DNA from: Alcanivorax sp.
GTDB lineage: Bacteria > Pseudomonadota > Gammaproteobacteria > Pseudomonadales > Alcanivoracaceae
DNA length: 34,858 nt
Reading direction: 5' to 3'
NCBI RefSeq assembly: GCF_014762765.1
Contig: NZ_JABURH010000089.1
Span: forward strand, 1-34,858
The translations under genes and the position numbers were made by a program. Positions 1-34,858 of the stretch are shown piece by piece. Below the pieces are notes generated by a model. The model ran no database searches and was not told where the DNA came from. It saw nothing but the letters and a program-made list of their open reading frames with translations. Positions within the stretch are counted from its first letter, which is position 1, and each line of letters begins with the position of its first letter.

Positions 1-833
1 GGCTCCACCGTGTGCTGCATCAGCTCCGCCTTGTTGATGTCTTCCTTGAGCAGCAAACGGCTCAGCTTGCGCAGGTGCAGCAGGCCAATCATGTTGTTCG
101 GGTCGCCATTGAATACCGGCAGGCGAGTGTGCTGGCTGGAGCGCAGGGTGGTGAGGATGTCGTGCATGTCATCCTCGAGATCAATGCCCACCATTTCGTT
201 ACGGGGCACCATGATGTCTTCCACTGTCACTGTTTCCAGGTCGAGGATATTGAGCAACATCTTCTGGTGATTTTCCGGAATCAGGCCGCCGGCCTCGTTC
301 ACCACGGTGCGCAGCTCTTCCGGACTCAGGTGATCGTCGTCCTGATCATTGGGACGAATGCCGCCCAGCCGCAGCAGCATCATGCTGACGCCGTTGACCA
401 TCCACACCAGGGGCGCCAGCAGGACCTGCAAGGGTTTCAGCAGCACGCTGGCCGGGAAGGCGACCCGTTCCGGTTTCATGGCCGCGTAGGTCTTCGGGGT
501 TATTTCGGCAAACACCAGCATGATGATGGTGATTACCACCGGCGCGACGGCGGCGCCGCTGTCGCCCAGCCAGCGGATCGCCAGAATGGCGGCCACGGTG
601 GCGGCGAAGTTGTTAACGAAATTGTTGCCGATCAGGATGACAGACAGCAGCCGGTCGGTACGCTTGAGTAGGCCCTCTACCCGGGAGGCGGCCTTGTGGC
701 CCTGACGGGCCAGGTGACGCAGACGGTAGCGGTTGATCGCCACCATGCCGGTTTCACTGCTTGAGAAGAAGGCAGAGCCAAGAATCAGGGCAATCAGGGC
801 GCCTATCAGCCACCCGTCAGAGTAGGTATCCAA
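1..833 (-). CDS. HlyC/CorC family transporter (CNNM/DUF21 + CBS), partial at 3' end
   Basis: An inner-membrane protein of the CorC/YfjD type, a family linked to magnesium/cobalt efflux. The window edge cuts it after about 277 codons. Reading inward from 833, the protein opens with a hydrophobic segment followed by FFSSSETGM and NRYRLRHLARQG, the hallmark of the DUF21 domain. More membrane segments follow (LLSVILIGNNFVNN, then FAEITPKTYAA). The start of the CBS pair is visible as EDIMVPRNEMVGID and HTRLPVFNGD. The C-terminal CorC domain lies outside the window. The chosen start is TTG at 831-833, giving MDTYSDGWLIG; an in-frame stop lies five codons upstream and there is no earlier ATG. The Shine-Dalgarno is weak. 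This gene next to the ccsA-like gene and ffh is a conserved gammaproteobacterial order. Family is certain; the transported ion is not. Confidence 0.93.
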   Translation of the reverse strand, partial: MDTYSDGWLIGALIALILGSAFFSSSETGMVAINRYRLRHLARQGHKAASRVEGLLKRTDRLLSVILIGNNFVNNFAATVAAILAIRWLGDSGAAVAPVVITIIMLVFAEITPKTYAAMKPERVAFPASVLLKPLQVLLAPLVWMVNGVSMMLLRLGGIRPNDQDDDHLSPEELRTVVNEAGGLIPENHQKMLLNILDLETVTVEDIMVPRNEMVGIDLEDDMHDILTTLRSSQHTRLPVFNGDPNNMIGLLHLRKLSRLLLKEDINKAELMQHTVE

Positions 834-957
834 AGGAAAAGTCGTTTATCCGCAATTCGGCCCGCTATTGTTCGGGCTGGGGGTTGGGGGTGTCAAGCAA
901 CGCGCTTCGCTTGTTGGGGCAGGAAAGAGTGGGGAATATCACCAACCTCGCCCGCCA

Positions 958-1176
958 TTTCTAAGAAGCCGCTGTAGGAACGGAGCGTAGCGGAGTAACG
1001 CATGTAGTTCCGTGCGGCCCGAAGGGTGAGCGCAGCGAATAACACCTCTTGAGGTGCGAACCGCGCTTGCGCGGAAATCGCCCGCAGGGCGATCAGGAAT
1101 ATCAGAGCTCGACAGGTTTCCCAGCAATGCGTTGCCACAATCAACGCCGAATCGCGCCGCGAGCGACGCTCCTACG
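958..1176. repeat. GTAGGAGC-type modular interspersed repeat, copy R1
   Basis: The left end contains GAAGCCGCTGTAGGAAC and the right end GCGACGCTCCTACG, so the ends are inverted. Inside are GAGGTGCGAACCGCGC, a short stem around CGCCCGCAGGGCGAT, and CTCGACAGGTTTC. The same blocks recur, partly in reverse, at 3796-3945, 28895-29115 and 34785-34858, and the ends recur at 19462-19541. It resembles a REP/BIME-type non-coding element. No transposase gene lies in the window. Confidence 0.8.
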
Positions 1177-1191
1177 GACAGCTTTTATAAA

Positions 1192-1261
1192 AACGCGGGC
1201 AAGGCACTATCCGATCAGCACGGCCCAGCCCGCGTTGCAGCTTGTGGCTTGAAGCTTGTTG
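1192..1261 (-). repeat. Heptad array plus GC-rich stem behind the ccsA-like gene
   Basis: Read on the minus strand, the ccsA-like stop codon is followed after five bases by 7-bp units CAACAAG, CTTCAAG, CCACAAG and CTGCAAC. The last unit merges into a stem of nine bases, AACGCGGGC (1192-1200) with GCCCGCGTT (1228-1236). In the minus direction the stem exits into GTTTTTATAAAA, so it can act as a terminator for ccsA. The same layout with nearly identical units sits behind ffh. Confidence 0.75.
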
Positions 1262-1266
1262 CTGCC

Positions 1267-2067
1267 TCACCGCTTGAGAATGAATTCCAGCACCAACTGG
1301 CTGCCGAAGAAAGCCACCAGCAACACAGCAAAACCGCTGAGGGTAAAGCGAATGGCGGTACGCCCCCGCCAGCCGCGCAAATAACGGCCGGTCAGCAGGA
1401 TCGCGAATACCACCCAGGACACCAGCGTCAGGATGCTCTTGTGTGCCAGGTTCTGTGCGAACAGGTTATCCACGTAGAGGAAGCCGCTGAAGATCGCCAC
1501 CGTGAGCAGTATCTGGCCCAGCCAGATCGCTTCGAACAGCATGGACTCCATCACCTGGATGGGTGGGAAAACCCGCATCACGCCTCGAATATGGCCGCTT
1601 TTCAGCTGGCGGTCCTGTACCCACAGCAACACTGCCTGGCAGGCGGCGATGGCCAGCACCGCGTAAGCAAGAATGGAAAACAGCACATGTACACCCAGGC
1701 CATGGGCCAGGGGATGAGCAATATAGCCGGTGTTGATCCAGAGCATGGCGGGGAGGGTCAGTGCTGCAAACGGATAGACCAGCGCAGAAATCCATTCGAA
1801 GGGGCGGTAGAGGCTGGAGAGCAGCACCACGATCGCGCCTGCAAACGCTACTGTTGACGCCACCGGGAACACGCCCAGCTGCAGCCCCTGAGGGGTCAGG
1901 ATGATTTGCCAAAGGCAGAGGCCATGGGCCAGTACGGCCAGGCCGCCAGGTGCCAGTATGGATGCCCGGGAAGGCCGCTGTTGTCCGCGGTACTGCCGGT
2001 AAAGGATCAGGCAGGCAACCCCGTACAGGATAAAGGCGGCAAAGCCACTGATCACGGAAAGGTTCAT
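1267..2067 (-). CDS. CcsA/YpjD-type cytochrome c assembly (haem handling) membrane protein
   Basis: This 266-residue integral membrane protein has about eight hydrophobic segments and belongs to the CcmC/CcsA cytochrome c assembly superfamily, in the YpjD subgroup normally found beside ffh. Visible family features include the HGLGVHVLFSILAYAVLAIA segment with two histidines, a following LLWVQDRQLK, PPIQVMESMLFEAIWLGQILLT and NLAHKSILTLVSWVVFAIL with a further conserved histidine. The members of this family handle haem in or across the inner membrane; the exact job of YpjD-type proteins is not settled. ATG at 2065-2067 gives MNLSVISGF. It is divergent from ffh, with 206 bp between, and a Fur-box-like sequence lies in that gap. 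A heptad/stem element follows its stop codon. Confidence 0.88.
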   Translation of the reverse strand: MNLSVISGFAAFILYGVACLILYRQYRGQQRPSRASILAPGGLAVLAHGLCLWQIILTPQGLQLGVFPVASTVAFAGAIVVLLSSLYRPFEWISALVYPFAALTLPAMLWINTGYIAHPLAHGLGVHVLFSILAYAVLAIAACQAVLLWVQDRQLKSGHIRGVMRVFPPIQVMESMLFEAIWLGQILLTVAIFSGFLYVDNLFAQNLAHKSILTLVSWVVFAILLTGRYLRGWRGRTAIRFTLSGFAVLLVAFFGSQLVLEFILKR

Positions 2068-2144
2068 AGGTCGTTGTTATCCGTCGTCATTACCCGAATA
2101 AAGTGGCGGGCCGCTGAAGTCTGGCATAGGCATAACTTGACTAT

Positions 2145-2159
2145 CAACAATCATTCTCA
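2145..2159. promoter_or_regulatory. Candidate Fur box
   Basis: CAACAATCATTCTCA matches the palindromic Fur core TGANAATNATTNTCA at 10 of its 12 specified positions, including the central AAT-N-ATT. It lies 78 bp upstream of the ccsA-like start and 46 bp upstream of the ffh -10 box. A single short match can occur by chance, so this is a candidate only. Confidence 0.35.
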
Positions 2160-2181
2160 TTTTCTGCCTGTGTCTGCCCCA

Positions 2182-2210
2182 TGACGTTGGCGGCCAAGGA
2201 AGGCTATAAT
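2182..2210 (+). promoter_or_regulatory. Probable sigma-70 promoter of ffh
   Basis: A perfect TATAAT at 2205-2210 is preceded, with a 17-base gap, by TGACGT at 2182-2187, a weak -35. It sits 63 bp upstream of the ffh ATG. Confidence 0.6.
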
Positions 2211-2273
2211 CGCGCCCCTGTCCCTGCGGTGGCTGAAGCTGGCCGCAGACACGGTGTATTTGGAGGTAACCCC

Positions 2274-3689
2274 ATGTTCGAGAATCTCACCGACCGGTTG
2301 GGATCGTCGCTTAAAAACCTGGCAGGTCAGGGCGCCCTGACCGAAGACAATATCCGCGACACCCTGCGCGAAGTGCGCAAGGCACTGCTGGAGGCCGATG
2401 TGGCCCTGCCGGTAGTGAAAGAGTTTGTCGAACAGGTAAAGGAAAAGGCCCTTGGCCAGGAAGTCCTGAAGAGCCTGAACCCCGGCCAGGCGTTCGTGAA
2501 GATCGTCAATGACGAGCTGGTCCATACCATGGGCGACGCCAACGACGCCCTTAACCTGGCCACCAAGCCGCCGGCCATTATCCTGATGGCGGGTTTGCAG
2601 GGTGCCGGTAAGACCACCTCCGTGGCCAAGCTCGCCCGTTTCCTTCAGGAGCGCGAGAAGAAGAAGGTCATGGTGGTATCCGCCGACGTGTATCGCCCGG
2701 CGGCGATCGAGCAGTTGAAAACCCTGGCGGGGGAGGTGGAGACCAACTTCTTCCCCTCCACCGGCGATCAGGACCCGGTGGACATCGCCAACGGCGCCCT
2801 GGAAGAAGCCCGTCGTCGCTACATGGATGTGTTGATCGTCGATACCGCCGGTCGTTTGCATGTCGATGAAGACATGATGAGCGAGATCAAGCGCCTGCAC
2901 GGGGCCATCAGCCCGGTGGAAACCCTGTTCGTGGTGGACGCCATGACCGGTCAGGATGCCGCCAATACCGCCCAGGCCTTCAATGAAGCCCTGCCGCTCA
3001 CCGGTGTGATTCTGACCAAGGCGGATGGTGATTCTCGCGGTGGTGCCGCTCTCTCGGTTCGCCACCTTACCGGCAAGCCGATCAAGTTTATCGGCATGGG
3101 CGAGAAGACCGATGCCCTGGAGCCGTTCCACCCGGACCGTATCGCCAGCCGGATTCTCGGCATGGGCGACGTGCTGTCCCTGGTGGAAGAAGCCGAGCGC
3201 AAGCTGGACAAGTCCAAGGCCGAGAAAATTGCCAAGAAGTTCAAGAAAGGCAAGGCCATGGACTTCGAGGACCTCAAGGACCAGTTTCAGCAGATGCGCA
3301 ACATGGGGGGCATGGCGGGCCTGCTCGACAAGCTGCCCGGTATGGGCGGCATGATGCAGGCGGCCCAGGACCCGGCGGCCATGAAGCAGATGAAACACAT
3401 GGAAGCGCTGATCGACTCCATGACGCCGAAAGAGCGCCGTAACCCGGATCTGATCAAGGGGTCGCGCAAGAAGCGCATTGCCGCCGGCGCCGGCCTGGAT
3501 ATCCCGGCCCTGAACCGTCTGATGAAACAGCAGAAGATGATGGCCAAGATGATGAAGAAGATGCGCACCAAGGGTGGCATGAAGAACATGATGCGGGGCA
3601 TGGAAGGCATGATGGGGGGCAACGGCGGTCCCGGTGGCCCTGGCGGAATGGGTGGCATGGGCGGCCCGGGCGGTATGCCGCCTATGTAG
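2274..3689 (+). CDS. ffh: Signal recognition particle protein Ffh (SRP54 GTPase)
   Basis: Ffh binds 4.5S RNA and signal sequences of nascent inner-membrane proteins and hands them to FtsY. The 471-residue protein has the complete architecture. The N domain contains ALLEADVALPVVKEF. The G domain has the P-loop GLQGAGKTT (about residue 107), DVYRPAAIEQL, DTAGRLHVD and TKADGDSRGGAAL. The methionine-rich M domain begins near residue 300. The C-terminus ends in a Gly/Met-rich tail (GGPGGMGG repeats), common in this family. The ATG at 2274 follows TTTGGAGGTAACCCC, a strong ribosome binding site. A longer in-frame reading from 2181 would begin upstream of the promoter -10 box and is rejected. The gene precedes the rpsP operon, as in Pseudomonas. 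A strong stem and T-run close it. Confidence 0.98.
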   Translation: MFENLTDRLGSSLKNLAGQGALTEDNIRDTLREVRKALLEADVALPVVKEFVEQVKEKALGQEVLKSLNPGQAFVKIVNDELVHTMGDANDALNLATKPPAIILMAGLQGAGKTTSVAKLARFLQEREKKKVMVVSADVYRPAAIEQLKTLAGEVETNFFPSTGDQDPVDIANGALEEARRRYMDVLIVDTAGRLHVDEDMMSEIKRLHGAISPVETLFVVDAMTGQDAANTAQAFNEALPLTGVILTKADGDSRGGAALSVRHLTGKPIKFIGMGEKTDALEPFHPDRIASRILGMGDVLSLVEEAERKLDKSKAEKIAKKFKKGKAMDFEDLKDQFQQMRNMGGMAGLLDKLPGMGGMMQAAQDPAAMKQMKHMEALIDSMTPKERRNPDLIKGSRKKRIAAGAGLDIPALNRLMKQQKMMAKMMKKMRTKGGMKNMMRGMEGMMGGNGGPGGPGGMGGMGGPGGMPPM

Positions 3690-3693
3690 AAAG

Positions 3694-3770
3694 CTGCAAG
3701 CTTCAAGCCGCAAGCTGCAACGCGGGCAGAGTGGGTGGTTAAGCCGCCTCTCTGCCCGCGTTGCGTTTTT
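3694..3770 (+). terminator. ffh terminator with a leading heptad array
   Basis: Four bases after the ffh stop begin four 7-bp units (CTGCAAG, CTTCAAG, CCGCAAG, CTGCAAC). The last one runs into a perfect 13-bp stem, AACGCGGGCAGAG at 3719-3731 with its complement at 3750-3762, followed by GCGTTTTT. This is a good intrinsic terminator shape. The array is nearly the same as that behind the ccsA-like gene at 1192-1261. Confidence 0.85.
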
Positions 3771-3795
3771 GGGGGGGGGAGGCTCCCGATATTAT

Positions 3796-3945
3796 TGTAG
3801 GAGCACCTCTCGAGGTGCGAACTGTCCTTGAGGGTGTGTATCCCAGGGGAGAAACCTGTCGAGTTCGGCAAGCCCTGATTGCCCTGCGGGCAATGTCCTC
3901 GCTGCGCGAGGTTCGCACCTCAAGAGGTACTCCTACAGGGGCGCT
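3796..3945. repeat. GTAGGAGC-type modular repeat, copy R2 (inverted relative to R1)
   Basis: The left end is GTAGGAGCACCTCTCGAGG and the right end is CAAGAGGTACTCCTACAG, so the ends form an inverted pair. The interior, read on the minus strand, matches R1 from GAGGTGCGAACC through GCCCGCAGGGC to CTCGACAGGTTTC. R2 is therefore an inverted relative of the element at 958-1176. It lies between the ffh terminator and the rpsP promoter. Confidence 0.8.
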
Positions 3946-3968
3946 GTAGAAAGCGTGTTGCGTGGTGC

Positions 3969-3997
3969 TTGTTGCCAGCCTCGTCCCTCTGTATAAT
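3969..3997 (+). promoter_or_regulatory. Probable promoter of the rpsP-rimM-trmD-rplS operon
   Basis: A perfect TATAAT at 3992-3997 is preceded by TTGTTG at 3969-3974 with a 17-base spacer. The start codon of rpsP is 109 bp downstream of the -10 box, leaving a leader of about 100 nt. Confidence 0.65.
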
Positions 3998-4105
3998 TCG
4001 CGCCCTTCGCGGCCTTCCCTGTGTGTCAGGGCTGGCTTTCAAGCGGATACGATGGCTTATCACGAGATAGGCCGGGAAACCGGATTGATAAAAGGTAAAT
4101 GAACC

Positions 4106-4354
4106 ATGGTAATTATTCGTCTTGCCCGTGGCGGTTCCAAGAAGCGCCCGTTCTACAGCATTGTTGTTGCCGATAGCCGTAACGCCCGTGACGGCCGTTT
4201 CATCGAGCAGCTGGGTTTCTACAACCCCATCGCCCGCGGCGGTGAAATCCCTCTCAAGCTGAACCTGGAAAGCCTGGACGCCTGGGTTGCCAAAGGCGCG
4301 CAGCTGTCTGACCGTGTCAAAACCCTGGCTAAGCAGGCCCGTAAGGAAGCCTGA
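4106..4354 (+). CDS. rpsP: 30S ribosomal protein S16
   Basis: This 82-residue component of the small ribosomal subunit is full length. It begins [17 protein letters not shown], the diagnostic S16 start, and continues with [20 protein letters not shown] and [15 protein letters not shown]. The ATG at 4106 is preceded by AAAGGTAAATGAACC. It is the first gene of the conserved rpsP-rimM-trmD-rplS operon, and its stop codon overlaps the start of rimM in the sequence TGATG, which suggests translational coupling. Confidence 0.98.
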
Positions 4355-4893
4355 TGGCAGGGGGAGGGCAAGTGTCCTCTGAGCTGGCGGTGGTCGGTCG
4401 CATCCTCGGGGTGCACGGCATTCAGGGCTGGGTAAAGGTGTATTCCTATACCGATCCCATGGATAACCTCCAGCACTACCAGCCTTGGCACCTGAAACAG
4501 GGTGGCCACTGGAAGCCGGTGAAACTCACTGGCTTCCGTCCTCAGGGCAAGGGGCTTATCGCACAGATCGAGGGAATTACCGATCGAGAAGCGGCGGCAA
4601 GCCTGGTAGGGCAGGAAATCGGGGTTCCCGGTGATCTGCTCCCTACCTCCGGGGAGGGTGAGTACTACTGGCGCGACCTGATCGGCCTGCGCGTTCATCA
4701 CGTGGACGGCATGGACCTGGGCAAGGTGGTGCGAATGCTGGAAACCGGTGCCAACGATGTGCTGGCGGTACGCGGCGACAGCAACAGCCTGGATCGGCGC
4801 GAGCGCCTGATTCCCTGGCTGCCGGACGATGTGATCACCGAAGTGAATCTGGCCGAAGGCCGGATGACGGTGGACTGGGATCCGGAGTTTTAA
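4354..4893 (+). CDS. rimM: Ribosome maturation factor RimM
   Basis: RimM assists 30S head assembly around S19 and is encoded next to S16 in most proteobacteria. The 179-residue protein has the N-terminal beta-barrel motif VVGRILGVHGIQGWVKVYSYTDP and the C-terminal PRC-barrel region YYWRDLIGLRV followed by LIPWLPDDVITEVNL. The start is ambiguous. ATG at 4354 overlaps the rpsP stop and has AAGGAAG upstream. GTG at 4372 has a very strong GGGGGAGGG just before it and would give MSSELAVVGRILG. The ATG is listed because of the TGATG coupling. Confidence 0.96.
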   Translation: MAGGGQVSSELAVVGRILGVHGIQGWVKVYSYTDPMDNLQHYQPWHLKQGGHWKPVKLTGFRPQGKGLIAQIEGITDREAAASLVGQEIGVPGDLLPTSGEGEYYWRDLIGLRVHHVDGMDLGKVVRMLETGANDVLAVRGDSNSLDRRERLIPWLPDDVITEVNLAEGRMTVDWDPEF

Positions 4894-5676
4894 ATGCCTT
4901 TTTCGGTAACGCTGGTAACTCTGTTCCCGGAAATGGCAAAAGCGATTACTGACTTCGGTGTGACCCGGCGAGCGGTGGAAAACGGCCAATTGCAGTTGGA
5001 CACTGTGAATCCCCGGGATTTCACCGAAGATCGTCACCGTACCGTGGACGATCGCCCCTTTGGCGGCGGCCCAGGCATGGTGATGAAGGTGGAGCCGCTG
5101 GCGAAAGCCCTGCAGGCGGCCCGTGCAGCCAATCCGGCGGCCACCGTGATCTATCTGTCCCCCCAGGGGCAGCCGCTGACCCAGGCGAAAGCCGCGGAGT
5201 TGGCGGAAAAGCCCGGCCTGGTTTTGCTGGCGGGGCGCTATGAGGGCGTGGACGAGCGTTTGCTCGAGGCCGAAGTGGATGAACAGATCTCCATCGGCGA
5301 CTACGTGCTCAGCGGCGGCGAATTGCCGGCGCTGGTGTTGACCGATGCGGTCAGCCGACTGTTACCCGGAGTGCTGGGACACCAGGATTCCGCCGAGCAG
5401 GATTCGTTTTCCGGTGAATTCGAACATCTGCTCGATTGCCCCCACTACACCCGCCCGGAGGTGTACAACGGGCAGGCAGTACCGACGGTACTGCTGAGCG
5501 GCAATCACGAGTTGATTCGCCGCTGGCGTCTGAAACAGGCGCTGGGACGGACCTGGCAACAGCGTCCCGACCTGCTGGAAGCCCGCCGGGCGCGGGGTTT
5601 GAGCGTTGAAGAGCAGCAGCTGCTGGACGAATACATCGCCGAGCAGTCGCCGCATACAGCAAAAACGACAGACTAG
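4894..5676 (+). CDS. trmD: tRNA (guanine37-N1)-methyltransferase TrmD
   Basis: TrmD methylates G37 of tRNAs reading CNN codons, which prevents +1 frameshifting. The 260-residue protein belongs to the SPOUT (trefoil-knot) class. It shows [20 protein letters not shown], the substrate loop region [13 protein letters not shown], the knot motifs [13 protein letters not shown] and [15 protein letters not shown], and a C-terminal helical domain. ATG follows the rimM stop with no gap (TAAATG), so translation is probably coupled. Eleven bases... separate it from rplS downstream: the stop is at 5674-5676 and rplS starts at 5687. Confidence 0.98.
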
Positions 5677-5686
5677 GAGCACTGCC

Positions 5687-6043
5687 ATGAGTGGCAAGAA
5701 CCTGATTATCCAGGGCATCGAAGAAGCCCAGCTGAAATCCGATCTGCCGGAATTCGGCGCCGGTGACACCGTCACCGTGCAAGTGAAAGTAAAGGAAGGT
5801 AGCCGTGAGCGTCTTCAGGCGTTCCAGGGCGTTGTGATTGCACGTCGCAATCGTGGCCTGAACTCTGCCTTCACCGTTCGCAAAATCTCCCACGGTGTGG
5901 GCGTTGAGCGTGTATTCCAGCTGCACAGCCCGCTGATCGATTCCATCGAAGTGAATCGTCGTGGTGATGTAAGCCGCGCCAAGCTGTACTACCTGCGCGA
6001 CCGCTCTGGCAAGTCTGCCCGGATCAAGGAAAAAATCCGCTAA
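5687..6043 (+). CDS. rplS: 50S ribosomal protein L19
   Basis: L19 sits at the 30S-50S interface. The 118-residue protein begins [15 protein letters not shown] and has the family core [32 protein letters not shown], followed by [17 protein letters not shown] and [17 protein letters not shown]. The ATG at 5687 is preceded by TAGGAGCACTGCC, a good ribosome binding site that overlaps the trmD stop. An in-frame ATG at 5606 inside trmD would add 27 unrelated residues and is rejected. This is the last gene of the operon. Confidence 0.98.
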
Positions 6044-6135
6044 GACCCTGCGCGTATCTTCTGTCGCGAGCGAATGTCGGTTTAGCCTTTGCTGTAGGGC
6101 ATGCGAAATCGACCTCTGGCCAGACAGAATGCTCC

Positions 6136-6177
6136 ACACAAAAAAGCCGCTCCCGAAAGGGCGCGGCTTTTTTGTGT
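6136..6177. terminator. Bidirectional terminator between rplS and the GGDEF gene
   Basis: A perfect 15-bp stem (6136-6150 with 6163-6177) has the form ACACAAAAAAGCCGC, a 12-base loop, then the complement. It carries A-runs on one side and T-runs on the other, so it can end transcription from both converging genes. Confidence 0.9.
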
Positions 6178-6212
6178 CTGTCACAGAGGACAGAGGGTGC
6201 GTACGCTTCGGG

Positions 6213-7370
6213 TCACTGCGGCCGTGAATAGGTCACCACGCGGTCTCGCCCTTGGTGTTTTGCGGTGTACATGGCCCGGTCTGCTTCCTCAATCAGTGTA
6301 TGGGCATCTATCGCAGATGCTTCCCCGGTACTGCTGACACCGAAACTGGCGGTGAGCTTGATGGCTGGAGAGCCGGCAATCGGCATTGTGTTGCGACGTA
6401 GCGCCTCGGCACACCGCTCGGCAACATTTTGCGCCTGGGACAGGGTGGCCCCGGGCAGCAGCATCAGAAACTCCTCGCCCCCGTAACGCCCCAGCAGGTC
6501 ATTGTCGCGAAGATTGTCCTGCAGCGTCTCGGCAACATGAATCAGAGCCTGGTCACCAATGGCATGGCCGTAACGGTCATTGATCTGTTTGAAATGGTCC
6601 ACATCCATGAGCACCACAGCCAGGCTTTTGCGATTGCGCACTGGCAGGGAAAGTTGCTGGTTGAGGGTCTGTAACAAGTGCCCGCGATTGACCACACCGG
6701 TGAGAGGGTCGCGTATGGAGCGGTCAAAGGTGGAGGCTTCCCGATGGCGCCAGGTAGACGTGAGTGCGGCAACCGTAAAGGAATCTTTAATGATGATCAG
6801 GCCAGCCGCCATGATGGTCATCATGTCATACCAGACCTGTGCCGGGCGGTAGTCCACGGGGGAAAGCAAGGGCCGATACAGCGTGCTATCCAGGCTGACG
6901 GCGATGGCGTAGGCGAGTATGGCGGCCATGGAGCAGGCGAACACCAGGGTGATCTGGGGCGCAGGAAACAGCAGCAGGCCGATAAGGACGCAGCCGGTGA
7001 GGACAATGCCGGTAACCAGATTGAATGGGCCTACCAGTAACAACGAGACGATGCCGCTGAGGCCGAAAAGCAGGATGGTGAAATTGGCAAACCGGTTTTC
7101 CCCGCTCTCGGACATGGGCGTGCGGCTGCCGAACAGGGCGATGGCCAGCCATATCAGACTGGCAATAAGACCCCACGCCAAGCCAGCCCAAAGCAGGGGG
7201 TTGTAGACGCCCTCGATAAAGACGGAAAGGGTCAGTCCCGCGGCGCATCCCAGGAATATGATCCAGTAGATAGGCTGCCCGATCCAGCATATGAAGATGC
7301 CTTTCTGCCGGGGACTGCCGTTAATCTGCTGACCGATGAGCCGATAGAGTTCTTCTAATTGTTTTATCAT
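6213..7370 (-). CDS. Membrane-anchored GGDEF diguanylate cyclase
   Basis: Predicted to make cyclic di-GMP at the inner membrane. The 385-residue protein has six to seven hydrophobic segments in residues 25-200 and a C-terminal GGDEF domain (about 215-385). That domain starts with RDPLTGVVNRGHL and includes VVLMDVDHFKQINDRYGHAIGD and the active-site loop GGEEF at about 297. The inhibitory I-site RxxD is present as RDND, five residues before GGEEF, so product feedback is likely. No EAL or recognised sensor domain is seen; the membrane part may be the sensor. The ATG at 7368-7370 gives MIKQLEELYRLIG. Longer readings run into the upstream gene region and lack family-like sequence. It lies 52 bp downstream of, and in the same direction as, the GlsB-like gene. 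Confidence 0.92.
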   Translation of the reverse strand: MIKQLEELYRLIGQQINGSPRQKGIFICWIGQPIYWIIFLGCAAGLTLSVFIEGVYNPLLWAGLAWGLIASLIWLAIALFGSRTPMSESGENRFANFTILLFGLSGIVSLLLVGPFNLVTGIVLTGCVLIGLLLFPAPQITLVFACSMAAILAYAIAVSLDSTLYRPLLSPVDYRPAQVWYDMMTIMAAGLIIIKDSFTVAALTSTWRHREASTFDRSIRDPLTGVVNRGHLLQTLNQQLSLPVRNRKSLAVVLMDVDHFKQINDRYGHAIGDQALIHVAETLQDNLRDNDLLGRYGGEEFLMLLPGATLSQAQNVAERCAEALRRNTMPIAGSPAIKLTASFGVSSTGEASAIDAHTLIEEADRAMYTAKHQGRDRVVTYSRPQ

Positions 7371-7386
7371 GGCTGTCGCGGTAGGG

Positions 7387-7415
7387 GTGCGGCTTCGCCA
7401 TTGGTGAAGCCGCAC
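7387..7415. terminator. Hairpin between the GlsB-like gene and the GGDEF gene
   Basis: A perfect 10-bp stem, GTGCGGCTTC (7387-7396) with GAAGCCGCAC (7406-7415), lies just after the GlsB-like stop on the minus strand. There is no T-run after it, so it may be an attenuator or mRNA-stabilising hairpin more than a full terminator. Confidence 0.45.
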
Positions 7416-7422
7416 GGGGTAT

Positions 7423-7677
7423 TTATGCTTTCCTGAGCATCCGGTAGAGCGCCAGTAGTACCAGGGCACCGACGATGGCGGTGACAAAACTGCCCAGGCT
7501 GAAATCGCCCATGGAGCCACCGATGCCGGTGATGGATCCCAGCCAGCCGCCCACGAAGGCACCGGCCACACCGATCAGGATAGTGATGATAAAGCCTCCC
7601 GGATCCTTGCCAGGCATGATCCATTTGGCAATGATGCCGGCGATTAGGCCAAACACAATCCACGATAAAATGCCCAT
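7423..7677 (-). CDS. GlsB/YeaQ/YmgE family small membrane protein
   Basis: An 84-residue inner-membrane protein of the transglycosylase-associated family, often stress-induced; its molecular role is unknown. It has the family signature MGILSWIVFGLIAGIIAKW followed by GKDPGGFIITILIGVAGAFVGG, a glycine-rich loop GSITGIGGSMGDFS and a last helix SFVTAIVGALVLLALYRML. Three membrane segments are expected. The ATG at 7675-7677 is preceded on the minus strand by AGGAGAGGAAAT, a strong ribosome binding site, which rules out the longer upstream reading. It may be co-transcribed with the GGDEF gene downstream. Confidence 0.9.
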   Translation of the reverse strand: MGILSWIVFGLIAGIIAKWIMPGKDPGGFIITILIGVAGAFVGGWLGSITGIGGSMGDFSLGSFVTAIVGALVLLALYRMLRKA

Positions 7678-7861
7678 ATTTCCTCTCCTTGGTAGCCGTT
7701 TGTCAGATGTAAGGCGGCTCCATTGTTGCCGCAAAAGGGCGGCCATGTCGTCTACCGTGCGCGTTTTTGGACGTAATTTTTGGTAAAAGGCTCATGTGCT
7801 CCTGTGTTGTATTTGAGTTTAACCCATTGTTTTTTATTGCTGTTTGGGGCCTTATTCAGAA

Positions 7862-8770
7862 ATGACCGAGTTAACCGATGATCATGGGCGCCTGATCGAC
7901 AGCTGGCTGGATCAGCAGTGGTTGGAAAAAGGGCTCAGCGAGCACAGCCTGGAGAGTTACCGGCGTGATATTCGCCAGCTGGCGGTGTGGCTGCAGGGTC
8001 AGCATGGCAACTTGCTGCGATGTCAGCGTTACCAGCTACTGGAATTCCTGGCGGACCGTCATCAGCAGGGGGTGGGTGCCCGCTCGGTGGCCCGGCAATT
8101 GTCGGCGGTAAAGAGTTTCTTCCGGTGGTTGAAGCGGGAAGGGCAGATTGAAGAAGACCCGGCGCTGTTGATTGAACGACCGAAAACCGGCCGGCCGCTG
8201 CCGAAAACCCTCACCGAAGCGGATGTGGAAGCGCTGCTGACGGCGCCGGATGTGTCCACCCCGTTGGGCCTACGTGACCGGGCCATGCTGGAGTTGATCT
8301 ACGCTACCGGCTTGCGGGTTACCGAACTGGTTACCCTGACGCAGAGCCAGATTAACCCGCGCCAGGGGTTGGTGCGGGTGATCGGCAAGGGCGACAAGGA
8401 ACGTCTGGTTCCCCTGGGCGAAGAGGCGCTTCACTGGCTGGCCCGTTATCTGCGTGAGGCGCGACCTTTGCTGTTGGGGGACAATCAGGAGCTGCTGTTC
8501 CCCAGCAGACGAGGCACCTGTATGACCCGCCAGACGTTCTGGCATCGTATCAAGCAGATGGCTATGGTCGCCGGGGTGGAAAAAAAACTCTCACCCCATA
8601 CACTGCGTCATGCGTTTGCCACCCATCTGCTGAATCACGGGGCAGACCTGCGGGTGGTGCAGTTGTTGCTTGGCCACAGTGACCTGTCCACTACCCAGAT
8701 TTATACCCATGTGGCCCAGCAGCGGTTACAGGATCTGTACCAGAAACATCACCCCCGCTCGGGAACCTGA
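7862..8770 (+). CDS. xerD: Site-specific tyrosine recombinase XerD
   Basis: XerD resolves chromosome dimers at dif together with XerC and FtsK. The 302-residue protein has the N-terminal SAM-like domain (residues 8-95) and a complete catalytic set: R152 in ATGLRVTEL, K176 in IGKGDKERLVPLG, H246 and R249 in SPHTLRHAFATHLL, H272 in LLGHSDLSTTQ and nucleophile Y281 in IYTHV. Its length matches E. coli XerD. The ATG at 7862 (MTELTDDHG) is chosen; a TTG at 7844 would add six residues but has no ribosome binding site. The neighbour dsbC follows after 45 bp, and xerD-dsbC-hom-thrC is a conserved cluster in Pseudomonas relatives, which supports XerD over an integron or phage integrase. Confidence 0.96.
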   Translation: MTELTDDHGRLIDSWLDQQWLEKGLSEHSLESYRRDIRQLAVWLQGQHGNLLRCQRYQLLEFLADRHQQGVGARSVARQLSAVKSFFRWLKREGQIEEDPALLIERPKTGRPLPKTLTEADVEALLTAPDVSTPLGLRDRAMLELIYATGLRVTELVTLTQSQINPRQGLVRVIGKGDKERLVPLGEEALHWLARYLREARPLLLGDNQELLFPSRRGTCMTRQTFWHRIKQMAMVAGVEKKLSPHTLRHAFATHLLNHGADLRVVQLLLGHSDLSTTQIYTHVAQQRLQDLYQKHHPRSGT

Positions 8771-8815
8771 CCGGCCGGGCAGGTTCCAAGAGTTAGCAGA
8801 AGGAGTAACGACAAG

Positions 8816-9565
8816 ATGAATAAAGGTTTTTTGGTGCTACTGATGACGGGGCTGATGGCGGCTTGTGGCGCGGATACAAGCTCTGAATCCAAGGGCAATG
8901 ACGCGGTTAACGGCCACAAGGCCAAGGCCGCTTTTGAGGACGCCTTTGACGGCATGAAAGTGACCGAAGTGCGTGCTTCACCGGTGGCAGGCATGGTCGA
9001 ACTGGATGTAAACGGTCGCGAAAGCGTTTACATGACCGAAGATGGCCGTCACATCCTCATCGGCAAGCTGCTGGAGATCAAGGACGGTGAGGTAGTGAAC
9101 CCGGCGGAGCAGCGCTTCGAGAAGGTACGCAAAGCGGGTATCAAGGAACTGGATCCGGCTGACATGATCACCTACACGGCGGAAGACGAAAAAGCCGAGG
9201 TTTATGTGTTCACAGACATTACCTGTGGTTTCTGTCGCAAGCTGCATCGGCATATTGACGAGTACAACGCCGCGGGCGTTACCGTTCACTACCTGGCTTT
9301 CCCCCGCGGTGGTGCGACCACTGAAGCGGCGGCGGCCATGCGCCACATCTGGTGCGCAGAGGATCGTGCCCAGGCGCTCACCGATGCCAAGCTGAAAGAC
9401 GAGGTGGTCCAGGCCGAGCTGACCGAGTGCGCCAAACCGGTGGATGAACAGTATCAGCTGGGTAACACCTTCGGCGTACGGGGCACCCCGGCCATCTACT
9501 CCATCGACGGCGAGCAACTGGGTGGCTATGTGACCCCGGAGCAGCTTCTCGAGCGGCTCGAGTGA
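8816..9565 (+). CDS. dsbC: DsbC-type thiol:disulfide interchange protein
   Basis: A periplasmic disulfide isomerase that repairs wrongly paired cysteines and is kept reduced by DsbD. The 249-residue protein has an N-terminal export signal, a dimerisation domain (about residues 38-105, VTEVRASPVAGMVELDVNGRE) and a thioredoxin-fold domain with the active site CGFC at 137-140 and cis-proline loop RGTPAIYS. C180 and C205 could form the second, structural disulfide known in DsbC. The signal sequence ends LMTGLMAACGAD, which resembles a lipobox with methionine at -3, so this DsbC may be membrane-anchored. ATG at 8816 has AGAAGGAGTAACGACAAG upstream. It follows xerD closely. Confidence 0.95.
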   Translation: MNKGFLVLLMTGLMAACGADTSSESKGNDAVNGHKAKAAFEDAFDGMKVTEVRASPVAGMVELDVNGRESVYMTEDGRHILIGKLLEIKDGEVVNPAEQRFEKVRKAGIKELDPADMITYTAEDEKAEVYVFTDITCGFCRKLHRHIDEYNAAGVTVHYLAFPRGGATTEAAAAMRHIWCAEDRAQALTDAKLKDEVVQAELTECAKPVDEQYQLGNTFGVRGTPAIYSIDGEQLGGYVTPEQLLERLE

Positions 9566-9618
9566 CAGGCTGAACCCCGCGTAATCCGGCGCTTTGGGGC
9601 CGGGAATACAGCGTGAAT

Positions 9619-9650
9619 ACATTGACGGCGCAGAGATGCGCCGTTAATGT
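9619..9650 (+). terminator. Hairpin between dsbC and the alaC-like gene
   Basis: A 13-bp stem with one G-T wobble (9619-9631 with 9638-9650, core ACGGCGC-AGAGAT-GCGCCGT) lies 53 bp after the dsbC stop and is followed 11 bases later by TTTTT. It could be a terminator or attenuator separating xerD-dsbC from the amino-acid genes. Confidence 0.5.
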
Positions 9651-9686
9651 GTCCGCCTTCATTTTTCCCTCACCCAAGGTGTTGTC

Positions 9687-10877
9687 GTGGAAACAGATTT
9701 CCAGCGAATTCGTCGTCTGCCGCCCTATGTCTTCAATATCGTTGGCGACTTGAAGAAGGCAGCGCGGGCGCGGGGTGAGGACATCATCGATTTCGGCATG
9801 GGCAATCCGGATCAGCCCACTCCGAAACACATCATCGACAAGCTCACCGAAACGGTGCAGCGGGGGGATACCCACCGCTATTCCCAGTCCCGCGGCATTC
9901 CTCGCTTGCGCAAGGCGATTGCCGACTGGTATCAGCGCCGTTATGCCGTGGATCTGGACCCGGAATCCGAGGCCATCGTCACCATCGGTTCCAAGGAAGG
10001 GCTGGCGCATCTGGCGCTGGCTACCATGGGCCCGGGAGACACGGTGCTGGTGCCCAACCCCAGTTACCCGATCCACCCCTATGGTTTTGTGATCTCCAAC
10101 GCGGATATCCGCCACGTGCCTATGGTGAAAGGGGTGGATTTCTTCGTGGAGCTGGAGCGGGCTATCAAGGAATCCTGGCCCAAGCCGAAAATGCTGGTGC
10201 TCAATTTCCCGGGTAACCCCACCGGCCAGTGCGTGGACCTGGCGTTCTTCGAGAAGGTGGTGGCCATTGCCCGTGAACACCAGATTTGGGTGGTTCACGA
10301 TCTTGCCTATGCGGATATCGTCTTTGACGGCTACAAAGCGCCTTCCATCCTGGAAGTGGAGGGGGCAAAAGAGGTGGCTGTAGAATTCTTCTCCCTGTCC
10401 AAGAGCTATAACATGCCCGGCTGGCGGGTGGGCTTCTGCTGTGGCAACAAGGACTTGATTCATGCCCTGGCACGGATCAAATCCTATCTGGATTACGGTA
10501 CTTTTACACCGATTCAGGTGGCCGCCATCGCGGCCCTGGAAGGGGATCAGACCTGCGTGGCCGACATCTGCGAGATGTACCGTAAACGAAGGGATGTGCT
10601 GGTGGACGGCCTGGCGGAGATCGGTTGGCAGGTGGAAAGACCTCGTGCCACCATGTTCGTCTGGGCGGAAATTCCCGAGCCATACCGGGAGATGGGGTCA
10701 CTGGAGTTTTCCAAGAAACTGCTTACCGATGCGGGTGTGGCGGTGTCCCCGGGTATCGGCTTTGGTGATTACGGCGACGATCACGTGCGGTTCGGGCTGA
10801 TCGAAAACGAACAACGGACCCGGCAGGCTATCCGCGGCATCAAGAAGATGTTCCGCCAGGATGGCCTGCTGGGCTGA
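9687..10877 (+). CDS. alaC: AlaC/YfdZ-type pyridoxal-phosphate aminotransferase
   Basis: A fold-type I class I/II aminotransferase. The AlaC subgroup makes alanine from pyruvate and glutamate. The 396-residue protein begins [23 protein letters not shown], a start typical of AlaC, and contains [12 protein letters not shown], the cofactor-binding [19 protein letters not shown], the substrate/PLP motif NFPGNPTGQ, and catalytic K239 in [15 protein letters not shown]. The start is GTG at 9687, with AAGGTG upstream. It lies 83 bp before hom in the same direction, a common location for this gene in gammaproteobacteria. An alternative function as a succinyldiaminopimelate aminotransferase cannot be excluded from sequence alone. 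Confidence 0.92.
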
Positions 10878-10960
10878 TTTTGCCCTTGCGGCAGCAGGGG
10901 TAGCGTGGGAAGTCACGACAGGGCTTTTCAACACACTGATAAATGAAACGAGGATAGGCT

Positions 10961-12262
10961 GTGGATTCGGTGAAGGTGGGTATTGCTGGTCTGGGCACTG
11001 TGGGCTCAGGCACCGTCAACGTTCTCAAGCGCAATGCGCGGGATATTGCCCGCCGCGTGGGACGTCCGATTGAAATCACCCACATCGGTGCGCGCCGGGA
11101 TAACCCCGCCTGTGACACCCAGGGTATTCGCCTGTCCCGGGATATCTTTGCTGTGGCCACGGATCCGGATATCGATATCCTGGTAGAGCTGATCGGTGGC
11201 ATCGATACTGCCCGTGAGCTGGTGCTGACCGCTATCAAGAACGGCAAGCATATTGTCACTGCCAACAAGGCCCTGATCGCCGAGCATGGCAACGAGATCT
11301 TCCAGGCGGCTCAGGATAACGGCGTGGACGTGGCCTTCGAGGCCTCTGTGGCAGGGGGGATTCCCATCCTCAAGTCCCTGGGCGAGGGGCTGGCTGCCAA
11401 CCACATCAACTGGCTGGCGGGCATCATCAACGGCACCGGCAACTTTATCCTCACCGAGATGGAAGAGGGCGGTCGCGACTTCAATGACGTGCTGGCCGAA
11501 GCCCAGCAGCTGGGCTATGCGGAAGCGGACCCCACCTTCGACGTGGAAGGTATCGACGCGGCCCACAAACTGACCATTCTGGCGTCCATCGCCTTCGGTA
11601 TTCCGCTGCAGTTCTCCCAGGTCTACACCGAAGGGATCAGCCGCATCACCACCGAAGATGTGGCCAGCGCAGCCCACTTCGGTTACCGCATCAAGCATCT
11701 TGGCATCGCCAAGGACACCGGCAAGGGCATCGAACTGCGTGTGCATCCGACCCTGGTGCCCAAGGAAACCATGCTGTCGGCGGTCAACGGGGTCATGAAT
11801 GCGGTGATGATCCACGGTGATGCCGTGGGCCCTACCATGTTCTACGGCGCCGGCGCCGGTGCCGAGCCCACAGCCTCTGCGGTTGTGGCCGATATCATCG
11901 AACTGGGCCGCGCATTGACCGTGGACCACGACGAGCGGGTGCCGTACCTGGGCTTCCACACTGACCACATGTCCGATGAGCCGATCCTGACCATCGACGA
12001 TGTGTCCTGTTGTTTCTACCTGCGCCTGCATGTGCAGGACAAGAAAGGTGTGCTGGCCGACGTGACCCGCATCCTCAGTGACAACAATGTCAGCATTGAT
12101 GCCATGATACAGCGGGAAGTGGACCAGGGGCTGGTGCCCATCGTGATGATGACCCACGAAGTCCGCGAGGGTGACATGAACCTGGCGTTGGCCAAGATCG
12201 GTGCACTGGATACCGTGGATAGCGATATAATGCGTATCAGAGTTGAGACACTGGACGCCTGA
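10961..12262 (+). CDS. hom: Homoserine dehydrogenase
   Basis: Reduces aspartate semialdehyde to homoserine with NAD(P)H, the branch to threonine and methionine. The 433-residue monofunctional enzyme has an N-terminal Rossmann motif GIAGLGTVGSGTVNVL, the family motif VTANKALIAEHG, the catalytic segment GIINGTGNFILTEM with GYAEADPTFDVEGIDAAHK, and a C-terminal ACT domain (about residues 350-430, YLRLHVQDKKGVLADVTRIL) that usually binds threonine for feedback. The start is GTG at 10961, preceded by CGAGGATAGGCT. Only 58 bp separate it from thrC, so the two are likely co-transcribed. A heptad array occupies much of that gap. Confidence 0.97.
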   Translation: MDSVKVGIAGLGTVGSGTVNVLKRNARDIARRVGRPIEITHIGARRDNPACDTQGIRLSRDIFAVATDPDIDILVELIGGIDTARELVLTAIKNGKHIVTANKALIAEHGNEIFQAAQDNGVDVAFEASVAGGIPILKSLGEGLAANHINWLAGIINGTGNFILTEMEEGGRDFNDVLAEAQQLGYAEADPTFDVEGIDAAHKLTILASIAFGIPLQFSQVYTEGISRITTEDVASAAHFGYRIKHLGIAKDTGKGIELRVHPTLVPKETMLSAVNGVMNAVMIHGDAVGPTMFYGAGAGAEPTASAVVADIIELGRALTVDHDERVPYLGFHTDHMSDEPILTIDDVSCCFYLRLHVQDKKGVLADVTRILSDNNVSIDAMIQREVDQGLVPIVMMTHEVREGDMNLALAKIGALDTVDSDIMRIRVETLDA

Positions 12263-12270
12263 AATACCGA

Positions 12271-12298
12271 GTCTGACGTCCGACGTCAGACGTCTGAC
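12271..12298 (+). repeat. GTCNGAC heptad array between hom and thrC
   Basis: Four exact 7-bp units begin eight bases after the hom stop: GTCTGAC, GTCCGAC, GTCAGAC and GTCTGAC. Units one and three are reverse complements, so the RNA can fold with a 7-bp stem and a 7-base loop equal to one unit. At DNA level 12271-12280 and 12282-12291 are a perfect inverted repeat. Confidence 0.85.
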
Positions 12299-12320
12299 GC
12301 TTTATGAGAGAGATTTGAAC

Positions 12321-13403
12321 ATGCCTTTTCGTGACCGTTACACCGGCCTGATCAACCGTTATCGTGACCACCTGCCGGTGAATGATGACACGCCCATCAT
12401 CAGCCTGGGTGAGGGCAATACGCCCCTGATCCGCCTGAAGAATATCCCTAAAATGCTGGGCAAAGACGTGGATATCTACGTCAAATACGAAGGCCTGAAC
12501 CCCACCGGCTCCTTCAAGGACCGCGGCATGACCATGGCGGTGACCAAGGCCGTGGAAGAGGGCAGCAATGCCATCATCTGTGCGTCCACCGGCAACACTT
12601 CTGCCGCTGCTGCTGCGTATGCGGCCCGTGCCGGCATCACCGCTTTCGTACTGATCCCGGAAGGCAAGATCGCCATGGGCAAGCTGGCCCAGGCGATGAT
12701 GTATGGTGCGGTGATCATGCAGATCCGTGGCAACTTCGATCAGGGCATGGAGCTGGTCAAGCAGGTGGCGGAAAAGGCGCCGGTAACTATCGTCAACTCC
12801 GTGAATCCCTATCGTCTGCAGGGCCAGAAGTCTGCTGCCTTTGAAATTGTCGAAGAGCTGGGCCGTGCCCCGGACTTCCACTGTCTGCCGGTTGGCAATG
12901 CGGGCAATATTTCCGCCCACTGGATGGGCTACAGCGAATACAAGAAAGCCGGCGTGGTTAACAGTGCCCCGAAGATGGTCGGCTATCAGGCTGAAGGCGC
13001 CGCGCCCTTCATGCGTGGTGGGCCGGTGAAAGAGCCGGAAACTGTGGCCACGGCGATTCGTATCGGTAACCCGCAGTCCTGGGACAAGGCCTGGGCCCTG
13101 CAGGAAGAATCCGGCGGCTGGTTCGACGAGCTGAGCGACCAGGAAATCCTGGCGGCGCAGAAGCTGCTGGCCGAAAAGGAAGGCATTTTCTGTGAGCCGG
13201 CGTCTGCGGCATCTCTGGGTGGCGCCATGCGCGATATCAAGGCGGGCAAGATTCCGGAGGGTTCTACCATTGTTTGTACCTTGACCGGCAACGGCCTGAA
13301 GGACCCTGACACGGCCATTGCTCAATGCCAGGACAGCCGCATGGTGACAATCGATGCGGACCTGGATGCGGTGAAAGGTGCCATCCTGTCCAATATGTCC
13401 TGA
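12321..13403 (+). CDS. thrC: Threonine synthase
   Basis: Converts O-phosphohomoserine to threonine using pyridoxal phosphate. The 360-residue fold-type II enzyme shows ISLGEGNTPLIRLKN, the cofactor lysine K66 in EGLNPTGSFKDRGM, CASTGNTSAAAAAYAARAG, the phosphate-binding region LPVGNAGNISAHWMGY, and the C-terminal TGNGLKDPD. It is the short, plant/Bacillus-like type rather than the longer E. coli type. ATG at 12321 has GAGAGAGATTTGAAC upstream. Readings that begin inside hom are rejected. A strong terminator follows. Confidence 0.97.
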   Translation: MPFRDRYTGLINRYRDHLPVNDDTPIISLGEGNTPLIRLKNIPKMLGKDVDIYVKYEGLNPTGSFKDRGMTMAVTKAVEEGSNAIICASTGNTSAAAAAYAARAGITAFVLIPEGKIAMGKLAQAMMYGAVIMQIRGNFDQGMELVKQVAEKAPVTIVNSVNPYRLQGQKSAAFEIVEELGRAPDFHCLPVGNAGNISAHWMGYSEYKKAGVVNSAPKMVGYQAEGAAPFMRGGPVKEPETVATAIRIGNPQSWDKAWALQEESGGWFDELSDQEILAAQKLLAEKEGIFCEPASAASLGGAMRDIKAGKIPEGSTIVCTLTGNGLKDPDTAIAQCQDSRMVTIDADLDAVKGAILSNMS

Positions 13404-13421
13404 TCCGTTACAGTGATCGAT

Positions 13422-13454
13422 AAAAAATGGAGCGCAATGCGCTCCATTTTTTTT
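13422..13454 (+). terminator. thrC intrinsic terminator
   Basis: An A-run, the stem TGGAGCGCA (13428-13436) with TGCGCTCCA (13438-13446), then a run of eight T. In RNA the loop opens to about five bases. It lies about 20 bp after the thrC stop. Confidence 0.9.
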
Positions 13455-13585
13455 CTTTCAGTGGTGCTGTTTGAGTCTTTTTCACAAGATGTATCTCCTC
13501 GACTTCATTTATTCGCTTTGTGAAAAAAACGCCACCAGAGGAATTCCTCAGAAATTTTGCATTTGTTTTGGTGCCTGTAAAAAAA

Positions 13586-13620
13586 CACCCTACAGAAATA
13601 TGTTAGGGTGCGTTTTCTTC
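13586..13620 (+). terminator. Terminator-like hairpin in the thrC-porin gap
   Basis: A stem CACCCTA with TAGGGTG, extended by CA/TG around one bulge, is followed by CGTTTTCTTCTT. No gene that it would end is recognised just upstream, so it may close a small RNA or be a relic. Confidence 0.5.
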
Positions 13621-13798
13621 TTGGGAAGCAGGGGAAACACGACTCCGTGTCGAGATTATTGAAACCACCTACCTGTATGTTGTCTTTCTCGGGCTGATTT
13701 TCTGCCCGTTCTCCGACCCTGTGCGGTCATCCTCTCCTTGTATTGTCATATCGGTGTATCGATTCTGTCTGTGAAGACGGTGTCAATCGCGCCGTAAG

Positions 13799-13816
13799 TT
13801 GACTTTGTTTGGTCAA
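13799..13816. promoter_or_regulatory. Candidate operator upstream of the porin gene
   Basis: The inverted repeat TTGAC...GTCAA lies 40 bp upstream of the porin ATG. Its left arm TTGACT could also be a -35 box, so a protein bound here would block the promoter. The regulator is not identified. Confidence 0.35.
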
Positions 13817-13855
13817 TATTTAGTCTGTAAAGAAAATCAGAGAAGGGAGCATTAG

Positions 13856-14992
13856 ATGAATAAGCGTGCTTTTGCAAAGCGCACTGGCTATTTGAGCTGT
13901 TTGCTTGCTGCGTCCATTCCCCTCAATGCCCATGCCGGGGCAGAGCTCAGTGCCGGTGTCTGGTGGGTTTATCAATATGTTACGGATTCAGATTTTTCCG
14001 GTGCTTCTTCAGCGTTTGATGAAGACCTGGATAATACAACCGGTGGTAACTTCGCCGACCCCGCCCTGATTGTTTATGCCAATGACGATGGTTCCCATGG
14101 GCCCTGGCGTTTCAGTGCGGAAGGTCGCATTGGTACCGGTGGTTTTACCGACCCGGCGAACAACAACTCCGGTGATACATTCACCATGCACAAGGCATGG
14201 ATCGGTTACGAATTTGATGATGATACCTTGCTGACGGTGGGGAAAAGTCAGGTCCCCTTCGGCTGGAAAACCGTCAACTTCTGGCCCGGTGAAGGGGTGC
14301 TTGGGGGTTATGGTGACCAGATGGATGTGGGCTTCAAGCTCAGCTCTGCCATGAATGCATTCAGCTACGATGTGGCCTACTACCACCAGGATGACTGGGG
14401 TGAAACCAGTACTGATACCGTGGATGATAACGGCCACTGGGGCAGTGCTACCTCTTACCGCAAGATCAAGACCGGGGTGGTCAATGGCGACTGGAATTTC
14501 ATGGATGGCCATACGGTAGGGCTCTCCTATCAGAAAGGGCGTTTGCAGGATCTGACAGCGGCTGAGGCCAAGGCGCGGGATGATGAAGGTGATCATGAAG
14601 CGCTGAATTTGCACTATACCTTCAGCATGAATGACTTCACCGCCCGTTATCAGTTCATTGATACCATGCGCGATTTCGGTGGTATGGATGCGTTTCTTCT
14701 GGGTGGTGCTGCGCCCGCCGATGAAGAAGTGGAAACCCAGGTTCACATGGCTCAGTTGATCTACAACCAGAATCGTTGGAGCTATTACCTGGATGCCGGC
14801 GTGGCGAGTACTGATACCCGCGGCAACGACGCCGATGATGTGGAGTTTTACGCGCCCGGTGTGAGCTACAAATACGGCCCAGGCTGGCTGTATCTGGAAT
14901 ATCTGTGGTCTGATGGGGATGTAGATCGTAATGGTGACATTTACGAAGCGGATTTCCGGGCAGTCTACGCCTCGTTTGATTTTTATTTCTGA
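13856..14992 (+). CDS. Porin-like outer-membrane protein
   Basis: This 378-residue protein has a signal peptide ending in PLNAHA (residues 22-27) and a mature part full of alternating beta-strand segments with aromatic girdles. Examples are WIGYEFDDDTLLTVGKSQVPFGWK, YDVAYYHQDDW and GWLYLEYLWSDGD. It ends in phenylalanine (FDFYF), the signature recognised by the BAM complex. The mature protein is rich in aspartate and glutamate, as in marine outer-membrane proteins. ATG at 13856 follows AGAAGGGAGCATTAG. I do not recognise the exact family; it resembles general or phosphate-selective type porins. The BCCT transporter gene starts 166 bp downstream on the same strand, which suggests a shared substrate. 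Confidence 0.8.
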   Translation: MNKRAFAKRTGYLSCLLAASIPLNAHAGAELSAGVWWVYQYVTDSDFSGASSAFDEDLDNTTGGNFADPALIVYANDDGSHGPWRFSAEGRIGTGGFTDPANNNSGDTFTMHKAWIGYEFDDDTLLTVGKSQVPFGWKTVNFWPGEGVLGGYGDQMDVGFKLSSAMNAFSYDVAYYHQDDWGETSTDTVDDNGHWGSATSYRKIKTGVVNGDWNFMDGHTVGLSYQKGRLQDLTAAEAKARDDEGDHEALNLHYTFSMNDFTARYQFIDTMRDFGGMDAFLLGGAAPADEEVETQVHMAQLIYNQNRWSYYLDAGVASTDTRGNDADDVEFYAPGVSYKYGPGWLYLEYLWSDGDVDRNGDIYEADFRAVYASFDFYF

Positions 14993-15001
14993 TTGCCGGT
15001 A

Positions 15002-15020
15002 GCGGCCCTGCGGGGGCCGC
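15002..15020 (+). terminator. Hairpin after the porin gene
   Basis: GCGGCCC (15002-15008) pairs with GGGCCGC (15014-15020) around a 5-base loop, nine bases after the porin stop. No T-run follows, so partial read-through into the BCCT gene is plausible. Confidence 0.5.
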
Positions 15021-15158
15021 CTACTCGGGTTCAGATGATGAAGTGCCTTTTGAGGAGTGCATGTTTCGGGGAAGCAACCCCGGCATCGTCCGGACCGACT
15101 GGCTATAAGTTGCGGCATCCACTGCGCACCCTAAAGCAAGACGGATAACGGAGCTAAG

Positions 15159-16736
15159 ATGAGTATTGATTACGAGACCGACTATGATGTCGGCCAGGAT
15201 AATGTGCAGGTCCTGGGAATGGACCTGCACAATCCTGTTTTCTTTATCAGTGCCGTACTGGTAATTGCCTTTGTTGCAGGAACTCTGGCGTTTCCGGAGA
15301 GTGCCAACGGCATGCTTAATGGCGCCAAGGCATGGGCCATCGAGCATTTCGACTGGTTGTTCATGGTTAGCGGCAATATTTTTGTGCTGTTCTGTGTGGC
15401 TCTGGCGTTGTTGCCTACCGGGAAGATTCGTCTTGGTGGCCAGAAAGCCAAACCGGAGTTCTCCACACTGTCCTGGTTTGCCATGTTGTTTGCCGCCGGC
15501 ATGGGCATCGGCCTGATGTTCTGGAGCGTGGCAGAACCGGTGGCCTATCTGAACGGCCAGTGGTACGGCACTCCGCTGGGGGTGGAAGCCGGTTCCGAAG
15601 AGGCCCGCCATATGGCCATGGGTGCCACCATGTATCACTGGGGTCTGCATCCATGGGCGATCTATGCCGTGGTGGCCCTGTCGCTGGCTTTCTTCTCCTA
15701 TAACAAGGGCATGCCGCTGACCATTCGCTCTGCCTTCTATCCCATTCTGGGTGAACGCTGCTGGGGCTGGCCCGGGCATATCATTGATACCCTGGCAGTA
15801 GTGGCAACGATTTTTGGCCTGGCCACGTCTCTGGGCCTCGGTGCGCAGCAGGCGTCGGGTGGTCTGCATTTCCTTTTTGATACGCCCAATGCCATCAATG
15901 TGCAGATCGCCATTATCTTTGGTGTGACAGCGGTGGCGGTGATCTCGGTGATGCGGGGTCTGGATGGTGGCGTGAAAATTCTCAGTAATATCAACATGAC
16001 GCTGGCGCTTTTCCTGTTGTTCTTCGTGATTATCGCCGGCCCGACGTTACTGATTATCACCGGCTTTGGCACCACGGCTGTGGATTATCTGTCCAATATC
16101 GTGCCGCTGAGTAACTGGATCGGTCGCGAAGATGATGCCTGGTTCCACGGCTGGACCGTGTTTTACTGGGCCTGGTGGATTTCCTGGTCACCCTTCGTGG
16201 GCATGTTTATCGCCCGTATTTCCAAGGGCCGCACGGTACGTGAGTTCATTACCGCAGTACTGCTGGTGCCGACCATCATCACCATTATCTGGATGTCTGC
16301 CTTTGGTGGCTCCGGTCTGAATCAGGCTATTAACGGCGTTGGCGAATTGGCTGGTGGCATCAGTGATGCATCTCTGGCCCTGTTCCAGATGCTGGAAAAC
16401 ATGCCCTTTACCAGCATCATGTCGTTCCTGGGTATTGTGCTGGTATTGGTGTTCTTCGTGACGTCCTCGGATTCCGGCTCACTGGTGATTGACTCCATTA
16501 CCGCTGGCGGCAAGCTGGATGCACCGGTTCCACAGCGCGTTTTCTGGGCTGTGATGGAGGGTGTTATCGCCGGTGCCCTGCTGTATGGCGGAGGCAAGGA
16601 AGCACTCAAGGCCCTGCAATCTGGTGCCGTAGCTACCGGGCTACCGTTTACCTTTGTCCTGCTGCTTATGTGCGTCAGTCTCTACATGGGACTTTCTGCA
16701 GAGAGCAAGCGGCTCAAGGCACTCAAAACCGCTTGA
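15159..16736 (+). CDS. BCCT family betaine/choline/carnitine transporter
   Basis: A 525-residue inner-membrane symporter for quaternary ammonium compounds, used for osmoprotection or as a carbon and nitrogen source. About twelve membrane segments are visible. The glycine-rich stretch GMGIGLMFWSVAEPVAYL resembles that of sodium-coupled members such as BetP. The BCCT signature is present as YWAWWISWSPFVGMFIARIS, followed by KGRTVREFI, and the tryptophan/aromatic cage region lies there. The cytoplasmic ends are short, without the long C-terminal osmosensor of BetP. ATG at 15159 has ACGGAGCTAAG upstream. It follows the porin gene and ends at a strong terminator. The substrate cannot be set from sequence. 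Confidence 0.95.
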   Translation: MSIDYETDYDVGQDNVQVLGMDLHNPVFFISAVLVIAFVAGTLAFPESANGMLNGAKAWAIEHFDWLFMVSGNIFVLFCVALALLPTGKIRLGGQKAKPEFSTLSWFAMLFAAGMGIGLMFWSVAEPVAYLNGQWYGTPLGVEAGSEEARHMAMGATMYHWGLHPWAIYAVVALSLAFFSYNKGMPLTIRSAFYPILGERCWGWPGHIIDTLAVVATIFGLATSLGLGAQQASGGLHFLFDTPNAINVQIAIIFGVTAVAVISVMRGLDGGVKILSNINMTLALFLLFFVIIAGPTLLIITGFGTTAVDYLSNIVPLSNWIGREDDAWFHGWTVFYWAWWISWSPFVGMFIARISKGRTVREFITAVLLVPTIITIIWMSAFGGSGLNQAINGVGELAGGISDASLALFQMLENMPFTSIMSFLGIVLVLVFFVTSSDSGSLVIDSITAGGKLDAPVPQRVFWAVMEGVIAGALLYGGGKEALKALQSGAVATGLPFTFVLLLMCVSLYMGLSAESKRLKALKTA

Positions 16737-16754
16737 TTGTAATGACTAGGAAAG

Positions 16755-16786
16755 AAAAAATGCCCGCATCAGCGGGCATTTTTTTG
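16755..16786 (+). terminator. BCCT gene terminator
   Basis: AAAAAATGCCCGC pairs with GCGGGCATTTTTTT around a 4-base loop (ATCA). This is a textbook intrinsic terminator 18 bp after the BCCT stop. It ends only about 10 bases before the start codon of the next gene. Confidence 0.92.
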
Positions 16787-16795
16787 GGTGATATC

Positions 16796-17017
16796 ATGAC
16801 CTGGCAGGCCACGGTGACCGGTTTTACGCAGGATGAGCACAGGGACTGGGTAATGTTGCTGTCATGCGGCCATCGCCAGCATGTGCGCCATCTTCCACCT
16901 TTCATCAATCGCCCCTGGGTCACCAGCGAAGCCGGGCGGGCCCGGCATCTGGGGATGGTGGTTACCTGCACCCAATGTCAGCGGGGTATGCCGTTTCCTT
17001 CAGACAGTGATGGGTGA
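16796..17017 (+). CDS. DUF3565 family small protein
   Basis: A 73-residue cytoplasmic protein of unknown function. It has the family pattern TGFTQDEHRDWVMLLSCGHRQHVRHLPPF, then RPWV, and a C-terminal CTQC pair. The conserved Cys-Gly-His and Cys-x-x-Cys residues suggest a bound metal, which is an inference. ATG at 16796 follows GGGTGATATC. The gene lies directly behind the BCCT terminator, so it needs read-through or a promoter inside or near that terminator; none is obvious. Its 3' end overlaps the convergent hydrolase gene by 18 bp. Earlier in-frame starts within the BCCT gene are rejected. Confidence 0.8.
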   Translation: MTWQATVTGFTQDEHRDWVMLLSCGHRQHVRHLPPFINRPWVTSEAGRARHLGMVVTCTQCQRGMPFPSDSDG

Positions 17018-18250
17018 AGCATCCTGGGGCAGTCGGGTATGACGGTTGATGGTGTGCTGCAGCCCGAACAGGGCGGGCAGGTGCGGGCCGACCACACCTT
17101 TGCCGGTGGTCAGCAGGGCGCCGCTCAATGCCCGCTGGGGATCCGCCCAGCAATAGATACTGATAAAGCCCAGATGACCAAAGGCGCGGGGAGCGCCCGG
17201 GCCGAACATGCCCATGCCCCGGTTGCCGAGCATGAAGCCGCTGGAAAAATTCAGTGGTAGAAACAGGCTACGGTCAAAGCGCGGGCGGTGGTAGGCCGGT
17301 TGCAGGGCACGAGCCACAGTTTCCGGTTTGAAGATCTGCTGGCCCTGGTAGTGGCCATCGTTGAGCAGCATCTGGAAGAAGCGGCTGGCTTCCTCGGCGG
17401 TGGCGTAGAGATTGCCGGCCGGCACGATGATGTCCTGAAAGCGGTCATCATTTGTCACTTCCACCACTTCATCGATGCTGCCGCCCACCGCATAGGTCAG
17501 AAACAGATCCACCAGTTTCATGGGCACACCGGTGGACACATCCCGGGCTCGCTCATCGCCGGTCTGCCCGAAGGTAAAATATTTCATGCCCATGGGCTGG
17601 CGAATTACCCGATCCAGAGTGGCATTAAGATCTTCACCGGTGACCGCCTCAACAATGGCGCCGAGGATAAAGCCGGCGGTGATGGCGTGGTAGGCCTGAC
17701 TGTTGAGGCCTGTGGGTTTGGCAGCGCAGAGTAGATCAATGATCTCCTGGGGGCGATAAAGGATGTCCGGTTCTACCTGTGCAGGCGGGCGGGGAATGCC
17801 GGCCTGATGGGTCAGCAGGTGGCGAATGGTAGTGCGTCCCTTGCCGTTCTGGCCGTACTTGGGCAGGTAGCGGGTGACCGGGTCGTCCAGGTCCAATTGG
17901 CCGGTTTCCACCAGATGATGGACCATCATGGCGGCCACCACCTTGGAGGCGGAAAACAGGCAGACCGGGGTGTCAGGGGTCATGATTCGCTGGCTCTCCG
18001 GGTCCGCATAGCCGATGCTGCGGTCCAGCATAATCTCGCCGTGGCGACGCAAGCAGAGGCTGATAGCCGGGCTCATGCCGCCTCGGTAAAGCTTGCGGGT
18101 GGCACGCCAGATGGCTTCTACCTGTTCGGACCCCATGCCGGTTTTCTCTGGCGGTGCTTCCTGCCCCTGACGGATCAGGCCGTCCAGGCTGCGGGGAATG
18201 GGGGTGCCATGTTTGCTGAGCAGGCGGTTGATGCGGGGACGTAAAGCCAT
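17000..18250 (-). CDS. Beta-lactamase-fold serine hydrolase (class C / EstB-like esterase)
   Basis: This 416-residue enzyme belongs to the penicillin-binding-protein-like serine hydrolases, whose members include carboxylesterases, D-aminopeptidases and class C beta-lactamases. The catalytic SxxK is SASK at residues 100-103. The tyrosine motif is Y187 in SQAYHAITAGFILGAIVEAVTG, with alanine where class C enzymes have asparagine. A late HLGFISIYCWADP stands in place of the KTG box. No signal peptide is seen, so it is probably cytoplasmic and more likely an esterase than a beta-lactamase. ATG at 18248-18250 gives MALRPRINRLL with AGAGAC upstream. A reading 36 codons longer starts across the promoter region and is rejected. 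Confidence 0.88.
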   Translation of the reverse strand: MALRPRINRLLSKHGTPIPRSLDGLIRQGQEAPPEKTGMGSEQVEAIWRATRKLYRGGMSPAISLCLRRHGEIMLDRSIGYADPESQRIMTPDTPVCLFSASKVVAAMMVHHLVETGQLDLDDPVTRYLPKYGQNGKGRTTIRHLLTHQAGIPRPPAQVEPDILYRPQEIIDLLCAAKPTGLNSQAYHAITAGFILGAIVEAVTGEDLNATLDRVIRQPMGMKYFTFGQTGDERARDVSTGVPMKLVDLFLTYAVGGSIDEVVEVTNDDRFQDIIVPAGNLYATAEEASRFFQMLLNDGHYQGQQIFKPETVARALQPAYHRPRFDRSLFLPLNFSSGFMLGNRGMGMFGPGAPRAFGHLGFISIYCWADPQRALSGALLTTGKGVVGPHLPALFGLQHTINRHTRLPQDASPITV

Positions 18251-18322
18251 AAAAGTCTCTGGTAAAAAGTCGAACCGGACCCGAAATGACGGGATAAGTA
18301 TCAATATAATGTTTATTGTGAA

Positions 18323-18338
18323 TGGACGACATTGTCCA
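18323..18338. promoter_or_regulatory. Inverted repeat upstream of the hydrolase gene
   Basis: TGGAC-GACATT-GTCCA is a perfect 5-bp inverted repeat with a 6-bp centre, 73 bp upstream of the hydrolase start. The 294-bp divergent region 18251-18544 holds no other gene. It could be an operator; the binding protein is unknown. Confidence 0.35.
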
Positions 18339-18544
18339 CGGAGACGGCTCCCCTGCAATGGTCGCCCGTGCCATCATGATGGCGTCATATCACAATATTT
18401 TGGCCGTACCGGCGGGTGAGGCTGCGTTACACTGTCAGCTAGCCGCGCATGACAGCCGCAGGTTACAAGACTTTGTGTCACGCGCTTTGGATGATCAAGA
18501 TGCGCCTATATTCAGAATAACAGCGGCATTTTTCAGGAGGTTAC

Positions 18545-18865
18545 GTGAATACCATCAAGCAGTCCGATTTTCAGAGTTTCGCCGAATTCTATCCCTATTA
18601 CCTGCAGGAGCACGGTAATCCCACCTGTCGCCGCTTGCATGTGGTCGGGACCACACTACTGCTGGTATTGCTGGCGACCATCATCACCGGGGCGTTGAGT
18701 GCCTGGTGGCTGTTTGCGTTGCCGGTGGTGGGCTACGGCTTTGCCTGGGTAGGTCATTACTTTTTCGAAAAAAACCGTCCCGCCACCTTCAAGCATCCCT
18801 GGTACAGCCTGATGGGCGACTTTGTCATGTACAAAGACATCCTTACTCGCCGTATTGATTGGTGA
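18545..18865 (+). CDS. DUF962 / Mpo1-like membrane protein
   Basis: A 106-residue protein with two hydrophobic segments (about residues 34-52 and 54-71). It shows the DUF962 signature: FAEFYPYYLQEHGNPTCRRLH, then VGHYFFEKNRPATFKHPWYSL and GDFVMYKDIL. The yeast member Mpo1 is an Fe(II)-dependent dioxygenase acting on 2-hydroxy fatty acids. The family histidines are present here at about 23, 32, 71 and 84, so an iron-dependent lipid oxygenase activity is plausible but not shown for this protein. The start is GTG at 18545, preceded by CAGGAGG at ideal spacing. A truncated haemoglobin gene follows after 73 bp on the same strand. Confidence 0.85.
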   Translation: MNTIKQSDFQSFAEFYPYYLQEHGNPTCRRLHVVGTTLLLVLLATIITGALSAWWLFALPVVGYGFAWVGHYFFEKNRPATFKHPWYSLMGDFVMYKDILTRRIDW

Positions 18866-18889
18866 ATAACCGCACCACGCCTCAGACCT

Positions 18890-18906
18890 CACGCTTACCG
18901 AGCGTG
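18890..18906 (+). promoter_or_regulatory. Small hairpin between the DUF962 and globin genes
   Basis: CACGCT pairs with AGCGTG around a 5-base loop, halfway between the two genes. No T-run follows, so it does not look like a full terminator. Confidence 0.35.
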
Positions 18907-18938
18907 AAGCCTGTTGCCTGCCAGAACGAAGCGAAGTA

Positions 18939-19373
18939 ATGACCGCAGTTCAGTATTTTCAGCCCGGTAATCACAGACAGGATGACAGCGAGCTTCCAGA
19001 TCTGGATTGCCGGGAAAATATTGATGCCATGGTGCATGGCTTCTATCGCCGGTTGCTGGATGACCCGGTAATGTCGCCCATGTTCCTGGATGTGGCTGCT
19101 ATCAATCTGCAGCAGCATCTCCCGACTATCTGCCAATACTGGTACAAGATGCTGTTGGGTGAGCGCGACTACCAGCGACACATGATGGCCAAACACCGTG
19201 CCCTGGATGATAAGCAGCCCCTGACCGGTGAGCACCATGAGCGCTGGCTGCAGCATTTCATGAACAATCTTGAAGGCCGTTTCGCCGGGCCCTGTACGGA
19301 TCGGGCGCGGCATATTGCCTTTCGGGTGATGGATAATCTGTATGCGCAGTTGAGCGCGAGGCGGGGTGAATAG
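18939..19373 (+). CDS. Group III truncated haemoglobin
   Basis: A 144-residue haem protein of the trHbIII (Ctb-like) group, small globins linked to oxygen or nitrosative chemistry. After a variable 20-residue N-terminus it has IDAMVHGFYRRLLDDPVMSPMF, then LQQHLPTICQYWYKMLLGERDYQ, the proximal histidine H86 in MMAKHRALDD, and LTGEHHERWLQHF with the tryptophan typical of the group. Length and motif spacing fit the family. ATG at 18939 is preceded by GAAGCGAAGTA. It lies 73 bp behind the DUF962 gene and may share its transcript. Its TAG stop is the first part of a heptad array. Confidence 0.88.
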   Translation: MTAVQYFQPGNHRQDDSELPDLDCRENIDAMVHGFYRRLLDDPVMSPMFLDVAAINLQQHLPTICQYWYKMLLGERDYQRHMMAKHRALDDKQPLTGEHHERWLQHFMNNLEGRFAGPCTDRARHIAFRVMDNLYAQLSARRGE

Positions 19374-19664
19374 TTGCAAGTTTCAAGAGGCAAGTTGCAA
19401 CGCGGTTGATGTCCGTTGCCAAACGGAGAGCAGGGTGGCCGCGCTGCAATGCAGATAAAAACTTCTCTACGAAGCCACTGTAGGAGCGCCGCTTGAGGCG
19501 CGAACAGCCAGGGTAATTCGCGCCTCAAGCGGCGCTCCTACATCCGTGTTTCCTGAAAACGTCTGAACGCGGCCCTCGTCCTTGCCCCTAGGGAAAGCCG
19601 CAACCGCGTTGCAACTTGCCTCTTGCCTCTTGCCTCTTGCAACTTGAAACTTGAAACTTGAAAC
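19373..19664. repeat. Composite repeat: inverted heptad arrays around a REP hairpin
   Basis: The array begins at the last base of the globin stop. Four units (GTTGCAA, GTTTCAA, GAGGCAA, GTTGCAA) lead into CGCGGTT (19401-19407). The mirror image is AACCGCG (19602-19608) followed by eight units (TTGCAAC, TTGCCTC three times, TTGCAAC, TTGAAAC three times) that end three bases before the stop of the convergent CoA-transferase gene. Between the two lies modular repeat R3. The whole 290-bp gap between the two genes is therefore one nested inverted structure. Confidence 0.88.
19462..19541. repeat. GTAGGAGC-type repeat R3 with a perfect 25-bp stem
   Basis: Positions 19480-19504 are the exact reverse complement of 19517-19541, with a 12-base loop. 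The arms begin GTAGGAGCGCCGCTTGAGG. The flank CTACGAAGCCACTGTAGGAG matches the left end of copies R1 and R5. This is the most compact and best conserved hairpin of the family here and could act as a bidirectional transcription or decay barrier between the convergent genes. Confidence 0.9.
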
Positions 19665-19667
19665 TGA

Positions 19668-20876
19668 CTACCCGATCACCCCGTCCGCCTTCAGCGCCGC
19701 AAACTCCTCGTCACTGAGCCCCAATTCCTCGCGTAATACCGCGTCGTTATGACTGCCCACCTCACCGCCGGGCCAGCGGGTTTCGCCAGGGGTGTCTGCC
19801 AGTCGTGGAGTGATGGCGGGTACCTTGAGCGGCTTGCCGTTGATTTCCACCTGCTGGAACAGACCCCGGGCCTGGAAATGGGGGTCGTTAAACATGTCGG
19901 CCACGGAGTAGATGGGGCCGGCGGGGACCCGGGCCTTTTCCAGCAGAGTCAGTACTTGCTCGCTGGGCAGACTGCGACACCAACTGTCCAGGGCGGTGTC
20001 GATCTCTGCCTCGTTTTTCACCCGCCCGGCGTTGCTGGCCATGGCCGGGTTGTCGGCCATGTCCGGGCGCCCGGCGGTGGTCATCAGACGTTTGAAGATG
20101 GAATCACCGTTGCCGCCGATCACCACGAACTTGCCGTCCGCACAGCGGTAGGTATTGGTGGGGACGATGCCGGTGACAGTGGAGCCCGCCGGTTCACGAA
20201 TCACTCCGGCGCCATCGAATTCCGGGATCACGCCCTCCAGCAGGTTGAAGACCGATTCATACAGGGCCACATCCACCACCTGGCCCTTGTCGCTCTTTTG
20301 CCGCTCGAACAGGGCCAGCAGAATTCCCAGGGCCGCGTGCAGGCCGGCAATGGTATCGCCCAGGGACAGGTTGGGGCGCACCGGGCGCTCGCCGGGGAAG
20401 CCATTCACATAACGCAGCCCACCGATGCCCTCGCAGACCGACGCATAGCCGGGTTTGCTGGCGTAGGGGCCGGTCTGGCCATAGCCGGAGATACGGGTGT
20501 AGATCAGCCCGGGATTGTCCTCGGCGAAGCTTTCCGGTCCCAGGCCCCAGTTTTCCATGGTGCCGGGGCGGAAGTTCTCTATTACCACGTCGGCGTTACC
20601 CATCAGTTTGCGTACCAGCGCCTTGCCCTGATCGGATTTCAGATCCAGGGTCACCGATTTCTTGTTGCGACCCAGGCTGCGCCACCAGTAGGAGGTGCCG
20701 TCTTCATCCAGCTTGCGCCAGCCACGAATGGGGTCGCCACCGGGTGGCTCCACCTTCACCACATCGGCACCGAAATAGGCCAGCAGGGTGCCGGTAAAGG
20801 GACCGGCCAGCAGCTGGCCCAGCTCGATAACACGGACACCGTCAAGGGGCAGGCGGCGGGATGAGAGTTCGGGCAT
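19668..20876 (-). CDS. Family III (CaiB/BaiF) CoA-transferase
   Basis: Moves CoA between carboxylic acids. The 402-residue protein has the family N-terminus LDGVRVIELGQLLAGPFTGTLLAYFGADVVKVEPP, then SLGRNKKSVTLDLKS, ADVVIENFRPGTMENWGLG and the C-terminal GPIYSVADMFNDPHFQARGLF. In formyl-CoA transferase the catalytic aspartate sits in a PG-F-D-type segment. Here that segment reads PGYASVCEGIGGLRYVNG, with alanine at the aspartate position and a nearby glutamate, as in a large subgroup that includes succinyl-CoA-dependent transferases. Donor and acceptor are unknown. ATG at 20874-20876 has ACGGAGACCCC upstream; the 26-codon longer reading is rejected. Confidence 0.9.
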   Translation of the reverse strand: MPELSSRRLPLDGVRVIELGQLLAGPFTGTLLAYFGADVVKVEPPGGDPIRGWRKLDEDGTSYWWRSLGRNKKSVTLDLKSDQGKALVRKLMGNADVVIENFRPGTMENWGLGPESFAEDNPGLIYTRISGYGQTGPYASKPGYASVCEGIGGLRYVNGFPGERPVRPNLSLGDTIAGLHAALGILLALFERQKSDKGQVVDVALYESVFNLLEGVIPEFDGAGVIREPAGSTVTGIVPTNTYRCADGKFVVIGGNGDSIFKRLMTTAGRPDMADNPAMASNAGRVKNEAEIDTALDSWCRSLPSEQVLTLLEKARVPAGPIYSVADMFNDPHFQARGLFQQVEINGKPLKVPAITPRLADTPGETRWPGGEVGSHNDAVLREELGLSDEEFAALKADGVIG

Positions 20877-21000
20877 GGGGTCTCCGTAGATTGCGGTTTG
20901 CTGGGCCACAAGCCTAGCGGATTGGGTTGCGCAGTGGGAGTGCCTGAAATGCACGGAATTGATTGTCCGGGGTCAGTCTTTCCGGGGGCAGGGAAAGATC

Positions 21001-21077
21001 AGAGCGAGTAACGAGGTCCGAGTTTCGAAATGCAAAACCAGGTGGCCTTTCGCGACTCGTACCTCGCTTCTCGTAAC
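21001..21077. repeat. Inverted pair of degenerate heptad arrays
   Basis: Four units of form NNNNCGA (AGAGCGA, GTAACGA, GGTCCGA, GTTTCGA; 21001-21028) face four units of form TCGNNNN (TCGCGAC, TCGTACC, TCGCTTC, TCGTAAC; 21050-21077). The arms can pair imperfectly. This copy lies between divergent genes, not at a 3' end. Confidence 0.7.
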
Positions 21078-21097
21078 CGGTTGTCCGACCGGAGATT

Positions 21098-21125
21098 TTG
21101 CCTGTTTGCCCGCAGGCTATACAAT
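21098..21125 (+). promoter_or_regulatory. Probable trmH promoter
   Basis: TTGCCT at 21098-21103 and TACAAT at 21120-21125 with a 16-base spacer, 26 bp upstream of the trmH ATG. Confidence 0.5.
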
Positions 21126-21150
21126 CCGCAGCCTATTATAAGGAAAGCCC

Positions 21151-21852
21151 ATGACCCCGGAACGTTATCGTCGTATCTGCGACACCCTGGACCGCCGCCA
21201 GCCTGATCTTACCGTGATTATGGATGGCGTCCACAAGCCCCATAATATCGCCGCCATTGTGCGTACCTGCGATGCGGTGGGGATTCTTGATGTGCACGCC
21301 ATCCTGCCCAATAACCGGGCCCGTATGGCCGCCGGCACTGCCATGGGCTCCCAGCGCTGGGTAAAGGTGCACAAACGGGATGAGAGCGGCAGTGTGATTC
21401 GTGAATTGCAGGGGCAGGGGGTGCAGGTACTGGCGGCGCATCTGTCCGATACTGCCGTCCCTTACCGCGAGGTTGATTACACCCGGCCAACGGCCCTGCT
21501 GTTAGGGACGGAAAAATTCGGTGTCAGCGATGAAGCGGCGGCGGCGGTGGACCAGCATGTGATCATCCCGATGATGGGGATGGTGGAGTCATTTAACGTG
21601 AGTGTGGCGGCGGCCATCATTCTGGCAGAAGCCTGTGAACAGCGCCGAGCGAAAGGGTTTTATGATAAGCCGCGAATTGATCCGAACCGCTACCATGAGC
21701 TGCTGTTTCGCTGGGGGCATGAAAAAATCGCCCGTCTCTGTGATGCGGAGGGGATTCCCTACCCGGAACTGGACGATGAAGGGCAGGTTAAGAACAGCGC
21801 CGCCCTTACGGCGCTGTTGCGACAGAAGCACTCACCGGACCCAGAGGTGTAG
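21151..21852 (+). CDS. trmH: tRNA (guanosine18-2'-O)-methyltransferase TrmH
   Basis: A SPOUT enzyme that methylates the ribose of G18 in tRNA. The 233-residue protein begins MTPERYRRICDTLDRRQPDLTV and carries motif 1 KPHNIAAIVRTCDAVG, motif 2 ALLLGTEKFGVSD and motif 3 MVESFNVSVAAAIILAEACEQR, plus the C-terminal helix seen in TrmH but not in RlmB. Its length matches E. coli TrmH (229). ATG at 21151 has AAGGAAAGCCC upstream. Its last 47 bases overlap the 3' end of the convergent secreted-protein gene. Confidence 0.94.
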   Translation: MTPERYRRICDTLDRRQPDLTVIMDGVHKPHNIAAIVRTCDAVGILDVHAILPNNRARMAAGTAMGSQRWVKVHKRDESGSVIRELQGQGVQVLAAHLSDTAVPYREVDYTRPTALLLGTEKFGVSDEAAAAVDQHVIIPMMGMVESFNVSVAAAIILAEACEQRRAKGFYDKPRIDPNRYHELLFRWGHEKIARLCDAEGIPYPELDDEGQVKNSAALTALLRQKHSPDPEV

Positions 21853-23695
21853 CACTGGGGGCATGACTGACCTGCCAGTGGAAGTCGGCGGCACCGCCTT
21901 CTCCCACCCAGGCCGGGAACCACAGGGTATTGTCCATGGTGGCGTAGCGTAGGCGGGCGATATCGATGTTCCGTTCTTTTGCCAGTTGCACCATGCGCTG
22001 CAAGACCTTGCCGTGGCGCACCTGATCCACCTGCTTGGTGGTGTCCAGTATGGCCTGGCGCATCAGGCTGTTGAAATCATCACGGGCGATACCGGAAAAA
22101 TTCATCCGGTTCAGGTCGGCCAGAAAGGCATCGGCGAGGTTGGCCACCGAGTGAAAACGGCCTTGCTTTTTCAGTTCCCTCAAGCGCTGGTTGACCACCT
22201 CGTCGTACTTGTCAAAAGCGCCGTCCTCCTCTGCATCTGCCAATGCCAGAATCGCCTCGCCAAGGCTGTCCATATCCAGATAATCCAGTTTGGGAATGGC
22301 ACCAAGTAGATCAATGACCGTGCGCGGCATGCCCTCACTCTCAAAGCCCAGCCGCGGGGTGGCACCCGGGTGGCGCTCGTACTTGGTGGTGCTTGCCTTG
22401 TCATCCTCGTAGAACATGTTCATGGACATGCCACTGAGAAAGGCATCGAACAACCCATCAGGCACTACCGGCATATGGTTGCTGAAAAACATTTCCCAGC
22501 CCTGATTGGAATCCATATGCAGCCAGTCCCCGGGGAGTCGGGTCGCGCCAAGTGTGTGTTCGAAATCGTTCATCTCACCATCGACGATGCCATATTGGCC
22601 CTTGCCGTAGACGGAATCATAGGTGATGCGAGCGCCATCCAGATTATGAAAGTCGATGGCAAAGTGGATGCGGGGTTCGCGCAGGAACATCATGAAAAAT
22701 TTCAGTACCTTGACGCTGCCAATGGCAAAGCGGGAAGGAATGGTGACTGACTGTTCGTAGAAATCCACCTGGAATTTCTGGCTGAAAAACGTTGGCATGA
22801 AGGCGTACCAGATGCGCGCCTTGACCAGGATCGAAGCCCTCACCGCACCATCCTTGACGGCGACGGGGGTGGCCTTGATGTTCTTGCGGGTATCCAGATC
22901 CACGCGCAGATTCTGGTTGAAAATGCCGGTGCTGATGTTGACGTAGATGTTGTCGATGACATTCTTGTCCTTGTGAGGACCCAACCGCGGAGACATGCCC
23001 TTGATCTGGGTGAAATCCTTGGCGTCGTAGTCCATTTGCATCAGCGTGGTTTCAATACGACCGCTTTCCAGATCCACCTGCACATAGTCTGCCCGCGAGC
23101 GTTCGCTGTTATTGCGCACCAGGTAAATGTAGCGGGGCTGGTTGCGTGGGGAATTCAGGCGAATTTCCTCCAGCATGCTGCCTTCCTTCAGCGCATGTTG
23201 CTGCGGATCAAAACGATCCCAGCCGCCGTCACGGAACATGAAGGCCAGCTCGTCGAAATCATCAAAAATACCGGGCTCGCCTTCCGGCTTGTGATCATTG
23301 TGGCCCTCAATCCAGATCAGACCGGTCTTGTCGAATTCGTCAATCTGGAAAGGAATCGGAATCAGCTTGCCCGCGCGCACGGCCATCAGTGACAGTTCTT
23401 CGGTGGGGATGCCGTTATGTTCCGCCAGCTCGAAGCCCTTCATCTCCATGGGGTAGAGGTAAGTGAACTGCGTGGTGTCCAGGGCCTTGAGCGTGCGATC
23501 CAGCTGGTCGGTGGAAATATTGCGCAGGCCGGAAGCCCAGCGGCCCATGGCGCTGGGATCTGCCTTGTAGAAATCCAGAAAATGCTCGAAGTACGGATCG
23601 GGGACGCCCTCGGTCCAGATTTCCCGTGCCTGTAATGGGCTCACCAGAGTGAGAAAAAGGGCGGTGAGACCGATCCATGCCTGTCTGCCGGTCAT
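21806..23695 (-). CDS. Large secreted protein of unknown function
   Basis: This 629-residue protein is not recognised. A clear signal peptide (ITALFLTLV-like core, cleavage near PLQA-RE at about residue 23) sends it to the periplasm or beyond. Residues 80-190 contain a segment seen in various secreted bacterial proteins: KLIPIPFQIDEFDKTG followed by a polar linker and IFDDFDELAFMFRDGG, then YIYLVRN. The middle part is rich in aromatic and beta-type sequence (KARIWYAFMPTFFSQKFQVDFY; RIHFAIDFHNLDG). The C-terminal third is helical and charged (KYDEVVNQRLRELKKQGRF; QVDQVRHGKVLQRMVQLAKER). No cysteine-rich or enzyme motif is seen. ATG at 23693-23695 has AAGAGAATAACAAA upstream. It diverges from the methyltransferase gene with 49 bp between and overlaps trmH by 47 bp. 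Confidence 0.75.
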   Translation of the reverse strand: MTGRQAWIGLTALFLTLVSPLQAREIWTEGVPDPYFEHFLDFYKADPSAMGRWASGLRNISTDQLDRTLKALDTTQFTYLYPMEMKGFELAEHNGIPTEELSLMAVRAGKLIPIPFQIDEFDKTGLIWIEGHNDHKPEGEPGIFDDFDELAFMFRDGGWDRFDPQQHALKEGSMLEEIRLNSPRNQPRYIYLVRNNSERSRADYVQVDLESGRIETTLMQMDYDAKDFTQIKGMSPRLGPHKDKNVIDNIYVNISTGIFNQNLRVDLDTRKNIKATPVAVKDGAVRASILVKARIWYAFMPTFFSQKFQVDFYEQSVTIPSRFAIGSVKVLKFFMMFLREPRIHFAIDFHNLDGARITYDSVYGKGQYGIVDGEMNDFEHTLGATRLPGDWLHMDSNQGWEMFFSNHMPVVPDGLFDAFLSGMSMNMFYEDDKASTTKYERHPGATPRLGFESEGMPRTVIDLLGAIPKLDYLDMDSLGEAILALADAEEDGAFDKYDEVVNQRLRELKKQGRFHSVANLADAFLADLNRMNFSGIARDDFNSLMRQAILDTTKQVDQVRHGKVLQRMVQLAKERNIDIARLRYATMDNTLWFPAWVGEGGAADFHWQVSHAPSATPLGPVSASVATAP

Positions 23696-23744
23696 TTTGT
23701 TATTCTCTTGGACGATTTGGATTGGCGAAACAAGGCCCTAGGGT

Positions 23745-24422
23745 ATGACAAGCAATCAGGAAAGAGTAGGCCTTGACGCCTTACACGAACGGCTCCACCG
23801 CGTATTACCGGCGGTATCCCTGGTCTGCCAGGCACTGCCGAAGACACCACAGATCCGCTTATGGCTGCTGGATGAGCTGTTTCCCGAACAGGCCCTGGAC
23901 CCGCACATCGTCAATGCGATTATGGAAGAACCGCCGTACTGGTCGTTTTGCTGGGCGTCCGGCCAGGTGCTGGCAGAGTTTCTGCTCGCGAACCCCGAGT
24001 GGGTACAGGACCGCTGTGTGGTGGATGTGGGGCCCGGCTCCGGGGTGGTGGCGATTGCCGCGGCTATGGCCGGAGCGGCTCGGGTGATTGCCTGTGATCT
24101 GGATCAGGATGCACTCACTGCCACCGCCCTCAATGCGGCGGAAAACCGGGTGAATATCGAGCTAAGCCAGGATCTGGAGAGTGCCCTGGCGGTGGCCGAT
24201 CTGGTGACTGCGGCGGATATCCTCTACGACCGGGAGAATCTCCCCTTGCTGGCCCGCTTCCAGCAGGCGAATCGGGTGCTGTTGGCCGATTCCCGGGTGC
24301 CAGACCTGGACCCGCCAGGGTACCAGTTACTGGGGCAGTGGCAGTCATGCACCTGGCCGGATCTGGGAGAATCCAACGAGTACAACGGGGTGAGAGTGTT
24401 TGCCTCGGAACCGTCGCCCTGA
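23745..24422 (+). CDS. Class I SAM methyltransferase, ETF-beta lysine methyltransferase-like
   Basis: This 225-residue protein looks like a bacterial relative of METTL20 (ETFB-KMT), which methylates lysines of the electron transfer flavoprotein beta subunit. Supporting motifs are EEPPYWSFCWASGQVLAEFLLANPE, the SAM-binding motif VVDVGPGSGVVAIAAAMAGA, acidic motif II ACDLDQDA, and the post-I region DLVTAADILYD, in which METTL20 proteins have a D-x-x-Y/F-type motif. It differs from ribosomal L11 methyltransferase PrmA in lacking the N-terminal domain. ATG at 23745 is chosen. The acyl-CoA dehydrogenases in this window would pass electrons to ETF, which fits but does not prove the role. Confidence 0.78.
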   Translation: MTSNQERVGLDALHERLHRVLPAVSLVCQALPKTPQIRLWLLDELFPEQALDPHIVNAIMEEPPYWSFCWASGQVLAEFLLANPEWVQDRCVVDVGPGSGVVAIAAAMAGAARVIACDLDQDALTATALNAAENRVNIELSQDLESALAVADLVTAADILYDRENLPLLARFQQANRVLLADSRVPDLDPPGYQLLGQWQSCTWPDLGESNEYNGVRVFASEPSP

Positions 24423-24434
24423 AGCAATGTCAGA
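24407..24434 (+). promoter_or_regulatory. Candidate sigma-E/AlgU promoter for the DegP-like gene
   Basis: GGAACCG at 24407-24413 and TCAGA at 24430-24434 with a 16-base spacer resemble the extracytoplasmic stress promoter (GGAACTT, about 16, TCTGA). The -35 box lies inside the end of the methyltransferase gene. DegP/MucD proteases are sigma-E targets in other gammaproteobacteria. Confidence 0.45.
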
Positions 24435-24554
24435 AAGAAAGTACGGCGTTGCTATCCGCTCTTGGTGGCCGCTGCATCTGCCGTATGGGGGAGGGGAGGC
24501 CACCACGGCTGTCACCCGCTTATGGTTTGTTTTCTCAGTACAGGAGGAACGACG

Positions 24555-25940
24555 TTGTTGAATTCCAAGAATCCGTTGCAACCGGTTGTCTGGATGCTGG
24601 CCCTTTGTGTCATCACTTTTTCGTCGGCACAGGCGGCATTACCATCCGTTACGGGCGATGGCCAGGCGCTGCCATCATTGGCACCGATGCTGGAAAAAAC
24701 CGCCCCGGCGGTGGTCAACATCGCCATCGAAACACGGATCCGTACCGCCCGTAATCCACTGATGGAAGACCCTTTCTTCCGCCGTTTTTTCAATATCCCC
24801 GAGCAACAGCAACGTGAGCGCCGTGCCGCCAGTGCCGGCTCCGGCGTGATTGTGGATGCCAAGGAAGGCTATGTGCTGACCAATGCCCACGTGGTGAAGA
24901 ATGCGGACTCCATCGAGGTGACGCTCACCGATGGCCGTGAGCTGTCCGCCGAGCTGGTGGGTACCGACGAGGAGGTGGATCTGGCGGTACTCAAGCTGGA
25001 GTCCGCTGAGGATCTCACCCAGATTGCCATTGCCGATTCCACCGGCTTGCGGGTGGGCGATTTTGTGGTGGCCATCGGTAATCCGTTCGGACTGGGACAG
25101 ACTGTCACCAGCGGTATTGTTTCTGCGCTGGGTCGGACCGGCCTGGGCATTGAAGGCTATGAAAGCTTTATCCAGACCGATGCTTCTATCAATCCAGGTA
25201 ACTCCGGTGGCGCCCTGGTCAATCTGCATGGCCAACTGGTAGGCATTAACACCGCCATTATCGCCCCCGCCGGCGGTAATGTGGGGATCGGATTTGCCAT
25301 TCCCACGGAAATGGCCGAGAACGTGATGCACCAGTTGATTGAACATGGAGAAGTCCGCCGCGGCGTGCTGGGTGTGACCATCCAGGACCTCACCAGTGAA
25401 CTGGCGGAAGCCTTCGGGGTCAATCGCAAGAGTGGGGTGGTCATCACTCAGGTCATGGAGGAAAGCGCGGCGGAAAAAGCCGGCATTAAGAGTGGTGACG
25501 TGGTGATCGCCGTGGACGGCCGCCCGGTGAAGCGGGCTGCGGATCTGCGTAACAAGGTCGGTATGGCGCCGGTGGGCGAGAAGGTGACGCTGACGGTCCT
25601 GCGCGATGGCAAAAAGCGCGAGATGACAGCGGTCATCAGTGAGTCGACCCAGCAGGCATCCAGCGGTGAGTCGGTGTCCAAGTATCTGCAAGGCGCCAGC
25701 CTGCGGGATCTCCGTAAAGGGGAACTGCAGCATGCCGACAGCGGCGTGCTGGTGGAGGATGTGAAGCAGGGTTCTCCCGCATGGCGAGCCGGGTTGCGTC
25801 GCGGTGACGTGATCATCAACGCCAACCGCCAGGATGTAGTGAACACGGCGGAACTGCGCAATGCCATTGGCGATAAGGATGGCACCTTGCTGTTGCGGGT
25901 GAATCGTAATGGTGGTGTGTTCTTTGTGGTGATTCGCTGA
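24555..25940 (+). CDS. DegP/MucD-type periplasmic serine protease (Do family)
   Basis: Degrades or refolds damaged envelope proteins. The 461-residue protein has a signal peptide (residues 1-27, ending SSAQA), a trypsin-like domain with H112 in TNAHVV, D142 in EVDLAVLKL and S217 in NPGNSGGALVN, and two PDZ domains (about 270-355 and 375-455, the second ending NAIGDKDGTLLLRVNR). Two PDZ domains and the general layout fit DegP/DegQ/MucD, not DegS. The start is TTG at 24555, 7 bases after a perfect AGGAGG (24542-24547). Earlier in-frame starts lack a ribosome binding site and would spoil the signal peptide. It is not next to algU-mucAB here. Confidence 0.94.
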   Translation: MLNSKNPLQPVVWMLALCVITFSSAQAALPSVTGDGQALPSLAPMLEKTAPAVVNIAIETRIRTARNPLMEDPFFRRFFNIPEQQQRERRAASAGSGVIVDAKEGYVLTNAHVVKNADSIEVTLTDGRELSAELVGTDEEVDLAVLKLESAEDLTQIAIADSTGLRVGDFVVAIGNPFGLGQTVTSGIVSALGRTGLGIEGYESFIQTDASINPGNSGGALVNLHGQLVGINTAIIAPAGGNVGIGFAIPTEMAENVMHQLIEHGEVRRGVLGVTIQDLTSELAEAFGVNRKSGVVITQVMEESAAEKAGIKSGDVVIAVDGRPVKRAADLRNKVGMAPVGEKVTLTVLRDGKKREMTAVISESTQQASSGESVSKYLQGASLRDLRKGELQHADSGVLVEDVKQGSPAWRAGLRRGDVIINANRQDVVNTAELRNAIGDKDGTLLLRVNRNGGVFFVVIR

Positions 25941-25949
25941 TTCGGTCGC

Positions 25950-26024
25950 GTTGAAAGTTCAAAGTTGAAAGTGAAAAAGCGCGGGCGAGTCTGGTGTTTA
26001 AACCTGCCAGGCTGTGCCCGCGTT
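25950..26024 (+). repeat. Heptad array plus GC-rich stem behind the DegP-like gene
   Basis: Nine bases after the stop begin four units GTTGAAA, GTTCAAA, GTTGAAA and GTGAAAA. They lead into CGCGGGC (25980-25986), which pairs with GCCCGCG (26016-26022), followed by TTTCATTTCT. An inner CTGG/CCAG pair lies in the loop. The layout equals that behind the ccsA-like gene and ffh and sits between convergent genes. Confidence 0.75.
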
Positions 26025-26062
26025 TCATTTCTGCGCGGTTGATGGTCTAGGGATCCGCCGTC

Positions 26063-26845
26063 TTACTCTTCAAATGTCCCATGCCGGCCGGCGCCTCGCC
26101 GGAAACGTTCGGCGCCACCGATGGCTTCTTCGAACACTACCGGGTAGCCGCCTGCGCCTTCCCGGCGCAGGGCTTCCTCCTGGGGCAGGTCCCATTGTTG
26201 ATAGGCAGAAAGCCGGTCGGCCTGCAGGCATTGCTGCGGGAAGGCGGCGATTTGCCGGGCCAGAGTAATGGCTTCATCCAGTGCCGTGCCATCGGCCACC
26301 ACCCGGTTGGTGAGGCCGATCTGCAAGGCCTCATCGGCTGCCACCGGCCTGCCGGTCAGAATCATATCCATGGCCCGACTGTGGCCGATCAGACGAGGCA
26401 GACGCACGGTGCCGCCATCGATCAGGGGGACGCCCCAGCGTCGACAGAACACGCCGAAAGTGGCGGACGTTTCCGCCACGCGCAAGTCACACAGCAACGC
26501 CAGCTCCAGGCCGCCGGCCACGGCAAAGCCGCTCACGGCAGCAATCACCGGTTTGCTCAGCAGCATGCGGGTGGGACCCATGGGCCCGGGGCCGCTGCCG
26601 GTTTCATCGATCTCATTGCGTCGTTGCGGATCAGACAGGGCGGATAGATCGGCACCGGCACAGAAGTTGCCGCCGGCGCCGGTGAGGATAGCCACCTTGA
26701 GGTCGGCATTCCGCTCAAAGGTCTCGAAGGCGGTACGTAACGCATCCGCAGTGGGACGGTCCACCGCGTTACGCTTTTCAGGGCGGTTGAGGGTGATGAT
26801 GAAAAGGTCGTCGCGGGTCTCGGTGATTACCGGTTGTTCAGTCAC
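26063..26845 (-). CDS. Crotonase / enoyl-CoA hydratase family protein
   Basis: A 260-residue CoA-ester enzyme with the crotonase fold. The oxyanion-hole motifs are FCAGADLSAL and VSGFAVAGGLELALLCDLRVA, with E114 matching the first catalytic glutamate of rat enoyl-CoA hydratase. The second glutamate (in QPEILLG of the rat enzyme) is replaced: the matching segment reads VFCRRWGVPLIDGGTVRLPRLIG. Its chemistry may therefore be isomerase, hydrolase or another crotonase reaction instead of hydration. The start is GTG at 26843-26845, with GGAAAG upstream. It is convergent with the DegP-like gene and lies 92 bp behind the NAD(P)-binding protein in the same direction. Confidence 0.88.
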   Translation of the reverse strand: MTEQPVITETRDDLFIITLNRPEKRNAVDRPTADALRTAFETFERNADLKVAILTGAGGNFCAGADLSALSDPQRRNEIDETGSGPGPMGPTRMLLSKPVIAAVSGFAVAGGLELALLCDLRVAETSATFGVFCRRWGVPLIDGGTVRLPRLIGHSRAMDMILTGRPVAADEALQIGLTNRVVADGTALDEAITLARQIAAFPQQCLQADRLSAYQQWDLPQEEALRREGAGGYPVVFEEAIGGAERFRRGAGRHGTFEE

Positions 26846-26937
26846 TGGGCTTTCCGTTTTCTGCCGTTTCCCCGCATCTAACCATAAAAGAAAGCCGGAA
26901 GGGGAGCGGTGGTTGTTACCGCTCCGCTTTTCAGTTT

Positions 26938-27579
26938 TCAGTAGGCCAGGGTGAAACGCTGACGTTCATGTTGCGGATGGTCCACTTCATCCAGCAGCGC
27001 CAGCGCATAATCCTGCACGGAAATCCGGCTGTTGCCCTGGTCATCCAGCAGTAGATCGTCCTGGCCCAGCCGGAACTGGCCGGTACGCTCACCGGGGAAA
27101 ATTTCCGCTGCCGGCGACAGCATGGTCCAGTTCAATGCTGACTCTCCCTGCAGCAGGGTCAGGGCATCCTGAGCGCCCAGAGCGGTGGGTTTGTACTCCT
27201 CCGGGAAGGCCGGCGTATCGATCAACAGTGTGTCCGCCGCTACCCGCAGGGATCCGGCCCCGCCCACGATCACCAGGCGAGTCACGTCAGCGGCTTTCAC
27301 TGCCGCGATAATGGATTTCACGCCCTGCACATAATAGCCACGGATATCGTCCTGGGCGTGGCCGCTGAAGGCGCTGATAACCACATCTGCACCGGTGAGC
27401 GCTTCAGTCAGTTGCGCGGTGTTCTGTACGTCTACCTGTTTGACGCTCAGGTTGGTGGCCGTGGCATTCAGCTTTTTCGGGTGACTGACCAGGGCGGTCA
27501 CCTGATGGCCGCGGCGCAGGGCTTCTTCACGCAGGGCAGAACCGATAAAACCGCTGGCACCAATCAATGCAATTTTCAT
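26938..27579 (-). CDS. NAD(P)-binding oxidoreductase, NmrA/YwnB-like (atypical SDR)
   Basis: A 213-residue Rossmann-fold protein beginning MKIALIGASGFIGSALREEALRRGHQVTAL. It has the GASGFIG dinucleotide motif, VVISAFSG, RLVIVGGAGSLRV and a C-terminal NSRISVQDYALALLDEV. Members are called NADH-flavin reductases or sugar-epimerase-like proteins; real substrates are mostly unknown. ATG at 27577-27579 has CAGGAGTTACCCC upstream. It is divergent from a LysR-type gene with 115 bp between, the usual layout for a regulator and its target. Confidence 0.88.
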   Translation of the reverse strand: MKIALIGASGFIGSALREEALRRGHQVTALVSHPKKLNATATNLSVKQVDVQNTAQLTEALTGADVVISAFSGHAQDDIRGYYVQGVKSIIAAVKAADVTRLVIVGGAGSLRVAADTLLIDTPAFPEEYKPTALGAQDALTLLQGESALNWTMLSPAAEIFPGERTGQFRLGQDDLLLDDQGNSRISVQDYALALLDEVDHPQHERQRFTLAY

Positions 27580-27657
27580 GGGGTAACTCCTGATTCAATT
27601 CGTTTTGGTAGCCTCAGTATCGGGATTTGCACTGATTGGAAAAATAGCCTAATAAGT

Positions 27658-27676
27658 AAATCAGTGTTGTTGATTT
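27658..27676. promoter_or_regulatory. Candidate LysR-type operator
   Basis: AAATCA-N7-TGATTT is a perfect 6-bp inverted repeat that contains the T-N11-A core of LysR-type sites (T at 27661, A at 27673). It lies in the divergent region, 19 bp before the regulator start, where it would allow autorepression and control of the reductase gene. Confidence 0.55.
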
Positions 27677-27694
27677 CTAAACAGTGAGACCGGC

Positions 27695-28582
27695 GTGGAA
27701 GCGGAATACGATCTTAATGCCTTGCCCCTGTTTTTGGCGCTGGCCCGGGCGGGCAGCTTTACCGGCGCGGCGGAACGGTTGGGGTGCAACAAGAGCAAGA
27801 TCAGCCTGTCCATCAAGCGGCTGGAGCAGCGTCTGGGTGTGGCGCTGGTGACCCGCACCACTCGCCAGGTGCACCTGACTGAAGCCGGTGAGCGGCTGCT
27901 GGCCGGGCTGACGCCCCTGTTTGCCGAGTTGGAAGGCCTGCTTGATCAGGTGGAAACCGACCAGCAGACCCTGCAGGGGGAGCTGCGCATTACCGCCCCG
28001 GAGGATTTCGCGGCCCAGGTGGTGGCTCCGGCGGTGGTGGCCTTCAGTGAGCGTCACCCGCAACTGGAAATTGAATTGCGCACCGGCGACAGCGTGGCGG
28101 ACATGGTCAAGGAGGGCATCGACCTGGCCATTCGCCTGGGCTGGTTGAAAGACTCTTCCTTGCGCGCCACTCGCCTGGGCGAGTTCGAGCAGTTTCTGGT
28201 GGCGTCGCCGGCCTTCATGGCAAACCATGGGCCGGTCAGTCATCCCCGGGATCTGGCTGCCTTGCCCTGGGTGACGTTTACACCGTTACCGTCGCCACTG
28301 ACCTGGACTTTTTCCCGGGCAGACGAGCGTTGCACGGTGCGCATGCAGGGGGCATTGAAAGCGAATACCACGGCAGTGACCAAACAGTTGTTGCTACAAC
28401 AGGCGGGTCTGTCGGTGCTGGCAGATTCCATTGCCGCTGACGAACTGGAGCGGGGTGCTCTGCAGCGAGTTCTGCCAGACTGGGAGCTGCCTGGTGGTGG
28501 CATTTACGCGGTCTACCCACCGGGGCGTCATACCCCGGCCAAGGTTCGGGCCTTTGTGGAATTTCTGCGCGAGCGGTTATGA
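27695..28582 (+). CDS. LysR family transcriptional regulator
   Basis: This 295-residue regulator has an N-terminal winged helix-turn-helix (residues 5-64: LPLFLALARAGSFTGAAERLGCNKSKIS then RLEQRLGVALVTRTTRQVHLTEAG) and a C-terminal effector-binding domain starting LRITAPEDFAAQVVAPAV, typical of the AaeR/CrgA-like group. The start is GTG at 27695; no strong ribosome binding site is seen. It diverges from the NAD(P)-binding oxidoreductase, its likely target. Its stop codon is one base from the start of the thioredoxin gene (TGAAATG), so both are probably translated together. Confidence 0.93.
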   Translation: MEAEYDLNALPLFLALARAGSFTGAAERLGCNKSKISLSIKRLEQRLGVALVTRTTRQVHLTEAGERLLAGLTPLFAELEGLLDQVETDQQTLQGELRITAPEDFAAQVVAPAVVAFSERHPQLEIELRTGDSVADMVKEGIDLAIRLGWLKDSSLRATRLGEFEQFLVASPAFMANHGPVSHPRDLAALPWVTFTPLPSPLTWTFSRADERCTVRMQGALKANTTAVTKQLLLQQAGLSVLADSIAADELERGALQRVLPDWELPGGGIYAVYPPGRHTPAKVRAFVEFLRERL

Positions 28583-28583
28583 A

Positions 28584-28898
28584 ATGAGTTATGTGAAGAC
28601 TTACGAAGAGGAAACCCTCAGCCGTGACGCGGTGGAACAGCGGTCGGGCACCTGGGTGCTTGAGTTCGGCGCCAACTGGTGCGGCTATTGCATCGCCGCC
28701 CAGAAAGACATCGAAACCGTACTGTCTCCCCTGGCCGACGTGCACCACGAAAAAATTGCCGATGGCCCCGGCCGCCCTCTGGGTCGCAGCTATCGGGTCA
28801 AACTGTGGCCCACGCTGATCCTGATTCGTGACGGCAAGGAAGTGGATCGGGTAGTGCGGCCCACCAGTATTGAACAGATTCGCCAGCTTTTCCCGTAG
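28584..28898 (+). CDS. Thioredoxin-family protein
   Basis: A 104-residue cytoplasmic thiol-disulfide protein. The active site is WCGYC (W32, C33, C36), in place of the WCGPC of thioredoxin 1. The proline that usually separates the cysteines is a tyrosine, closer to DsbC- or glutaredoxin-like sites and likely to shift the redox potential. The cis-proline is present in KLWPTLILIRDGKEV. No signal peptide. It is coupled to the LysR gene (start one base after that stop), which suggests a redox role linked to that regulon. Its TAG stop lies inside the left end of repeat R4. Confidence 0.9.
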   Translation: MSYVKTYEEETLSRDAVEQRSGTWVLEFGANWCGYCIAAQKDIETVLSPLADVHHEKIADGPGRPLGRSYRVKLWPTLILIRDGKEVDRVVRPTSIEQIRQLFP

Positions 28899-29115
28899 GA
28901 GCGTAGCAAGGCCTGAAAGGCAGCCCCGAAGGGGTAAGCGCAGTTAATAACGTCGCTGGCGGCGTGATACCCCAAAACCTGAAAAGCGGCATTTACCACA
29001 GAGGGCACAGAGATCACTGAGGAAAAGACAGGTTTTTCTCTGCGTTCTCTGTGCCCTCTGTGGTGAGATGCTTTTGATCCATGTCTGGAATCGCGCCGCC
29101 AGCGACGCTCCTACG
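28895..29115. repeat. GTAGGAGC-type modular repeat R4 spanning two convergent gene ends
   Basis: The left end GTAGGAGCG starts at 28895 and the right end CGCTCCTAC ends at 29114. The interior GAAGGGGTAAGCGCAG and the right end AATCGCGCCGC...GCGACGCTCCTACG match R1. The TAG within the left end is the stop codon of the thioredoxin gene, and the CTA within the right end is the stop of the MDR reductase gene on the other strand. A long second hairpin (28995-29064) is inserted in the middle. Confidence 0.85.
28995..29064. repeat. Long hairpin with CACAGAGGGCACAGAGA arms
   Basis: Positions 28995-29013 (ACCACAGAGGGCACAGAGA) and 29046-29064 are a perfect 19-bp inverted repeat. Inside it GAGGAAAA pairs with TTTTCTC-type sequence, so the structure extends inward. 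Purine- and CA-rich arms of this sort occur as intergenic hairpins in many proteobacteria. It may be a terminator or a separate mobile palindrome nested in R4. Confidence 0.85.
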
Positions 29116-30139
29116 CTGGGTCAGGTGTCGCTTCCAGCACCACCTTGCCTACAGACTGTCCTGAGCGCAGTAGTGTTAAAGCCGCATGGGCATCGTCAAA
29201 GGCAAAGCGATGACCCACATGGGGTGGTGGCAGGGGAATCGTCTGCAATTCTTCCAGCAGCACCTGCATCTTGCCTTTCTGTTCCCATAACCAGATCAGG
29301 TTGAAGGCCAGCACCGAGCGGTTGCTGCTGATCATCTCCATCACGTCGTAGCGGGGTCGGCGCAGATAGCGCCAGGCGGCTTTCAGGTAGTTGGGGCGGT
29401 TGTGACTGGGGGTGAATTCGGCAGCACCGAAGACGACCAGGCGGCCCATGGGGTTGAGGGCGTCGAAGCTGGCGATCTGCACCTTGCCGCCGATGGCATC
29501 CAGTACCAGGTCGAAGCGTCGTTCATCCCGTTGCAGTTGCCGGGCAAAGTCTGTCTCACGTACCAGCACATCCTGAAACCCTTGTTGCCGTAGCCAGGCG
29601 GCTTTCTCTTCGCTGCCCACCGTGCCGGTGGGGCGGGCGCCCAGCGCCTGTACCAGTTTCATGGCCTGCAGGCCTACGCCGCCAGCGGCGCTGTGGATCA
29701 GCACCTGCTGGTCCGCTTGCAGGGCACCAAGATGGATGAGGGCGTACCAGGCAGTCAGGGTCTGTGCCGGCCAGGCGGCGCCCTGGGCATAGTCCCAGTC
29801 TGCGGGTAGCGGGATCAGGTAATCCGCTTCGCTGTCGATAACCGTGGTATAGCCACCGAAGCGGGTGACGCCCATGACCCGGTCGCCCACGGCAAACCCT
29901 TGCGTCTGCTGACCGACTTCCTGTACTTCGCCGGCAAACTCCAGGCCGGGGGTAAAGGCGCCCTGGGGGGTGGCGGAATAGAGGCCAGTAAGGGCAAAGA
30001 TATCGGCAAAGTTGAGGCCGACGGCATGCACCTTGATGCGAAGATGGTTGTCTGCCAGGGCAGGCAGCTTGCTGGTGTGCAGGGCCAGCCGCGCCATATT
30101 GCCGGCGCGGGGCGTCTGCCAGAAACGAAAAGTGCTCAT
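29111..30139 (-). CDS. Zinc-less MDR family quinone oxidoreductase / VAT1-like reductase
   Basis: A 342-residue NADPH-dependent reductase of the medium-chain dehydrogenase family. It has the GroES-like N-terminal domain (LRIKVHAVGLNFADIFALTGLY; PGLEFAGEVQEVG), the Rossmann motif HSAAGGVGLQAMKLVQALGA and the C-terminal FAFDDAHAALTLLRSGQSVGKVVL. The cysteine and histidine ligands of the zinc enzymes are absent, so it is of the zeta-crystallin/VAT1 kind. The segment RPNYLKAAWRYLRRPRYDVMEMISSNRSVLAFNLIWL supports the VAT1-like subgroup. ATG at 30137-30139 gives MSTFRFW with GGAG upstream. That GGAG is buried in a perfect hairpin. It lies 58 bp behind a doxX gene in the same direction. Confidence 0.88.
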   Translation of the reverse strand: MSTFRFWQTPRAGNMARLALHTSKLPALADNHLRIKVHAVGLNFADIFALTGLYSATPQGAFTPGLEFAGEVQEVGQQTQGFAVGDRVMGVTRFGGYTTVIDSEADYLIPLPADWDYAQGAAWPAQTLTAWYALIHLGALQADQQVLIHSAAGGVGLQAMKLVQALGARPTGTVGSEEKAAWLRQQGFQDVLVRETDFARQLQRDERRFDLVLDAIGGKVQIASFDALNPMGRLVVFGAAEFTPSHNRPNYLKAAWRYLRRPRYDVMEMISSNRSVLAFNLIWLWEQKGKMQVLLEELQTIPLPPPHVGHRFAFDDAHAALTLLRSGQSVGKVVLEATPDPA

Positions 30140-30171
30140 CCCATACTCCAGCGCAAAAGCGGGAGTATGGG
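30140..30171 (-). promoter_or_regulatory. Perfect hairpin covering the MDR ribosome binding site
   Basis: Read on the minus strand, CCCATACTCC (30171-30162) pairs exactly with GGAGTATGGG (30149-30140), and inside it CGC pairs with GCG around TTTT. The second arm contains the GGAG Shine-Dalgarno and ends directly at the ATG. The site lies between a doxX gene and the MDR gene. It could block translation until melted, or be an attenuator or operator. Confidence 0.6.
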
Positions 30172-30197
30172 GCGGGGCAGGACAGAGCTCAACGGGC

Positions 30198-30641
30198 TTA
30201 TTGCAGGACCTTGTTGAGCGGTAGGTCGGCGCTGAAGCGGCCACCACCGGAAATGGCCAGGGAGATACTGGCGGCTAGCAAGGCCAGACCGAACTCGTAG
30301 CCGTTGTTGCTCATGAATAAACCGTTGTCGATGTGCACGGTGACAATAGCCACGATCATGGTGAAGGCCAGTGCCACGGCGGCCGGGCGGGTCAGCAGAC
30401 CGATCAGTAGCGCCAGGCCGCCCAGGAATTCCGCGCTACCCGCACCCAGGGCCATCAGGTAGCCAGGTTCCAGGCCGATGGACGCCATCCACTGCCCGGT
30501 GCCTTCCAGTCCATGGCCTCCGAACCAGCCAAACAGTTTCTGGGCGCCGTGGGCCATGAAGATGATGGCCACCGGCAGACGCAGGGCCAGGGGGGCAAAC
30601 GTGTTGTCGGTACGGGTCAGGGAACGAAGCAGGTTGTTCAT
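30198..30641 (-). CDS. DoxX family membrane protein
   Basis: This 147-residue protein has four membrane segments and the DoxX pattern ALRLPVAIIFMAHGAQKLFGWFGGHGLEGTGQWM, then SAEFLGGLALLIGLLTRPAAVALAFTMIVAI. DoxX proteins are linked to quinone or thiol chemistry and to oxidative stress; the exact role is open. ATG at 30639-30641 has AAAAGGATCCCCC upstream. It is divergent from a second DoxX gene (30875) and lies 58 bp before the MDR reductase, likely in one transcript. Confidence 0.9.
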   Translation of the reverse strand: MNNLLRSLTRTDNTFAPLALRLPVAIIFMAHGAQKLFGWFGGHGLEGTGQWMASIGLEPGYLMALGAGSAEFLGGLALLIGLLTRPAAVALAFTMIVAIVTVHIDNGLFMSNNGYEFGLALLAASISLAISGGGRFSADLPLNKVLQ

Positions 30642-30874
30642 GGGGGATCCTTTTCAATCAAGTGCCGGTAAAGACGTGATGGGAGTATTTAATCATCAAA
30701 TAAAATTGGATAAATCGAGTTTTGTTGCAGGTTTTGTTCTGATAATTCGATGTGTTCAGCATGCTCTCGGTGAGCTCCATGTGCGGGGGGTCGATTCGAG
30801 CTTGCTGGCGCTTTTCTTTTACCGGGCTAAACGGTTGAATGACGGGCAATTCGATTTCTTCACTGGGAGCAAAG

Positions 30875-31261
30875 ATGGTCAACAATCCGGATATCGGCAA
30901 GCTGGTACTGCGTTTGATGCTGGGGTTACTGATGCTGTTGCACGGCATCAGTAAGCTGCAACATGGCGTTGGCTGGATTTCAGCGGAGCTGGCCTCTCAC
31001 AATTTGCCGGGTTTTCTGGCCTATGGGGTTTTTATCGGTGAAATTATTGCGCCGCTGATGGTGATCCTGGGGGTGCATACCCGCATTGGCGCAGTGCTGA
31101 TCGCCGGTAATATGCTGGTGGCTATGGTGCTGGTGCACATGGGCGAGCTGTTTGCATTGAGCAAGACCGGAGGCTGGGCGCTGGAATTACAGGGCTTTTT
31201 CCTGTTTACCGCGGTTGCCATCTTCTTTTTGGGGGCAGGTAAATACGCCGTGAGGAACTGA
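30875..31261 (+). CDS. DoxX family membrane protein (second copy, divergent)
   Basis: This 128-residue protein also has four membrane segments and the DoxX signature VLRLMLGLLMLLHGISKLQHG, then FIGEIIAPLMVILGVHTRIGAVLIAGNMLVAMVLVH. It is only loosely similar to the divergent DoxX gene, so it is a paralogue and not a recent duplicate. ATG at 30875 is preceded by TGGGAGCAAAG; an ATG 12 codons earlier lacks a ribosome binding site. A terminator follows 33 bp downstream. The 233-bp gap between the two DoxX genes contains three ATTCGA words but no further gene. Confidence 0.88.
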   Translation: MVNNPDIGKLVLRLMLGLLMLLHGISKLQHGVGWISAELASHNLPGFLAYGVFIGEIIAPLMVILGVHTRIGAVLIAGNMLVAMVLVHMGELFALSKTGGWALELQGFFLFTAVAIFFLGAGKYAVRN

Positions 31262-31293
31262 GTGCAGGCGGAGTTTTTCGCACGCACTGTCTC

Positions 31294-31325
31294 AAGGCCG
31301 CCGACTCAACAGGGCGGCCTTTTTC
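31294..31325 (+). terminator. Terminator after the second DoxX gene
   Basis: AAGGCCGCC (31294-31302) pairs with GGCGGCCTT (31313-31321), continued by TTT. A good intrinsic terminator in the plus direction. Confidence 0.88.
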
Positions 31326-31343
31326 GTTCAGGCGGGTCTACGC

Positions 31344-31676
31344 TCAGGTACAGTAGCGACCGTACTGGCTCAGGGCCTTGCTGCTGTGCGGATCCACCAG
31401 ATCCACCCAGACTTGCATGGACGCCTGATCCCGGGTGTTCTGCAATTTGGTGAAGTCGCCAGCGACGATATTGCCTTTCAGGGTGTCGCCCGCCTCGGGG
31501 GTGGCGCCGTCCAGTTGCTTGACCAGCACCATGCCGCCGCGGCTATTGAGTAACATGTATTCGCAACTCTGACTGAGGATGACGGTGGCCTGTTGCTGGT
31601 TGGCGTGTGCTGTCTGACCGAGCAACATACAGCCCGCCAGACCAGCACCGAGCAGATGCAGTTTGAGTGCTGACAT
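31344..31676 (-). CDS. Small secreted protein of unknown function
   Basis: A 110-residue protein not recognised. It has a signal peptide (residues 1-25, ending QTAHA-NQ), so the mature protein is about 85 residues and periplasmic or secreted. Two cysteines remain in the mature part, in QSCEYM and at the C-terminus GRYCT, and could form one disulfide. The pattern VILSQSCEYMLLNSRGGMVLVKQL, then TLKGNIVAGDF, suggests a small beta-barrel. ATG at 31674-31676 has AAGGAAGGGATCCCC upstream. It stands alone, convergent with the DoxX gene. Confidence 0.75.
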   Translation of the reverse strand: MSALKLHLLGAGLAGCMLLGQTAHANQQQATVILSQSCEYMLLNSRGGMVLVKQLDGATPEAGDTLKGNIVAGDFTKLQNTRDQASMQVWVDLVDPHSSKALSQYGRYCT

Positions 31677-31990
31677 GGGGATCCCTTCCTTTTTTATTGT
31701 TACACCTACACCTTACTTTGGCGCACTAGCCGAGCCTGTTGTGCAACGGCAGTAAAGCTGTAACCGGGGTGTAGTGTTTTTTTACATTCCATGGACTTCG
31801 ATGGTGGCACAGACAATGTCACCGCAACATCATCGTTATGTCTCTTTATGCAGTAGGCATTTCGGCCGATAAAAGCCGTTGTGAGTAATAGAAAAGACAT
31901 GGGGCGCGGACGGAGAGGGCGGGGACCCGCAACAAAAAAGCCGCACCCGGAGGTGCGGCTTTCAGGTCGGCATGACTGCCGGGAGTGGGA
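31677..31990. other. 314-bp intergenic region
   Basis: Holds the upstream region of the small secreted protein and, at 31937-31962, the terminator of the acyl-CoA dehydrogenase operon. A 64-codon frame on the minus strand (31706-31900) has no family motif and no convincing ribosome binding site and was not called. Confidence 0.65.
31937..31962 (-). terminator. Terminator of the acyl-CoA dehydrogenase operon
   Basis: On the minus strand AAAGCCGCACC pairs with GGTGCGGCTTT, followed by TTTTGTTG. It lies 28 bp after the stop of the downstream dehydrogenase gene. Confidence 0.88.
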
Positions 31991-33196
31991 TTATTTCAGT
32001 TCCTTGGAGCTCAATCCCAGTACCCGGCGGGCAATGACCAGTTGCTGGATTTGCTGGGTGCCTTCGAAGATATCCAGAATCTTCGAGTCGCGAGCCCACT
32101 TTTCCAGCAGTTCGTCTTCCGTGTAGCCGATGCTACCGGCCAGTTCCACGCAGCGCAGGGTGATCTGGTTGCCCACGCGCCCGGCCTTGGCCTTGCAGAT
32201 GGAGGCTTCCAGGGTGTTGGCCTTCTTGTTATCGGCCATCCAGGCGGCTTTTACGGCCAGCCAGTAGGCCGCTTCCCAGTCCGCTTCCATGCGATAGATT
32301 TCCGCTTCCACCGCGGAGCAGTTGTCCACCGGCTTGCCGTAATCATAGGTCATGCTGTCCTTCAGCAGTTCCTTGATGCGCTCCAGGGAGGCTTTAGCGC
32401 AGCCGATGGCCATGGCGGCAACCAGCGGGCGGGTGTTGTCGAAGGTCTCCATGACTCCGGCAAAGCCCTTCTTGGTATCGATCTCCGGGCTGCCCAGCAG
32501 GTTCTCTGCCGGTACGCGGCAGTCATTGAAGTTAATGGCCGCCGTGTCGGAAGCACGGATGCCCAGCTTCTTCTCCAGACGGGCCAGTTCCATGCCCGGG
32601 GTGCCCCAGTCCACCACAAAGGACTTGATGGCAGCGCGGCCCAGTTTCGGATCCAGTGATGCCCAGACCACCACACAGTCGGCCCGGGAGCCGGAGGTCA
32701 CATAGATCTTCTCGCCGTTCAGCACATAGTGATCGCCGTCCTTTTTGGCGGTAGTGCGAATGGCCGCGGAATCGGAGCCGCAGCTGGGTTCGGTGATGGC
32801 CATGGCGGCCCACTTGCCCTTGAAGCGCTCCAGCTGCTCATCGTTGGCCACCGCAGCGATAGCCGCATTACCCAGGCCCTGACGGGGCATGGCCAGCAGG
32901 AAGCCGGTATCGCCGTAGCACATTTCCATGGCACCCAGGCAAACGCCCATATTGGCGCCATTTTTTATGCTGCCGTCGTCCTGTACCTTGCCGCTGCCGG
33001 TGGTGGCAGCGCCGGCGGAATTGGCCGGGTCGCCTTCGTTGAAGCCATCCAGTACCGACGCCAGCATATCCAGCTCTTTCGGATACTCGTGCTCGCCACG
33101 GTCATACTTGCGCGAGATCGGACGGAGGGTGCTCTGGGCCACCTGATAAGCGTTGTTGATCAGGGGTTTGAACTTCTTGGGAATTTCGATATTCAT
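31991..33196 (-). CDS. Acyl-CoA dehydrogenase (catalytically complete subunit)
   Basis: A 401-residue FAD enzyme that introduces the alpha-beta double bond into acyl-CoA and passes electrons to ETF. It has the flavin motif AAMAITEPSCGSDSAAIRT, then VLNGEKIYVTSGSRAD, and the C-terminal CVELAGSIGYTEDELLEKWARDSKILDIFEGTQQIQ with the usual catalytic glutamate (about E378) in EGT. ATG at 33194-33196 has GGAGGGAGACAACC upstream. It starts 14 bp behind the other dehydrogenase gene and the two surely form one transcript. The N-terminus is longer than in short-chain enzymes, and the acyl substrate is unknown. Confidence 0.94.
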   Translation of the reverse strand: MNIEIPKKFKPLINNAYQVAQSTLRPISRKYDRGEHEYPKELDMLASVLDGFNEGDPANSAGAATTGSGKVQDDGSIKNGANMGVCLGAMEMCYGDTGFLLAMPRQGLGNAAIAAVANDEQLERFKGKWAAMAITEPSCGSDSAAIRTTAKKDGDHYVLNGEKIYVTSGSRADCVVVWASLDPKLGRAAIKSFVVDWGTPGMELARLEKKLGIRASDTAAINFNDCRVPAENLLGSPEIDTKKGFAGVMETFDNTRPLVAAMAIGCAKASLERIKELLKDSMTYDYGKPVDNCSAVEAEIYRMEADWEAAYWLAVKAAWMADNKKANTLEASICKAKAGRVGNQITLRCVELAGSIGYTEDELLEKWARDSKILDIFEGTQQIQQLVIARRVLGLSSKELK

Positions 33197-33210
33197 GGTT
33201 GTCTCCCTCC

Positions 33211-34518
33211 TTACAGGTGCAGGCCGCCGAAGGCGACACCGATGGCACGCAGATCCCGGTACCAGCGCTCCACCGGGTATTCATGGGTGAAGCCGTGACC
33301 GCCCAGCAATTGCACGCCGTCAGTACCGATCTTCATCGCCTTGTCCTTGACCAGAGTGCGGGCAAGGTGCGCCTCGCGCTGGAAGGATTTGCCCTGTTCG
33401 GCACGGCTGGCAGCGCGGTAGGTGAGCATGCGCATGGAATCCAGCTCGATGGCGATGTCGGCAATCATGAACGCCACTGCCTGGCGGTAACTGATCGGCT
33501 CGCCAAAGGCGGTGCGCTCGTTGCAGTAGGGCACCACATAGTCGAGCACGGACTGACAGGTACCGATAGCCAGGGCACACCAGGCCAGGGTGCCAAGATC
33601 TACAAAGGCGCGGTAATCGAAATCACCGTTACCCAGGCGGTTTTCCACCGGCACGCGCACATTGTCCAGCTTCAGCGGGCGCTGGCCGCTGGCGCGGATC
33701 CCCATGGAGGGATCATCGCCGGCCACCAGCCCTTCGCTTCCACCTTCCACGATGAACACGGCGGGGCCGTCATCGGCCTGGGCGGCGACCAGAAAGATTT
33801 CTGCTTCGGCGGCCAGCGGCACCAGGGATTTTTCCCCGTTGAGGACATAGCTGTCACCGTCCTTGCGGGCGGTGGTCTTGAGTGCCATGGGGTCGAACAG
33901 CGGGTAGGGCTCGCACACGGCGATGGTGGCCTTGGGCGGGCTCTCTTCCGCGAAGGTGCTCAGGTACTTGTCCTGCTGTTGCGCGGTTCCCCACTGGGTG
34001 AGGGCATTGGCGACGCCCATGGGGGCAAGGATAGCCACGGCCTGTCCCATGTCACCGTGGGCCAGATCTTCGGCCACCAACATGCTGGTCACGGTGGAGC
34101 GTTCGCTGGCAGCACCGCCGAGGGCTTCCGGCACGGCAAAATAGTTGAGCCCCAGTTCCAGCGCCTGGGCAATCACCTCGTCGCTGGTCTTCTGGGTGGC
34201 GTCCGCTTCTTCTGCCTGATCACGCAACACATCGCGGGCAAAGGACTGCACACTGTCACGAATCATCTGCTGCTCGTCAGTGACGCTCAGATCGAAAAGG
34301 TCGCGGGTGTGGCCCGGTGCATTCAGCCGTTCCGGTTTGTTGCCCGGGTTGCTGGATTTGAACGTACGGGCCGTGGTGGTCAGCACCTGGAAGCCGCTTT
34401 TGGTGAGTGTGTAGGCAAGCCGTTCCACGGTCTTGCGCATGCCAATCTTGTCCAGCACTTCCGAGCTGGCCAGGCGGTTAAGCGCGGTCAGCGCATAACC
34501 AACTGCATCTTTTGCCAT
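33211..34518 (-). CDS. Acyl-CoA dehydrogenase-like protein, probably catalytically degenerate
   Basis: A 435-residue member of the acyl-CoA dehydrogenase family with an extra N-terminal stretch of about 70 residues. The fold is clear from LFDLSVTDEQQMIRDSVQSFARDV, YFAVPEALGG, DSYVLNGEKSLVPLAAEAE, NERTAFGEPISYRQAVAFMIADI and GVQLLGGHGFTHEYPVERWYRDLRAI. Key parts are changed. The TEP-x-x-GSD flavin motif reads CEPYPLFDP, the chain stops before the C-terminal EGT glutamate, and the alternative glutamate of isovaleryl-CoA dehydrogenase is a glycine by simple alignment. It may be the non-catalytic partner of the complete enzyme encoded 14 bp downstream. ATG at 34516-34518; no strong ribosome binding site. 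Confidence 0.9.
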   Translation of the reverse strand: MAKDAVGYALTALNRLASSEVLDKIGMRKTVERLAYTLTKSGFQVLTTTARTFKSSNPGNKPERLNAPGHTRDLFDLSVTDEQQMIRDSVQSFARDVLRDQAEEADATQKTSDEVIAQALELGLNYFAVPEALGGAASERSTVTSMLVAEDLAHGDMGQAVAILAPMGVANALTQWGTAQQQDKYLSTFAEESPPKATIAVCEPYPLFDPMALKTTARKDGDSYVLNGEKSLVPLAAEAEIFLVAAQADDGPAVFIVEGGSEGLVAGDDPSMGIRASGQRPLKLDNVRVPVENRLGNGDFDYRAFVDLGTLAWCALAIGTCQSVLDYVVPYCNERTAFGEPISYRQAVAFMIADIAIELDSMRMLTYRAASRAEQGKSFQREAHLARTLVKDKAMKIGTDGVQLLGGHGFTHEYPVERWYRDLRAIGVAFGGLHL

Positions 34519-34575
34519 GAGAGTTCGCCTCGTTGTTGTGTCTATTTGCACTCGATTATGGACCGGAGGGGCTCA

Positions 34576-34595
34576 GTCACATTGACCAGTGTGAC
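34576..34595. promoter_or_regulatory. Candidate operator upstream of the acyl-CoA dehydrogenase operon
   Basis: GTCACA-N8-TGTGAC is a perfect 6-bp inverted repeat, 58 bp upstream of the first start codon. It lies at the likely -35 region of the promoter whose -10 is CATAAT. Such a site suits a dimeric repressor of fatty-acid genes; the centre resembles a half FadR site (ACTGGTC) but the full FadR consensus is not met. Confidence 0.45.
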
Positions 34596-34669
34596 CGATG
34601 GGTCGGGCCAAGTAGCAACACGTTGGCGCTAAAGGCCTGGTAACTCCGGGCGGTGAAGGGTATGGGAGG

Positions 34670-34739
34670 GAGCTACGAGCTACGAGCTACGAGCTACGAG
34701 CTACGAGCTACGAGCTACGAGCTACGAGCTACGAGCTAC
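34670..34739. repeat. Perfect tandem array of ten GAGCTAC units
   Basis: Ten uninterrupted exact copies of the 7-bp unit GAGCTAC fill 34670-34739. Each unit contains the palindrome AGCT. It is the purest member of the heptad-phased arrays in this window and is expected to be prone to slippage. Confidence 0.97.
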
Positions 34740-34784
34740 GCTCGTTGGATAGGGAAAGACTGGAAAGTTCCTCGTAGTCCGCAA

Positions 34785-34858
34785 TTTCTACGAAGCCGCT
34801 GTGGGAGCTATGCTTGCATGGCGAACCGCGCTTGCGCGGAAATCGACCGGAGGGCGAT
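34785..34858. repeat. GTAGGAGC-type modular repeat R5, cut by the window edge
   Basis: TTTCTACGAAGCCGCTGTGGGAGC matches the left end of R1 and R3 in its first part, and GCGAACCGCGCTTGCGCGG followed by AAATCGACCGGAGGGCGAT matches the R1 interior. The rest lies outside the window. Confidence 0.8.

Follow-up and report, generated by a model that had tools for sequence, protein, structure and literature searches.

Heptad arrays in the window

The stretch of DNA analysed here (the window, 34,858 nucleotides) is contig C105 of the Alcanivorax genome G000 (3.52 Mb in 211 contigs), and its globin shares 93% identity with the globin of Alcanivorax jadensis. An earlier, sequence-only reading had placed tandem arrays of 7-bp units (heptads) behind six of its genes (ccsA-like, ffh, hom, globin, CoA-transferase and DegP-like), and all six arrays were found. 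The sites are located between protein-coding ORFs and not in rRNA helices, and within the window there is no Rfam match above gathering score and no match to the PF05635 profile. The features are as follows, in plus-strand numbering.

1194..1263, minus strand: ccsA-like half-element; CAAG heptads at 1235-1263 and stem CGCGGGC..GCCCGCG at 1194-1234, with cores 1194-1200 and 1228-1234
3693..3760, plus strand: ffh half-element; four CAAG heptads at 3693-3720 (scored run 3686-3724) and stem CGCGGGC (3721-3727) / GCCCGCG (3754-3760)
12267..12306, plus strand: array in the hom-thrC gap; GTCNGAC heptads, without CGCG stem
19372..19400, plus strand: left arm of the globin/CoA-transferase element; GTTGCAA GTTTCAA GAGGCAA GTTGCAA, overlapping the globin TAG stop
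19401..19443, plus strand: left inner stem of the same element; CGCGG (19401) / CCGCG (19439)
19480..19541, unstranded: GTAG-type REP pair inside the same element; GTAGGAGCGCCGC .. GCGGCGCTCCTAC
19568..19608, minus strand: right inner stem of the same element; CGCGG (19568) / CCGCG (19604)
19609..19665, minus strand: right arm of the same element; eight CAAG heptads (expanded), scored run 19604-19673
25949..26022, plus strand: DegP-like half-element; GTTNAAA heptads (run 25948-25979) and stem CGCGGGC..GCCCGCG, with cores 25980-25986 and 26016-26022
34670..34772, plus strand: probable PF05635 cassette remnant; (GAGCTAC)x10 arm at 34670-34739 plus leader ..GGAAAGTTCC

Four of the six sets, rather than five, are NNNCAAG, the DegP-like set being NNNAAAG and the hom set GTCNGAC. 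The CGCGGGC stems reported at ccsA-like, ffh and DegP-like are indeed present; the mirrored site has CGCGG/CCGCG on each side, and hom has no CGCG stem. At ffh the first heptad begins three bases past the TAG stop, and the right arm at 19609-19665 stops two bases short of the CoA-transferase stop codon (19668-19670). The hom-thrC gap also carries period-7 runs with varying units in other Alcanivorax (L062, L063, L064 and L065).

A GTAG-type palindrome pair occupies 19480-19541, between the two globin/CoA-transferase arrays (19400-19604), and a similar REP pair is found at the orthologous globin site in L060-L062. These window REPs are a separate element from the heptad arrays. Elsewhere in G000, GTAG-type REP pairs at L154 1300-1366 and 1902-1970 flank the Y1_Tnp gene, which looks like their RAYT.

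The list of six arrays was incomplete, as a seventh, (GAGCTAC)x10 at 34670-34739, had been overlooked; it does not lie behind a stop codon. Window positions 34676-34772 are 92.9% identical over 98 aligned bp (array and leader) to L431 557-654. In G013 that stretch sits 45-142 bp upstream of a PF05635 match, and judged by this similarity the segment 34670-34772 is probably the remnant of a PF05635 cassette.

Period-7 arrays exceed chance

A sample of 394 kb of G000 (eight contigs chosen for length and hits, not a random draw) was scanned for runs in which 16 or more of 21 positions match at a given lag. It gave 48 intergenic period-7 runs, compared with a mean of 0.05 and a maximum of 1 in 20 dinucleotide shuffles, and intergenic runs number zero at periods 5, 6 and 8 and two at period 9. 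When runs at all positions are counted there are 60 at lag 7, 7 at lag 6, 8 at lag 9, 2 at lag 12, 23 at lag 14 and 8 at lag 15, with none at lags 4, 5, 8, 10, 11 and 13; only period 7 and its multiple 14 are strongly enriched. The midpoint lies outside predicted genes in 59 of the 60 period-7 runs. Over the genome as a whole CAAGNNNCAAGNNNCAAG has 176 matches, versus 1 for the reversed pattern.

Element anatomy

At a relaxed threshold the same sample yields 35 inverted pairs of arrays that share units, two or three of which (for example C50:14052) may be chance, and 33 unpaired arrays. An element consists of four heptads (28 bp), an interior and four inverted heptads; four units is the commonest length of a paired arm (45 of 70), and the unpaired arrays have no four-unit peak (8 of 33). 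The usual Alcanivorax interior runs CGCG-N33-CCGCG, short loop, CGCGG-N33-CGCG, with N33 parts that appear unrelated across most loci. It measures 92-109 bp in 20 of 31 rows, which come from G000 contigs, six G000 loci and three sites in G006 and include a few nested ones. Non-coding interiors are about 95 bp long and, by eye, unlike the coding cassettes, two of which measure about 370 and 430 bp. The window sites at ffh, ccsA-like and DegP-like are single-armed half-elements.

Several locus-specific units, or dialects, coexist in G000 (GYTNCAA, GTTNAAA, TTGATAA and GTCNGAC). Units vary from locus to locus, but both arms of one element use one dialect. The complementarity of an arm to its own partner is only slightly above that to other arms of the same dialect (743 versus 706.6, reached in 3 of 2000 permutations), the TTGATAA dialect showing no excess, and the idea that the two arms coevolve through exact pairing was dropped because this excess is weak. 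By eye, several arms in G006 1000001-1200000 (L087-L096) permute GTTAACA, GTTAATA, GTGAACA and GTGAATA, each used once.

Position relative to genes

The positions of 32 two-armed elements with both neighbours known were compared with the calls of a crude codon-score ORF caller in the 394-kb sample. Of the 43 arm edges on the side of a stop codon, 37 overlap that codon (by up to 24 bp) or come to within 4 bp of it; of the 21 on the side of a start, 3 do so. Thirteen elements lie in convergent gaps, 17 in tandem and 2 in divergent ones; for background, the whole sample has 38, 104 and 50 gaps of these kinds that measure 100 bp or more. The proposal that the mirrored design at 19373-19664 serves both convergent genes is not borne out: the mirrored layout is the element's own, and in tandem gaps the second arm points to the start of the next gene. 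The broader claim, that this is a dispersed unit whose order and orientation are fixed, as opposed to a random microsatellite, is supported.

Comparison of L117 with L118-L120 by eye indicates that arms provide the icd stop codon and that HemH ends in different residues at places where an arm borders its gene; elements thus seem to edit gene ends.

Dispersal and turnover among genomes

CAAG matches occur in all 16 other Alcanivorax genomes searched, from 9 in G005 (all at its one cassette) to 507 in G011, counts for which the reversed-pattern control is not clean in some genomes (109 control matches versus 40 in G014, and 60, 101 and 60 control matches in G008, G011 and G016). Such matches are patchy in the rest of the family and sporadic in the class. 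The reversed control GAACNNNGAACNNNGAAC is itself abundant in G140, G372 and G180 (353, 196 and 93 matches), so another dialect may exist there.

One G008 interior has 29 matches in G008 (mostly to its central half), 1-5 in each of seven other genomes and none in nine. By eye, this interior is common to copies with AAAG arms and to one with CAAG arms; arms and interiors therefore seem to reassort, with both arms still agreeing. No target-site duplication is obvious by eye at the G008 copies.

At one point between algC and argB, read by eye, nine genomes carry elements of differing dialect and interior, G015 has a degenerate element, G001 and G002 have collapsed remains, and five genomes have nothing recognisable. 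The gap behind argB (also by eye) holds several different elements, or instead a GTAG REP pair in G001, G003 and G010. Between hemH and icd there are both arms in G000 and one arm of another dialect in G001, G003 and G006. The globin element of the window is present with other units in L060-L062 and absent from L063-L065.

Three further observations concern arrays elsewhere. L001 and L003 (G000 contigs C8 and C9) have a near-alike element and flanks, and are perhaps strain variants within the assembly. Arrays near L063 4038-8138 have TGAYGCC- and ACGC-type units, as in the PF05635 cassettes L365 and L378 of the same genome. Viral contigs (L233-L312) carry long one-way CAAG arrays in or beside apparent marine phage genes, some of which seem to share a flanking gene; these viral carriers were set aside, since no inward arm pairs within 400 bp occur among their 272 arms (80 loci of at least 120 stretches) and most of ten stretches read are long one-way arrays.

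Long versions encode a four-helix-bundle protein

Long versions of the element enclose a four-helix-bundle gene, at G005 C29 with CAAG arms and at G000 C32:9399-9854 with TTGATAA arms. The G000 C32 protein matches PF05635 (E 1.3e-25) and TIGR02436 (E 3.1e-29), and the G005 C29 protein matches PDB 2gsc, XCC0516 (E 3e-14). PF05635 has 46 matches in 16 of the 17 Alcanivorax genomes and none in 14 control genomes; G015, the sole Alcanivorax genome without it, has 10, 2 and 0 matches to three array patterns. PF05635 is probably related to the Avd protein of diversity-generating retroelements.

Inverted same-dialect lag-7 arrays flank PF05635 at 27 of 30 Alcanivorax loci (30 of the 46 matches) and, in the class, at 20 of 29 loci (from the best-scoring 30, one being without a recognised ORF); no PF05635 locus of genus or class has flanking inverted arrays at lags 5, 6, 8, 9 or 10. 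Separate scoring of the same best-scoring 30 gave arrays on both sides at 20 (19 inverted), on one side at 9 and on neither at 1. The lag-7 scoring of inverted flanking arrays gave 0 of 28 and 3 of 36 for neighbouring ORFs in genus and class, 0 of 17 for hemH and 7 of 17 for argB. The argB figure arises because two elements flank that gene; their arms point outward by sequence, and the scoring counted inverted arrays whichever way they point. An array on at least one side was seen at 22 of 28 and 28 of 36 neighbouring ORFs, because these adjoin the cassette.

On plasmids, period-7 arrays, counted without regard to inversion, lie on both sides of PF05635 at 12 of 16 named loci (16 of 21 records) and on any side at 14 of 16; lag 6 gives 2 both-sided loci and lag 8 gives 3. 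The hosts include Nostoc, Anabaena, Calothrix, Aulosira, Pseudanabaena, Geminocystis, Azospirillum and Riemerella. Class-wide, of the 24 genomes that have 10 or more CAAG matches, 15 carry PF05635 (a hand count, one of the 15 scoring below the family cut-off), versus 61 of 344 others (Fisher 4e-6). Nine of the 24 CAAG-rich genomes, G343 with its 108 CAAG matches among them, have no PF05635 match, and among the cassettes read in G000, G006, G008 and G011 none has CAAG arms, though CAAG matches are many there.

The protein gene also turns up in other settings. On the cyanobacterial plasmids L436 and L440 it lies between cas6 and cas4 in a CRISPR-cas operon, and on L450 between cas10 and cmr3, where no period-7 array was detected. 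The 1.5-Mb genome G380 has eleven weak PF05635 matches, seven of equal score and frame length.

Arm dialect tracks the protein phylogeny

In a phylogeny of 40 Alcanivorax proteins, 14 dialect labels need 13 changes, which is the minimum (shuffled mean 30.7, with 0 of 200 shuffles as low); the labels were set by hand from the arms, L369 and L378 have imperfect ORF or arm detection, and near-copies favour clustering of any label. G000, G003 and G006 are close by hemH and argB, and their TTGATAA, TTGACAG and GTTAACA cassettes belong to one protein group; close relatives thus have different dialects within that group, and arms track the protein rather than the species. The two arms match in type in each of the 16 cassettes of this group.

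The dialect of the REKSRAF-type cassette also partly predicts the dispersed matches (log-ratio p 0.0055, with genomes that are not independent, as also in the next two comparisons). A-type matches number 11-107 in the ten genomes with an A-type cassette versus 0-14 in the six with a B-type cassette (p 0.0024), and B-type matches 0-263 versus 3-377 (p 0.073, not significant alone). G001, G009 and G016 have an A-type cassette and mainly B matches, and G013 has a B-type cassette and few B matches. A strict one-to-one match between cassette and dispersed dialect was therefore abandoned, as it fails in several genomes.

Predicted RNA pairing and rRNA intervening sequences

Folding was predicted for 54 strands of 27 elements, those of the 35 pairs with an interior of 60-210 bp. 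All 54 strands form at least 15 arm-arm pairs (median 28), and the median z is -7.0, with 50 of 54 strands below -3.

The intervening sequence (IVS) described in the accessible text of PMC4990558 has a 28-bp terminal stem and is excised by RNase III; upstream of its S23p gene it carries three tandem heptamers and a fourth, degenerate one. Four heptads are 28 bp, equal to that stem. The likeness to the Alcanivorax elements thus covers the 28-bp terminal inverted-repeat stem, heptamers by the gene, a PF05635-type protein and a hairpin RNA, predicted in the case of the Alcanivorax elements; unlike the IVS of that account, the Alcanivorax elements lie between protein genes, are often non-coding, occur in dozens of copies per genome and have many dialects. 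Of the features that define an IVS, the folded paired elements have, by prediction, the terminal inverted-repeat stem with heptamers, and the window elements have neither the rRNA-helix location nor PF05635 coding; the full-length relatives do encode S23p/IVP (PF05635). The portion of PMC4990558 consulted gives no agreed origin or function for intervening sequences.

Relation to known repeat families

The earlier statement that there is no named family for these arrays does not hold: similar heptad arrays have been described in Xanthomonas and Nostoc (PMC4692102), and full-length versions carry the 23S intervening-sequence protein. In the available part of that paper the heptamers GGGAATC and GGGGA(C/T)T are studied as G-quadruplex repeats, with 70 and 75 convergent pairs, without function, in two Xanthomonas genomes. 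As here, four units are preferred and (in Xanthomonas) convergent pairs occur; most arrays lie less than 50 bp from a stop when on the coding strand, or upstream of an ORF when on the non-coding strand. Unlike them, the G000 dialects seen are without G-tracts (no runs of three G occur in the GYTNCAA, TTGATAA, GTTNAAA and GTCNGAC units of window and sample), yet their paired arms peak at four units, which weakens G-quadruplex formation as a general cause of the four-unit preference. Some class loci do carry G-rich units. The text of PMC4692102 as available makes no mention of intervening, helix bundle, S23 or XCC0516.

The TAACTGA repeats of Beggiatoaceae (PMC4679880, in part) are likewise dispersed intergenic heptads by start and stop codons for which mobility was raised as a possibility; they differ in having one dialect, a position mostly before start codons and a proposed translational role. 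The octa- and heptanucleotide sites of Geobacter metallireducens (PMC2700814, in part) are also tandem short units paired on opposite strands at variable distance; in contrast, they are proposed IHF/HU sites, and the likeness drawn here is one of description. Titles and abstract openings among the open-access matches listed contain no report of dispersed intergenic heptad arrays linked to PF05635, and a search of that literature with the array strings returned no related paper. Integron attC sites were suggested by the AAC/GTT ends and set aside, as by eye these ends misfit the attC motif RYYYAAC..GTTRRRY.

Interpretation

The elements have one anatomy, they are dispersed, their arms are co-inherited with the protein and, by prediction, their arms pair in RNA. 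We consider it likely that the arrays form the arms at either end of the members of a small dispersed element family whose full-length members encode the PF05635/TIGR02436 four-helix-bundle intervening-sequence protein. The window elements are then non-coding or half relatives of coding members, plus one probable cassette remnant. Such elements are probably selfish DNA, those of the window being non-coding relatives of IVS-type mobile elements. The protein may recognise its own heptad dialect in the arms and could help related non-coding elements to spread in trans. In RNA the arms are predicted to pair into a long stem, which RNase III could excise, by analogy with the intervening sequences of rRNA. 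Insertions would survive where cutting or interruption is harmless, chiefly directly behind stops, and this harmlessness would explain their position at stop codons. As regards MITEs, the arms of the dispersed elements are common to PF05635 cassettes, and a role of the protein as transposase is putative at most.

It seems unlikely that stems and arrays evolved together at gene ends as terminators or barriers at mRNA 3' ends. Adjacency to stop codons and rarity in divergent gaps would agree with such a role, as would the GC stems, which are followed by a T-run at ccsA-like and ffh and weakly at DegP-like, and the terminator-like core common to G000, G001, G003 and G006 at hemH-icd. The case for termination as a dedicated function, which had been suggested from the sequence, is weak, however: by eye, an algC-argB element has a -10-like GTTAGAAT on one side and the ribosome-binding site of argB on the other, which puts it in the probable leader of argB and makes an obligate terminator unlikely. 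The swapping of different elements or a GTAG REP pair at one site, the spread of related copies in G008 and an arm dialect that tracks a protein gene also speak against it.

Less probable again is a role of the arrays as DNA sites bound by a nucleoid protein or a regulator (gyrase, IHF/HU or ribbon-helix-helix), with the PF05635 gene a passenger inserted there. Palindrome-like units at 7-bp phase would suit this, as would the IHF/HU sites proposed for the paired tandem repeats of Geobacter in the available part of PMC2700814. So would G343, a genome of another gammaproteobacterial family whose arms are also CAAG heptads, where the inner gap is 90-102 bp in 12 and 13-44 bp in 5 of the 17 inverted pairs among the matches listed. 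Ten of the 12 long interiors there start CTG or CAG, and they appear unrelated to Alcanivorax interiors. Against protein sites stand the inheritance of the arms, which follows the protein instead of the species, and the many dialects that coexist in one genome.

REP, BIME and REPIN families consist of mirrored half-elements and are intergenic and mosaic, and the Alcanivorax elements resemble them in all three respects and in the absence of a visible target duplication. Mobilisation by a Y1 (RAYT) transposase is nevertheless very improbable, as no GTAG tag is seen by eye at the heptad hairpins and no dedicated Y1 transposase was found in G000, where the sole Y1_Tnp match (C51; assembly 93.7% complete) is flanked by GTAG REPs and not heptads. 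RAYT mobilisation was rejected on this last ground, Y1_Tnp being the only transposase family searched.

Neutral heptameric microsatellites born of polymerase slippage can be dismissed almost entirely, in spite of pure expansions such as (GAGCTAC)x10 in the window and the long CTACAAG runs in G006 and G001, given that only period 7 (with 14) is strongly enriched, that paired arms peak at four units and form inverted same-dialect pairs, and that identical adjacent units in 30 CAAG arrays number 4 versus 10.5 expected of 58 (P 0.0075), the opposite of slippage.

Returning to arms of a family with a PF05635 protein, one may tentatively go a step further, to an idea that we hold to be possible but somewhat short of an even chance. 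Heptad-armed elements would be one widespread mobile superfamily with the four-helix-bundle protein, recognising the arm dialect, as its sole dedicated factor. The rRNA intervening sequences, the Xanthomonas, Nostoc and Alcanivorax repeats and the "four helix bundle protein" genes would be its forms, and it would spread without a known transposase, perhaps via an excised hairpin RNA or DNA.

PMC4990558, as far as its text was available, notes heptamers beside one S23p gene and calls the origin and function of intervening sequences and of their protein unresolved, as PMC4692102, likewise seen in part, does the purpose of bacterial heptameric repeats. The strong, dialect-specific link between heptads and the PF05635 protein makes both questions testable. 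It may bring several so far unexplained repeat families of bacteria under one heading, and it gives the PF05635 protein a testable job.
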